A stretch of 64,000 bases of DNA from the NCBI GenBank assembly GCA_963580285.1, contig OY757015.1:149170082-149234081 (forward strand), written 5' to 3'. The translations under genes and the position numbers were made by a program. Below, piece after piece: positions 1-64,000 of this stretch; within the stretch, counting starts at the first letter, position 1; each line of letters starts with the position of its first letter. This DNA is from Lucinisca nassula. Taxonomy: Eukaryota; Mollusca; Bivalvia; Lucinida; Lucinidae. Under the pieces are notes generated by a model. The model saw nothing but the letters and a program-made list of their open reading frames with translations. It had not been told where the DNA came from and did no database searches.

Positions 1-104
1 GCGACCCACTGCGTTCATACTTCCATGAACTGCAGAAAAATAATTTTCATTTCTTAATTGAATTCTTTTTCTCCAGTTCATTTATTTGCATCAGTGGATA
101 CTAG

Positions 105-129
105 GTGGGGGATATGATAATCTCTAACC
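105..129 (+). repeat. First copy of a recurring 25-bp motif
   Basis: This 25-bp stretch reads as a diverged copy of a motif found three more times at 1743-1767, 1906-1930 and 2051-2075. Read in frame it encodes V-G-D-M-I-I-S-N, where the later copies encode V-G-D-M-x-V-A-N/D-Q. An open frame continues to 293 but is Thr/Asn/His-rich and matches nothing I know. Its function is unknown. Confidence 0.5.
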
Positions 130-581
130 TAGCACATCACACTTTATGTACACATACAATTACTGTCAACACTCAATACATTTCAACAAAATCCCTGCAA
201 AGTACACATCCAAACATACAAACATCAGCTGCCATTATCTTTCAACCAAACATTACTTTCATTAAAAATACATGTTCTACACTATCAATTTAGTTCTGCC
301 TGCTAAATTGTACACATAGAATGTCAGCAGTCGACTATATTTTTAGGGTCGCATAGATACCAAGTTCTGCAACAGAAGCTCTGGTGTTTTTTTCTCTTGG
401 TAGTCCCGTTTTAGTTCACCTTTCATTCATTTGTTCTCATTTCGATCTATGTGAAATAATCTTAAAATGGATGCTGTATCATACATACACTTGTTAGTGT
501 CTGAACATGTTTAACATCATTTATTTTCTTCTCATGTTTCAAGAATACAGTGATGCTCATTTTCTGCAACTTGTTTTTCAG

Positions 582-1404
582 ACATGACTCAACAAATTAT
601 AATTGCAACTGACTCTAGAGGCAGATACCTTCCAGAATACATTCACCAACACAACATATTTACCAATCCCATCATCATCTGCATTCCAGGCGCAAAAATC
701 AGCACTCTAAAACATGCCATCAAACAAAAAATCAATGACATTCACCCACTTAATGCATCAATAACTATACTTGCAGGCATTTGCAATCTCACTGAAAAAA
801 TACACCACACACAAGGAACACAAATAACATACAATCACTCACAACAGAAAACTAACAGCATCATCCAGCAACTTCAAGACATATCAACCTCATTCAACAC
901 CAACACTAGTACTCTTAAGATAGCCACAATACCCCCAGCATCACTCAAGAAATATGCACTATCACAGGCACAAAAAAAAACAACTCAAGCACAGCATTTT
1001 TTTCAGATACAGAACTAATTTCAAAACAAAAAACACTAGAAGAAGACATAACTTACATCAACACAATCATAGCAAACATTAACACAAACAACAATTTAAC
1101 AACAATCAGATGGGATAGGGATGTCCAGAAAATAAGCTTAAAAAAACGTGGGGTTAATGGTCAAAATTGCAAAAAAATAAAAAAATTAATTTATTCTCAC
1201 ATGTTTGATGGGGTTCATCCTGACTGCTGGTTGAGGGAAAGGTGGTTTTCTGTTCTGTGCAGATCAGTATCAAATGATATGAATAGAGGCCTACTGTTAA
1301 CTTCACCGTCATCAATTCCTTGCGATGATGATGACAGTGAAGATTCTCAGGAGGTCTCTGCAGTTCAAACGGACACTTGGGATTTCAAAAGAGGTATAAA
1401 TTAA
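582..1404 (+). pseudogene. SGNH/GDSL-hydrolase-like exon, frameshifted
   Basis: The frame begins at ATG 584, directly after a splice-acceptor-like pyrimidine tract ending in AG at 580-581. It carries signatures of the SGNH hydrolase fold. These are TDSRGR near residue 9 (nucleophile Ser block), PGAKI near residue 36 (Gly), LAGICNLT near residue 63 (Asn), and DGVHP at about 1207-1221 (Asp/His block). The first frame stops at 1018. The homologous frame runs on in another phase from about 985 through 1201-1404, so a single-base indel, probably in the A-run near 968-976, splits the gene. A GT at 1394-1395 could be a splice donor, in which case the final residues are intronic. Such esterase-like ORFs are often multi-copy and linked to mobile elements in marine invertebrates (recalled, not checked). 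Substrate unknown. An exon of a host gene is possible but less likely. Confidence 0.55.
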
Positions 1405-1742
1405 GTATTAGTCATTAGTAAATCACACCTGTGTGACTTAGTCCATTCTTTCATGTCCGAGTAATCAATGGCTTTTCTTCTAACTCCTCGTCAGAACACA
1501 AATCAGAATAATGAGGTGAAAAAAAAAAGTCAACATACAAGTATGGTGTCAAACACTTGTTAGTGTGTTTTTTGTTGTTGTTTTTTTATTTCAAATAAGA
1601 TTACTTTCACATGCTACAGATTTCAGTTAAAAATTTTATTTTTAGTATTAATTTCTGGATAGCCTTATCCCATTTTGTCACATACATATATTGATTGGAA
1701 TCATTCTTAGACTTCATCAAACACTCTACTTCTGTGTTTCTG

Positions 1743-2075
1743 GTGGGTGACATGAAAGTCGCTAACCAAATTAACTCCAATATTCTTCAAAATCATAAAA
1801 CCCACAGTGTGTCAGAACCGACTTAACTCCAATTTCATTAACATTCATTAACCCCACAGTGTTTCATGATTTTCTTTCTGAACATTCACATTATCAATAT
1901 GCATTGTGGGTGATATGGTAGTCGCTGACCAAACATTAACACGCAAATATTAAATACCCAAACCTATTCACTATGACAAAGCTAACATTCTCATGAAACC
2001 TTCCACTACAACCGTAGATACCAGTTTTCATGCAACAGGTTTATCACATGGTGGGTGACATGAAAGTCGCTAACC
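1743..2075 (+). repeat. Three spaced copies of a 25-bp motif
   Basis: Near-identical copies of GTGGGTGAYATGRWAGTCGC followed by TRACC lie at 1743-1767, 1906-1930 and 2051-2075, spaced about 163 and 145 bp. The sequence between copies is not obviously repeated. Each copy could encode V-G-D-M-x-V-A-N/D-Q before diverging into unrelated sequence. A regulatory or integration-derived motif and a conserved short exon start are both possible. I see no gene here. Confidence 0.6.
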
Positions 2076-2261
2076 AGTATCGCCTGCTTAATCTTAATGA
2101 GAACAAACACTGCAAGCACCATCAGTTTACCATACTGGTTATTTTACCCTCCCCAATACCTGCCTCAACCACATCTGGAAAGTTATGAAGACGACCAGCT
2201 AGAATTTCAGACCTAAACACAGACAACAAAAAGAAGTAAGCTCTGGTTATGTTGAATGTGT

Positions 2262-2510
2262 TCGTTAGTTTGTTTGAGATTTAACATTCCCATCAAGACT
2301 ATATACGTCATTTTGGATATGTTGCCCAATATTGTTGGACATTCATTGAGATGAAGTCCTTGTTGCACAATGAAAACAAAAGAAGTTCATAACCAAGCAT
2401 GGTCTGACTCGTGCCGCTTTGCCTGGGCAGGCTTATCCCTATATCCCTAAGCGGGTTACCAGTACTCATATACATTCTGCATAGAAGCACCATGTGAACC
2501 AATTATATTT
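2262..2510 (+). repeat. Dispersed repeat family A, diverged copy
   Basis: This is a decayed copy of a ~300-bp element. The family has a head 'gaggtttaacgtccccgtca', a middle 'gacttttacccgacattgag', and a GC-richer tail containing 'gcctgggcaggcttagatcc'. Other copies lie near 18.6, 25.35, 29.7, 36.2, 40.5, 42.55, 43.1 and 53.9 kb in both orientations. It has no coding capacity and no convincing terminal inverted repeats. It is probably a non-autonomous element. The flank 2511-3200 is AT-rich with a short TA run and holds nothing recognisable. Confidence 0.7.
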
Positions 2511-3219
2511 CTTTAAGCCCTGATGTGCAGTGCCAACTGAATCTATTAGTTATAGTTACTGTTTTATAATTGGACAAGTTTGTTTTTTATTTTATTTTTG
2601 GGGCCACTTTTCAGTGTATGTTTTTTGTTGTTCTTCTTCTTAGTTGTTGGCTGGTAAAATATTTCCTTTCTTACCAGCATATACTCCATAGCAACGTTGT
2701 TGTTGTTTATCTACAAAGCATTTTAACACTGCTTATAAACCCAGTTACCCTAGGTAGTTAAGTAAAGCGCCTGTACATTTTTTAGTGAAAATCTCATGCT
2801 GTTAAAATAGCGAAGTATATAGGCGAAGTATATATATATATATCTGGTGAACATCGCTGTGCTCGCAGTTAGGCTAAGCCTATATTCATATTATGAATTG
2901 TGACTGTATAAGTTCCAGATCATTATACTTTTAATTAACTTTTAATTAGCTGATTAGAGCTAATTGTCTCTTAATTACCCAGTTTACTTTGTGCACCATT
3001 TTCTTAATTGCAACTTGATCAGAAATTACTTTAATCTATGATGTTTTTAATCAGCATCTTTAAATACTTTAATGATCAATTAATTTTTACATTTGAAAGT
3101 TTTGTTGGAGGCTGTTTTTCTATATAATCTATACATTTTTGTTTGGGCATCACACAGTGATTTAACTTACATACCTGGTTTATGTGTGTAACAGGAACAC
3201 CCTTCAACTACTGGTGAGG

Positions 3220-3440
3220 TGCCCAATCTAGCATCAGGGGGATTTTGTCCAAGGGGGGTTTTGTCCACATGATAGGGGGGATTTTGTCCACCTTGCAAAA
3301 CTTATGAGGGGGGTTTTGTCCACCCTGTCAAAAGTTGCAGGGGGTGTTATGTCCACCCTGTAAAAAACTTGAGTGGGGTTTCGTCCACCTATGCCAAAAT
3401 GAGCAGGGGGTGTTATGTCCGGGGGGTGTTTTGTCCGGAT
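3220..3440 (+). repeat. G-rich minisatellite with GGGGG-N4-5-TGTCC core
   Basis: About eight irregular units each contain a G-run followed by ATTTTGTCC, TTTTGTCC or TGTTATGTCC. Spacers of 20-35 bp hold variable sequence such as TTGCAAAACTT or GTCAAAAGTTGC. The G-runs could support quadruplexes. A similar array with the same GGGGGG...TGTCC skeleton occurs on the other strand at 60,560-60,723. The segment 3441-3815 is unrecognised and may be the 5' flank or leader of the adjacent LINE. Confidence 0.75.
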
Positions 3441-3818
3441 ACCCAGAGGAATTTATAGCAGGGACTTTGGTTGAAATATGGCTCTTGACATGCCTTTCGC
3501 TCGTAACTTTTGATTTCCCAGTGTAGCGCATGTTCGTATATTAAATTTTTGGTTCTTGTACTAAATTTTCTATTTTTAGAACAAAAACAGGAAAAACCCA
3601 GAAGAGAAACGCCAAAAAAAATAAGAAAACTGTCAGAATAATGACACAACTTTGCATGAAAATCAGAACTTGAGTGGACTTGAAAATGCGGCATGACAAA
3701 GAGTAATTTATGTTCTTTCACGACGAAATTATAGCGTATGTACGTTTCTTAAGTCTACAGGAAAATTTTCTTACCCAAAGCCCGCCATGTTGGAATTAGA
3801 CTGGTTTAGATACCATAG

Positions 3819-6800
3819 AGGGAGTTCGATCATCTACCAGACCATGGTAGCTGCGGACTCTGCAAAAAATATTGCAAAGGTTCCGAGAAATGGATAGAAT
3901 GTGAGGACTGTAACAAGCGCTTTCACTCCTCATGTTCTGATTTGGATAACAGTCAATTGTTAGAAATTGAATCTAGAGCTGGAACTTGGTATTGCAAAGA
4001 CTGCAAAGCTGACTGTGGTCTTTGCAGTGGTTCTGTCCTTAATGGCCACAAAGCCGTTCAGTGTGATCAATGTGAAATGTGGATACACACTGACTGTTCC
4101 TTCATTTCAGATGCAGAATATGGCACTTTGGTAAATTCAAGCTGCCACTGGATATGTCCAAAATGTGAGGTCTGTAACTTTTCAGACTCCTTCTTTGATG
4201 AATATGTAGAACTGAGTAAGCCAAACAGGTTTGAACCTCTGTCAGAGGATAAGAGAGGCAAATCTTCGACTGCTGATGAAACTAAGTCAAATTTTGTGAA
4301 AGGTTTGAAACTTTGCAGTATAAACATAAATGGAATTAGAGGAAAAATTCTTGAACTTTTAGCTTTCCTCGATACATCTCAACCTCATATTGTTGCTATT
4401 CAGGAAACAAAGATTGACAGTTCAATTACTACATCTGAGCTTTTCCCTGAAACTTGTGAGTACTGTGTGTACAGAAAAGATAGGAACTCTCATGGCGGTG
4501 GGGTGATGTTGCTCATTCATAGAGACATCCCTCACATGCCTTTCATGGAACTTGAAAATGACACCGAATCGGTCTGGGTTAAGGTTTTTGCAAATAAAAC
4601 TTCCCACTTCGTAGCAAGTTGGTATCGACCACCAAATGGTTGAATCGAAAACTTCCAGTTGTTTAAAGACCAACTGGATTGCATTAAATCGCAGCATAAG
4701 GGTAAAAAACTCCCGGCTGTACATGTTCTAGGTGACCTCAACTTCAGAGACATAGCTTGGCCCGACAGGCTCAGCAAACAAGGCACAATGCTGAGTCAGT
4801 CGGAAGGACAAATATTAATTGACATTATGAACGATCATGGCCTTGAACAAATTGTTAACTTCCCCACTCGTGATAAGAACACATTGGATCTGATCCTTAC
4901 GACTTTGCCAGGACAATTCGAAGACATTCATTCCCCAGATAAACTAAGTGACCATGATGTTGTCTCCGGATATTTAAAAATTCACATCCTACCAATAAAG
5001 AAACCTCGGAGGAAGGTGTACTCATATCAGAAAGGTGACTATGAAACTATGAGGAAGGATGCACTCAGATTTGCAAAGGAGAATTACTTTAATGGTCATT
5101 CAGATGCTCGGTCTGTTCAGGAGAATTTTGATTTGATAACTTCTTTCATTCATACTTCGGCCGAAAATCATATCCCCTCAAAAACTAGTAGGGCTGTATC
5201 TTCTATTCCCTGGAACACTCCAGAGATAAGAAGGAAAATTCGCAGAAGGAATAAGATTCATGCAAAGGCAAAAAAGACGGGAAGTGGTAAACTCTGGACA
5301 AAATTTGAAAACTTGAGACGTGAAATCAAGACTGATATAAAAAAAATCAGCCTGATTTGTATGTGAATAACTTGGTAGGTGATGTAAAGGCAAATCCCAG
5401 AGACTTCTACAGATATATTAATAGCCAGAAGAAAGACAGGCAAGGTATCCCGCCCCTTTATAAAAGAGGAGGGGACGGGGTTGTTGAATCAGACTCTGAA
5501 AGGGCAGAGGAACTAGTTGGTCAATTCAATGATGCATTTAATAAAACTGAGTTCACGGAGGTCCCATTAACTGGAAGATCGGCCCCATTCATGAATAATA
5601 TTGTTGTGACAGCTGCAGGAGTGACCAAATTACTTCAAGGCTTAAACCCCAGTAAGGCCTTAGGACCTGATGAGCTTCATCCCAGAGTCCTGAAGGAACT
5701 AGCAAATGAGTTGGGTCCAGTTTTCGCACACTTGTTTCAACAGTCTCTTGATACGGGTGAAATCCCCAAAGAATGGCTCTTAGCAAACATTTGTCCACTC
5801 TTCAAAAAAGGAGATAGGGCTCTTGCCCGCAATTACCGCCCTGTGTCTCTGACTTGTGTTCTGTGTAAATTGCTGGAACATATAGTCTGCTCAAACATCA
5901 TGGCCCACTTGGACGAACATAAACTTTTGTCAGACAGACAACATGCATTTAGGAAAAGGCACAGTTGTGAAACTCAGCTAAGCACAGTTATTAATGACTG
6001 GGCAAAAATCTTGGACAAAGGGGGACAGGTGGACACATTTATTCTGGACTTCGAGAAGGCTTTTGACACCCCTCCTCATGAACTACTTAAATCTAAGTTA
6101 TTTGGTTATGGAATTGGGGGAAAGACCCTCAAATGGATAGATTCCTTTCTTTGCTACAGAAAACAGCGGGTTGTTGTTAATGGTGAATCTTCGGAGTGGG
6201 CTCCAGTTTTGTCTGGAGTCCCGCAAGGGACCGTTCTTGGTCCACTTTTGTTCTCCCTGTACATCAATGATATTTCCACTGACATTGACTCAGAAATAAG
6301 ACTGTTCGCAGATGACTGTGTTTGTTACCGGGAAATTAGAGATACAGATGACTCATTGAAACTTCAGGCTGACATAGATAGATTAGGATGTTGGGCACGT
6401 AAATGGGGCATGAGATTTCAGCCAGTTAAATGCAATATTATGCAGATAACTAGGAAGAGATCTAATAAAGTTGAGGCTTCTTACACCTTAGAGGGAACGG
6501 TCCTCGAGAATGTGGACTCCATTAAATACCTTGGAGTGACAATCTCACACAACTTGAGATGGAATACTCATATTAGCAACATGTGTACTAAGGCAAATAG
6601 AACGCTTGGTTTCCTGAGGCGAAATCTTCATCAGTGCCCTCAGGATGTAAAAGAGGCAGCATATAAAGGTCTTGTTCGCCCAATCTTGGAATATGGTAGT
6701 TGTATCTGGGACCCCAGTGGAGTGGTCCTTAACGATGAAATTGAGAAAGTTCAGAATAGAGCTGCTAGATTTGTAACAGGCAATTACTGCTTTGAAACTG

Positions 6801-7126
6801 GGAGCATGACTGGAATACTTGGAAAATTAAAATGGGAGTCTCTCAAGAAAAGGAGAAAAGACAGTAGGCTAATCCTTTTATACAAAGGTCTAAAGGGTGC
6901 TGCCAGCATTCCAACAGATGACCTTGTTCCCCCAGCTAGATACTGTAGAAATCACCATTCGTTTGCGTTTCAGACCCTTAGCGCAAGAACTGACATTTAT
7001 AAAGAGTCGTTCTTCCCCAGAACCATTAGAGATTGGAATGCCCTTCCCGATTCGATTATTTCGACAGCTGAAGGTGCTGATGATTGTGTAGCTAAATTTA
7101 CCTCTTTGGTTAGAGCTAGGGATTAA
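3819..7126 (+). pseudogene. CR1 polyprotein (PHD fingers, endonuclease, RT), broken
   Basis: The frame opens with a C4HC3-like PHD finger (about 3855-4010) and a second one (about 4015-4160), then the endonuclease. The endonuclease shows SININGIRGK, QETKID, the GDLNF block and the SDHDVV block near 4950. The RT region (about 5640-6420) has SGVPQGTVLGPLLF and the catalytic FADD box near 6310. The C-terminus has SFFPRTIRDWN. There are two lesions: an in-frame TGA at 4641-4643 inside the endonuclease, and a two-base expansion of an A-run at about 5338-5347 relative to the second copy, which shifts the frame. No ATG precedes the first finger in frame. The product would act in a cytoplasmic RNP and in nuclear target-primed reverse transcription. 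This copy cannot make the full protein. Confidence 0.85.
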
Positions 7127-7202
7127 CTTCACACATCACAGGTCCTGGTGTATGAATGTCATTTGACGTGTCACCAGTAACAATTCTGATTCTGATTCTG
7201 AT
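3819..7202 (+). mobile_element. CR1-type non-LTR retrotransposon, copy 1
   Basis: The element body runs from zinc-finger coding sequence to a 3' tail of GATTCT repeats ending at about 7200. A short-repeat tail instead of poly(A) is typical of CR1 elements. Domain order is two PHD-like fingers, AP-type endonuclease, reverse transcriptase, then a C-terminal region. It is nearly identical at DNA level to the copy at 25,959-28,434 over the shared part, which suggests recent activity. The true 5' end is not identified; an in-frame stop at 3816-3818 sits just upstream of the first finger. Confidence 0.85.
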
Positions 7203-7329
7203 GGTAGCAGAAGTCAAATTGTGCACCTTCTTATCTATCTATCTATCTTCTCATACTGAGTCGGTCATATTTGGCCATTACTTCAGTTGGGTGGGTGGCT
7301 AAATTTAGAATTTAGCACAAAAAAACTGT

Positions 7330-7545
7330 GGAGCGCTTTGGTGCAGTGGTAGCGCATCGGATTAGTGATCAAGAGGTTGCGGGTTCGAGCCTCACGCTGA
7401 CCAAAGTGTTGTGCCCTTGAGCAAGGCACTTCATCCACATTGCTTAAAAAAACAAAAACAGAAAGTACTGGTTACCACCCAGGAAATCCTGCTCGTAATG
7501 CTCAGAGCGAGTAGCAGTAATAGGAGAAAAAAAAATCATCTCTGG
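7330..7545 (+). mobile_element. tRNA-derived SINE
   Basis: A tRNA-like head carries an A-box-like GTGCAGTGGTAGCGC and a B-box GGTTCGAGCC near 7382. A central block reading TGCCCTTGAGCAAGGCACTT follows, a conserved type of SINE domain common in marine invertebrates, and then an A-rich tail near 7530. It lies 130 bp after the CR1 tail, separated by a short CTAT microsatellite at 7233-7250. There is no CCA end or aminoacyl-stem pairing, so this is not a functional tRNA gene. Confidence 0.75.
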
Positions 7546-7609
7546 ATGAGTCCTTAAAACCATTTACAATCCAACCACAGAGGTATCCTAAAACGCATAC
7601 CTCTGAATC

Positions 7610-9215
7610 TCAATCTTATACTGTGCGTGCTTTGAACTCCTCTGCAGTCTTGGCATTCACCGCAGAAGATGGATGACTATTCCACTGAGGAATAGTTCTA
7701 GGGAAGAAAGAGTTTTTCAGGGCATCACTATAGGACTGGTACCTACGATTCTGTGAGTTATTTGCTCTCGATGCCCTTGTCCGGGTTGACACTGTTACAG
7801 GGGTCAAATACTTATCCTTGTTAACTGATAATGTACCAGAAAGTATCTTGTAGAAGAAGGTTAAGGAGGACTACTCACGACGGGCCATCTAGAGATGGCC
7901 ACTCTAGCTCATCAAGCATGTCACCAACGCTACTTCTGTTTCGCCATCGTCTGCAGGTCCATCGAGCAGCTGTCCTCTGCACCTTCTCCACCTGCTGAAT
8001 CTGAGTTTTAACATATGGATGCCAAATGGGTGATGCATATTCAAGCTGAGGGCGAACCAATGTTTTATATGCAACATCATTTGTCTGCCGAGGTGCAAAA
8101 GCCAAATTACGTCTAAGGAATCCTAAGGTCCTAGTTGCTTTAGATGTTATTTCAGAGATATGTTGACCCCAATCGAGATCGTCAGTGATGGTGATACCAA
8201 GATATTTGGCGGAATGAACTTGCTCCAAAGTTTGCTGGTGTAGTGTGTAATCATACTTAATTTGCTTGTCCTGAAGGTGTCGTGACACCCTCATTGAATG
8301 GCATTTGGCTACATTGAACTTCATCTGCCAATCTGCTTCCCATTGTGCAAGTCGATCCAGATCATCTTGTAAAATGCGACAGTCAGAAGAAGAATATATG
8401 TCCCTATACAGGACACAATCATCAGCAAACAAACGGACAGATGACCTGAAGTTATCAGGGAGATCATTGATGAATATCAAAAAGAGGACCGGTCCAAGGA
8501 CCGAACCTTGTGGGACACCAGATAGAACAGGGACTGGATCAGACGCTTGGCCGTCAAGTACAACTTGTTGAGAGCGCCCGAAGAGCCATGAGCTAATCCA
8601 ATTTATGTGTGGATCCTCTTATCCCATAGTAGTCCAATTTGTACAATAGCCTTCTGTGAGGTACCTTGTCAAAGGCCTTGGCGAAATCCATGATGATCAA
8701 GTCAGTCTGTTTGTGGCCGCGATTTATGGCCCCATCCAGATTACTCACAATGTCATGGAAGAATTGAACTAGTTGAGTTTCGCAAGACCTTTGACTTCGG
8801 AAACCATGTTGACAGTCAGCAAGAATGCTCTCAAAGGCTAAGTGCTTGTTAATGCTGCTGACTAATATATGCTCCAGGGTTTTGCAACAGATGCATGTTA
8901 GCAACACTGGTCTATAATTTGCTGCATCGTATTTTTCACTTTTTTATAGACCGGGGTAACATTGGCTTGTCGCCAATCATCTGGTACAGTGCCCTGGGCA
9001 AGTGATTCATTGAAAATAAAGGCCAGCACAGGAGAAATTTCAGCACTACATTCCTTAAGGACCCTGGCATTCAGGTCATCTGGCCTAGATGCCTTAGGTA
9101 TTTTGAGCTTACCCAACAGTTTAGCGACCCCCTTAGGGTCAACTGGTTATGTCCCCCATAGTAGGGAACGTACTATTGCCTTTAGATGGTTCTTCCCATG
9201 ATTTCCATGTTTTTT
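7610..9215 (-). pseudogene. Degraded Jockey/CR1-type LINE reverse transcriptase
   Basis: Read on the minus strand from about 9215, the remains follow the usual order. There is an RT entry region (GTVPDDWRQANVTPVYKK near 8960), then the fingers (HGFRSQRSCETQL near 8780). Next come FAKAFDKVPHRRLLYKLDYY near 8650, the VRLFADDCVLYRD catalytic box near 8410, the YLGITITDDLDWGQHI block, and the C-terminal SFFPRTIPQWNS motif near 7690. Frames change near 8590, 8900, 9120 and 7870, so it is multiply frameshifted. No endonuclease is present, so it is 5'-truncated. It belongs to a different lineage from the CR1 at 3.8 kb. No 3' tail was identified. Confidence 0.85.
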
Positions 9216-9275
9216 TCACCGGTGCGATCGAACCACGTCTGGTAGATGTTTGGTGGTAGTAGGAAAAGGAGCTCC

Positions 9276-9916
9276 ACTAGCGGCATCTTGAATATTCATG
9301 AGACCCGCCGTATCTGTTTCGGAAATGTTCGGGAAAAACAAGTAACGGGAGCACTTTTAGAGGTAGAAGAGCACCGGTAAGGGTATATACAGCGATTGTG
9401 TGTATGGTAGCAGTACTGAAGAACAGAAGAGCAGTGGGAGGGGGAAATAATGTCTAATGTGTTTGATAGTATTCCTGATGAGCTCCTGTACAGGTAGATA
9501 AGCACCAACAGGGGGCCGTTGAACTCCAAAACTGTAGGTACATCGATATGATGGCTGTAAAGCACGATAGTACTACCGAGGAGCCCATTAGAGCACTGGT
9601 GGATGAATATCAAAGCTGAAAACGTAGCATGGAATTATAACTAAGGAGCTCATGTAGAAGTAGAAGAGCACTGCTAAGAGTATATATTGGTTGTATAATA
9701 TGAAAGTATTATTGAGGAGCTCTTGTAGAAGCAGAAGAGCACTGGTAGGGGGTGTATGGTGGCTATAGAGTATAAGAGCACTATAGAGGAGCTATTGTAG
9801 AAGTAGAAGAGCACTGGTAGAATCATACATAAGTAGAAGAGAAGAGCACTGGTAGAGGTATAAGATAGCTGTGTAGTATGACAGTAATGCTGAGGAGCTC
9901 CTGTAGAAGTAGTGGC
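9276..9916 (+). repeat. Outer left arm of fold-back element
   Basis: About eight diverged ~70-75-bp units share the core GAGGAGCTCNTGTAGAAG followed by AGAGCACTGGTAG. They match the reverse complement of 17,345-18,176. The outermost 60 bp are the best-conserved terminal part. It is interrupted at 9,917 by the 3' end of PLE copy a. Confidence 0.75.
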
Positions 9917-11130
9917 AAGTAGAAGTAAAACAAAGATCAGGAATCGATACAATTAACTTACTCCACTCATGAAGCGACCTGACCATAATGGAAACCTAAA
10001 CAAAGGAAGGCCATAAGGACAGTAACTTTCCCACAAAATGGCCAAATGGCCATCCAAAATAAAAAGACACAAGTGATACACACAGTAAGTAACAAACAAC
10101 AACATAAATAAACCGCCACAGAAGAACCGCCTTGGAACGGTCAGTGGAAAGAATTCCACGGTGGGGGGGGGGGGCTTAAATCGATTTTACGTGGCCACAA
10201 TCCTCGCCCTTACTCCCGCCGCGACTTAGACAAATAATTTGTTTGTTCAGTCCGCATGAAGGCCTCCTAACTCATCAGTGCAACATCTCCGTGAACACAA
10301 ATAATCAAAGAACCATAGAGCTGAGACAACGGTGAGAACTCGACAGCAAGAAACCACTAAAATCCTGGAGCAAAAGAAAACCAACAGTTAGACTCCGATG
10401 GGCCCAACCAGAGACAGAGCATCAGGCACCAACCAACATTACCTTGAATTAGATCTCTCTAATTCTCAATAAGCATTTACGTTGGAACCGTCATAGAATC
10501 TGAGGCCTGACCCACCGGCGTTCAATTAAAGAGGGAAGCAAAGTTGCCAACCGTGATTGGGTTAACTACCATGCATGCAGTCTGTCGTATAACATCCATG
10601 TTGTACTCAATCTTTTTATATTGAAGAATGATTTTACGAAATTGGGTGCTGAAGTCATTGCGGTTATATATTTTTCTGAATTTATATACTAAGTCACCAT
10701 AAAATTCTGGTTCGGTAGACCTTGTTGCAGAAGAGATTTAAGTCCAATATGGAATTTTGAAATTAAATCAGAATGGCGTTCATAAAATTTTGAAAGGGCT
10801 TTGCGTAGTTTATGGTACCGATAACCCTGATTAAGAAGTTTAGCTGTTAATAATTTATTACGAGTGTTGAAGTCAGTTACATGACTACACACTCTAGCAA
10901 ATCGAATTAGTTGCGAAATATAAACGCCATAGGATGGCGCACGAGGAACATCACCATCCAAAAAAGGAAAATTTATAATCTCAAAATCAAAGTCATCGCG
11001 TTTATTATAAATTTTGCAAGAAACAAATCCATCTACAATAGATAAATGGGGCCTCCAAAAAGGGGGCCTCGGTATCAGAGGAATTTACCTTGTTTAACTG
11101 AAGTTCTAGGGCATAAATCCGACTGATCAA
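9917..11130 (-). mobile_element. Penelope-like element fragment, copy a (unedited)
   Basis: On the minus strand this is the 3' part of a Penelope-like element. It holds the C-terminal part of the RT ORF (10,689-10,961 reads VPRAPSYGVYISQLIRFARV and onward), a 3' UTR, and the shared 3' end ending ACTTCTACTT at 9,917. Its 5' edge abuts the 3' end of copy b at 11,131, giving a head-to-tail tandem, which is common for PLEs. Frameshifts interrupt the ORF near 10,690 and 10,960. It retains the A-rich sense strand and so serves as a reference for the altered copy b. Confidence 0.8.
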
Positions 11131-13138
11131 AGTAGAAGTAAAACAAAGATCAGGAATCGATACAATTAACTTACTCCTCCCATCAAAGACACCAAAGGGA
11201 AAGAAACACAAACATTAAGCGACCAGACCATAATGGAAACCTAAACAAAGGAAGGCCACAAGGACAGCCACTTTCCCACAAATTGGCCATATGGCCATCC
11301 AAAATAAAAAGACACAAGCGACACACACAGCAAGCAACAAACAACAACATAAATAAACCGCCACAGAAGAACCGCCCCGGAACGGCCAGCGGAAAGACCC
11401 CCACTGGGGGACCCAAATCGACCCCACACGGCCACAATCCTCGCCCTTACTTCCGTCGCGATTTAGACAAATAACCCGCCCAGCCCGCACGAAGGCCCCC
11501 AACCCACCAGTGCAACATCCCCGTGAACACAAAAAATCAAAGAACCACAGAGATGAGACAACGGTGAGGACTCGACAGCAAGAAACCACCGAAACGCCGT
11601 GCAAAAGAAAACCAACAGCCAGACCCCGACGGGCCCAACCAGAGACAGAGCACCAGGCACCAACCAACATTACCAAGAACTAGATCCCTCCAAATCCCAA
11701 TAAGCCCCCACGCCGGAGCCGCCACAGAATCCGAGGCCCGACCCACCGGCGCGCAACCAAAGAGGGAAGCAAAGCCGCCAACCGCGACTGGGCCAGCCAC
11801 CACGCATGCAGCCTGCCGCACAACACTCATGTTGCACCCAATCTTCCCACACCGAAGAATGATTTTACGAAATTGGGTGCTGAAGTCATTGCGGTCATAT
11901 ACCTTTCTGAATCTACACACCAAGTCACCATAAAATTCGGGTTCCGATAGACCTTGCCGCAGAAGAGACCCAAGCCCAACATTGAATTTTGAAACCAAAC
12001 CAGAATGGCGTCCATAAAACCCTGAAAATGCCCCGCGTAGTTTATGGTACCGACAACCCCGATTAAGGAGCCCAGCCGTTAATAATTCACTACGAGTGTT
12101 GAAGTCAGTCACATGACCACACACTCTAGCAAATCGAACCAACTGCGAAACATAAACGCCACAGGACGGCGCACGAGGAACACCACCACCCAAAAAAGGA
12201 AAACCCACAACCCCAAAACCAAAGCCACCGCGTCCACCACAAACCCTGCACGAAACAAACCCATCTACAATAGATAGATGTAAATCCAAAAACGGGGCCC
12301 CGGTATCAGAAGACTTTGCCTTACCCAACCGAAGCCCTGGGGGGCAAACCCGACCGATCAAACCATCGAAATAGGCAAAGTAAGTATTGTCAATATTTAA
12401 TAAATCATCTAAATATCTAGAAGTAGAGCTAAAAGCTTCAATAATTTCAGATTGGTTATCAATGGAAAGCGACAACATGAAGTCGCTTTCATAACAATAC
12501 AAGAACAGATCAGCCACAAGAGGTGCGCAATTCGTACCCATCGGAATACCCACAATTTGTCTAAATAATATTGTCAAGTAGAAAGGTGAGTGCATCACAC
12601 ACTTTCTGATATGACCAAAGTTTATAATTCTTACGCTCTTTAGAAGTGAAAAATGCATTTCTGACATTACATGCAAGATAGAGAGAATCTTCTCTGTGAA
12701 AAGCCCATTCAATTAAATCAATAAGCTTTTCTTTTATAAGATTATGGGGAAGTGTAGTGTAAAGAGTGGAAAAATCGAAAGAAGACAGACTTGAGGCACG
12801 AAACGTCTGGATTTCAATTTATTTAAAACCTCATTCGATTTTTTTATAGACCAAAACAGATTTCTTCCTGATCTTTCAAAGACTTTATCACAATATTTAA
12901 TCACATGTGTTTTAATAGCAGTCAGACAGGAAGTTAATAATTTAGAAAGTTCAGTGGTAGTGCAAGAGCTAGAATTTGCAATAAACCGTGCTTTGTAAGG
13001 TCTTTTATGAAGTTTTGGTAACCAGTATAGCGTAGGAAGCTTGTCTTGGCCTTCTGTAACACACACAGCAAACTTGGTGGCTGAATGACAAATATGTTCA
13101 TCTACTATAGCTCTCTCTTCAGCTAAAGGCTGAAGTTC
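11131..13138 (-). mobile_element. Penelope-like element, copy b (A-to-G hypermutated)
   Basis: This is the longest 3' PLE copy in the fold-back element. It includes the RT N-terminal motif LPTLYWLPKLHK (about 13,020), the block QIVGIPMGTNCAPLVADLFL (about 12,530), the catalytic YLDDLL box (about 12,420), the C-terminal RT region and the full 3' end at 11,131. Between about 11,220 and 12,365 the plus strand shows dense T-to-C changes relative to copies a, c and d, meaning A-to-G on the sense strand. The rest, 12,366-13,138, is like the other copies. Confidence 0.85.
11700..13066 (-). pseudogene. PLE reverse transcriptase, frameshifted and hyper-edited
   Basis: The upstream frame (12,734-13,066) holds the PLE-typical LPKLHK and FIANSSSCTTTELSKLL motifs. 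A shift near 12,720-12,800 separates it from the frame holding GIPMGTNCAPL and YLDD. A deletion relative to copy d removes sequence near 12,570. From about 12,365 downstream the protein has been rewritten by K-to-G/R, D-to-G, N-to-G/S, Y-to-C, I-to-V, T-to-A and M-to-V changes, all explained by A-to-G in codons. The normal TAA stop seen in copy d (near 21,873) reads TGG here, so translation would run into the UTR. No GIY-YIG endonuclease is visible. Confidence 0.8.
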
Positions 13139-13692
13139 ATAGGCCTATATAGGCCTATATATAGAGTATATGTACTTTTTTGTGTGTGATAGTACTGCAG
13201 AGGAGCTCTTCTATGTGACAAGGGGCACTGATAGGAGTATATCTACTTTAGTATGTGTGGTAGTACTGCAGAGGAGCTCTTCTATATAACAAGGAGCACT
13301 GATAGGAGTATATCTACTTTGTTTTGTGTTATAGTACTACAGAGGAGCTCTTCTATACGACAAGGAACACAGATAGGAGTATATCTACTTAGTTATGTTT
13401 GGTAGTACTGCAGAGGAGCTCTTCTATTCAACAAGGAGCACTGATAGGAATATATATACTTTGTTGTATGTGGAAGTACTGCAGTGGAGCTCTTCTATAC
13501 GAACATGAGTACTGATAGGAGTATATCTACACTTTGTTGTATGGGGTAATACTGCAGAGGAGCACTTCTTTATGATAATGAGCACTGATAGGAGTATATC
13601 TACTTTATTATGTGTGGTAGCTCTGCAGTGGAGCTCTTCTATACGAACAGGAGCACTGATAGGAGTATGTTTATACTTTGTTGTATGTGGTA
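13139..13692 (+). repeat. 71-bp satellite array, segment 1 (plus)
   Basis: Units of 71 bp contain AGTACTGCAGAGGAGCTCTT then GATAGGAGTATATCTACTTT. Unit starts at 13,191, 13,262, 13,333 and 13,404 give the exact period. The array is interrupted by PLE copy c at 13,693 within a unit and resumes at 14,657. It forms the inner part of the left fold-back arm. Confidence 0.85.
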
Positions 13693-14656
13693 AAGTAGAA
13701 GTAAAACAAAGATCAGGAATTGATACAATTAACTTACTCCACCCATAAAAGACACCAAAGGGAAAGAAATACAAACATTAAGCGACCAGACCATAATGGA
13801 AACCTAAACAAAGGAAGGCCATAAGGACAGTTACTTTCCCACAAAATGGCCATATGGCCATCCAAAACCAAAAGACACAAGTGATACACACAGTAAGTAA
13901 CAAACAACAACATAAATAAATCGCCACAGAAGAGCCGCCTTGGAACGGTCAGTGGAAGATTTCCACTGGGGGGCTTAAATCGATTTTACGTGGCCACAAT
14001 CCTCGCCCTTACTTCCGTCGCGATTTAGACAAATAATTTGTTCAGTCCGCATGAAGGCCTCCTAACTCATCAGTGCAACATCTCCGTGAACACAAAAATC
14101 AAAGAACCACAGAGGTGAGACAACGGTGAGGACTCGACAGCAAGAAACCACTGAAATGCTGGAGCAAAAGAAAACCAACAGTTAGACTCCGATGAGCCCG
14201 ACCAGAGACAGAGCATCAGGCACCAACCAACATTATCTCTCTAATTTTCAATAAGCCTTTACGTTGGAGCCGTCATAGAATCTGAGGCCTGACCCACCGG
14301 CGTGCAATTAAAGAGGGAAGCAAAGTTGCCAACCGTGATTGGGTTAACTACCATGCATGCAGTCTGTCGTATAATATCCATGTTGTACCCAATCTTTTTA
14401 TATCGAAGAATGATTTTACGAAATTGGGTGCTGAAGTCATTGCGGTTATATATTTTTCTGAATTTATATACTAAGTCACCATAAAATTCAGGTTCCGATA
14501 GACCTTGTTGTAGAAGAGATTTAAGTCCAATATTGAATTTTGAAATTAAATCAGAATGGCGTCTATAAAATTTTGAAAAGGCTTTGCGTAGTTTATGGTA
14601 CCGATAACCCTGATTAAGGAGTTTAGCCGTTAATAATTTATTACGAGTGTTGAAGT
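13693..14656 (-). mobile_element. Penelope-like element fragment, copy c
   Basis: This is a 5'-truncated PLE 3' portion inserted into the 71-bp array. It carries the common 3' end and UTR plus about 370 bp of RT C-terminal coding sequence, breaking off at 14,656 where the satellite unit resumes (CTGCAGAGGAGCAC). The interrupted unit lost only a few bases. It is A-rich on the sense strand and nearly identical to copy d, so both are recent and unedited. Confidence 0.8.
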
Positions 14657-15756
14657 CTGCAGAGGAGCACTTCTATATGACAATGAGCACTGGTAGTAGT
14701 ATATATACTTTGTTGTATGTGATAGTACTGCAAAAGAGCTCTTCTATACGACAAGGGGCACTGATAGGAGTATATCTACTTTGTTATGTGTGATAGAACT
14801 ACAGTGCAGCTCTTCTATACGACATGGTGCACTGATAGGAGTATATTTGTATATCTACTTTATTATATGTGGTTGTACTGCAGAGGAGCACTTCTATACA
14901 AGGATCACTGATAGGAGTGTATATACTATGTTTTATGTGATAGTACTACAGAGGAGCTCTTCTATACGTGAAGGTCTTCTATACGACAAGGGGAACTGAT
15001 AAGAGTACAGTTGTGCTAACACGAAGCCTTCTGTTATGTGCACTGTGTCCACTACATAGTGCACTAAGAATGTATAAAATAACAGGGATAAACACACTTG
15101 TTAGTGCACTCCATGTTCATTAGGGCGGAACCTGTCGTCTTAGCACAACTGTGTATATACTTTGTTATGCCTGATAGTACTGCAGAGGAGCTGTAATATA
15201 TGACTAGGAGAACTTATAGGAGTATATCTACTTTGTTGTGTGAGGTAATACTACAGAAGAGCTCTTCTATACAAGGAGCACTGATATTATATCTACTTTA
15301 TTATGTGTGGTAGTGCTGCAGAGGAGCTCTTCTATACAACAAGGAGCACTGATAGGAGTACATCTACTTTGTTGTATGTGGTAGTACTGCAGTGGAGCTC
15401 TTCTATACGAACATGAGCACTGATAGGAGTATATCTACATTTGTACTTTGTTGTATGAGGTAATACTGTAGAGGAGCACTTCTATATGACAATGAACACT
15501 GATAGGAGTATATCTACTTTATTATGTGTGGTAGTACTGCAGAGGAGCTCTTCTATACAACAAGGAGCACTGATAGGAGTATATCTACTTTGTTATGTGT
15601 GATAGTACTGCAGAGGAGCTCTTCTATACGACAAGGGGCACTGATAGAAGTATATCTACTTTGTTATGTGAGGTAGTACTACGGAGGAGCTCTTCTATAT
15701 AACACGGAGCACTGATAGGAGTATATCTACTTTATTATGTGTGGTAGTACTGCAGA
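14657..15756 (+). repeat. 71-bp satellite array, segment 2 (plus)
   Basis: The plus-oriented 71-bp units continue, with occasional shorter units of about 55 bp and an inserted MITE at 15,008-15,151. The array ends abruptly at about 15,756, after GTAGTACTGCAGACTAAGTA, where orientation flips. The units resemble the outer-arm units, so the whole arm probably derives from one ancestral repeat. Confidence 0.85.
15008..15151. mobile_element. MITE with CAGTTGTGC termini in the array
   Basis: A 144-bp insertion interrupts a 71-bp unit. Its ends are inverted repeats, CAGTTGTGCTAA and TTAGCACAACTG. Comparison with neighbouring units suggests insertion at TA, with the right-hand copy now TG. CAGT-type ends and a TA target suit a Tc1/mariner-derived MITE. 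Internal sequence is non-coding. Confidence 0.65.
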
Positions 15757-17344
15757 CTAAGTAGATATACTCCTGTCAGTGCCCCTTGTTGTATAGAAGA
15801 GCTTAACTGCAGTACTAGCACACATAACTAAGTAGATATACTCCTATCAGAGCTCCCTGTCATATAGAATAGCTTCACTGCAGTACTACCAGACATAACA
15901 ATGTTGATTTACTTCTATAAGTGCTCCTGTTCAAATAGAAGCACTCCTCTGTAGTACTACCACACATAATAAAGTAGATATACTCCTATCAATGCTCCTT
16001 TTCGTAAAGAAGAGCTCCTCTTCAGTACTACCAACATAATAAAGCAGATATACTCCTATCAGTGCTCATTGTCGTATAGAAGAGCTCCTCTGCAGTACTA
16101 CCACACATACTAAAGTAGACATACTCCTATTAGTACTCCTTTTCGTAAAGAAGAGCTCCTCTGCAGTACTACCAACATAATAAAACAGATATACTCCTAT
16201 CAGTGCTCCTTGTATAGAAGAGCTCCTCTGCAGTACTACCACACATAATAAAGTAGATATACTCCTATCAGTGCTCATGTTCGTATAGAAGGGCTCCACT
16301 GCAGTACTACCACATACAACAAAGTATATATACTCCTATCAGTGCTCCTTGTCGTATAGAAGAGCTCCACTGTAGTTCTTCCACATATAACAAAGTAGGT
16401 ATACTTCTATCAGTGCCCATTGTTGTATAGAAGAGCTCCTCTGCAGTACTATTACACACAACAAAGTATATATATACTCGTTTCAGTGCTCATTGTCATA
16501 TAGAAGTGCTCCTCTGCAGAATTACCACATACAACAAAGTACAAATGTAGATATACTCCTATCAGTGCTCATGTTCGTATAGAAGAGCTCCACTGCAGTA
16601 CTACCACATATAACAAAGTATATATATTCCCATCAGTGCTCCTGGTCGAATAGAAGAGCTCCTCTGCAGTACTACCACACATAACTAAGTAGATATTCTC
16701 TTAGCAGTGCTCCTTGTCGTATAGAAGAGCTCCTCTGTAGTACTATCACACAAAACAAAGTAGATATACTCCTATCAGTGCTCCTTGTTGTATAGAAGAG
16801 CTCCTCTGCAGTACTACCACACATAATAAAGTATATATACTCCTATTAGTGCTCCATGTCGTATAGAAGAGCTCCTCTGTAGTTCTACCACACATAACAA
16901 AGTAGGTATACTCCTATCAGTGCCCCTTGTCGTATAGAAGAGCTCCTCTGCAGTACTATCACACACAACAAAGTATATATACTCCTATCATTGCTCATAG
17001 TCATACAGAAGTGCTCCTCTGCAGTATTACCACATACAACAAAGTACAAATGTACTCCTATCAGTGTACCTGTTCTTATAGAAGAGCTCCACTGCAGTAC
17101 TACCACACAAAATAAAGTAGATATACTCCTATCCGTGCCCATTGTCATATAGTACACATGTAGATATGCTCCTATCAGTGCTCATGTTCGTATAGAAGAG
17201 CACCACTGCAGTACTACCACATACAACAAAGTATATATATTCCTATCAGCGCTCTTTGTCGAATAGAAGAGCTCCTCTGCAGTACTACCACACATAACTA
17301 AGTAGATATACTCCTATCAGTGCTCCTTGTCGTATAGAAGAGCA
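15757..17344 (-). repeat. 71-bp satellite array, inverted half
   Basis: The same 71-bp unit is present on the opposite strand (GATATACTCCTATCAGTGCT then AGAAGAGCTCCTCTGCAGTA), about 22 units. It pairs with 13,139-15,756. Short runs that look like ORFs through this array are read-through of repeats. Two units near 16,540 and 17,045 carry an extra GTACAAATGTA insertion, showing higher-order homogenisation. Confidence 0.85.
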
Positions 17345-18176
<832 letters not shown>

Positions 18177-18609
18177 TTTGACTGGTACACAGACCCTCTA
18201 TTAGACTGCTACACAGACTTCTATTTTAAAATAGACGACTGTTGTGAACCGCTGATCACGTGATTTTTCCGAGCGCTTCTGTTGGTCGATGAATATACGT
18301 CACTGAATGTAAACAGTATCTGATGGATTCTCTTCGTTTATTTATAGAACATTACTCTTACTTTCACCTAGTGTGTAAATCATCGTAATAATTGCAGCGT
18401 TTTATAAAGGAATTGAAATTTCACCGTATTCTGATTTTTCTGCAGACCTTGTATTTTACTTAAAAGAAGAAAAAAAAGTTTATTTTCCAGATATGTCAAA
18501 CTGAAAAAATGTCTTTATTCCTTTATTACTGAGTCAAAGTAATAAACAACCCTGCAAACTATACTTTATTGAGAGAAAATGTGTTTTTTTGTGTGTTTTG
18601 TTTTGTTTT

Positions 18610-18905
18610 GTTTGATTTGAGGTTTAACGTCCCCGTCAACACTGTAAAGGTCATTTTGGAGACGTTGCTTCCAATTTTAGGGGACTTTTACCCGACATTG
18701 AGATGAAATGACATCTCAAACCCTGCCGCCCAATGAAACCGATAGGGTTTATAAGCATGGACGGACCGACTCGCACCGCATTGCCTGGGCAGGCTTAGAT
18801 CCTCTAAGTGGTTACCAGTACTCGTGTGCGGGTCGGTTTCAGTTCTGCGTGGAAGCATCATGCAGCCCCTCTAATTCTTCAAGCCTCGATGGGCGGGGGC
18901 CGCAA
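18610..18905 (+). repeat. Dispersed repeat family A, well-preserved copy
   Basis: One of the best copies, with the full order of head (GAGGTTTAACGTCCCCGTCA), GACTTTTACCCGACATTGAG, GCCTGGGCAGGCTTAGATCC and a tail with GGGCGGGGGC. The sequence 18,906-19,403 that follows has no recognisable feature. Confidence 0.8.
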
Positions 18906-19406
18906 CGAGAACATATACTCAGTGCTTTAGCAGTGGTAAGGAAGTTGCATTAACCCTTGCAAAACAATGTTTTTTTTTTAAAAGTCCTAATGAAAAGATT
19001 TAATATTTTCAGTACGTTTCTAGAAATGACTACCCCAATTTGCCTAGCGTTCCAGAAAATGCGAAAAGTAGAGACAGAAACCAGCCTGTGCATATGCACA
19101 TTGTCGTTGCTGTTTTGTCAACATACATTAAACCGACTGGCAGTGAAGTGCTGGGCATAAATGGATTATCTGGAGGAATTTTTGTAAGGGAATCTGATCG
19201 CACCTGCTTGGGAAACCCGCTTTATTTGTAAACACATTGCGAGCGCTTGGATTTTGAAAGCATTTGAGCGATCCAGTTACCAGGCCTTTTTCGCCCTTGT
19301 AAAATTGGTTTTCTACAGTCCTCTATTCATTTATTTGCACCTTTCGCCGCCATATTTGTTACGTATGGTGTAACCCACGCTTTAGTCTGGACGGCACTTC
19401 CGCCAT

Positions 19407-21301
19407 GTTGTTGTTGTTGTTGTCGTAGATCTCCACCGATGAATAAAATCGATGCACCACCTCTAAGAGGCGTAAAAGTCTGGCCAATTACTTAAAATAA
19501 CTTCAGTGTCTCTATATACATTATATACACAGCTAAAATCCTGGTGACTTTTAAAATAGCTCTAAAACCGTTAAATTTCTAACTCCGGGGCCCCACTGTC
19601 TTATTCTCAATATTCTTCAAAAGCCGCAGCCTTGTATTATGCAGTTTGTAGATTAACTCTCTGCTCCATAATTCGATTATGTCAAAGTTTGGATTAATTT
19701 CTTTACATGGGTAAATATTCACGACAATAGAACAGTCCAGTATTAGTTGCGTAAATAAGGAAGAGTCCAGTTTCATATTAGGAATTCTGTCCATACACAC
19801 ATTTTTAAGTCTCTGCCTAAAAGGTTCCCTTACATACTCCAGGGGTTGACATCTGGCTATGAAGTGCTCCCTATCTTCTGGTTCTGCTTGACACACCTTA
19901 CATGTCGGATCAACCGCATATTGGTTGAAACAGGATCTATTAGCTTGTATGATATAGGTTCCAGTTAGGACCCTTACTTTCAGTTCTGCTCGCCTGTTGT
20001 CCTGTATATTATGTCTTACACTGGACAAGCAATGATGTGGAATTCCCAATGCTACTGTCAGGGAGTTTATATATTTCAGTGAAGTTTTGTTCAAGATATC
20101 TTGTTCCCATTTTTTGTTGATGAAACAGTTCACATTTGAGTTTAACATAGATTTCCATGTCTCTTTCGTTGGGGGAGACTGAAATAACTCATATGCGTTG
20201 GGTAATTCATATAACTTTAATGTTTCTCTCACAGTACTACACCATGTGTTTTCATCGGGTTTCTTCATTACAAGTTGCCTCTCCAGAATCTCATGTTCTA
20301 CTGAATTCTCTGCTCTTGCAGCGTTTACGAACAAGTTTAAAATGTTTTTATGTATAATCGTCTCTACTGGTGGGACGCCCAGAAGGGAAAGGGTGATGCA
20401 GTTCGGTGTTTTGTCTGGAAGACCTTGTATTTGCCGCAAATACTTCCGTTGAAATCTTTCCAAACTCTCCAGGTCTGATTTTAAAATTTTCTGCACTTCA
20501 AGTCCATATATCAACCTCGGGATTATGTAAGTATTCCATAGGTATGCGCACAACGGTTTTACCATCCCATTTCCCGAGTGCAAGCCTGCTCCCATCAGGG
20601 CATATGCAGTTTTTCTAGCTAAGCTAATTCTTTCCTCAATGTTAACTTTCATCTTTGTGTCTCTGAATATTCATAGGTGTGTACTTTGCTGCTCTTTTTT
20701 AATAGCCTTATCAAGCATAGTAAAGTCATATTTTTGATTAGATCCGGTACCATAAGTCAATACTCCACTCTTAGTAGGGTGGATAATGTAACGTTCTTGG
20801 TTTGCAAAACTTGCTGTATCATCAAGCATGTACTGCATCTCATTTTTTGAGTTTGTGATTAAAGCGAGATCATCTGCCACGGTTATAAGAGGTATTTGTA
20901 TACTTCCAATCACCATTCCAGTGTATCTATTTTCCAAATGTATCAGTAGAGGATTGTTGTATCTCTTGTAGTGGGATGTTGATAAAACACCCCCTTGACG
21001 TACGCCTTGGTGAATGACAAATGGAGCTGACAGATGACCTTCCCATTTGACAGATGATAGCATATCAGTGTAGATGTCACGGACTAACAGCAAGTCGTTT
21101 CCCCTGATGCCATCTATGTAAAGCTTGCGAAGCAGTAGCTCATGATTGACGACATCAAACGCCTTCTGTACATCCAGAGTAGCTACAAAAAGGGTCTCTT
21201 TCTTATCATTAGCTTCGTTTATACACTCTGTCAGGATTAATGCTGCTCCTATTGATGAGCTACCAGCTGTAAATCCTTTCTGTAGTCTTGATTGTGTTGT
21301 T
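19407..21301 (-). mobile_element. LINE-2, 3' half (RT to tail)
   Basis: This is the downstream half of a non-LTR element on the minus strand, running from the RT finger region at 21,301 to a (CAA)n-type tail at 19,407-19,423. It continues upstream at 23,204-24,745 beyond the inserted PLE copy d. The 3' UTR is about 19,424-19,578. Its clade is unresolved; the tail and C-terminal CCHC-like finger suit an I-like or RTE-like element. Confidence 0.8.
19579..21301 (-). pseudogene. LINE-2 reverse transcriptase and C-terminal finger
   Basis: From 21,301 downwards the RT shows LQKGFTAGSSSIGAALIL, then TLDVQKAFDVVNHELLL and GVRQGGVLS. The catalytic box is VADDLAL rather than Y/FADD (near 20,870). An in-frame TGA at 20,671-20,673 separates it from the C-terminal part (20,652-19,579). 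That part contains LIYGLEV and a CxxC-x7-HxxxxC finger (CKVCQAEPEDREHFIARC, near 19,890). After the stop the frame is unchanged, so the lesion is a point mutation. Encoded activity would be reverse transcription of the element's RNA; this copy is inactive because of the stop and the PLE insertion. Confidence 0.75.
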
Positions 21302-21307
21302 AAGAAA

Positions 21308-23197
21308 AGTAGAAGTAAAACAAAGATCAGGAATTGATACAATTAACTTACTCCACCCATAAAAGACACCAAAGGGAAAGAAATACAAACACTAAGCGAC
21401 CAGACCATAATGGAAACCTAAACAAAGGAAGGCCATAAGGACAGTTACTTTCCCACAAAATGGCCATATGGCCATCCAAAACCAAAAAAAACAAGTGATA
21501 CACACAGTAAGTAACAAACAACAACATAAATAAATCGCCACAGAAGAGCCGCCTTGGAACGGTCAGTGGAAGATTTCCACTGGGGGGCTTAAATCGATTT
21601 TACGTGGCCACAATCCTCGCCCTTACTTCCGTCGCGATTTAGACAAATAATTTGTTCAGTCCGCATGAAGGCCTCCTAACTCATCAGTGCAACATCTCCG
21701 TGAACACAAAAATCAAAGAACCACTGAGGTGAGACAACGGTGAGGACTCGACAGCAAGAAACCACTGAAATGCTGGAGCAAAAGAAAACCAACAGTTAGA
21801 CTCCGATGAACCCGACCAGAGACAGAGCATCAGGCACCAACCAACATTATCTCTCTAATTTTCAATAAGCCTTTACGTTGGAGCCGTCATAGAATCTGAG
21901 GCCTGACCCACCGGCGTGCAATTAAAGAGGGAAGCAAAGTTGCCAACCGTGATTGGGTTAACTACCATGCATGCAGTCTGTCGTATAATATCCATGTTGT
22001 ACCCAATCTTTTTATATCGAAGAATGATTTTACGAAATTGGGTGCTGAAGTCATTGCGGTTATATATTTTTCTGAATTTATATACTAAGTCACCATAAAA
22101 TTCGGGTTCCGATAGACCTTGTTGCAGAAGAGATTTAAGTCCAATATTGAATTTTGATATTAAATCAGAATGGCGTCTATAAAATTTTGAAAAGGCTTTG
22201 CGTAGTTGATGGTACCGATAACCCTGATTAAGGAGTTTAGCAGTTAATAATTTATTACGAGTGTTGAAGTCAGTTACATGACTACACACTCTAGCAAATC
22301 GAATTAATTGCGAAATATAAACGCCATATGATGGCGCACGAGGAACATCACCATCCAAAAAAGGAAAATTTACAATCTCAAAATCAAAGTCATCGCGTTT
22401 ATCATAAATTTTGCACGAAACAAATCCATCTACAATAGATAGATGTAAATCCAAAAACGGGGCCTCGGTATCAGAAGAATTTGCTTTATTTAACTGAAGT
22501 TCTAGGGGGTAAATCTGACTGATCAAACCATCAAAATAGGTATTATCAATATTTAATAAATCATCTAAATATCTAGAAGTAGAGCTAAAAGCTTCAATAA
22601 TTTCAGATTGGTAATCAATGGAAAGCGACAAAATGAAGTCTCTTTCATAACAATACAAGAACAGATCAGCCACAAGAGGTGCGCAATTAGTACCCATCGG
22701 AATACCCACAATTTGTCTAAATAACTTAGTACCGAATCTAATATAAATATTGTCAAGTAGAAAGGTGAGGGCATCACACACTTTCTAACATGACCAAAGT
22801 GTATAATTCTTATGCTCTTTAGAAGTGATAAATGCATTTCTGATATTACATGCAAGATAGAGAGAATCTTCTCTATGAAAAGCCCATTCAATTAAATCAT
22901 TAAGCTTTTCTTTTATAAGATTATGAGGAAGTGTAGTGTAAAGAGTGGAAAAATCGTAGGTAGACAGACTAGAAGCACGAAAATGTCTAGATTTCAATTT
23001 ATTTAAAACCTCATTCGAATTTTTTATAGACCAAAACAGATTTCTTCCTGATCTTTCAAAGACTTTATCACAATATTTAATTACATGCGTTTTAATAGCA
23101 GTAAGACAGGAAGTTAATAATTTAGAAAGTTCAGTGGTAGTGCAAGAGCTAGAATTTGCAATAAACCGTGCTTTGTAAGGTTTTTTATGAAGTTTTG
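21308..23197 (-). mobile_element. Penelope-like element, copy d, inserted in LINE-2
   Basis: A 1.9-kb 5'-truncated PLE flanked by the 6-bp direct repeat AAGAAA at 21,302-21,307 and 23,198-23,203. Removing it brings the LINE-2 RT frame back into register. It holds RT coding sequence from the LHKKPYKARFIANSS region to the C-terminus, then a UTR and the common PLE 3' end. It is the best unedited reference for the family in this window. Confidence 0.85.
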
Positions 23198-23215
23198 AAG
23201 AAAGTCTTGTTTTGT
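21873..23215 (-). pseudogene. PLE reverse transcriptase, copy d
   Basis: The upstream frame (about 23,190-22,785) has FIANSSSCTTTELSKLL, SYDFSTLYTTLP-like (YDFSTLYTTLPHNLIKEKL) and the NAFITS block. A frameshift near 22,785 precedes the main frame (22,781-21,873) with QIVGIPMGTNCAPLVADLFL, YLDDLLNID and the conserved C-terminal block to RASDSM-like GQASDSM. The stop TAA follows at 21,873-21,875. It belongs to the PLE family of RTs, which are related to telomerase RT. No GIY-YIG domain is visible, so it is an endonuclease-lacking type or a truncated one. Confidence 0.85.
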
Positions 23216-24745
23216 CTTTCATTCAGTATATGTTCTAAAAGTTTTAAGATTACTGTTGTCACTGTTATTCCCCTATAATTAGAGGGGTTTGACTTGTCCC
23301 CTTTTTATGTATTGGAGTTAGTAATCCTTCTTTAAGAACGGGTGAGATTTTTTTTTGCTGTAGTATATAGTTTAGTAGTTCCAGTATATATGTATCCAGA
23401 ACACCTCTGCCAAGCTTGAAATGCTCACTAGTAAGCTTCATAATGTCTGCAGCTTTGTTATTTTTCAGTCTTGAAAATGCTGTATGTAATTCCTTTTCAG
23501 TAATTTTAGTAATTGGGCTGGATGAGTCACTCACAAACTTTTCAATAAATGTTATGTCCTTTTGAACTTGGTCCAGATGATTGCTATCAAATTGATCATA
23601 ATTAAGAGGTTCTCCCAGCTTTTCAAAATGCTCAGCCCATCCATTACAGACTGTTTCAGGTGTATCGAAGACCTCCCCATCAACCTCAATAGCCTTAACA
23701 TTACTGTTATTTGTCTTTCGTTGTTTATTAATCAGTTTAGCAAAAGTCTTAGGGTCTGCGCTGGAATTCATTATCTTTTCCACGTTTTCTACTTTCCGTT
23801 GTGCAGCTGCTTTCCGTTGCTCTGCTCTAATATTCTTCTTTGCATCTCTCCTTTGTATGTTCAATGGATGATCTCGTTCATTTGGTGACCCACTTTTTTT
23901 CCATTCCCACCATATGTACCTTGATTTTTTTACTGCTTTATCGATTTTTTCATTCCAGATCTTACACTTTGACGTCTTTATCTTTATCTTGAGTTTATGC
24001 CCAGGTATACTTTCTGCAGCTGCCGTTTTTAGGACTGAGGTCATGTGACCCATAGCACATAAAAGTCAAATTCTGTTTCTATATCCTAAGGGAACAGCCC
24101 TAGCTTTTTACTTATAGAATTTTTTGATGAAAGTTCATTACACTTATCCCATTTTGGCTTGACTTCAATTGATTTCGAGCCTTCAGTTTGAGTACACTTA
24201 TTCACCTTTAGCTCCGCAATGACCGGTGGTGATCTGATACATTAAGGTAGTCTGTCAATACCGTAATGTTAGAGACAATGTCTTTAGCTTGTTTAGAGTA
24301 GAAAATATAATCTATTTCCGATGAGGATATCATATCAGAGTGAATATACGTGCATTCGCCAGACTGTCCATGTAGCAGCTGGTTGTTATTAACAAACTTT
24401 TCTAGAAGTTTATCCCTTTCGTTACCATAACGAGTCTTCATAGACGAGTTCATATCCCCTACCACAAAGGTTATGTGACTTGATCTGAAAGTTTGGAGGA
24501 CTTCTGCGACCTCATCCAAGGTCTCTTGAAAGTCTTGTCTTGTAGTGGTACCTCTGACTGGCATATATGCTCCAACCAGACATAATGGCGGTTCACTCAG
24601 TACTTCCAATACTATGATTCTGTTACCACCATTTGAGTGAAATTTGGTTCGTAGGTCCATTTCTTTTCTGACTAAGCACGCCACCACCCCCCCCCCCCCC
24701 ATAGCCCCTAGGTTTTTGTGTAGGAGGGAGAGGATTATCGCCATG
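23204..24745 (-). mobile_element. LINE-2, 5' half (endonuclease to RT start)
   Basis: This half is broken at 24,745, where a CR1 tail fragment abuts. It contains the endonuclease, a basic linker and the first RT motifs. The G-run at 24,690-24,703 (C-run on plus) probably expanded and may cause a frameshift. It joins the 3' half through the PLE copy d insertion. Confidence 0.8.
23230..24744 (-). pseudogene. LINE-2 endonuclease and RT entry region
   Basis: The endonuclease part (24,744-24,208) has VGAYMPVRGTTTRQDFQE, the catalytic VVGDMNSSM block, SSEIDYIF and SDHH, in the usual AP-endonuclease order. Its frame shifts at SDHH, near 24,230. The 24,054-24,207 stretch codes in another frame with a stop. 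The next block (24,053-23,265) is a Lys-rich linker with the pre-RT motif LKNNKAADIMKL and TPIHKKG. The RT then shifts frame again into NYRGITVTTVILKLLEHIL just before the PLE junction. At least three lesions make it non-functional. Confidence 0.75.
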
Positions 24746-25020
24746 TATTCCCCCAGCTAGACACTGTAGAAATCACCATTCGTTGGCGTTTCAGACCCTT
24801 ACTGCAAGAACTGACATTTATAAAGAGTCGTTCTTCCCCAGAACCATTAGAGATTGGAATGCCCTTCCCGATTCGATTATTTTGAGAGCTGAAGGTGCTG
24901 ATGATTGTGTAGCTAAATTTACCTCTTTGGTTAGAGTTAGGGACTAACTTCCCACATCACAGGTCCTGGTGTATGAATGTCTTTTGACGTGTCACCAGTA
25001 ACAATTCTGATTCTGATTCT
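24746..25020 (+). mobile_element. CR1 3'-end fragment (5'-truncated copy)
   Basis: About 275 bp match the last part of the CR1 copies at 6,930-7,200 and 28,155-28,434. The match covers the SFFPRTIRDWN codons, the UTR with GTCCTGGTGTATGAATGTC, and the GATTCT tail. It is a dead-on-arrival insertion. The segment 25,021-25,345 that follows is unrecognised; it contains a 64-codon open frame at 25,147 that I cannot assign. Confidence 0.85.
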
Positions 25021-25349
25021 GGGGTAACCACTGATAAACCATGGTTAACCACGGTTCGTGATCGAACTACCTCCCGGATAGTGCTACCAGTCTACTCACT
25101 TCCGGGAGGGAGGTGTCATGGCGAAATATTGGCATAAATTATAAACTTGAACAGATTTTTTAACGATAAGACGAAGATGGATCACATTCGTACCCCAAAA
25201 GTAATTTGCCTTTTACATGAAATAGACCAACAACATTATCAAGTATTCTACGCTAACTGTCTTAGTGCAGCAGAGCGAAACATCTTCGATTTTCTTCTTC
25301 GAACACTCTGTATGAGTAATTGTCTGTGTAGGGGGTGGTAGCTCAGTTT

Positions 25350-25650
25350 GTTTGTTTGTTTGATTTGATGTTAAACGTCCCCGTCAACACTGTAAAGGTC
25401 ATTTTGGAGACGTTGCTTCCAATTTTGTGGGACTTTTATCCGGCATTGAAATGAAATGACATCTCAAGCCCTGTCGCCCAATGAAACCAATAGGGTTTAT
25501 TAGCATGGATGGTCCGCCTCACACCTTGGTTCCTGGACAGGCTTAGATCCTCTAAGTGGTTTACCAGTAATAGTGTGCGGGCCGGATTCAGCCCTGTGTG
25601 GAAGCATCATGCAGCCCATATATTTCTTCAAGCCCCCATGAGCGGGGGCG
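25350..25650 (+). repeat. Dispersed repeat family A copy
   Basis: Full-length-looking copy with all conserved blocks and the GGGCGGGGGC-type tail near 25,640. A short GATA run follows at 25,706-25,722. Confidence 0.8.
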
Positions 25651-25874
25651 TGGTAGCTCAGTGGTTGGCACAAAACTCGTCTAATATTCTCTACTTAAAG
25701 GAAGATAGATAGATAGATAGAAAACATTGTTGAGAACTTGCATGTCATCATTCAGAAAGAGCTGACCCACTGCAGTGAGGCCAAAGACAGGTTTCACAGA
25801 TCCGGGACGTTTCGTTCCTTTTTTTTCTATTTTTTTTTCTGTTTATACTGCATTCGTTCATATCTGACTATTAC

Positions 25875-25964
25875 TCGCAGGTGTACATTATGTACACACC
25901 AGGTTTGCAGGATGAAATCCTACACAGTAATTATAGTAGGGGTCTTTTACCTGCACAGGGTGAC
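25875..25964 (-). mobile_element. Partial SINE interrupted by CR1 copy 2
   Basis: The reverse complement matches the 3' part of the SINE at 28,570-28,895 (ATTACTGTGTAGG, TTTCATCCTGCAAA, GTACATAATGTACACCT). It stops where CR1 copy 2 begins. A possible continuation follows the CR1 tail at 28,430 (CAGGGCATGACTCTCC). ACAGGG on both sides could be the target duplication. The reading frame of CR1 copy 2 extends by chance into this SINE. Confidence 0.6.
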
Positions 25965-28352
25965 CTCAACTTCAGAGACATTGCTTGGCCCTACAGGCTC
26001 AGTAAACAAGGCACAATGCTGAGTCAGTCGGAAGGACAAATATTGATTGACATTATGAACGATCATGGCCTTGAACAAATTGTTAACTTCCCCACTCGTG
26101 ATAAGAACACATTGGATCTGATCCTTACGACTTTGCCAGGACAATTCGAAGACATTCATTCCCCAGATAAACTAAGTGACCACGATGTTGTCTCCGGATA
26201 TTTAAAAATTCACATCCCACCAATAAAGAAACCTCGGAGGAAGGTGTACTCATATCAGAAAGGTGACTATGAAACTATGAGGAAGGATGCACTCAGATTT
26301 GCAAAGGAGAATTACTTTAATGGTCATTCAGATGCTCGGTCTATACAGGAGAATTTTGATCTGATAACTTCTTTCATTCATACTTCGGCCGAAAATCATA
26401 TCCCCTCAAAAACTAGTAGGGCTGTATCTTCTATTCCCTGGATCACTCCAGAGATAAGAAGGAAAATTCGCAGAAGGAATAAGATTCATGCAAAGGCAAA
26501 AAAGACGGGAAGTGGTAAACTCCGGACAAAATTTGAAAACTTGAGACGTGAAATTAAGACTGATATAAAAAATCAGCATGATTTGTATGTGAATAACTTG
26601 GTAGGTGATGTAAAGGCAAATCCCAGAGACTTCTACAGATATATTAATAGCCAGAAGAAAGACAGGCAAGGTATCCCGACCCTTAATAAAAGAGGAGGGG
26701 ACGGGGTTGCTGAATCAGACTCTGAAAGGGCAGAGGAATTAGTTGGTCAATTCAATGATGCATTTAATAAAATTGAGTTCACGGAGGTTCCATTGACTGG
26801 AAGATCGGCCCCATTCATGGATAATATTGTTGTGACAGCTGCAGGAGTGATCAAATTACTTAAAGGCTTAAACCCCAGCAAGGCCTTAGGACCCGATGAG
26901 CTTCACCCCAGAGTCCTGAAGGAACTAGCAAATGAGTTGGGTCCAGTTTTCGCACACTTGTTTCAACAGTCTCTTGATACGGGTGAAATCCCCAAAGAAT
27001 GGCTCTTAGCAAACATTTGTCCACTCTTCAAAAAAGGAGATAGGGCTCTTGCCCGTAATTATCGCCCTGTGTCTCTGACTTGTGTTCTGTGTAAATTGCT
27101 GGAACATATAGTCTGCTCAAACATCATGGCCCACTTGGACGAGCATAAACTTTTGTCAGACAGGCAACATGCATTTAGGAGAAGGCACAGTTGTGAAACT
27201 CAGCTAAGCACAGTTATTAATGACTGGGCAAAAATCTTGGACAAAGGGGGACAGGTGGACACATTTATTCTTGACTTCGAGAAGGCCTTTGACACCCCTC
27301 CTCATGAACTACTTAAATCTAAGTTATTTGGTTATGGAATTGGGGGAAAGACCCTCAAATGGATAGATTCCTTTCTTTGCTACAGAAAACAGCGGGTTGT
27401 TGTTAATGGTGAATCTTCGGAGTGGGCTCCAGTTTTGTCTGGAGTCCCGCAAGGGACCGTTCTTGGTCCACTTTTGTTCTCCCTGTACATCAATGATATT
27501 TCCACTGACATTGACTCAGAAATAAGACTGTTCGCAGATGACTGTGTTTGTTACCGGGAAATTAGAGATACAGATGACTCATTGAAACTTCAGGCTGACA
27601 TAGATAGATTAGGATGTTGGGCACGTAAATGGGGCATGAGATTTCAGCCAGTTAAATGCAATATTATGCAGATAACTAGGAAGAGATCTTATAAAGTTGA
27701 GGCTTCTTACACCTTAGAGGGAACGGTCCTCGAGAATGTGGACTCCATTAAATACCTTGGAGTGACAATCTCACACAACTTGAGATGGAATACTCATATT
27801 AGCAACATGTGTACTAAGGCAAATAGAACGCTTGGTTTCCTGAGGCGAAATCTTCATCAGTGCCCTCAGGATGTAAAAGAGGCAGCATATAAAGGTCTTG
27901 TTCGCCCAATCTTGGAATATGGTAGTTGTATCTGGGACCCCAGTGGAGTGGTCCTTAATGATGAAATTGAGAAAGTTCAGAATAGAGCTGCTAGATTTGT
28001 AACAGGCAATTACTGCTTTGAAACTGGGAGCATGACTGGAATACTTGGAAAATTAAAATGGGAGTCTCTCAAGAAAAGGAGAAAAGACAGTAGGCTAATC
28101 CTTTTATACAAAGGTCTAAAGGGTGCTGCCAGCATTCCAACAGATGACCTTGTTCCCCCAGCTAGACACTGTAGAAATCACCATTCGTTGGCGTTTCAGA
28201 CCCTTAGCGCAAGAACTGACATTTATAAAGAGTCGTTCTTCCCCAGAACCATTAGAGATTGGAATGCCCTTCCCGATTCGATTATTTCGACAGCTGAAGG
28301 TACTGATGATTGTGTAGCTAAATTTACCTCTTTGGTTAGAGCTAGGGACTAA
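25959..28352 (+). CDS. CR1 endonuclease C-terminus plus RT, uninterrupted frame
   Basis: About 797 codons without a stop run from GDLNFRD (endonuclease) through SDHDVV, a basic linker, the RT fingers (NYRPVSLTCVLCKLLEH), SGVPQGTVLGPLLF, FADDCVCYRE, the thumb and SFFPRTIRDWN to the natural stop at 28,350-28,352. The A-run that is expanded in copy 1 has its normal length here. The open frame extends upstream to 25,881 through flanking SINE sequence, which is fortuitous. RT motifs are intact, so this RT could in principle be functional, but the element lacks its promoter end and PHD region. It is best regarded as a truncated insertion. Confidence 0.85.
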   Translation, partial: GDLNFRDIAWPYRLSKQGTMLSQSEGQILIDIMNDHGLEQIVNFPTRDKNTLDLILTTLPGQFEDIHSPDKLSDHDVVSGYLKIHIPPIKKPRRKVYSYQKGDYETMRKDALRFAKENYFNGHSDARSIQENFDLITSFIHTSAENHIPSKTSRAVSSIPWITPEIRRKIRRRNKIHAKAKKTGSGKLRTKFENLRREIKTDIKNQHDLYVNNLVGDVKANPRDFYRYINSQKKDRQGIPTLNKRGGDGVAESDSERAEELVGQFNDAFNKIEFTEVPLTGRSAPFMDNIVVTAAGVIKLLKGLNPSKALGPDELHPRVLKELANELGPVFAHLFQQSLDTGEIPKEWLLANICPLFKKGDRALARNYRPVSLTCVLCKLLEHIVCSNIMAHLDEHKLLSDRQHAFRRRHSCETQLSTVINDWAKILDKGGQVDTFILDFEKAFDTPPHELLKSKLFGYGIGGKTLKWIDSFLCYRKQRVVVNGESSEWAPVLSGVPQGTVLGPLLFSLYINDISTDIDSEIRLFADDCVCYREIRDTDDSLKLQADIDRLGCWARKWGMRFQPVKCNIMQITRKRSYKVEASYTLEGTVLENVDSIKYLGVTISHNLRWNTHISNMCTKANRTLGFLRRNLHQCPQDVKEAAYKGLVRPILEYGSCIWDPSGVVLNDEIEKVQNRAARFVTGNYCFETGSMTGILGKLKWESLKKRRKDSRLILLYKGLKGAASIPTDDLVPPARHCRNHHSLAFQTLSARTDIYKESFFPRTIRDWNALPDSIISTAEGTDDCVAKFTSLVRARD

Positions 28353-28434
28353 CTTCCCATATCACAGGTCCTGGTGTATGAATGTCATTTGACGTGTCAC
28401 CAGTAACAATTCTGATTCTGATTCTGATTCTGAC
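25959..28434 (+). mobile_element. CR1-type retrotransposon, copy 2 (5'-truncated)
   Basis: It begins inside the endonuclease at the GDLNF block and runs to a GATTCT tail with four repeats ending at 28,434. It is nearly identical to copy 1 (4,730-7,200) and has fewer lesions. It lacks the PHD fingers and the first half of the endonuclease. Possible 6-bp flanking repeats (ACAGGG) sit at 25,956-25,961 and 28,433-28,438. Confidence 0.85.
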
Positions 28435-28569
28435 AGGGCATGACTCTCCTTGATGGAGCGTAGTAGTATAGAGAATGGGGGTTCTGGGACAAAAAAAATT
28501 TTTCGTCCCCGCACCTGCAATACGGGTCTGCCTTAAAACAGTAATGATGCGTAATGTAGCGTAATGATG

Positions 28570-28895
28570 CGTGATAGCTCAGTGGTTAGTGCACTTGCCT
28601 CTGATGCTAGAGGTCCCGGGTTCGATCCCCGGCAGCGGCGATAAAATTTCGGTGTCCGAACACGCTCCATTGGCATCATTTGCAGGGATGAATGTCATAA
28701 AGTGCACCGTCCTTCGGATCGGGACGTTAACTGGAGGCCCCCTGTGCAGGGAGAACCATCCCCTGTGCAGGTTAAAGATCCCTACCGTAATTACATGATT
28801 ACTGTGTAGGCTTTCATCCTGCAAAACCTGGAGTGTATGTAATATACACCTGCGGTAATGGTCAAAGATGACCGACGCAGTATCAGAAGATAGAT
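28570..28895 (+). mobile_element. tRNA-derived SINE, Meta-like central domain
   Basis: The head has an A box (TAGCTCAGTGGTTAG) and a B box (GGTTCGATCCC near 28,620). The body contains CGTCCTTCGGATCGGGACGT, which I recognise as like the conserved domain of the animal Meta-SINE group (recalled). It ends in GATA-type repeats near 28,890. It is preceded by the motif GTAATGATGCGTAATGTAGC. An isolated tRNA gene is excluded because the body continues for about 250 bp and there is no terminator at the tRNA boundary. Confidence 0.8.
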
Positions 28896-29689
28896 AGTAG
28901 TGTAGCGTAAAGATGAAAAAGTTATGCCTGAAAATGACCATATATCTATTTTACCAACTTTTTACTCTTTCTTTCTTTCGATACTGCATCACCCCCTCGC
29001 GAGGATTACGTGCAGGATGATTACTCCAAAATGTCTAAAAGGACCTATAATTATTAAGTAATATGGGTGCGTTAATTTACCGGAACGGACCAATTTCCTC
29101 CCGGTTTCTACTTTATTTTTAGGATATTTGTATAAAACACACACTATTTCAATCTTTTACAACATTGTGAATGCTCTTGTTCATAAATAATTTTGCCAAA
29201 TGTGAAATATGGGTCAGTGCACAATAGTCGCGCCCTGTGCATCAGGTGTTTGGAGCAGAAATAATTAAAAAGCAAGACTTAATAATTAGGTCTCTCACCG
29301 CTGTGGTTCGAGCCTGGCTTGGGTCATATGTCAGACGCCAAGCTCTGCAACGGAAGGACATGTGTTTTTTCTCCAAGCACTTCGATTTTCGCCCTCCTCT
29401 GATTAACCATCGACTCGATAAAGGATAAATATAATCATGAAACGGCCGTAAAACAAATAACAAAATATATATAAAAAAATATTTGGTAATCCTCTTAGAA
29501 GATACAAGCCTACCCATTCAAAGCGGTGCGAGTCGAATCACCCATGCATAAAAAAACAGTGTTGGTATCATTGGGTGGCAAAATGATCTAAACAGAGTTG
29601 ATGGGGTAGTTTAACCCAAATCAAATAAATAAGGTAGGGTCTGAGCCATGAACAATCTAAATTTAACGGAATAATTCAATATGAACACA

Positions 29690-29965
29690 TTCTTTTTCTT
29701 CAGCCCCACACACGGGGCTTGGAGAAATAGATTGGGATGCACGTTTCTTCCATGCAGAGCTGAACTGACCACTCATGAGTACTGGTAAACCGCTTAGGAC
29801 TAAGACTGCCCAGGCAAAGCGGAGTGAGCCGGACTGCCTAGTGCATATACGCATTTTGCTTTCATTGGGTGGCAGGGCTTTAGATGTCATTTGATTTCAG
29901 TGTCAGGTAAAAGTCCCACAAGTGGACGTCGACGTTAAGCCTCAATTTAAGCAACCATCCAACCA
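29690..29965 (-). repeat. Dispersed repeat family A copy
   Basis: Reverse-oriented, moderately diverged copy with all blocks present. The preceding segment 28,900-29,690 holds nothing I can support beyond AT-rich spacer. Confidence 0.75.
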
Positions 29966-30039
29966 ACATATTCATTTTTTCATAGAATGTTCATGTATTG
30001 AACAGTGTTATAATTACTATATATATTACATATATTAAC

Positions 30040-31100
30040 ACGTCCATGAAATGAAGACCCCTCTAAACCTCACAGGGTATAGATTATTTTTCTTATTTCT
30101 GTTTCACAGGTGTTTGGTACTCGTTAGAACCGCCTCGACGAAGCGCTTTTAACGAGCACCCTCAATCTATGCTTGTGTCGTTAATAAGACAAAGATATGA
30201 AAGAATGCACTATGTCAAACGGTTTTTGTTTGATTTGGGGTTTATCCTTAGGCTCCATTACACATCATTATGAATGAAAGAAAGAAAGAACATCACGTGA
30301 ACAACTCCGTGAAAAGAAAAACTTGCAGACATAAAGAAGAGAGAAAGATTGAAAGAAAATCACGTGAACATCTCCCGTGATTGGATCCTCCCTTTAAACC
30401 CAATTCTAAGACATAGGTCGTGGGTATTCATTAGAACTATCACGGATTTTCATCAGAGAGAAAAATGGGGTTTATGGGGTATACATTATTTTTATTCGTT
30501 CCGCTCCAAGACATAGGTTGTGCGCTTGAAGATCTTCATCAGAAAAAAACATCACGAAAGCCCACCTGTATAATTTTGACCCCCTTAAACCCCGCTTTTA
30601 CATAGTAAAACTGGAGTTTACAGGGGTAAACCTTATTTTTCTTATTTCTGTTCTAAAATATAGAGTGTAGGTACTTATTAGAACCACCTCGCTGAGGTGA
30701 TTCTAACGAGTACCCACAATCTATATTTTCAGCAGAAATAAGAAAAATATCACAATTTTTCATCTTAATTTTTTTTTTGTTTTTCAGTGGTAAAGTTTAC
30801 AAAGCATTTGCATAGGCGAGTTTTCGTAATGAGTAGCCAGTTTTCATCCCTTTAAACCCCATCCTCAACGAGGCGGTTCTTACGAGCGCCCACGATTTAT
30901 TTTTGCAATATGAATAAGAAAACTATCACGGATTTTTATCAGAGAGACAACTGGGGTTTATAGGGGTGGGGGGGTGGGGGGGTAGGTAAGGGGGTATGCA
31001 TTATTTTTCTTCGTTCTGCTCCAAGCCATAGGTTGTGCTCTACCAACCTATGTTTGAAGTACGAAAAAGAAAGCGATCACAGATCTTGAACAGAAAAGTA
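30040..31100. repeat. Cluster of palindromic repeat family B
   Basis: Several partial and whole copies are crowded here. The core is a near-palindrome, CTCGTTAGAACCGCCTC facing GAGGCGGTTCTAACGAG, with outer arms matching CATAGGTTGTGGGTA. Around it lie conserved flanks (AAACCCC-rich and TTATTTTTCTTATTTCTG). Clear hairpins sit at 30,105-30,185 and 30,657-30,736; halves sit near 30,480-30,545 and 30,870-31,040. The G-run 30,966-30,995 belongs to one flank. The segment 31,100-31,640 adds one decayed copy near 31,300 and a GA-rich run, with nothing else. Confidence 0.75.
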
Positions 31101-31639
31101 GCCAGTTTGGAGATGTGAAAAAAATAAATATATATATCGCACGGGTATGTTATAAGCAAAAATTTGCATCTTTATGCAAGACATAAAATTGCTGATACAT
31201 GTGCTTTCAAAAGCGTAATATCCTCAAAAGAGAGAGAGAGATCGAGAGAGAGAGAGGTGGAAAACACTTGGTGTTTTGCGAAAAAATGTCAATGTGGGCT
31301 CTTGTTAGAACCGCCTCTATGGGGCAATTATAACCACTATAAGTCTATATTTGAACTAGAAATAAGAAAAATATTGAAAATCCATATGACATGCAACTAT
31401 GACCATTTTACCAAAAGCAACTCTAGAAGATGACCGGCTCTGTATTTGAAGATAGAAAATAAATTTTCATAATAAATTGGCTCTTAACGCAATGTAAGCA
31501 TCCCACACTCTGTTAGTTTATCTCCACCATGGATCGCGAAAACAGTAGTTGGGATACTGACTGTGGGTATCAGGATGCGGGTCAAAAGCTTTATCTGTTC
31601 AGGAGTAAATATAAATTCATAAAATAGGCTGCATTGCGC

Positions 31640-31715
31640 AACATTATGCCTTTTTAGGCATCATTACGCCACATTACGCATCATTACGCCACATTGCGCA
31701 TCATTACTGTATTTA
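31640..31715. repeat. ATTACGC-rich short repeat
   Basis: Alternating CATCATTACGCCACATTACG units. On the minus strand this reads GTAATGATGCGTAATGTGGC, nearly the same as 28,540-28,572 upstream of the SINE. Its function is unknown. Confidence 0.6.
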
Positions 31716-31719
31716 GGTA

Positions 31720-32140
31720 CATCGCTGCAATACTGTGGGGCCCACCCACACACCCCTGGGTGGGCCCCTACGAGTGGGATGCAATAGAAAAAAATATTTG
31801 TTTGCACTCTGGCTGCCAAATCACATGTGCAGTACACTCTGGCTGCCACTAGGTTCTGGCACAGATCAATACATAAGTATATAGAAGCACACTCTGGCTG
31901 ATACAACCACCGTATCTAAGGTAAACAAACCCTATAACCGCACTCACACAGGAGCGGCTGTGTATAAGTTTTGGTTTCACTAGGCGAGGTGAATATATTC
32001 AGTAAATTGATCCATTATACATTCTCGAGTTGTTTCCCTTGACATACAACTACCTATCTAAGGTAAACAGCCCATAGCAACGCGGCTCTCATACAGGAGC
32101 GGCGTTGCTATGCGCTGTTTGAAGTTGTTAACATATTAAA
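31720..32140. repeat. Region of hairpins and short direct repeats
   Basis: A GC-rich hairpin, GGGGCCCACCCACA against its complement GGGTGGGCCCC, lies near 31,739-31,768. CACTCTGGCTG occurs three times (about 31,805, 31,837, 31,888). TATCTAAGGTAAACA occurs twice (31,912 and 32,056). The second copy leads into a hairpin, AACAGCCCATAGCAACGC against GCGTTGCTATGCGCTGTT, ending near 32,125. It is probably a pair of MITE-like copies. 32,140-32,480 is unrecognised. Confidence 0.55.
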
Positions 32141-32480
32141 TTAGACTTCTGTAGATAGCTCAAGATCGTCAGTTGGTAAATTGATTTACTTCACAATGCT
32201 CTTTAGTGAAAAAAGGTTGGGAAAAATCAAAGGGTTCTTATTTGCTAATTCGCAAGAATGAAAAGGACGGTGTGTGATATATGCACTCACCGGTCGTGAC
32301 CAGCCTGCGCTCTTTTAAGCTCGTCAGCAAGAAATATTCAAATGCCACTGTGACCAGGTTTGTCCAACTCTTCCAACAGCTTGGTACGGGTCATCATTAA
32401 CAAAGGCTCTGAGGTGGTCGTTTCATTTAGACTACTTTAATATATAGATTCATAAAGGGAAACACAATGCAGGAGTGTAC

Positions 32481-32924
32481 ATGGACAGGGATGTAATTCT
32501 TCCTCTTTTCAGAGGAATTCCTCTTTTTGACTCCATTTTTTCAAAAATGAAAAGTTGTGGATTTGATCTGAAAAGCTCAGAAGCATCATTTTCTGAAGGG
32601 GGTATAGGGGTTTCCTCTGCCATCTACAGATTTTCCTCCCCTGGAGAAGTAGACCAATCACATCCCTGATGGATCAAGATCGGTACAAGTGAAGCTTGTG
32701 GGAAGAGATGTCGAGGAACCTACTGTGCTATCCACAACGCTGCTATCTCAAGAGGTGGGGGTCTCTGGATCTGTCAGGGTTGTGGGGTGGCTCTGAAGAC
32801 GTCCTGTAAGCTGTGTAAACCATGCGGCGCTACTACCATCTATAATCAGTACTACCACAAGAAGCGCTATCGCTATTCTTTCCAAAAAGAAGCCAGACGA
32901 CTTTCCAAGATAATTTTCAATTAG
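32481..32924 (+). pseudogene. Small Cys-rich ORF with in-frame TGA
   Basis: Starting at ATG 32,481 the frame encodes about 62 residues and then meets TGA at 32,667-32,669. In the same frame it continues for about 84 residues to TAG at 32,922. The second part contains CGKRCRGTYCAIHN, then CxxC (ICQGCG), then CKLCKPCG, a probable zinc-binding module, with a basic C-terminus. It sits 30 bp before a PolB-associated ORF, and similar small Cys-rich ORFs accompany Polinton-like elements (recalled). The TGA may be a decayed Arg CGA or, less likely, read-through. Function unknown. Confidence 0.5.
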
Positions 32925-32954
32925 AGAAAAGTTCAATGCATACATATATGAATT

Positions 32955-34160
32955 ATGGCTACTATGGATGAATTCATACAGCAGTTACTGGCAGAAATAC
33001 CTGATAATAATTCGACTCTCCATTACATGGTTCAAAACATCTTGGATAAGCCTATCCCAGATTCTGTCAAAGGGCGCTTGTTAAAGCCCTTACAGCCTGA
33101 AAAATATTGACCTACCCCACCACCAAGCAAAAAGAAGGCCGCCAAGAGAAAGGCCATTGAAGAGGAATTTGACCCTATCTCCCGCAAGAAAGTCCTGAGA
33201 TCCGTGAAGGAGTATCAGGATGAGATCCTGGACTTCTTTACATCTGCTGAGCAGATAAAAGAAAATCTAGTCTTCAGTCAGACCCCATGTGTCATTGGCG
33301 ACTTCTTGAGGGGCTGGCAGATGGGCGTGCCTGCCAATAATCCTCATAGTGCAGACCCCAGGACTTCCCTCAAGGCTGTGGTGCCCCAAATAAGTAACAA
33401 GCTCGAGAAAAAGATTGAGGCGCTGGGTGGCGTGAAGTTCCAGTTGGCTCTCAAGATTCAGCTTCGGAACGACAGCCCAGACGGTAATGAGGAGTACACA
33501 ACCCCTATGCTGCGCCACAAACAGGAGGCCTTCTCCAGACCAGCGAAATCAAGGAGGGCTCTCCATAAAACCTTCCCACAGATCCAAGAAACACTCGAAA
33601 AGTGGACACAGAGAGGGTTTGACTGGGTTGATCAGGTACAGACCCTTTGGCTGGACATTGCCAGATGTCAGCCTCTTCGGGGTAGGTCCTACATTCCACT
33701 CCCAGCAGAATTAAGATATAAGGAGGCACTGGTTAACATAAAGAACAAGAACCAATATTGCTTACGATGGACGCTCCGAGTGGCGCTGGCAAATCCGCCA
33801 CCACCATATCGCCCAGAGAGACTATGTTGGTATCCTACCAATGATGGTCTGCACTTTGAAGGGATTGATAGTCCCACAACCATCTCTCAGATCTATAAAG
33901 TGGAGTGGCAGAACAACCTAGCCATCAATGTCTTTGGCTGGGACAAGGACATCACTGTCCTTCGTCTCAGCACACAACCACAAGAGATACCAATGATCAA
34001 TATGCTGCTGATAAGTGCGAAGGAAAATGGCTTCCACTACACCTGGATAAAGAACTTCAACCGCCTCCTCTACAACCAGAGCAAGCACCGTGAGGACAAG
34101 TATTTCTGTGAGCGCTGTCTTAGAACAGTGCATCATTTGTACTGTGGTTGTTGCGTGTGA
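32955..34160 (+). pseudogene. Polinton/adintovirus-like PolB N-terminal region, truncated
   Basis: The ATG at 32,955 opens a frame with an in-frame TGA at 33,108-33,110, then about 349 more codons to 34,160. Late motifs include SYIPLPAEL, VNIKNKNQYCLRW, INVFGWD and the block INMLLISAKENGFHYTWIKN, followed by a zinc-finger start YFCERCLR. This order is what I associate with the region ahead of the polymerase domain in protein-primed family B DNA polymerases of Polinton/Maverick and adintovirus-type elements. Similarity ends after the first half of the zinc finger, so exonuclease and polymerase domains are absent. No integrase, protease or capsid genes are seen nearby. It is a dead fragment of an integrated element. 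Confidence 0.6.
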
Positions 34161-35700
34161 AAAGATAGCCACTGCTCTAGCTATCTCATTTGGGGACAGA
34201 TATTTGAGTATTTGTTTTGAATATCATATTATGTAACAATAAGTCAGTGACTTGGCTGGACCAGACAGAATCCGGTTCTTTTCATATGTAGCATTTTGAG
34301 GTCCATGTTTCCTTTTCAAACTATGGTTTTCTATGGGCTAAAGGGAACGTGGCCTTTTTCGGGAAACAAAGCTACATTGGTCAATATTTTAAGGGAACAC
34401 GGGAATGAAACTAATTTTGGGGAACATGGAACATAGAAATTTGGAAAACATTTTTCAGACAACAAGACATTTGAAGGCTTAGACCAGTCTGTGCATCAGT
34501 GCAGTCTGATCAGAGACTTTACTGTTTGCATGAGTTGTCTGTTGTCTATTTGAAGAGAAACAAGGGAAGACTGGCTACACTTGCTAGATACACAGTCTGG
34601 TCTGATCCTGCCTTAACTAGCAGAAGGACAGTTTGCTCCTTTAACCCATTGTCTGCTAGTGGACTCTTTCATTGCTATATGATGGACAAGTCCATTTGTC
34701 ATATGAGGGGTGTCAGGCCTATTTTTTTCTTTTTTGTTCTTTTTTTTGACAGAAAATTCTGTTAGCAAATAGTGCAGGCCCTGATCAGACGCCAAAATCT
34801 GTTACATCTGATCTAGGCCTGCACTATTTGCCAAGGTACCCCTTTAGGGGTTTCCCCGCATACAATGGGTTAAATGTGTAAGACTTTTATAAGTGATCAT
34901 TTCTGCATCTGACCTTGCTGTTTGCACAAATAGATGTCAGGGGCCAGCTGTTCAAAACTAATAACATTGTAAGTTAACCCTTTTTGTACCAAATGGAATC
35001 TTCCACCTTATATATAGAGTCCATTTCAAAATTTAGGGGTGTCAGGTGGTGTTTTCTTCAAAAACTATTTGGAAATGGGCTGAAAATTTTGCAAATGGTG
35101 TAGGCCCTGATCAGCCGCCGCATTCTGCAGCATCTGATCTGGGTCTGCACTGTTTGCCAACTACCCATTTTGGAGTTTCCAGTACAAAATGGGTTAATGT
35201 ATCGTTAAAATTTGCTCAAAAGCTGCTCACATTTTTTTGTCAAAAATACAACTGTATTAGACACACTTGTAAAATACAACTGTATTAGACACACATGTAG
35301 TGGGTGTGGCATATATAAAATTAATATTCAGCAGGTCAAGGGTTAAAGTCATGGCAGGACTCCTCCTCTAGAAAGTGAGGAAGGGACCATTCAGTTGAAA
35401 ATGCATAAGATATTAACCCTTATCCTGCTGAATATTTAAATTAACCACACCCATATCTGATTATCAGCCAATCAGATTACATGATATAATATTTTCGTTC
35501 AAATCCACAAACTGAAAGACAAACAGTGTAGATCCTGATCAGATGGCTTCTTCTGAATCCATCTGATCTGGATCAACACTGTTTGCAAAGATAGGGGTTG
35601 TTGGGAACAGCAGAATAAGGGTTAAAAATTATTATCCTTGATCTTGTCTCCCCCTTTCCTGGTGCTTTGATGTTTTGGCATGTCATCACAAGGATGTATC
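34161..35700. repeat. Spacer with remnants of repeat family C
   Basis: No gene is seen. Decayed inverted pieces recur with CTGATCAGAC or ATCTGATCTGGGT paired around CACTGTTTGC (34,480-34,620, 34,765-34,855, 35,090-35,190, 35,515-35,600). They are followed by short phrases such as AATGGGTTAA. These are old copies of family C or a close relative. Confidence 0.5.
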
Positions 35701-35834
35701 TTTCAGAATAGTATCTTATTTAGTATAGGATACAATGTCTGTTTGAGTAGTCTCCCTTAGCTTAATATGTGTTTTATTATATGTACATGAGTTTTACATC
35801 TCACCAACAGCTAAGGTCATACAGAGACGGGCCC

Positions 35835-35940
35835 TTGGTTTAAAGACTCATCCAAATATCTGGAGAAGCCCGGAAAGATCCTGCGACCCCTGGTTTACAA
35901 GGCGAGTAGCATAACCACTTCACCACGGAGGCTTCTGAAA
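35835..35940 (-). mobile_element. SINE head fragment
   Basis: The minus strand reads CCTCCGTGGTGAAGTGGTTA, an A-box-like head, and a B-box-like stretch, then runs out near 35,835. It is only the tRNA-related part, and degenerate. The surrounding 35,700-36,190 has no other feature. Confidence 0.45.
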
Positions 35941-36196
35941 TGTACATGTACATGACTGTATAGGTCATGGTCAACATAACCATTGAAGGGGTTAATGACA
36001 TCTGGCACACCATATTTTCAAATTAATTTTATTTTTTAATGAGCCTTGCCATTGCATACATGTGAATTATCTGCTGGGCAAATGATTCACATGAAATGCC
36101 AAGTCTTTTTTCTCTGAAAAAAGGGAAACAATAGGAAAAATAATTAGATTGTCATCCTCTCTAGAATTTACCCTAGTACTTGAAGGGTTAGCTCCA

Positions 36197-36500
36197 ATTT
36201 GTTTGTTTTTGTTGAGGTTTAACATCCCCATCAACACTATTTAGGTCATTTTGGAGACATTGCTTCCAATTTTATGGGACTTTTACCCAACAATGAGATG
36301 GAAATTGCTGGGGTTTAAGGGAAGGACTGACTCGCATCACTTTACCCGTGCAGGCTTAGACCTTCTAAGTGGTTTATCACTACTCAGATGTTCGGTAAGT
36401 TTCAGCTCTGCGCAGAAGCACCATGCAGCCCAATCTAATGGTATTTCTCCAGGCCCCGTCCCCAATAGGTGGAGGCCTCCGTTGTCCAATAGATGGGACA
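36197..36500 (+). repeat. Dispersed repeat family A copy
   Basis: Moderately diverged copy with recognisable head (GAGGTTTAACATCCCCATCA), middle and GC-rich tail. It lies immediately upstream of the element at 36,530. Confidence 0.75.
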
Positions 36501-36529
36501 TTGAAAAAAAGTGGGGCTCCATAAATATT

Positions 36530-37496
36530 TATACCCCCGGCATACGAAGTATGTCAGGGGGTATATAGTTTTCATCTTTCTGTCCGTTCGTTCGTACATT
36601 CGGTCGTTCGTCAACCTTTACGTCAAAGTTTTGCGTTAAACCTTTTTGATTGCTCATATCTCTGTAACCACAGGTTGGATTCTCTTCATATTTGGTACAG
36701 GATATCTCTATAGCATTACCTTTCATATGGAATATCTAAGCCCCTGGGTCAAGCCCCTGGGTGGGTTGTCTGTCTGTTCGTCTGTCTGTTTCCTTTTACG
36801 TCAAAGTTTTGTGTTAAACCTTTTTCATTGCTGATATCTCTGTAACCACATGTTAGATTCTCTTCATGTTTGGTAAAGGATATCTCTATAGCATTACCTT
36901 TCATATGGAGTATCAAAGCCCCTGGGTGGGCTGTCTGTCTGTTCATCTAATTTTACGTCAAAGTTTTGTGTCAAACCTTTTTCATTGCTGATATCTCTGT
37001 AACCACATGTTAGATTCTCTTCATGTTTGGTAAAGGATATCTCTATAGCATTACCTTTCATGGAATATCTAAGCCCCTGGGTCAGGCCCCTGGTGGGCTG
37101 TCTATCTGTCTGTCTGTTCATCTACTGTTACGTCAAAGTTTTGTGTTAAACCTTTTTCATGGCTGATATCTCTGTAACCACATGTTAGATTCTCTTCATG
37201 TTTGATTTCATGATGCATGTCCCTTCCCCCACCCACGGTAACCTTGACAGACTTAGAAATTTTACATTTGGTTAAAGTTTTATGTCAAAGTTTATAGGTG
37301 CCTGTTTGTTTTTTTAATGCCCTCACTCCCTTGGTCCATTTAGAAATTTTATGTTTGGTTAAGCTTGTACAAGCACATTTATAGATTCTTATAGCTTCTT
37401 GACTTCATTCATATTACATACAAGCTCGAAAGATATATCAGAGGGTGACGCTGGCCGGGGGTATACGTGACCCACTGGTCGCTTTCTCTAGTTCTT
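36530..37496 (+). mobile_element. Non-autonomous element with hairpin end and internal tandem units
   Basis: The left end is a hairpin, TATACCCCCGGCATAC with GTATGTCAGGGGGTATA. The right end reads CCGGGGGTATACGTGACC and stops near CTAG at about 37,490. Inside are four imperfect ~110-150-bp units containing GTCAAAGTTTTGTGTTAAAC, TTCATTGCTGATATCTCTGT and CATTACCTTTCATATGGA. There is no coding capacity; open frames through it are repeat read-through. I recall very similar elements as abundant in molluscs. The transposition class is unknown. The terminal hairpin and internal tandem repeats leave room for a Helitron-like or TIR origin. Confidence 0.65.
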
Positions 37497-37835
37497 AATA
37501 AATTTCTAAAAATAATAATTATTCAACCTGGTGTCCCTAAATTTTGAAATGAACTTTATATATATCATGAGGAAGATTCTTTTCAGTTGAAAATTAGTAA
37601 TCCCTCCAAGCCATACAGAAAATGCTCAAGCAGATGGCAGTCTAATTGTTTTCATTATTTGTTGGTGTAAACTGGCTGGACATTCCATGTGAATCACCTG
37701 CCTAGAGGATGTTATGTCAAGGCATATTTTTGCTGAAAAATAAGAGAAAATGTTTATAAAATACCATCCTCATTGATTATAAGCAGCTGCATGTATATGA
37801 CTATGAATATGAAACAACAGAGATGAGAACTTCGA

Positions 37836-37945
37836 TTATAACAGAGTCTTAGCAGCGTGAATATATAGAAGATCTGTCCTTATTAGTCAAGTCCGACAAG
37901 GACAGATCTTCTATATATATTCACGCTGCTCAGACTCTGTTATAA
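37836..37945. repeat. Long hairpin, arms about 47 nt
   Basis: The left arm begins TTATAACAGAGTCTTAGCAG. The right arm ends CTGCTCAGACTCTGTTATAA. The loop is about 17 nt (TATTAGTCAAGTCCGAC). It has only a few mismatches or indels. It is probably a palindromic MITE. 37,500-37,835 and 37,946-38,390 show no other feature. Confidence 0.8.
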
Positions 37946-38429
37946 CTGGAGTTTTCTGCAGCAATAAATCAGTGTCTTTAATCTATTATTTGATGTGCTG
38001 GGGAAATCACAAAACAGCTTTCTTTTTCTGAAAATAACATTCCAGGCTGTATTGATCTAGGACTGTTTTTGCCAAATTACTGAAGCCTTGTTACTGCAAA
38101 AGGCTATATTGACGTTTGTCAAAGTTGTGGGCCGATAGGGAAAATCAATGACCATCAGATTCCAAAAGGCAAGTCAGAGAAAACTGGTGGTCATGATGTA
38201 ATTGTCAATTATTTTAGACATATTCAGCTTGGAGTTTGTCAGAAATGAAAAAAAAGTTTTGTCCTTAATGAACCACTCCACTTTGTATATACTGTATTCA
38301 ACCTATTTACCGCACCATGCACTTAGTTTTTTCAAAATTGTATGACATTATGGTGACACATCCGTGTGATATAGTGCATTTTTCAAACCTCAATAAAGGT
38401 ATATTTTCTGATGAAAAATGGTGATATTT

Positions 38430-38540
38430 TTTCTTATATTCCAAACATAGGCTTTGGGTGCTCGTTAGAACCGCCTCATTGAGGCGGTTCTAACTAGTAC
38501 CCACAACCTATGTCTTGGAGCAGAAATAAGGAAAATAATG
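38430..38540. repeat. Palindromic repeat family B copy
   Basis: CATAGGCTTTGGGTGCTCGT pairs with its near-complement ending at 38,512, around a GCCTCATTGAGGC centre. TTCTTAT and GAGCAGAAATAAGG flank it. It belongs to the same family as the 30-31 kb cluster. Confidence 0.85.
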
Positions 38541-39104
38541 TTTACCCCCGTAAACCCCAGTTTTCTTTATATAAAGTGGGGCTTAGGGGGATCTTAATAG
38601 CAGGGACTTGTTCACGTGATGGAAAATCATGGTGAAAAATCTACCTAATAAGTGCAGACTCGTTATGAAAAAAACAGCTGGGACACATTACAGATCAAGT
38701 TGAATTTCAGCAGACGGGTTCACCACATATACATGTAATTGTCTGGGTCAAAAAATGCACCGAAACTCAATATGCAATTGTGGGGTGGTTACTTGTGCAT
38801 TTTTTTTTTCAAAAAAGCTTGTGTTTGCGCTTATAGGAGCATGTGTGGTAAATAGGACGAAAAAGGTACCAAAAAAGTCCATTTTCAATTTTATGGGTCT
38901 TTGACAAATATTTGAAAATATATTTAGAAAACGGATAACCATATTGTAAACATTAAAGGTCTGATCAGACAGCTGCAGAATATGGTGTCTGATCTGTTTC
39001 TGCATTGTAGGCTAGTGTCCCTTTTGGGGGTGGGGGTTCTTTCTAAACTTGGTCACAGAACGTTTACAGCAGCATAGCCACAGATAAAAGGGGGTAAAGC
39101 ACAA

Positions 39105-39215
39105 ATTATTTTTCTTATTTCTGCATAAAAGCATATGTTATGGGTACTCATTAGAAGCGGCGCTTCTAATTAGTTCCCACAACATATATTTTCATGAAAT
39201 AAGAAAAATATCAGT
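39105..39215. repeat. Palindromic repeat family B copy
   Basis: Shorter palindrome centred on AAGCGGCGCTTCTAA near 39,163, with outer ATATGTTATGGGTACTCA paired to its complement. The flanks TTATTTTTCTTATTTCTG and AATAAGAAAAATATCA match the family. Confidence 0.8.
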
Positions 39216-39739
39216 ACTTTTCCAATGAAAAAAGTGCCTTATCTGAAGCTATGCGCTCATGGGACGATATGTTCTGGTCCTTTGGGACCAATGAGTTCAT
39301 TTAGAATCATTTTGAAATTTTGCTACAGGGCGTGGCCGGTGTTGCACATTTCAGTACCGGTCATGAACAGACTCAATAAATCTGAATCTGCTGTTTTCGT
39401 TTATTTTGTGTATTCTTTGCTTCCAAAGGATCGAACTACATGTATTCAGAACTTATTTTAAAGAATGGTGTTTGATTGACAAATATTTAGAACATGGATG
39501 AAGTTTTGTAAACATGCAGTGAATGTACTGATCAGACAGGTGCAGAATGTGGCATCTGATTTGGGCCTGTATTGTTTGCTAGTGTCCCTTTATAGACACA
39601 TCCAAACAGTACGTCATCACTCAATAATACTACAGTAGAACTTCGATGGCTCGTTTACCATGGCTGAGTCGAACCCGTTCTTGAGTTCCTAGGGAATTTC
39701 TGTACGTAAGAAATAGGGAGAGTAAAAATAAGGATATTG

Positions 39740-39845
39740 TCGTCTTTTATATTGCAAATGTATGCTGTGTGTACTCATTAGAATCGCCTTGATGAGGCGA
39801 TTCTAATGAGTACACACAGCATACATTTTTCATTGTAGAACATAG
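39740..39845. repeat. Palindromic repeat family B copy, perfect arms
   Basis: 39,756-39,828 is a perfect inverted repeat with 34-nt arms and a loop of about 5 nt. The arms contain TGTGTACTCATTAGAATCGC. The absence of any mismatch suggests recent insertion or arm conversion. 39,846-40,530 holds no gene I can support. Confidence 0.9.
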
Positions 39846-40539
39846 AAAAAAATGTTCTAAAGTATGTCGTTATGCCTCCTGGCATTAGCCCTCAGTGGCT
39901 CGAACTACCCTTGTCTCGAACAGATTTTCATGGTCCCAAAGGTGTTCGAGCCATTGAAGTTCAACTGTATTTGCCGGGACTTACCGGTGGTTGGCAAAAA
40001 AACGACTCTGGCCGTTTATCGCATTGTAAATGCGATGTTATTTCCTCTAAACTTGTATTTTTTTTGGAATCGAAACAACAAAATTGACCTTTAAACTTTT
40101 ATAATAGACATGTCTTAACTAGTAATTATTGGTTTCTAGAAGATTTGAGGATGTTTTGATGATTAAATTACCTGTTAAACTAATGCAGGTAACGAGGCTG
40201 GACGGTCTTAATTATTTGTAATAAAAAATGCGCAAAACGAATGACTAAACATGGAAGATGCATGAATGAACTCTAAAATATATTTATCTACTCATTTAAA
40301 GTGTAATTTGATCAATTTTCTGTGACATTTAACTATAATATGCCCATAATATTAAACCTATTTACATGTTTATATGGAACCGGGGCTTTTTGCCAACCAG
40401 GAAAGATCGTTGTCAAAGGAAAAGTAATTTTGCGCATGCCCAATGACATGTAAACAAGGTCACGTGTCAAAACATTGGATACGTCTATAAAACTGGTCAC
40501 AGAAACTGTATACACTAGACACATTTACAGCAGTCTTTG

Positions 40540-40795
40540 GGTTGATGTGCATGGTGCTTCTGTGCAGAGCTGAAACAGACCAAACTTGTGTACTGTTAAC
40601 TGCTTCGGTCTTTACCTGCCCAGGAAAATTGGTGCGAGTTGGACAACTCCTTAAACCCTAGCAGTTTCTTTGGATGGTAAGGCTTTAGACATCATTTCAT
40701 CCTAGTGTCGGGTAAAAGTCCCACAGAATCAGAAGCAACGTCTCCAAAATGACGTAAAAAGTGTCAACGGGCATGTAAAATCTCAACACAAAAAA
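40540..40795 (-). repeat. Dispersed repeat family A copy
   Basis: Reverse copy, diverged, with the tail block near 40,545 (GCATGGTGCTTCTGTGCAGA) and the head near 40,780. 40,800-41,185 has no recognisable feature. Confidence 0.75.
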
Positions 40796-41195
40796 AAATG
40801 TTTTGTTTTACCGAATTCTACCAATGCACAGGACTACCAGTGCACTTGTACTTTTGAGCAGTGACGTTAGACGGGGACATGATATTTTGTAGCCCTGAAG
40901 GGAAACATTGGCAAAATTAATATTTCAAAGGAACATATTAATTAATTCTGAGAAAATTTTGAAAATAACTTTTTGGGAACAAGGGAGCATGGTTGACTGT
41001 TTTAGGGAACCCCACTGGGAGGGCTTCATTCCTGCTCCAGGTGACCTTGAAGCCAAGGTCATGAACTAAGAAATTCACTTTGTGTCATTGTCACTACCAG
41101 GATAAACAGGGCACAAAACAAGTAATGGTAGCTCTTGCTATGAATAGGATTTTCCATCCTGAGAGCTGGCTAAGCATTGTCCTTATTTTGTGCAT

Positions 41196-41527
41196 GTGGC
41201 ATAATCCATATTTTGTCAGTGTGCCATTATCCATATTTGTCACTGTGGCATTATCCATATTTTGCCACTATGGCATTATCCATGACTTGTCAGGATGGCA
41301 TTATACATACCGTTATTTTATCAGTGTTGCATTATTCATATTTTGTCAGTCTTGCATTATCCATATTTTTGTCAGTGTTGCATTATCCATATTTTGTCCA
41401 TATGACATCATCTGTATTTTGTCAGTGTGGCATTATCCATATTTTGTTTGTATGGCATCATCTGTATTTTGTCCATGTGGCATTATCCATATTTTGTCAG
41501 TGCAGCATTATCCATATTTTGTTATCA
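41196..41527 (+). repeat. 25-bp minisatellite
   Basis: About 13 units of a ~25-bp repeat, GTGGCATTATCCATATTTTG with TCA linker. Units at 41,421, 41,446, 41,471, 41,496 and 41,521 fix the period. Because 25 is not a multiple of three, open frames with Ile/Tyr/Phe-rich peptides appear in several phases; they are artefacts. Confidence 0.85.
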
Positions 41528-41778
41528 TGAAATCTTTTCTACAGTCATTCTCTCCCTTCCACTGATTCAAGAAGGGAAGTTGTCAATTTCTGGCGAAAGA
41601 ATGTGCACTGTACTGGTTAATGGCGTACGTATAAGTCTGCCCAGGAAACATGTGGATAGGTCAACTGACCAGCTCAAAAATGACTAAAAATATTGTTGAC
41701 TGAGTCGTTATACTCCAATGCAAACAAACAAACATTTATCCATATTTTTGTCTCATTTTCCTGCATAGTTTCCACTTA

Positions 41779-42001
41779 CCGTAATGATCCTTAGTATTGG
41801 GACAGATGGTCTAAGCAAACAGTGCAGACCTAGATCAGACTGCTCCTCAAGGAGCAGTCTGATCAGGGTCAACACTGTTTGCCATTCCATCTGAAGTTTT
41901 TGGACTCCTTGCTGGATTGTTAAAATTTTAGTAGAATTACAGCAAGTCCTGAATTACAGCAAGTTCTCAAGGTGTCCGAGTTTTTAGGACTTTTATGGTA
42001 G
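41779..42001 (+). mobile_element. MITE-like repeat family C copy
   Basis: It opens with ACCGTAATGATCC and TATTGGGACAGA. It then has a hairpin AAACAGTGCAGACC...AGATCAGACTGCTCC against GGAGCAGTCTGATC...ACACTGTTT (41,815-41,882), then GGACTCCTTGCTGGATTGT and AATTACAGCAAGTCCT, ending near TTTTTAGGACTTTTATGGTA. It is about 220 bp long and non-coding. Confidence 0.8.
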
Positions 42002-42549
42002 GCTGATTAGAATCTTCCACTCAGTTTATAGCAGGAGTCATTTCAGAAATTTAAAGGGTCAGGATCAGTTATTTAGAAAATGGCTGAACCCTTTGCAAAC
42101 AGTGAATGCCCTGATAAGACACAACATTCTGTGGCATCAGATCTGCCTTTTTTGCCTTTATGCCCCAATTTGTGGTTTCCTGTCTTAAATGGGTAAATAT
42201 TTCTCTTGAATTTTATCAAGTTCATTTATTTCCTGTGGGAATTTCCTTGAAGGAAATTACTTTCAATACTAAAATTTATTACATTTTCTCCTTTTTTAGT
42301 GTGGTACCTATTTGGTAGCAATTACCATATTTGTGTCTTTTAGAGTATTTTTCAATTCAAAGATTTGGATAGGTCTATACAATATTATAGACCATTTGGA
42401 GCCATGCTATGCAAGTATGTACCTTATACAATGACTGCAGCCAGTCACTGAGCAATGGCTCAGATCAGCCTGCACATCTACAAAGTCTGATCTGCCACAG
42501 TTCAAAGAATCATATATGGATACATTTTGACTCGAGTGTCGTCAGGACA

Positions 42550-42790
42550 GGTTCAGGTTTTATGTCCCCATCAATGCTATTTAGGTCATTTTGGAGGCAT
42601 TGCTTCCAATTTTATGGGACTTTTACGTGATATTGAGATGAAATTACATCTCGAGCCCTACTGCCCAAAGAAACTGCTTGGGTTTAAGGAGCAGTCTGAC
42701 TAGCACCACCTTTCCTGGACAGGCTTAGACCTAAATGGTTTACAAGTACTCAAGTTTGGCAGGTGTCAGCTCTGCACAGACTGTTATCCA
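42550..42790 (+). repeat. Dispersed repeat family A copy
   Basis: Truncated at the 5' edge (starts at TTTTATGTCCCCATC) and ending at GCTCTGCACAGA. 42,002-42,549 contains a decayed family C remnant near 42,095-42,165 and otherwise nothing. Confidence 0.75.
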
Positions 42791-42975
42791 AACCACGATA
42801 GCCACAGATGCAAGAGTCTTTAGGTATATAGTGAATGTTGTATTTTGATTGAGCAGGGCTTAAGTTGAAAACTGTTTTCATGCTCAGCTTAATTGAGCAT
42901 GATATTGTAATGCTCACAAATAAGAAAATACAAAGAATGTTGCTAGTTTCTTCCTCTGAGAGCAACAGAGAATTT

Positions 42976-43045
42976 ATTTGTCCTGCTCATAAATATTAAA
43001 ATGCCAACAGTTGTTGGCATTTTAATATTTATGAGCAGGACAAAT
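42976..43045. repeat. Perfect 70-bp palindrome
   Basis: Perfect 34-nt arms, starting ATTTGTCCTGCTCATAAATA, with a 2-nt spacer. Outside it, ATGCTCAAATGAGTTGAGCAT forms a further small hairpin (43,050-43,070), and TTGAGCATG words recur at 42,890-42,915. It is probably a young palindromic MITE. Confidence 0.9.
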
Positions 43046-43104
43046 TTCATGCTCAAATGAGTTGAGCATGAAAAAAGTTTTATAACCTTGGGGTCTGAAA
43101 TACA

Positions 43105-43385
43105 GGCTGATTTTACTCTTCTTAGATGGACTGCATGGTGCTTCCACGCAGAGCTGAAACTGACCACACATGAGTACTGGTAAACCGTTAGATGGACTAA
43201 GCCTGCCCAGGCAAAGTGGTGTGAGTCAGACCGTCCAATGCATATATGCTTTTTGGTTTCATTGGGCGGCAAGGCCTGAGATGTCATTTCATCTCAATGT
43301 CAGGTAAAAGTCCCACAAAATTGGAAGCAACGTCTCCAAAATTACCTTTACAGTGTTGACGGGGACTTTAAACCTCAATTCAAAC
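43105..43385 (-). repeat. Dispersed repeat family A copy
   Basis: Well-preserved reverse copy with both ends recognisable. 43,386-43,750 holds a decayed family C-like stretch near 43,640-43,690. Confidence 0.8.
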
Positions 43386-43750
43386 AAACAAAAAAAAGAT
43401 CTTACTCTTCAGTGTGGACACAGTGCATGTCTGAAGAAAATATTTCGCTTGACACAACTCAAAAAAAATTTGTAATGGTTATAGAGAAATTCAAGAAAGA
43501 ATAAAATGGATTTGTAGGAGGTTAGACCCATTTAGTACCAAATGGAATCTTCCACCTTATATATAGCACAAGTCCATTTCAAAATTTAGGTGTTAGGTTG
43601 TGTTTTCTACTAAATTTATTTGGAAAATGGCTGACTTTTTTTGCAAATAGTGTAGGTCCTGATCAGATTCCACATTCTGCCTTGTTTAGGGGTTTCTGGT
43701 GCAAATGGGTTGAAATTCATTTGCATATGATTTGAGGAAACTTCATCTGC

Positions 43751-43975
43751 TGTAATGATCCTAAATATTGGGACAGATAGGCCAGAGTAAACAGTGCAGA
43801 CCCAGATCAGACTGCTCCTGAAGGAGCAGTCTGATCAGGGTCTACACTGCGTGCAAATCTGCCTGCAACTTTCGAACTCCTTGCTGGATTGTGAAACAGA
43901 TTTGTTAAAGTTTTAGGAGAATTACAGCAAGTCCTAAAGGCATTCAGATTTTTAGGATTTTTATGGTAGGTATAT
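43751..43975 (+). mobile_element. MITE-like repeat family C copy
   Basis: Same structure as 41,779-42,001, with hairpin at 43,788-43,855 centred on GCTCCTGAAGGAGC. It lies ~110 bp before the segmental duplication. Confidence 0.8.
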
Positions 43976-45021
43976 AACATGCAAGGCATGACCTGTAAAG
44001 ATTCAGATCAGCCTGCACATCTACCCTGTCTCCTTAGTTTCACTCTCTGGATAGCCTCAAAGTTATTGAAGGCTCATGTGAACAATACTGTAAAAATAAA
44101 AAAAAAAATGGACACCTTGAGGACTTGCTGTAATAAGGAGTCAAAAAAGTACAGACGGAATGGCAAACTGTAGACTCTGGTCAGACTGCTCCTGGCTCTG
44201 CACTGTTTACTAAGGCCTGTCTGTCCCAATATTTAGAATCATTACAGTATGTGTGAGGAAATTCAGGACTAACAACAAATAAACGTTGAGACATGCATTG
44301 CCATATTTTCCCCTTACTTTAGCATCGTTCATGATTATGGCATTGCAATAGTGATTCTCGACTATGCGACTACTTAACTCTTTGAAATTCTTAAACTGTC
44401 TGCTGTAATGGGAGACCTTGACATAACAGCCGTTAAGTGCAACATAATGTAATGTGTCATATTACACAAAACAAATTAGTGATCAATGATTAATCAGTGA
44501 TCATCTAAGAAGTATTTACGGTTCTTGCAATAGTACACATGTTCACTGGTTGCACATGTCATGGTTTTCTTGCAGGTTTCCATGCATCCCAGCTGGGTTA
44601 GCCCATGTCCTACTTAACCAGACTTTTCATATGCAGTGTAGATACAGATATCAGATGGCTTCTGAAGAAGCTATCCGATCAGAATCTTTGTTGTTGTTGT
44701 TTTCCAGTTTCCCCGTGTCGCGGGTCGTCAGCTGCTGGGGTCCCAAGGAACGAATCCATGCTGGCACTACACCGTAGCCGTTAGGTGGTTGCCCTATTCC
44801 CCTTTGCCAGTGAATAGGGAGACCATCGCTCAGCTCCAGCCCCGTCTGTCCATCCGTCCGTGTCTATCGTAAGTCCACCGCAGTCGGTCGATATCGCTTC
44901 TACTCGACATTATAATTTTTTGCTTGCCAACATGCTGAACCGATCAGAATCTACACTGTTTGACGTGATATGCAGTTAGTAAAATTGAAGGGATTATTTA
45001 CTTTCAAATAATTTGATTAGT

Positions 45022-45292
45022 TTATAGTTACTAATTTATTTTAGTTTGATTGGGATGAAAGCTGCAAGCTTATTGAATCGCTCTCGAACACTCATTCCGG
45101 GTGTTTTCACGCACGCGCGAGAGAGGCAGTAGCTTTTACACCACTGCTACCCATTTACACCTGGGTGGAGTGGAGCAGTGTCATGATGTGTCTTGCCCAA
45201 GGACACACCTCGATACCGGTGGCCGGTTTGAATGTACAACCTCTCGATCATAAGTCGAACGCGTTAACCACTGCGCTATCGAGGCTGACTTT
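45022..45292 (-). mobile_element. tRNA-derived SINE in unit 1
   Basis: On the minus strand the head has CTCGATAGCGCAGTGGTTAA and a B-box-like stretch, then GTGTCCTTGGGCAAGACACA and TGCTCCACTCCACCCAGGTG, a conserved SINE body. Flanking TTTGATT on both sides (about 45,014 and 45,291) matches the uninterrupted sequence in unit 2 near 56,905. It therefore inserted after the duplication. Confidence 0.8.
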
Positions 45293-45725
45293 GATTGATG
45301 GGGTTTGGCTAAATTAATTTATTCAGCAGGACAATAATTAAATGGGTGCGGCAAAAAAAAACAAACTAATTCTGTTTTCCATGATGGTGCTATATATTCA
45401 TGTATTATGTAATTATATAGATGGACCAATTTTGGATGAATGCTTGAGGACCTCTGTTGGCCCACTGACTGTTGTCAGTTATTGTGGTGGATTGGTGGTG
45501 GGTGGTGTGGGTAGGGGCCTGGCATGACCATAACTATTGACTTGGCTGTAAAACCACAACAAATAACAGAAATTAAAGGATTAAAGTAACGGAACTCTCT
45601 TAAGTCCCTCTGTGCAGGACCATTTTCCCAGCCTAAACTCGGAGACAATAAGACCCAACTGTCAACAGTGCTTTCCTATGCACCTATATGATTTTGATTT
45701 CAGCAATTTACTCTAGCTGCCTTTG

Positions 45726-46155
45726 TAGTCCAAGGGCCAGGATAGGTCACCATGCACCCCCCTCAGGATCCTCTGGGAGTGGTATCATTTTGTTCAGGGG
45801 ACCATACTGGTTAAGAATCGAGATGTTCCCATTCGATATTTTGGGATGGACCCGCCATTTTGGATGGAAGTCAAGCACTCTTTAATGCTGAAACTGGATA
45901 TATAGGCCCCTGATACACATAACTTATGATAAAATGTTGATTGGGCCCTTTTAGACAACTTATCCATCTTGGCAGCCATCTTGGAAGTGAAATTTCATCA
46001 TTTTGTCCCACAATATTTATATTTTGTTGCGAAATCAAAGTAAAAACAAGGGCATTCTATGGTTAAATTGTTTTGAAAATGTTCTTGTTTTAATATTTAA
46101 AAAAACATGCACTCATGATGGTTACTTTTAAGATGGCTTCCAAGATGGCTGCCAG
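45726..46155. repeat. Left terminal inverted repeat of Academ-like element
   Basis: It pairs with 51,645-52,160. It contains repeated words such as AAGATGGCTTCCAAGATGGC near 46,132, so the inner part has its own small inverted repeats (CATCTTGGCAGCCATCTTGG near 45,967). 46,156-46,470, between TIR and gene end, holds nothing else. Confidence 0.85.
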
Positions 46156-46473
46156 TTTGCAGAAAATGCTGCCCATTCATGTCATACTGCTATGTTATGA
46201 ATTATGCCTTATTTCCTTCTTTGAAATATAATTCTGGTAATCACAAAATAACACATAACTATAAAATGATTTGACTTTCAGCAACATGTATTCCGACTCA
46301 AAATGACATCCAAGATGGCTGATTTTAATATTGTCACCATGAAGAAATCAGCTATGGTTACAACAAATAAATGGTGAGAAATGATTGCTAAAGCACAGAC
46401 TGTGTGTGTATCATTCAATAGTGCATGCTATTTGACAATATTCTGACAGATTAACAGTAGCCATTCACATCTT

Positions 46474-49400
46474 TCAATCCTCATCAGAATCATCTGTCTC
46501 TTCCTCCTGAATGTCATCTGTTTCAGAAACATCGTTATCGGATTCATCATGGTCTGACACATTGGTATCATCAATTAATATGTTCGGAAGACTGTTTCCG
46601 TCATACCAAAAGGGTGTCATGTCACCCTCATCATCTTGCATCCACCCATGTCCATCAACAACGCTGGGAGCTTGTATCATAGGAGTGTCGGCCCTTCTCC
46701 AAATAGCCACCTGGTAATTAACTCTATGAATGTGTTGTTCCAAGACTTTCTGACACGGAGGTAGGCTGCAGAGGTCTACGTTCTTATTGACGTTGATCAC
46801 TCCATCTTTGACAACACACTTCTCCTTAATGAGACTACAGCGAAGCTCATTAACACTTACTGATCTGCTTTTTACCATATATTGCACAGGTAAATGCCTC
46901 CAGTCCAGTTATAAGATCTTCCGGTGCCGTCCAGCTTTCACCAAGTCTAGCAAGTACTTGCTGGAATCTGGGGTTTAGCTGGAGGACTTTCACAGGCTTC
47001 ACCTTACCTATTCCTTTAAACGCACTAGTCGAATCACAGTGTGTGAATGCATGTAAGGCCATTAGAGCAGTGCAATATTCCTGAGTGAAGCCGGCTACAA
47101 GCTCTGTTACATTGATCAGTCGCTTCTTGTTACCAGTCCCGGTGTCAAAGTAAACATTACAGGACAGCAATTTGGCATGATGCAGCAATATGAAAAACAC
47201 ATCACTATCTGGACTGCGAACACGAACACTTTCATATCCCTGCTGGTGTGCATATATGCAGTATAACACTACCCTTGAATCAGTTTCTTCCTGATTAGAG
47301 TACAGAGATGATATCTCTTGAACTGTGATGTGCTCCTGGCCATCAGACTCAATACTGTATGCATGTCCTTCAGATATCAATACTACCTTTCTATTTCGGA
47401 ATTTATCAGCAACTTCATCTTTGCTCCAAACACGCAATAAGAGTCTAATCAGCTGCTGTTTGTTTTCATCATTGGTCAGGAAGGCCTTCCAATCTGAAGG
47501 GCGCTTGGTCATTTCACCCTGCAACACTAATTTTTCACCACACCCACGTCTCCTCCGCTCAACTGCCTTAATCGATTCAGGCTGATACATATCGGTACTG
47601 AACATGACATCTGAGGTCTTAACTACCATGTCCAGCATCTTGAGACATATCAGTTTAAAATTGCCAGGAACTTCCCGCAGATAATGAACCACGGCGTTTC
47701 CATCTTCTATAATAAGTGTGGTTTTCAGATGAAGGCATTGGTGAGTTCTCTACATCTTTGATGAGATAATGAAAACCCTTGGATTTGTCTGTTTTTTTGA
47801 GGAATCCATCTGCCGTTGCAAGACTGTATGGTACTGGAGTCAACGGATATGTCATAAGCTCTTCAATCTCCACTTTACCACCTTCCTCGGACTTCAACAA
47901 TAGTTGCAGGAAGATGTTACCCTGTTGTCGATATTCTATTACTTTGTTTTTAGTAGTAGAAAGCTTGACAGTTTTCTTACTGTCACCCATGGTCTTCAAA
48001 TGCATTCTTTTAATGGGGTCAAAGAAATGATCTTTCTTCTCCAGACGATCCCTGATGAACTGGTCCTTTGCTTCCTTACCCACTTGCTCAGCATGCAGAA
48101 CATCTCTTTCAATTTCTGAAGATGTTGCAGCACCGGACGACAAACAAAACAGCTTATCTTCTTCAGGAACGTCGAAGGGATTCATGAAACTATTGATGGC
48201 ATCAACAGCTTTACTGACCAATCGCTCGCCTTTTCGCACCTCTGCAGGGCGGAGATCTTTGTGTTTCCTTCCATCACCAGTCTCCGATAACATATCGGCG
48301 GTCGAAAACATAACTTCGACAAACTGGGTCCGTTCATGAGTTGTCTTTACCCATCTCTGATAGGCCTTGTAATCATTCACCAGACCAGTGAGACCGGCCC
48401 CACATCCACCTGTCCCGCCATGTGATTTGGAATGTTTCATAAAGGTCTCTTCAATTGTTTTGTCGACAGGGCACCTGTTCCCAGGGATGAAAGACCTTGC
48501 AACACTGAAGGCACCTTTCTCTAACAATGCGCGAGCACCAGGGTGTGTAGCATCAACATTAGCCAGGAAAACTGCAAAGAAAGTTAAGTACCTTGCATAG
48601 TTCTGTCCGTCAAAACTAAAAAAGAGATCGGACATTCGAAACAGGGTATGGCAATATAGACTATAGTCGTTGTACTTGACAGCTTTTGTAACATTTAGGA
48701 TCAGCCAAACATGGTCAATGTACGATAACCAGAACTGAGCTGTTTTCCCCAGATGACCTTGACGAGCTGACTCTTTGAACTCAGTGTAGTCACGTATAAG
48801 ATGCGTTACTTCGCTGTCTTCTTTCGCTGCCTCTATGGTTGTTCCAGATGGTAACTCTATTACATCACCCATTACAGACTCTTGGAGCTCTGAGTCCAGT
48901 AACTTAGTTCTGTTCTTAGATATCAGAAACTCCATTAATAGGAGTCTCTCAAGTGCCTCGAGCATGGTCTTGTGACACATCATTGCACGGCTGTAATTTT
49001 TGCCACTCATTACACCCTGCAATGAGCCAGATGAAATGAGTCCAGATTCAACGAAAATGTCATCTAACCCTGAACTGTTCATTTTCTTTCCCAACATTTT
49101 CATGTAAGCACAAATAACATGAAATGATCCAATCATGATTATATGCTTCTGGTATCGAAGCGGATTATTCCATATTAAAGGGAAAGCCTTCATACACACA
49201 CCAAGATCAAACGTTGTAATGACATAATCTTGTCCAACTTCATTGCACCCTGATTCTGAGTATTCTAAGCACTGCTGGACTGTTTTATAGTCTGTGATAG
49301 GGGCATTTATAACTGGATAGTAATCAATAGTAGTTGTTGAGGTTGGTGTATCTCCAGTGATGGATACAAAGCCTGACCATCCTGGTACCTCCTGAGTACT

Positions 49401-51167
49401 GCTGCTGCTACTCAGCCATCGACAAAACATCCAGAGGATAATCCCGAAATCCGCCACCTATACAGCATTTTCACCTGTAGAACAAGTCCAAGTTGTAACG
49501 TCGTAAACAAGACTTCTACGCTGAGCTACATAACACTCTGGTGTTTCCTCAGAATCATATGTGACCTCCAATGACCTCTCTTTTGTTCGCTCAATAGATG
49601 GAATGTCCAGAACATCATCATCTACAAAGTTTTCAACAACCTCTTGTAGCATTATCCCGTGTGCAGTATGAACTGACCCTGTTGCTGTGAACTTAACAAA
49701 GTTGTCAAAATCAGAATGAAACAGGACATTACCGAGAGGATTTCTCACTATCTGTGATGTAAGTAAGTTTGATGACTCCTGTACCATTTTGGCTAGTGCA
49801 GTTTCAAGCTCTAACGAATAACTGTAGCATTCAGAGTGACCTAGGCGACTGATAAGTGTTATAAGTTCTGCACTTCTGAACATATGGCGCAATGTCATAC
49901 ACAGCAATATGTGTTTTGGAAGCTTCCACATTCCTTTTGTAGCAGCTCTACATAAATCTTGTCCCAAAGAAAGCACTAATCGATTGATTTTGCTGGGAAT
50001 GGTCTCAGCTTCGTTTCCAGTAATTAAAATACACAGGAACTTCTTTAACTCTTGAGGAAGTATATCTTCCTGATCTTCCAAATCTCTGGCTATAGGTGGC
50101 CATCGATATGCTTCTATTGCTTTATATCTATTTATGATACTGTCATTAAGCTGGAGTGCTGTTTTACTTAGTTGGTCTGACGAATTCAGCTCGTATGTCT
50201 GTCGAACCAGTGACCCAACATCAATAGAGGATGTGTACACTAAAGATGATTGGAATGTTCCTTTGCTTCCTAGCTGCACAAATGAGAGCTGTTCATTGTA
50301 ACACTTGATTAATTTTACCTTTAAATTGTCAGGTCTGTAATTTGGATTGGCAAATGGTGTTTTAGCCAGAGATGCAACATACACATTTCTCAGATCTGAG
50401 AGTTTTATAATACCACAGCCTTTGATTAGTTTATCATCGACTATGATGCATACTTCTTCAAAGGCAGCTTTATGGGCAGATTCCATATCAGTCTGTCGGG
50501 ATTTCAGATCAGCATCTGTACTTTGACCACTTGGCTTTCGAGTGTATTCTTTACGGCAGCTACTGTGAAATTGGGCCTCGCAAGCGAACAAATCATACCG
50601 TTTGATTTTTCTGAGCATAGAATAATCGTTCTTGCTTTCAGCAGTTTCTATGGTTGTTGCTCCTCCACCATATTCATACTTTGAAAGGGGTTCTGTGGTC
50701 CACATATTTCCCTTTTTAACCTTTTTCCTTCCTGCCTTGTCACAGAATATGCATTCAGGGGGGAATATGTACTTGTCTGCAGAGGTTCTGCGTTTAGGTC
50801 GAGCTGTAGAGGTACTCTCTGCGGGATCACTAGTTGCCTTCAAACGGTTCAAGTTTTTCGTGAAACGCTGATAACATTCTCTATGGTAACCATATAAGTG
50901 TTCTTCTGAATATGTAGAAGGCACTTGAGAACATATATCAGACATTCTGTGGACAGAGCCAAGTGGTTCTTCCAATCTGCGTTTGCAGATGTCATTCAGT
51001 TTTTGAAGTCTATCGATAGGGTCTGTTGTGTTGGACAGCAATGTGATTCTTTCCGAAGTAATGACATCTGAAAAATGTATTATGCATGTTTCATTTACAC
51101 CACCACCACTACTAGAATCACCGTCACCACATTTAGCCTCAGACTTACTTTTCTTTGGCTGGCTCAT
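46474..51167 (-). pseudogene. Academ-like transposase with XPG-type nuclease, three lesions
   Basis: About 1,560 codons from ATG 51,167 to the stop at 46,474. The N-terminus has Cys/His clusters: CIIHFSD near residue 28, HRECY near residue 95, CIFCDK near residue 140 and HSSCRKEY near residue 205. These are candidates for the Cys-rich finger of Academ. The middle holds FHSDFDNFVKF, TTFDLGVCMKAFPLIWNNP and GVMSGKNYSRA, possible DDE-core blocks (assignment uncertain). The C-terminal third has QEETDSR, SPDSDVFF and THCDSTSAFKGIGKVK (about 47,290-46,990), an acidic cluster plus helix-hairpin-helix like FEN1/XPG nucleases. Then come LPPCQKVLEQHIHRVNYQVA and an Asp/Glu tail. Lesions: in-frame TAG at 49,458-49,460, a frameshift near 47,720-47,735, and a frameshift in an A-run near 46,865-46,875. 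No introns. Confidence 0.8.
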
Positions 51168-51212
51168 CTTTCTTTTTCACTCAGACACCGAAAGTACAGA
51201 AAGAGCATTAAC

Positions 51213-51272
51213 AGGACCTAGCTAAGTGTGTATCTAGAGTTAGATGGACCTAGCTAAGTGTGTATCTAGACT
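51213..51272 (+). repeat. Direct duplication upstream of transposase gene
   Basis: GGACCTAGCTAAGTGTGTAT plus CTAGA is present twice, about 32 bp apart, between the transposase start and the PLE insertion. It could be a promoter-proximal or transposase-binding repeat. The function is not shown. Confidence 0.7.
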
Positions 51273-51350
51273 TAAACATACAATTTCTAATACATACTTC
51301 TAAAACTAACATCCTGAAAAAAAACGTATTTCAAATTTAAATACACCGCT

Positions 51351-51581
51351 ACAGAAGTAAGGGCGAGGATTGTGGCCATGTAAAATTGATTTAAGCCCTC
51401 CCAGTGGAATTCTTTCCATCCCAGTGGAATTCTTTCCACTGACCCTTCCAAGGCGGTTCTTCTGTGGCGGTTTCCATTATGGTCTGGTCGCTTCGTGTTT
51501 GTGTTTCTATCCCTGTGGTGTCTTTGGTGGGGGAGTAAGTTAATTGTATCGATTCCTGATCTTTGTTTTACTTCTACTTTA
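51351..51581 (+). mobile_element. Penelope-like element 3' fragment, copy e
   Basis: It contains only the UTR and 3' end of the PLE, in plus orientation, ending ACTTCTACTTTA. It has a 20-bp internal duplication (CCAGTGGAATTCTTTCCA twice) and a deletion relative to copies a-d. It inserted inside the Academ-like element and is therefore younger than it. Confidence 0.8.
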
Positions 51582-51644
51582 CCTTAAAAAAAACAACAAC
51601 AACATATTTTTGGTTTTTTACTTAAATGGACAAGATTTGCTTCT

Positions 51645-52160
51645 AAATGGCAGCCATCTTGGAAGCCATCTTAAAAGTAGCTATCATGAATGCTTTTGAT
51701 TGTTTGTAAATATTAAATTTGAACATTTTCAAAAGAATTTAACCATAGAATTCCCTTGCTTTTACTTTGATTTCGCTACAAAATATAAATATTTTGGGAA
51801 AAAATGACAAAATTCCCTTTTCAAGATGGCTGCCAAGACGGTTAAGTTGTCCAAAAGGGCTCAATAAACATTTTATCATAAGTTATGTGTATCAGGGGCC
51901 TAAATATCTAATTTCAGCATTAAAGAGTGCGAGACTTTAGATCCCCATCGGCTGAAAAAGACCATATACATTTTTTTCTCAATTTTCGTGGCGGCCATTT
52001 TGGATTCCATTTTGGATTCCATCCAAAATGGCGGATCCATCCCAAAATATCGAATGGGAACATCTCGATTCTCAACCAGTATGGTCCCCTGAACAAAATG
52101 ATACCACTCCCAGAGGATCCTGAGGGGGGTGCATGGTGACCTATCCTGGCCCATGGACTA
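51645..52160. repeat. Right terminal inverted repeat of Academ-like element
   Basis: Complement of 45,726-46,155, with about 90 extra bp around 51,930-52,025. The extra part includes a tandem TTTTGGATTCCA pair and an inverted TCCAAAATGGCGG. Its outer 100 bp are nearly identical to the left end. Confidence 0.85.
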
Positions 52161-52264
52161 TTGTGACATAGGTTAGAGAGGTGGAAATCTAATACTGATT
52201 GAAACATGAAAGGAGAGCCCCTATCCTTCTCCATTTTATGTTATTCAGATGTGTGCCCACAGCC

Positions 52265-52960
52265 AACTAACAAGACTAGATCTCATTTTCAAGGGTACAG
52301 GCAGGGCCACAAAACCTGTAAATTTTGGAATGGCTTGTCTGCACCCTATCACATGAATTAGTCATTGAATTTTGTACAATATATCACTACTTCAATTGAT
52401 TTTTGTGACCCTGACTGTATTTTCAAGGGCACAGTGTCCCAAAAACTGTCTATTTTGGCTTGTCTGCACCCTATCTCGTGAACAGATTGATGAAATTTGG
52501 TTAAACTTTGTACAATATATCATTGCAACCTACGAAAGTGCTGACCTTGAATTACTTTCAAGGGCACAGGCCCCAAAAACTGTGAATTTTGGCTTGTCTG
52601 TACCCTATCTCATGAACAAAATGATGAAATTTGGTCAAACTTAGTACAATATATCACTGCAACCTTTGATGGTCTTGACATTAATTTTAAGGTCACAAGC
52701 TTCCAAAAACTGTCAATTTTGGGCAAATAATGGCTTGTCTGCACCCACCTCATATAAAAATTGATGAATGTTGGTCGGAAGTAGTATATTTATATCATTA
52801 CTTAACCTGTCAAAGATTTGATATGATTTTGGTGAGCTTGACCATTTTTAAGGTCACGGGCTTCTGAAAACTGGTTATTTTTGGGCCAAAAATGGCTTGT
52901 ATGCACCTTAGATTTTGGTGACCTTGACCTAGTTTTCAAAGGCAAATGGATGTTTAACTT
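52265..52960 (+). repeat. Tandem ~140-bp units (duplication unit 1)
   Basis: Four to five imperfect units contain TTTCAAGGGCACAG, AAAACTGT, TTTTGGCTTGTCTGCACCCT, GATGAAATTTGG and TACAATATATCACT. No ORF is conserved. The same array recurs in unit 2 at 57,485-58,190. Confidence 0.75.
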
Positions 52961-53077
52961 CTACTTATAGTGGGGTCATTGTTTTCAGAGGAAAACATCT
53001 CTAGTTTCTGAACAAAGGCTCTGGTGAGACCATGATTATGAACAGGGTTGCCTAAGCCTTGTTGCCTATGTGATACC

Positions 53078-53292
53078 ATAATGATCCTAAGTATTGGGAC
53101 AAATAGGTCGAAGCAAACAGTGCAGACCCAGATCAGACTGCTCCTTCAGGAGCAGTCTGATCTGGGTCTACACTGTTTGCCATTCCGTTTGCAACATTTG
53201 GACTCTTTGCAGAGTTGTGAAACAAATTTGTTAAAATTTGAGGAGAATTACAGCAAGTCCTCAAGGTGCCCGAATTTTTAGAATTTTTACAA
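53078..53292 (+). mobile_element. MITE-like repeat family C copy
   Basis: Hairpin at 53,113-53,180 centred on CTCCTTCAGGAG. Flanks as in the other family C copies. Its counterpart in unit 2 is at 60,982-61,196. Confidence 0.8.
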
Positions 53293-53899
53293 TATCATTT
53301 TCTCATGAGCTGGCATGAAGGATGATTTGTTATATGAATGGAAACTGTTTGTTATATGCTTTAATATAAGAAAGTAATCATTATATAGCCTGGATCCAGA
53401 CCTATTTCTCACCATGCAAGGAGTGAACCCATTTAGACACAAGCCTAAGAGAGTGAATTGGAAAAGCAGCAAAGATCTTGTTCAGATGCTACACATTGTG
53501 GCATCTGATCATGGGCTTCACTAGTTGCTTAATATACTGAAATTTCAGTAAAACTTTCAGTATAAAACATAAACCTGACACCCCTTAAATCGACCATGGA
53601 TGTTTCCCAAGCTGGTAGTTGGAGTGCTCTATTTGTCACTAATGGGTTCGTCAGAAATATAAATTGTCAATCTCACCCAGAAGTAATTTAGTTTCTGTTT
53701 GAGTGAGTTATTGATGAGAAGGAAGGACAAATGTCCCTCTAAATACAATTGATTTACTGTTTTACTGCCTACAGATCTTATGGAAAATTATGGTCTTCAT
53801 TTATGTTAACACCCCAACTGGGTCCAAAGCAGAAACTCTGTTAAATGCACATGACTATTGTGATATACAAACAAATAATGTGTAGATTTTTTAGAAAAA

Positions 53900-54165
53900 C
53901 ACTATTTAGGTCATTTTGGAGACGTCGCTTCCAATTTTGTGGGACTTTTACCCGACATTGAGATGAAATGACATCTCAATCCCTGCCGCCCAATGAAACC
54001 AATAGGGTTTATAAGCATGGACGGGCCGACTCACAGCAATTTTCCTGGGCAGGCTTAGACGTTCTAAGTGGATTACCAGTACTCATGTGCAGTCGGTATG
54101 AGCTCTGCTTGGAAGCATCATCCAGCGCAATCTATTTCTCTAAGCCCCGATGGGCGGGGGTGGAG
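53900..54165 (+). repeat. Dispersed repeat family A copy
   Basis: 5'-truncated copy starting at CACTATTTAGGTCATTTTGG and ending at GGGCGGGGGTGG. It is absent from unit 2, where 61,712-61,784 holds other sequence with a C-run. Confidence 0.8.
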
Positions 54166-54633
54166 GGATCCATCTTTAAACTGTTCTGTACCCAAAACAT
54201 ATTATATAGAAAAGTGTTATAAAGAGTTGCAGGTGTATTTGTTGTAAAACCAAGAAGTGGGCCAACTCATGAGCAGTGGAATGTTATTCTTGTGCTGTTA
54301 ATGTTTCTTCAAACAATTTTTTTTTGACTGTGTCTCATAAAATAGATAGCAGCCTTTACTGTAAAAATAAAAAAAAATTGGACACCTTGAGTGAGGACTT
54401 GCTGTATTAAGGAGTCAAAAAAGTACGGAATGGCAAACTGTAGACTCTGGTCAGACTACTCCTGGCTCTGCACTGTTTACTAAGGCCTGTCTGTCCCAAT
54501 ATTTAGAATCATTACGGTATGTGTGAGGAAATTCAGGACTAAGAACAAATAAACATTGAGACATGCATTGCCGTATTTTTCCCTTACTTAAGCATCGTTC
54601 ACGATTACAACAGCGCATCTCGACTATGCAACT

Positions 54634-56218
54634 CAGGGGCGTAGCCATGCAAATGCTGAAGCTGAAGCCCACGTTACCCCCCTCTCTTTGGTGGGGGTCC
54701 TGGGGGCCTCCCCAGGGAAAATTTTGAAATTTTAATACCATTTGGTGGCCACTGGTGTCATCTGGAGGGTTATTTTTTTACTTATCTCTTATCCGACTTT
54801 TTTGCCAATTTGTTTGAATTTTTCGGTTACTTTTACGTTTGTATGGGAGTCACACTTCAATAAAGCCAACACTCTGATTAAGGTTTACTTTTGCAGTTTC
54901 GTGCATCTGAGTTGTTGGAGTAGTTGGTTGTCCCAGTATGATTCCCTTGTTACGGGGAAGGAATGCTAATTTGGTTGTTTGCTGTTTTGGGGTTTTGGTG
55001 GTTCATTTATGAAGAAGGGCGCCATGATACGGACCGAATGTTTGCTGGTTAGATGAGCTGCATCAGAACCACAACGAGGGTCAGGTACTAAGATCTTTTA
55101 AGGCAGCCCTCAAATGATGTTGTTGCTCACCCTTCCAATGTGTGTTCTCCCATCCCGTTGTTGGCTTGGATGGTTTGTGTCCTTGATTGTGGCATGTCCT
55201 GGGTATCTTCATTTTTAGCTCGTCTGTTTTTTTGAAAAAAAACTTTCGAGCTATTGTCATCACTCCGGCGTCTGCGTAGTCGTCCTGCGTCGTCCTGAGT
55301 CGTCCTGCGTCGTTCCAAAAAAACTTAACCATGGCTATAACTTAAAAAGTATTAGACCTAGCCTCATGAAACTTCATACACACACTCATCATCACAAGAG
55401 CTACATTTTGACCAAGGACCATAACAACATTGTTGATTTTGGCTGAATTATCTCCCCTTTTCCAATTTTTTTCTGAAACACATTTTTTGCTCTCATTTTA
55501 ATACTATTCACAACAGAGCCTTCAAACTTCACATGAATGTTCCTTGGGACAAGACCTTTTCAGTGATACCACACTTTTTGATCTGTGACCTTGACCTTTG
55601 AACTTTGACCTATTTTTCGAAAATTTAACCGAAAACCTTAACCTTGACCATATTTCCAAAAGTATTTGGCCTACCTTCATGAAACTTCATACACATACTC
55701 ACCATCACAAGAGCTACATTCCCTACAAGTTTTATAACTCCATCTTGCAATTTGATTGAATTATCTCCCCTTTTCTCTCCGTTTTTTTTTAAATTGTTTT
55801 TTTGTCTCTTATTTCAGTACTATTCACAACAGAGCCTTCCAACTTCACACGAATGTTCCTTGGGACAAGACCTTTTCAGTCATACCACGCTTTTTGACCT
55901 GTGACCTTGACCTTTGAACTTTGACCTATTTTTCGAAAAATTAACCAAAAAACTTAACCTTGACCATATTTCCAAAAGTATTTGGCCTACCTTCATGAAA
56001 CTTCATACACATACTCACCATCACAAGAGCTACATTCCCTACAAGTTTTATAACTCCATCTTGCAATTTGATTTGACTTAGAACTTTTGTTTTCTAAAAG
56101 AAACTGCAGACGAGCGTTGGCACCCGCTTGCGGTGCTCTTGTTTTTGTAAATTCTTACGTAAAGGCGTACTTGGCAAAATATTGTTGAAGCCCGGGCTTC
56201 CACCTGGCTACGCCCCTG
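54634..56218. mobile_element. TIR element CAGGGGCGTAGCCA, 1.6 kb
   Basis: Starts CAGGGGCGTAGCCA and ends TGGCTACGCCCCTG. It is flanked by CAACT at 54,629-54,633 and 56,219-56,223; unit 1 has the single-copy site GCGACTACTTAAC near 44,370. Sub-terminal GAAGCTGAAGCCC and GAAGCCCGGGCTTC are also related. No transposase is present. CAGGGG ends suggest hAT, but hAT target duplications are normally 8 bp, so the superfamily stays open. It contains the nested element at 55,216-56,145. Confidence 0.8.
55216..56145 (+). mobile_element. Nested element with TAGCTCGTCTG/CAGACGAGC ends
   Basis: The left edge is TTTTTAGCTCGTCTG. The right edge is CTGCAGACGAGCGTTGGCAC and GCGGTGCTCTTG. Inside, an approximately 350-bp unit is present twice (GTGACCTTGACCTTTGAACT, TTTCCAAAAGTATTTGGCCT, AACTTCATACACATACTCAC). 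Near the left edge GTCGTCCTGCGTC is repeated. It is non-coding. Its architecture parallels the elements at 36,530 and 61,979. Confidence 0.7.
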
Positions 56219-57484
56219 CAACTACTTAACTCTTCGAAATCCTTTAACTGTTGGCCGTAATCACATTTCTGAGCAGGGAGACCTTGACATAACAGCAGTT
56301 AAGCGCAACATAATGTAATGTTGTGTCATATTGCACAAAACAAATTAGTGATCAGTGATTAATCAGTGATCATTTCAGCATTTGATAAGAAAACTCTAAG
56401 AAGTATTTACGGTTCTTGCAATAATACACATGTTCACTGGTTGGTTGCACATGTCATGATTTTCTTGCAGGTTTCAATGCATCCCAGCTGGGTTAGCCCA
56501 TGACCTACTTAACAAGACTTTTCATATGCAGTGTAGATACAGATATCAGATGGCTTTTGGAGAAGCTATCCAATCAGAATATTTGTTGTTGTTGTTTTCC
56601 AGTTTCCCCATGTCGCGGGTCATCATGCAGCTGGTGGGGTCCCAGGTAACGAATCCATGCTGGCACTACACCGTAGCCGTTCTGTGGTACCCCTATTTCC
56701 CGTTGCCGGTGAATAGGGAGACCATTGCTCGGCTCCAGCCCCGTCTGTCTGTCCATGGCTATCTTAAGTCCGCCGCAGTCGGTCGATATCGTCTTCTGCT
56801 CGACATTATAATTTTTTGCTTGCCAACATGCCTAACCGATCAGAATCTACACTGTTTGACGTGATATGCAGTTAGTGGAATTATGGGGATTATTTACTTT
56901 CAAATATTTTGATTGATGGGGTTTGGCTAAATTATGTTATTCAGCAGGACAATAGTTAAATGGGTGCGGCAAAATAAAAACTAATTCTGTTTTCCATGAT
57001 GGTGCCATATATTCATGTACATGACTGTATTATGTAATTATATAGATGGACCAATTTTGGATGAATGCTTGAGGACGGCTGTTGGCCCACTGACTGTTGT
57101 CAGTTATTGTGGTGGATTGGGTGTGGGTGGTGTGGGTAGGGGCCTGGCATGACCATAACTGTTGACTTGGCTGTAAAACCACAACAAATAACAAAGTAAA
57201 GGATTAAAGTAACAGAACTCTCTTAAGTCCCTCTGTGCAGGACCATTTTCCCAGCCTAAACTCGGAGACCATAAGACCCAGCTGTCAACAGTGCTGTCAG
57301 TACTTTCCTATGTACCTTTATGATTTTTATTTCAGTGATTTACTCTAGCTGCCTTTGTGACATAGGATAGAGAGCTGGAAATCTAATACTGATTGAAACA
57401 TGAAACATGAAATTGAAAGGAGAGCCCCTATCCTTCTCCATTTTATGTTAATCAGATGTGTGCCCACAGCAAACTAACAAGACT

Positions 57485-58190
57485 AGATCTCATTTTCAAG
57501 GGTACAGGCGGGGCCACAAAACCTGTAAATTTTGGAATGGCTTGTCTGCACCCTATCACATGGATTAGTCAATGAATTTTGTACAATATATCACTACTTG
57601 AATTGATTTTTGTGACCCTGACTGTATTTTCAAGGGCACAGGGTCCCAAAAACTGTATTTTGGCTTGTCGGCACCCTATCTTGTGAACAAATTGATGAAA
57701 TTTGGTTAAACTTTGTACAATATATCATTGCAACCTACTAAAGTGTTGACTTTGACATTACTTTCAAGGGCACAGGCCCCCCAAACTGTGAATTTTGGCT
57801 TGTCTGTATACCTATCTCATGAACAAACTGATGAAATTTGATCAAACTTGGTACAATATATCACTGCAACCTACCAAAGAGTTGACTAGACTTTGGTGGG
57901 CTTTACCTTATTTTTAAGGTCACATGCTTCCAAAAACTGTCAATTTTGGGCAAATGGCTTTTCTGCACCCATCTCATATAAAAATTGATGGATGTTGGTC
58001 AGACGTAGTATATTTATATCATTACTTAACCTATCAAAGATTTGATAAGATTTTGGTGAGCTTGACCATTTTTTAAGGTCACAGGCTCCTGAAAACTGCT
58101 ATTTTTGGCCAAAAATGGCTTGTATGCACCTTAGATTTTGGTGACCTTGACCTAGTTTTCAAAGGCAAATGGATGTTTAACTTCTTCTTA
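57485..58190 (+). repeat. Tandem ~140-bp units (duplication unit 2)
   Basis: Counterpart of 52,265-52,960, with small indels between the two. It shows that the array predates the segmental duplication. Confidence 0.75.
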
Positions 58191-58462
58191 TAGTGGGGTC
58201 ATTGTTTTCGGAGGAAAACATTTCTAGTTTCTGAACAAAGGCTCTGGTGAGACCATGATTATGAACAGGGTTGCCTAAGCCTTGTTGCCTTTCTTTCTTC
58301 CGATACTTCTAAACCTCATAAGAGGACAACAGAAGGGTATCCGGTATACCAAGTGCTAAAGGGGGTTAGCTGAAATAAAAGGTAAGCAAAGTAGGTGAAA
58401 TGAGTTTATACAGTGCGAAAAGAGAGTTAGTATAGTTAAAAGATAAAACAGAATCTGGTGGC

Positions 58463-60980
58463 TTATGGGGACACATGCACCACCTGGCAGACAGCATGAC
58501 AGAACTGTGCCAAGGTTGGTAGCAAGACAATATAGGCTGGAAGAGCATTCCAGTGTATAACTGATCTTGGGAAGAAGCTATACTTGTGATAGTTGGTCTG
58601 GGTGGGGATTTGCTTGTATGCCAAAGGGTGGATAAATTTCGACTCTCTGCGATTTGGTGTGAGGTAATCTGAGACAGGGATTGCAACAAGGTCATGCGTG
58701 ACCTTGTATAGCATGATAAGGCGATTATCAATGCGTCTCTGATCTAGTGGACGCCATTGGAGTTTTCCAAGCATAGCTGTAACACTAGATGTGTACCTAT
58801 AGTCTCGTGTGGCCCACCTGGCAGCTCTGCGTTGGACAGATTCAAGTTTGTAGATATCTGTAGCTGTATGGGGTGACCAGACACTGGAAGCATATTCCAA
58901 TTGCGGTCGGACAAGGGTTTTGTATGCTGTGGACTTAAGGTCTTGGTTGTGTACTTTGATATTTCTTTTGATAAAGCCGAGGGTTTGATTTGCCTTTTTT
59001 GTGATATTGTCTATGTGCGTTCCCCAGCTGAGGTCGTCAGATATGGTGACCCCAAGGTACTTTGCAGCAGACACACTTTCAAGTTCAGTGTTATGAAGGA
59101 AGTATTTGGAGGGAATGGGTGTCTTCAACCTGGTGACACATAAAACCTGACATTTTGTCGGGTTGAAGTTCATGTCCCAGGCCTTTTCCCATAGCTCCCA
59201 ATTTGCAGAGATCTTCTTGAAGGAGGTTTGCTTCAGACAAGGAGCTAACGCATAAGTACATTGCTGTGTCGTCAGCAAAGAGTCAGACTTTTGACCTAAC
59301 CTGCTCTGGGAGGTCATTTATGTATGCAAGAAACAGTATAGGTCCGAGAACAGAGCCCTGCGGGACATCAGAGGAGACCAGGATAATGCTTGAGTTGGTA
59401 CCATTAGTGACAACAGACTGTGACCTGTTATCTAAGAAATTTTTTACCCAATTTAGAGTGCCGCCCCTGATGCCGTAGTAGTGAAGTTGTTGTAAAAAAT
59501 TTTCGTGGGCGACTTTGTCAAAAGCTTTGCTGAAATCCAGTAAAATTAAATCAGTCTGTTTTCATAATTCATCTATCAACATGATCAATTGGGTCTCGCA
59601 GGAACGCCTTTCTCGGAACCCATGCTGTAGTTCATAAAGAATGTTCTGGCTGTTGAAGTGCTTGGACATACTGGAGGCAACACTGTGTTCTAGCACTTTG
59701 CATAGAACACATGTTAGGGAGATAGGGCGATAGTTGGCAGGATCAGTTTTATCCCCCTTTTTGAATATGGGGGATACATTGGCCTCTTTCCATATGGTGT
59801 GCAATTTTCCCTGGTCAATAGACTTGGAAAATTATTTGGAGGATTGGGGCTAGCTCTTTGTGGAGGTTTTGAAGTACTATAGGTTTCAGCTGGGCTGGAC
59901 CTGATGCCTTATGGGGGTTGACCTTTTTAAGAAGGCATTCAATACCATTGGCTGAGATTTGAATGTCAGGCATATTCGTATAAGGGCTGGGCTGAAAGGG
60001 CTGGGCGACTCCGGAATCATGCAGGTCCTGCAGAGTCATTTGGCCAAGGGCTTTCAAACTTATAGGGGACTTGGGACTGAAAACTGATTGAAACTGCTGG
60101 TTGAGAGTGTTTGCTTTGTCTACATCTGATGTGTGAGTCTGTCCATTAGCCTTTAGGGATGGTATGCCGCTGTTGTCCTGCTTTGAGTGTTTTAATAGGG
60201 AGTATAGTTTCTTGGTGTTGACCTTGATGGGACTATCAGGGTCATCTGTTGATTGGTTCATTCCAAGTATATCACCGATGTACCTTTCATAGGCCCTTTC
60301 AGATACAAGGCGCACCAGGTGTTTATATTCTAGGAACTTTTTCTGGTCAGTAGGTCGACCAGACCTTGTCCAACGCTTGTAGTGCCCATCTCTCCTGCGC
60401 ATGAGGCGGTGGATTTCTCTATCAATCCATGGGAGGCCATTTATACGTGTTTTGGCTTGTCGAGTAGGAATACAAGTGTCAATACCTTGCTGGAGTTTAG
60501 TAACAAACTCCTTCCACAGTATGTGAATGTCTACAGCAGCAAGGTTTGACAGTCTCCGGATGTTAGCCCCCCAGGACGTTTGCCCCCCAATGACTTAATC
60601 TAAAAATGGACATTTGCCCCCCAGTTGAAAATGCGACCCGGACATTTGCCCCCCAGAGCTTATTTTTGGTATGAACATCTGCCCCCCAGTGCTTATTTTA
60701 CAGGTGGACAATTGCCCCCCACTGCTAAGTACTTGGTGGAAATCTCTCATTGAGGTTTTGAGCTGGTCCCAGTTGGCATTTTTGTACAGGGGGATGTTTC
60801 TAGGGACCTGCTTTGTTGTTAGGGGTTTAGCATTTATTTCAGCTAGGACAATATCGTGGTCAGAAAGACCAGGGAGGATGGTTATCTTGTCTATTAGGGT
60901 GGGGTTTGTAGTCAAGAATAAGTCCAGTATGTTTTGACCCCTGGTGGGAGAGGTCACCATTTGTTCCAGCAGGCAATCAC
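58463..60980 (-). pseudogene. LINE-3 endonuclease remnant and reverse transcriptase
   Basis: Parts, upstream first: endonuclease end with SPTRGQNILDLFLTTNP and LSDHDIVLAEI (60,960-60,830); linker and pre-RT block with KKVNPHKASGPAQLKP (59,950); FKKGDKTDPANYRPISLTCV and HGFRERRSCETQL (59,760-59,590). A following stretch codes RT motifs including VPQGSVLGPILFLAYINDL-like sequence and a FADD box, in frames broken near 59,815, 59,562 and 59,270. The C-terminal frame (59,317-58,463) has YLGVTISDDLSWGTHI, LVRPQLEYASSVWSPH and SFFPRSVIHWNALP. It is multiply frameshifted and inactive. It belongs to the same broad clade as the relics at 7.6-9.2 kb but is a distinct lineage. Confidence 0.8.
60560..60723 (-). 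repeat. G-rich minisatellite inside LINE-3
   Basis: On the minus strand about five units carry TGGGGGGCAAATGTCC or variants (GCAGATGTTC, GCAAACGTCC). Spacers of 20-30 bp include TAAAATAAGCAC and TTTTCAAC. The skeleton G-run + 4-5 nt + TGTCC matches the array at 3,220-3,440. It interrupts the endonuclease-RT linker. Confidence 0.8.
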
Positions 60981-60981
60981 T

Positions 60982-61196
60982 AAATGATCCTAAATATTGA
61001 GACAAATAGGCCAAAGCAAACAGTGCAGACACAGATCAGACTGCTCCTGAAGGAGCAGTCTGATCAGGGTCTACACTGTTTGCCATTCTGTCTGCAACTT
61101 TTGGACTCTTTGCAGGGCTGTGAAACAAATTTGTTAAAATTTTAGGGAGAATTACAGCAAGTCCTCAAGGTGTCCAAATTATTAGGATTTTTACGA
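60982..61196 (+). mobile_element. MITE-like repeat family C copy
   Basis: Hairpin at 61,016-61,084 centred on GCTCCTGAAGGAGC. It is orthologous within the duplication to 53,078-53,292. The LINE-3 5' end abuts its left edge. Confidence 0.8.
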
Positions 61197-61978
61197 TAAC
61201 ACCGTTTTCTCATGAGCTGGCAAGAAGGATGATTTGTTATATGAATGGAAACTGTTTGTTATATGCTTTAATATAAGAAAGTAATCATTATATAGCCTGG
61301 ATCCAGACCTATTTCTCACCATGCAAGGAGTGAGCCCATTTAGGTCTAGTGTCCTAAGAGAGTGAATTGGAAAACAGCAAAGATCTAGTTAAGATGCTAC
61401 ACATTGTGGCATTTGATCAGGGACTTCACTAGTTGCTTAATATACTGAAATTTCAGTAAAACTTCCAATATAAAACATAAACCTGACACCCCTTAAATCA
61501 ACCATGGATGTTTCCCAAGCTGGTAGTTGGAGTGCTCTATTTGTCACTAATGGGTTTGTCAGAAATATAAATTGTCAATCTTACCAAGAAGTAATTTAGT
61601 TTCTGTTTGAGTGAGTTATTGATGAGTAGGAAGGACAAATGTCCCTCTAAATACAATTGATTTACTGTTTTACTGCCTACAGATCTTATGGAAAATTATG
61701 GTCTTCATCTAAGCATCTGTACAGTCACATACACCCCCCCCCCCCCCAAACAGGTCTATATAATATGTACATTTTTGTGATCCATCTTTAAACTGTTCTG
61801 TACCCAAAACATGTCAAATAGAAAAGTGTTATAAAGAGTTGCAGGTGTATTTGTTGTAAAACCAAGAAGTGGGCCAATTCATGAGCAGTGGAATGTTATT
61901 CTTGTGCTGTTAATGTTTCTTCAAACAATTTTTTGACTGTATCTCAGAAAATAGATTGCAGCCTTAATTTGTACTTTT

Positions 61979-63786
61979 TAGCTCACCTGTCACGTAGTGA
62001 CGAGGTGAGCTTTTGGGATCACTTTTTGTCCGTCGTCCGTGCGTGCGTCCGTAAACTTTTTCTTCAAACGACATCTCCTCCTAAACCACTGATCGGATTT
62101 TGACCAAACTTCACAGGAATGATCCTTAGGTGGTCCCCTTTCAAAGTTGTTCAAATGGTTCTGGTCCATTGCACATCTAGGTCACAGGAGCCAAAAATAG
62201 ATTTTTTTCACCGAAAACTTAAAAAATCTTCTTCTCTGAAACCACAAGGCCCAGGTCTTTGATATTTGGTATGAAGCTTCATCTAATGGACCCCTACCAA
62301 GATTGTTCAAATTATAGTCCTGGGGCCAAAAATGCCCCCGCCCCGGGGCCCTTTGGTTTTACATGGGCTTATATATGGAAAATCTTTAAAAAATTTCTTC
62401 TCTGAAACCACAAGGCCCAGGTCTTTGATATTTGGTATGAAGCTTCATCTAGTGGACCCCTACCAAGATTGTTCAAATTATAGTGCTGGGGCCAAAAATG
62501 CCCCCGCCCCGGGGCCCTTTGGTTTTACTTGGGCTTATATATGGAAAATCTTTAAAAATCTTCTTCTCTGAAACCGCAAGGCCCAGGTGTTTGATATTTG
62601 GTATGAAGCTTCATCTACTGGACCCTTACCAAGATTGTTCAAATTAAAGTGCTGGGGCCAAAAATGCTCCCGCCCCGGGGCCCTTTGGTTTTACATGGGC
62701 TTATATATGGAAAATCTTTAAATAAAAATTTTCTTCTCTGAAACCGCAAGGCCCAGGTCTTTGATATTTGGTATGAAGCTTCATCTAGTGGACCTCTACC
62801 AAGATTGTTCAAATTATAGTGCTGGGGCCAAAAATGCCCCGCCCCGGGGCCCTTTGTTTTACATGGGCTTATATAGGGAAAATCTTTAGAAATCTTCTTC
62901 TCTGAAACCGCAAGGCCCAGGTCTTTGATATTTGGTATGAAGCTTCATCTACTGGACCTCTACCAAGATTGTTCAAATTAAAGTGCTAGGGCCAAAAATG
63001 CCCCCACCCCGGGGCCCTTTGGTTTTACATAGGCTTATATAGGGAAAACCTTTAGAAAATCTTCTCTGAAACCGCAAGGCCCAGGTCTTTGCTATTTGGT
63101 ATGAAGCTTCATCTAGTGGACCCCTACCAAGATTGTTCAAAATATAGTGCTGGGGCCAAAAATGCCCCCACTCCGGGGCCCTTTGGTTTTACATGGGCTT
63201 ATATAGGGAAAATCTTTAAAAATTTTCTTCTCTGAAACCGCAAGGCCCATGTGCAGGTCTTTACTATTTGGTATGAAGCTTCATCTAATGGACCTCTACC
63301 AAGATTGTTCAAATTATAGCCTTTGGGCCAAAAATGTCCCTGCGGTGGGACCCACTAGTTTTACATAGGCATATATAGGAAAAACCTTAAAAAATCTTCT
63401 TTTCCCAGGTCTTTGATATCTGGTGTGAAGCTTCAAATAGTGAACCTCTGCTGAGATTGGTCAAATTATAGCTAGTTTTACATAGGCTTATATAGGGAAA
63501 TCCTTTAAAAATCTTCTTTTCTGAAACCAGAAGGCCCAGGTGTGAAGCCTCAACTAGTGAACCTCTGCTGAGTCAAATTATAGCTGGTTTTACATAGGCT
63601 TATATAGGGAAATCCTTTAAAAATCTTCTTTTCTGAAACCAGAAGGCCCAGGTGTTTGATATTTGGTCTGAAGCCTTATCTAGTGGACCGCTACCAAGTT
63701 TATTCAAATTATAGCCATGGGCCAAGAATGCACTAGAGACACTGATACTCAGGTGAGCGATTCAGGGCCCTCTGGGCCCTCTTGTT
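61979..63786 (+). mobile_element. Element with AGCTCACCTG/CAGGTGAGC ends and ~160-bp tandem units
   Basis: The left end is TTTTTAGCTCACCTGTCACG with hairpin partner CGAGGTGAGCT. The right end is CAGGTGAGCGATTCAGGGCC followed by a GGGCCCTCTGGGCCC hairpin. Between them are about nine imperfect ~160-bp units containing CAAGGCCCAGGTCTTTGATA, TATGAAGCTTCATCTAGTGG, ACCAAGATTGTTCAAATTAT, GGGGCCAAAAATGCCCC and ACATGGGCTTATATA. Units decay towards the right. It is non-coding. I recall this as a very common bivalve repeat type. Transposition class unknown. Confidence 0.75.
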
Positions 63787-63879
63787 TGAATTATGAGCCA
63801 AAATTTTAATTTATTAGTAAATTTCTCTACAACCTTTCATCATTGGGACAGTTATCTGGTCCATGTCTTTATCTGTGCA

Positions 63880-64000
63880 TTTCATTGTTCTCCTGTGTTG
63901 CAATGGGAGCATTTCACTGTTCTGCATCATTTTGGGATTATTTCATTAGGACCATTTCACTGTTCACCTGTATCACTATGGAAACATTTTACTGTTCACC
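63880..64000 (+). repeat. Short tandem repeat running off the window
   Basis: Three to four ~30-45-bp units share CATTTCACTGTTCACCTGT or CATTTCATTGTTCTCCTGT, followed by an ATGGGA/ATGGAA-type spacer. The array continues past the right edge, so its length is unknown. Confidence 0.65.

What the first reader, a model, noticed from the sequence alone, without database searches (positions are those of the whole stretch)
11220..12365. A Penelope-like copy carrying a reverse-transcribed A-to-G (ADAR-type) hyper-editing scar
Seen directly: against copies a, c and d, copy b differs on the plus strand almost only by T-to-C, i.e. A-to-G on the element's sense strand. In 12,115-12,285 I count about 25 T-to-C changes and essentially no other difference not shared with a reference copy. 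At protein level, roughly 50 changes in the RT C-terminus are nearly all K-to-R/G/E, D/E-to-G, N-to-S/D/G, Y-to-C, I/M-to-V, T-to-A or Q-to-R. Retained T bases are often followed by C, so the unedited sense A is often preceded by G, which is the ADAR 5'-neighbour bias. The altered block has edges: 12,366-13,138 is normal. Inference: PLE RNA was edited in a duplex, then reverse-transcribed and inserted, fossilising RNA editing in DNA. GC-biased conversion would not be strand-specific, and APOBEC acts in the other direction.
Basis: partly seen in the sequence, partly recalled or inferred. Interest (0 to 1): 0.93.

Follow-up and report, generated by a model that had tools for sequence, protein, structure and literature searches.

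The report
RNA-editing scars in jumping genes
In this genome more than two hundred copies of one jumping gene carry dense, one-way A-to-G changes, most likely because the host's RNA-editing enzyme altered the gene's RNA before it was copied back into DNA, which would make RNA editing a cause of inherited mutation.

Summary
In copy b, T>C on the plus strand (A>G on the element's sense strand) hits 139 of 266 reference T between 11,221 and 12,355; all other changes number 13 in 1,076 sites.

It is not one odd copy. A 31-base site of the element occurs 22,055 times in the 2.93-Gb genome. 212 places carry at least four T>C there; matching A>G, C>T and G>A patterns give 0. The first 30 listed copies are all unedited, and homologous proteins agree that T is ancestral.

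In 32 copies fetched from the 212, sense A after G is edited least (.416; U .640, A .593, C .552; permutation p=5e-5), the rule reported for mollusc ADAR1 (PMC6651903, passages). Edited stretches end at different points in different copies, with no shared patterns. The genome encodes an ADAR2-like deaminase. A protein very likely from another genome shows the same one-way pattern.

Best reading: ADAR edited sense RNA in partial duplexes before reverse transcription and insertion. No RNA data were available.

The parts
11129..12362 (-). Copy b (edited part): Penelope-like RT C-terminus and 3' region, sense strand minus; T>C on plus = A>G on sense
   Evidence: T>C 145 of 290 T versus A>G 1 of 439 A against unedited copies
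11207..12355 (-). Edited block in b: first to last site of the best three-segment fit (140 of 264 T sites changed)
12363..13140 (-). Unedited upstream stretch joined to b; same element, either the 5' part of b or the other half of the older copy a
   Evidence: 3 T>C in 645 sites compared; divergence does not decide between the two (p=0.09 and 0.14)
9917..11131 (-). Copy a, unedited, 5'-truncated; head-to-tail with b; its truncation point equals b about 12,359-12,362
13692..14657 (-). Copy c, unedited, 5'-truncated in a 71-bp satellite
21306..23197 (-). Copy d, unedited; open frame 21,873-22,784 encodes the RT part with RYLDD; used as coordinate system
51347..51580 (+). Copy e, inverted scraps of the element 3' end

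Best explanation
Copy b and at least 212 other copies of the same element carry dense A-to-G changes on the sense strand alone, and these most likely arose because sense RNA of the element was A-to-I edited by the host's ADAR while part of it was paired with antisense RNA, and was then reverse-transcribed and inserted. Shown: the one-strand A>G spectrum, the ancestral state, edited stretches that differ from copy to copy, the absence of the three control cluster types at the tested site, the 5'-G avoidance, and an ADAR2-like gene in the genome. Inferred: that ADAR did it, that the partner was antisense RNA in trans (for instance a transcript running backwards through a 5'-truncated copy), and that intact element protein supplied in trans did the copying. 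The last ~55 nt at the element's 3' end are rarely edited (16 of 571 cells), so they were probably outside the duplex, or are needed intact for reverse transcription.
For: Spectrum: 58 edited copies, T>C 4,690, A>G 169, other 1,054, in 61,162 sites; 30 unedited copies T>C 74, A>G 57, other 387 in 32,501 sites. Copy L003: 183 T>C, 1 A>G, 1 other in 1,205 sites. Strand control: 212 versus 0; C>T 0; G>A 0. Polarity: the first 30 listed copies are unedited; at 76 residues where b differs from d, the majority of 120 homologues equals d at 58, b at 6, neither at 12. Context: 5' neighbour T .640, A .593, C .552, G .416, with no significant 3' effect; in another set of 29 copies, b among them, T .381, A .372, C .323, G .256. 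This matches mollusc ADAR1 (PMC6651903, passages). In zones with a local rate above 25%, 57% of 7,675 T cells are changed. Partial blocks with clean remainders, e.g. L080 39/64 inside versus 2/227 outside; L008 0/187 upstream, L011 and L027 nearly clean upstream. No inverted repeat of 14 or more inside copy d, so no internal hairpin was found. ADAR2-like exon: E 3e-83 to human ADAR2; PF02137 matches at several places.
Against: In b alone the neighbour context is flat. Neighbouring A are edited together (66 of 80 concordant at distance 1), although an edited 5' neighbour should act like G and slow the next A. Editing is patchy: a two-state fit splits copies into 1 to 12 edited stretches each, so one duplex with one edge is a simplification. 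No RNA reads were examined. No antisense transcript was seen. The LINE family tested at one site has 0 clusters in 2,477 places where about 24 would be expected at the same rate, so something makes this element special and I do not know what.
Confidence: 0.87

Rival explanations
1. Mutagenic reverse transcription: the element's enzyme, or a dNTP imbalance, puts C opposite template A in bursts, without any editing of RNA.
For: Also gives one-strand A>G in new copies; adjacent A change together and edited stretches alternate with short clean ones.
Against: Other changes at the same A stay rare (plus-strand T>A 103 and T>G 41 against T>C 2,291 in 32 copies), unlike the adenine mutagenesis of diversity-generating retroelements (recalled). 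The 5'-G avoidance follows ADAR. About half or more of the A change in edited zones while 30 of 30 sampled copies are clean, which asks for an all-or-none state of the enzyme.
Confidence: 0.06
2. A deaminase acted on DNA or on an RNA:DNA hybrid during insertion, rather than on free RNA.
For: The end product would also be A>G on one strand.
Against: Only the sense strand is hit at the tested site (212 versus 0). The sense RNA of the hybrid is not copied again, and second-strand DNA would have to be the target (inference). Clean ends inside copies do not follow from a hybrid that spans the whole template.
Confidence: 0.03
3. b belongs to an old C-rich subfamily and a, c, d are the derived ones.
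For: At 6 of 76 residues most homologues side with b.
Against: 30 of 30 sampled copies have T; homologues side with d at 58 of 76 residues; edited copies do not share patterns (largest phi 0.57 in 1,306 comparable pairs of 1,711); some have only 1-3 other changes, so they look young.
Confidence: 0.01
4. Assembly or base-calling artefact.
For: Dense single-type clusters can come from sequencing error: PMC2873906 (passages) reports a systematic G-to-A error in old traces.
Against: 212 places, one strand of the element in both genome orientations (94 forward, 118 reverse), clean stretches within the same copies, ADAR context, and a like protein very likely from another genome.
Confidence: 0.02
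5. For b alone: the edited part (11,129-12,362) is a separate insertion inside an older copy whose halves are a and 12,363-13,140, so the right edge is an insertion junction and not a duplex end.
For: The edge (12,355-12,366) falls where copy a is truncated (12,359-12,362). Divergence without T>C: a 3.3%, upstream 2.0%, edited part 1.0%.
Against: The differences are not significant (p=0.09 and 0.14). Other copies, e.g. L008, L011, L027, have edges inside a copy with no second copy found in the 1.5-kb flanks fetched.
Confidence: 0.4

Closest known systems
ADAR A-to-I hyper-editing of double-stranded RNA
   Same: Nearly only A>G, about half of the A in edited zones, 5'-G avoided, no clear 3' rule as in mollusc ADAR1 (PMC6651903, passages)
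   Different: There the marks are in RNA; here they sit in hundreds of DNA copies
APOBEC3 DNA editing of retrotransposons (mouse IAP, human HERV; PMC2873906, passages)
   Same: A deaminase leaves clustered one-type changes in retroelement insertions
   Different: Opposite chemistry: the C>T and G>A cluster patterns give 0 here; the edited molecule would be RNA before copying, not minus-strand cDNA
A-to-G biased hypermutation of RNA viruses and some retroviruses (recalled, no call)
   Same: Dense A>G in one strand, credited to ADAR
   Different: Episodic in virus stocks; here a standing record of many events in one host genome
Adenine mutagenesis by diversity-generating retroelements (recalled, no call)
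   Same: Change at template A in a retro-copied block
   Different: There A goes to any base; here almost only to G; accessory genes were not looked for

Membership tests
ADAR-edited sequence | A>G almost alone, on the transcribed sense strand | tested here: met
   the sense strand is taken from the RT frame
ADAR-edited sequence | 5' neighbour order U, A > C > G | tested here: met
   (pooled copies); not visible in b alone
ADAR-edited sequence | 3' neighbour G favoured (vertebrate rule, recalled) | tested here: inconclusive
   no 3' base significant; PMC6651903 (passages) reports no strong 3' preference in molluscs
ADAR-edited sequence | An ADAR gene in the host | tested here: met
   the roles of the HAE, PCG and SC motifs are recalled
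ADAR-edited sequence | Edited RNA and a duplex partner in the cell | not testable with these tools
   No RNA-seq held; no inverted repeat of 14 or more within copy d
APOBEC-edited retroelement | Clusters of sense G>A (plus-strand C>T here) | tested here: not met
   0 places at one 31-base site; plus-strand G>A also 0
Penelope-like element | Reverse transcriptase with YLDD motif | tested here: met
   RYLDD in frame in d and b; motif meaning recalled; no Pfam hit for d's frame, while some homologues carry PF00078
Penelope-like element | Head-to-tail arrays | tested here: met
   a and b in tandem; matches to a related protein spaced about 4,151 bases, e.g. C3:351505, 355656, 359807
Penelope-like element | GIY-YIG endonuclease domain | not tested
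   The full-length element was not read
Penelope-like element | Hammerhead ribozyme motif (many, not all; recalled) | tested here: inconclusive
   No Rfam hit for it in the window at gathering score, but the window copies are 5'-truncated

The most novel reading that the evidence does not exclude
RNA editing is a heritable hypermutator: ADAR acts on this retrotransposon's RNA before insertion, an RNA-level counterpart of APOBEC3, scarring about 1% of some 22,000 copies in many separate germline events, and the same happens to other Penelope-like families in other genomes.
Probability: 0.75. Interest if true: 0.93.

Novelty: new variant of a known kind. Interest (0 to 1): 0.88.

Why it matters
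If true, A-to-I editing, usually thought of as leaving the genome untouched (recalled), writes many inherited mutations through reverse transcription, and the scars are a countable record of germline duplex formation. Each scar would mark where a retrotransposon RNA was paired, so the antisense partners of a transposon family could be mapped from DNA alone. It also makes a direct test possible of whether ADAR restrains retrotransposons in the germline.

Tried and rejected
An ancestral C-rich subfamily was rejected by 30 of 30 unedited copies and by homologous proteins. APOBEC-type and opposite-strand clusters gave 0 places each at one site. Selection on codons in b was not seen. A hairpin inside copy d was not found. 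A nested insertion of the edited part into copy a was considered; divergence could not decide it. Relatives in viral and prokaryote contigs: none confirmed. Pfam gave nothing for the RT of d, and PDB one chance-level match. The LINE of the window showed no A>G cluster in 2,477 places at one site; its T>C counterpart was not run. A second site of the element upstream of 12,362 could not be searched. A search with unedited copy d as DNA did not complete and was dropped. The Fisher value that one search prints for b used wrong cell counts and is not used; one search replaces it. In one search the one-block fit is turned round for L070, L073 and L085 (the 'block' is the less edited part); they were left in. 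In some searches L014 and L025 were left out because their best alignment fell on an unedited neighbour copy. The 30 unedited copies (L031-L060) are the first places listed, all in the first 1.2 Mb of contig C1, and the column majority against which they are scored was taken from them.

Full report
What was claimed.

The window. Copies of one element lie at 9,917-11,131 (a), 11,129 to about 13,140 (b), 13,692-14,657 (c) and 21,306-23,197 (d), all in one orientation, with inverted scraps at 51,347-51,580.

The observation. Where a, c and d agree, b has T>C at 139 of 266 T between 11,221 and 12,355 and 13 changes of all other kinds in 1,076 sites; beyond the block T>C is 5 of 203, with 23 others. 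The best three-segment fit puts the block at 11,207-12,355. Synonymous, nonsynonymous and non-coding A are hit alike (27/53, 69/132, 44/79).

The genome. The window lies in a 2.93-Gb assembly. Of the 29 fetched best matches other than b itself, 28 (L002-L029) are also rich in T>C, 43 to 189 each; L030 is not. That set was picked by likeness to b, so I counted without such bias. A 31-base pattern with Y for every T finds 22,055 exact places, and none when read backwards; of the 100 places it lists, one carries all eight T>C. The first 30, all in the first 1.2 Mb of C1, are unedited over their length: T>C 74, A>G 57, other 387 in 32,501 sites. Forcing C at four of the eight T gives 212 places, 94 forward and 118 reverse. 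Forcing four A>G gives 0, four C>T 0, four G>A 0. So about 1% of copies carry such a cluster at this site, of one type and one strand. b itself is not among the 212, because it has another change inside the 31 bases.

Independent sample. I fetched 32 of the 212: T>C 2,291, all other types 866; some of these copies are old and carry ordinary changes too. Outside the 31-mer T>C is 2,052 and A>G 132. Editing rate by sense 5' neighbour: T .640, A .593, C .552, G .416. The lack after G has permutation p=5e-5 over 273 sites, 56 of them after G; no 3' neighbour is significant. The same 5' order is seen in the 29 copies (b and L002-L029). For oyster and abalone ADAR1, PMC6651903 (passages) reports T, A or C upstream, GA weak, and no strong downstream preference.

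Blocks and independence. Along the element each edited copy has its own range: L027 edited to about 600 and nearly clean after, L011 to about 900, L008 to about 1,200-1,350, L024 mainly 900-1,200, L010 clean for the first 300 and edited beyond. Within the range editing is patchy: a two-state fit gives 73.5% in edited and 2.9% in clean stretches, with 1 to 12 edited stretches per copy. Over 59 copies, 1,306 of 1,711 pairs had at least 40 shared T sites in edited zones; their largest correlation is 0.57 and the median 0.17, so none of those pairs looks like two copies of one edited parent. Some are young by their other changes: L080 has 41 T>C and 1 other change, L003 183 and 2. The last ~55 nt of the element's 3' end are rarely edited (16 of 571 cells).

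Direction. The best 120 of 7,999 homologous proteins mostly carry d's residue rather than b's: majority d at 58, b at 6, neither at 12 of 76 sites.

Other genomes. Among 156 homologous proteins listed by two searches, eight show an excess of A>G-type residue changes over the reverse of 12 or more, e.g. P0147 45 to 7 and P0139 41 to 3; P0137 is the weakest, 21 to 9. Against its nearest relatives P0147 has 51-52 such changes and 1 to 3 reverse. Its best match in the window's own genome is only 69% identical (86 of 126,973 candidates scored), so it very likely comes from another genome. The species is not shown by the tool. The other seven were not searched in the own genome.

The enzyme. The adenosine-deaminase family PF02137 matches at several places in the genome. 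Two stretches on C12 cover it; the first matches human ADAR2 with E 3e-83 and keeps HAE, PCG and SC (roles of these residues recalled).

Specificity. The window's LINE has 2,477 places at one site and none with four forced A>G; about 24 would be expected at the rate of the Penelope-like element. One site of one family is not a survey.

Mechanism. Most likely sense RNA paired over part of its length with antisense RNA, ADAR changed more than half of the A in the paired part, and reverse transcription and insertion fixed I as G. An internal hairpin was not found. The antisense strand of the duplex, which ADAR would edit too, is not found in DNA at the tested site, as expected if only sense RNA is a template. 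That the element's protein acts in trans on edited RNA is inferred: the scarred frame of b is full of replacements. Penelope-like elements stand in tandem and can insert into their own sequence (PMC11167929, passages), which fits a-b. In b the right edge coincides with the truncation of a, so the edited part may be an insertion into the older copy a plus 12,363-13,140; divergence leaves this open.

What is known. In seven searches of the open library (capped listings with titles and starts of abstracts) I saw no report of A-to-G-scarred retrotransposon copies in a genome. PMC2873906 (passages) looked for A-to-G and G-to-A clusters in sequence traces; it reports APOBEC-type DNA editing of retrotransposons in mouse and human, and A-to-G editing in RNA-derived traces. 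PMC5974252 (passages), a review of editing and retrotransposons, had nothing on it in the three passages found. Subscription papers are mostly missing and preprints are not held, so this is not proof of absence.

Noticed in passing
window 13164-17344: 71-bp satellite in two inverted arrays around 15,757; copies a-b and c of the element lie in or beside it.
   Followed up: partly
G000 C3:351505-361300, C10:143987381-144001327, C13:7890995-7896639: Head-to-tail arrays of open Penelope-like frames with a period of about 4,151 bases: likely recent tandem amplification in the same genome.
   Followed up: no
P0147, P0139, P0151, P0131, P0130, P0134, P0050: Predicted proteins in public databases that look like A>G-scarred Penelope-like frames; editing removes stop codons and so may keep frames open and put them into gene catalogues.
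   Followed up: partly
P0017, P0094: Penelope-like RT proteins filed under Candidatus Thiodiazotropha bins, probably host (animal) DNA in bacterial bins; this symbiont's hosts are lucinid clams (recalled).
   Followed up: no
b-coordinates 11707-11800: Hot zone: at most T sites there about 60-90% of 29 copies are edited, against mostly 10-50% elsewhere (a set picked by likeness to b); cause unknown.
   Followed up: no
window 11129-11183 (element 3' end): T sites in the last ~55 nt of the element are rarely edited in 59 copies, 16 of 571 cells.
   Followed up: partly
G000 C12:39384709-39387478 and 39691323-39702336: Two ADAR-like genes in opposite orientation about 300 kb apart, a possible duplication.
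   Followed up: partly
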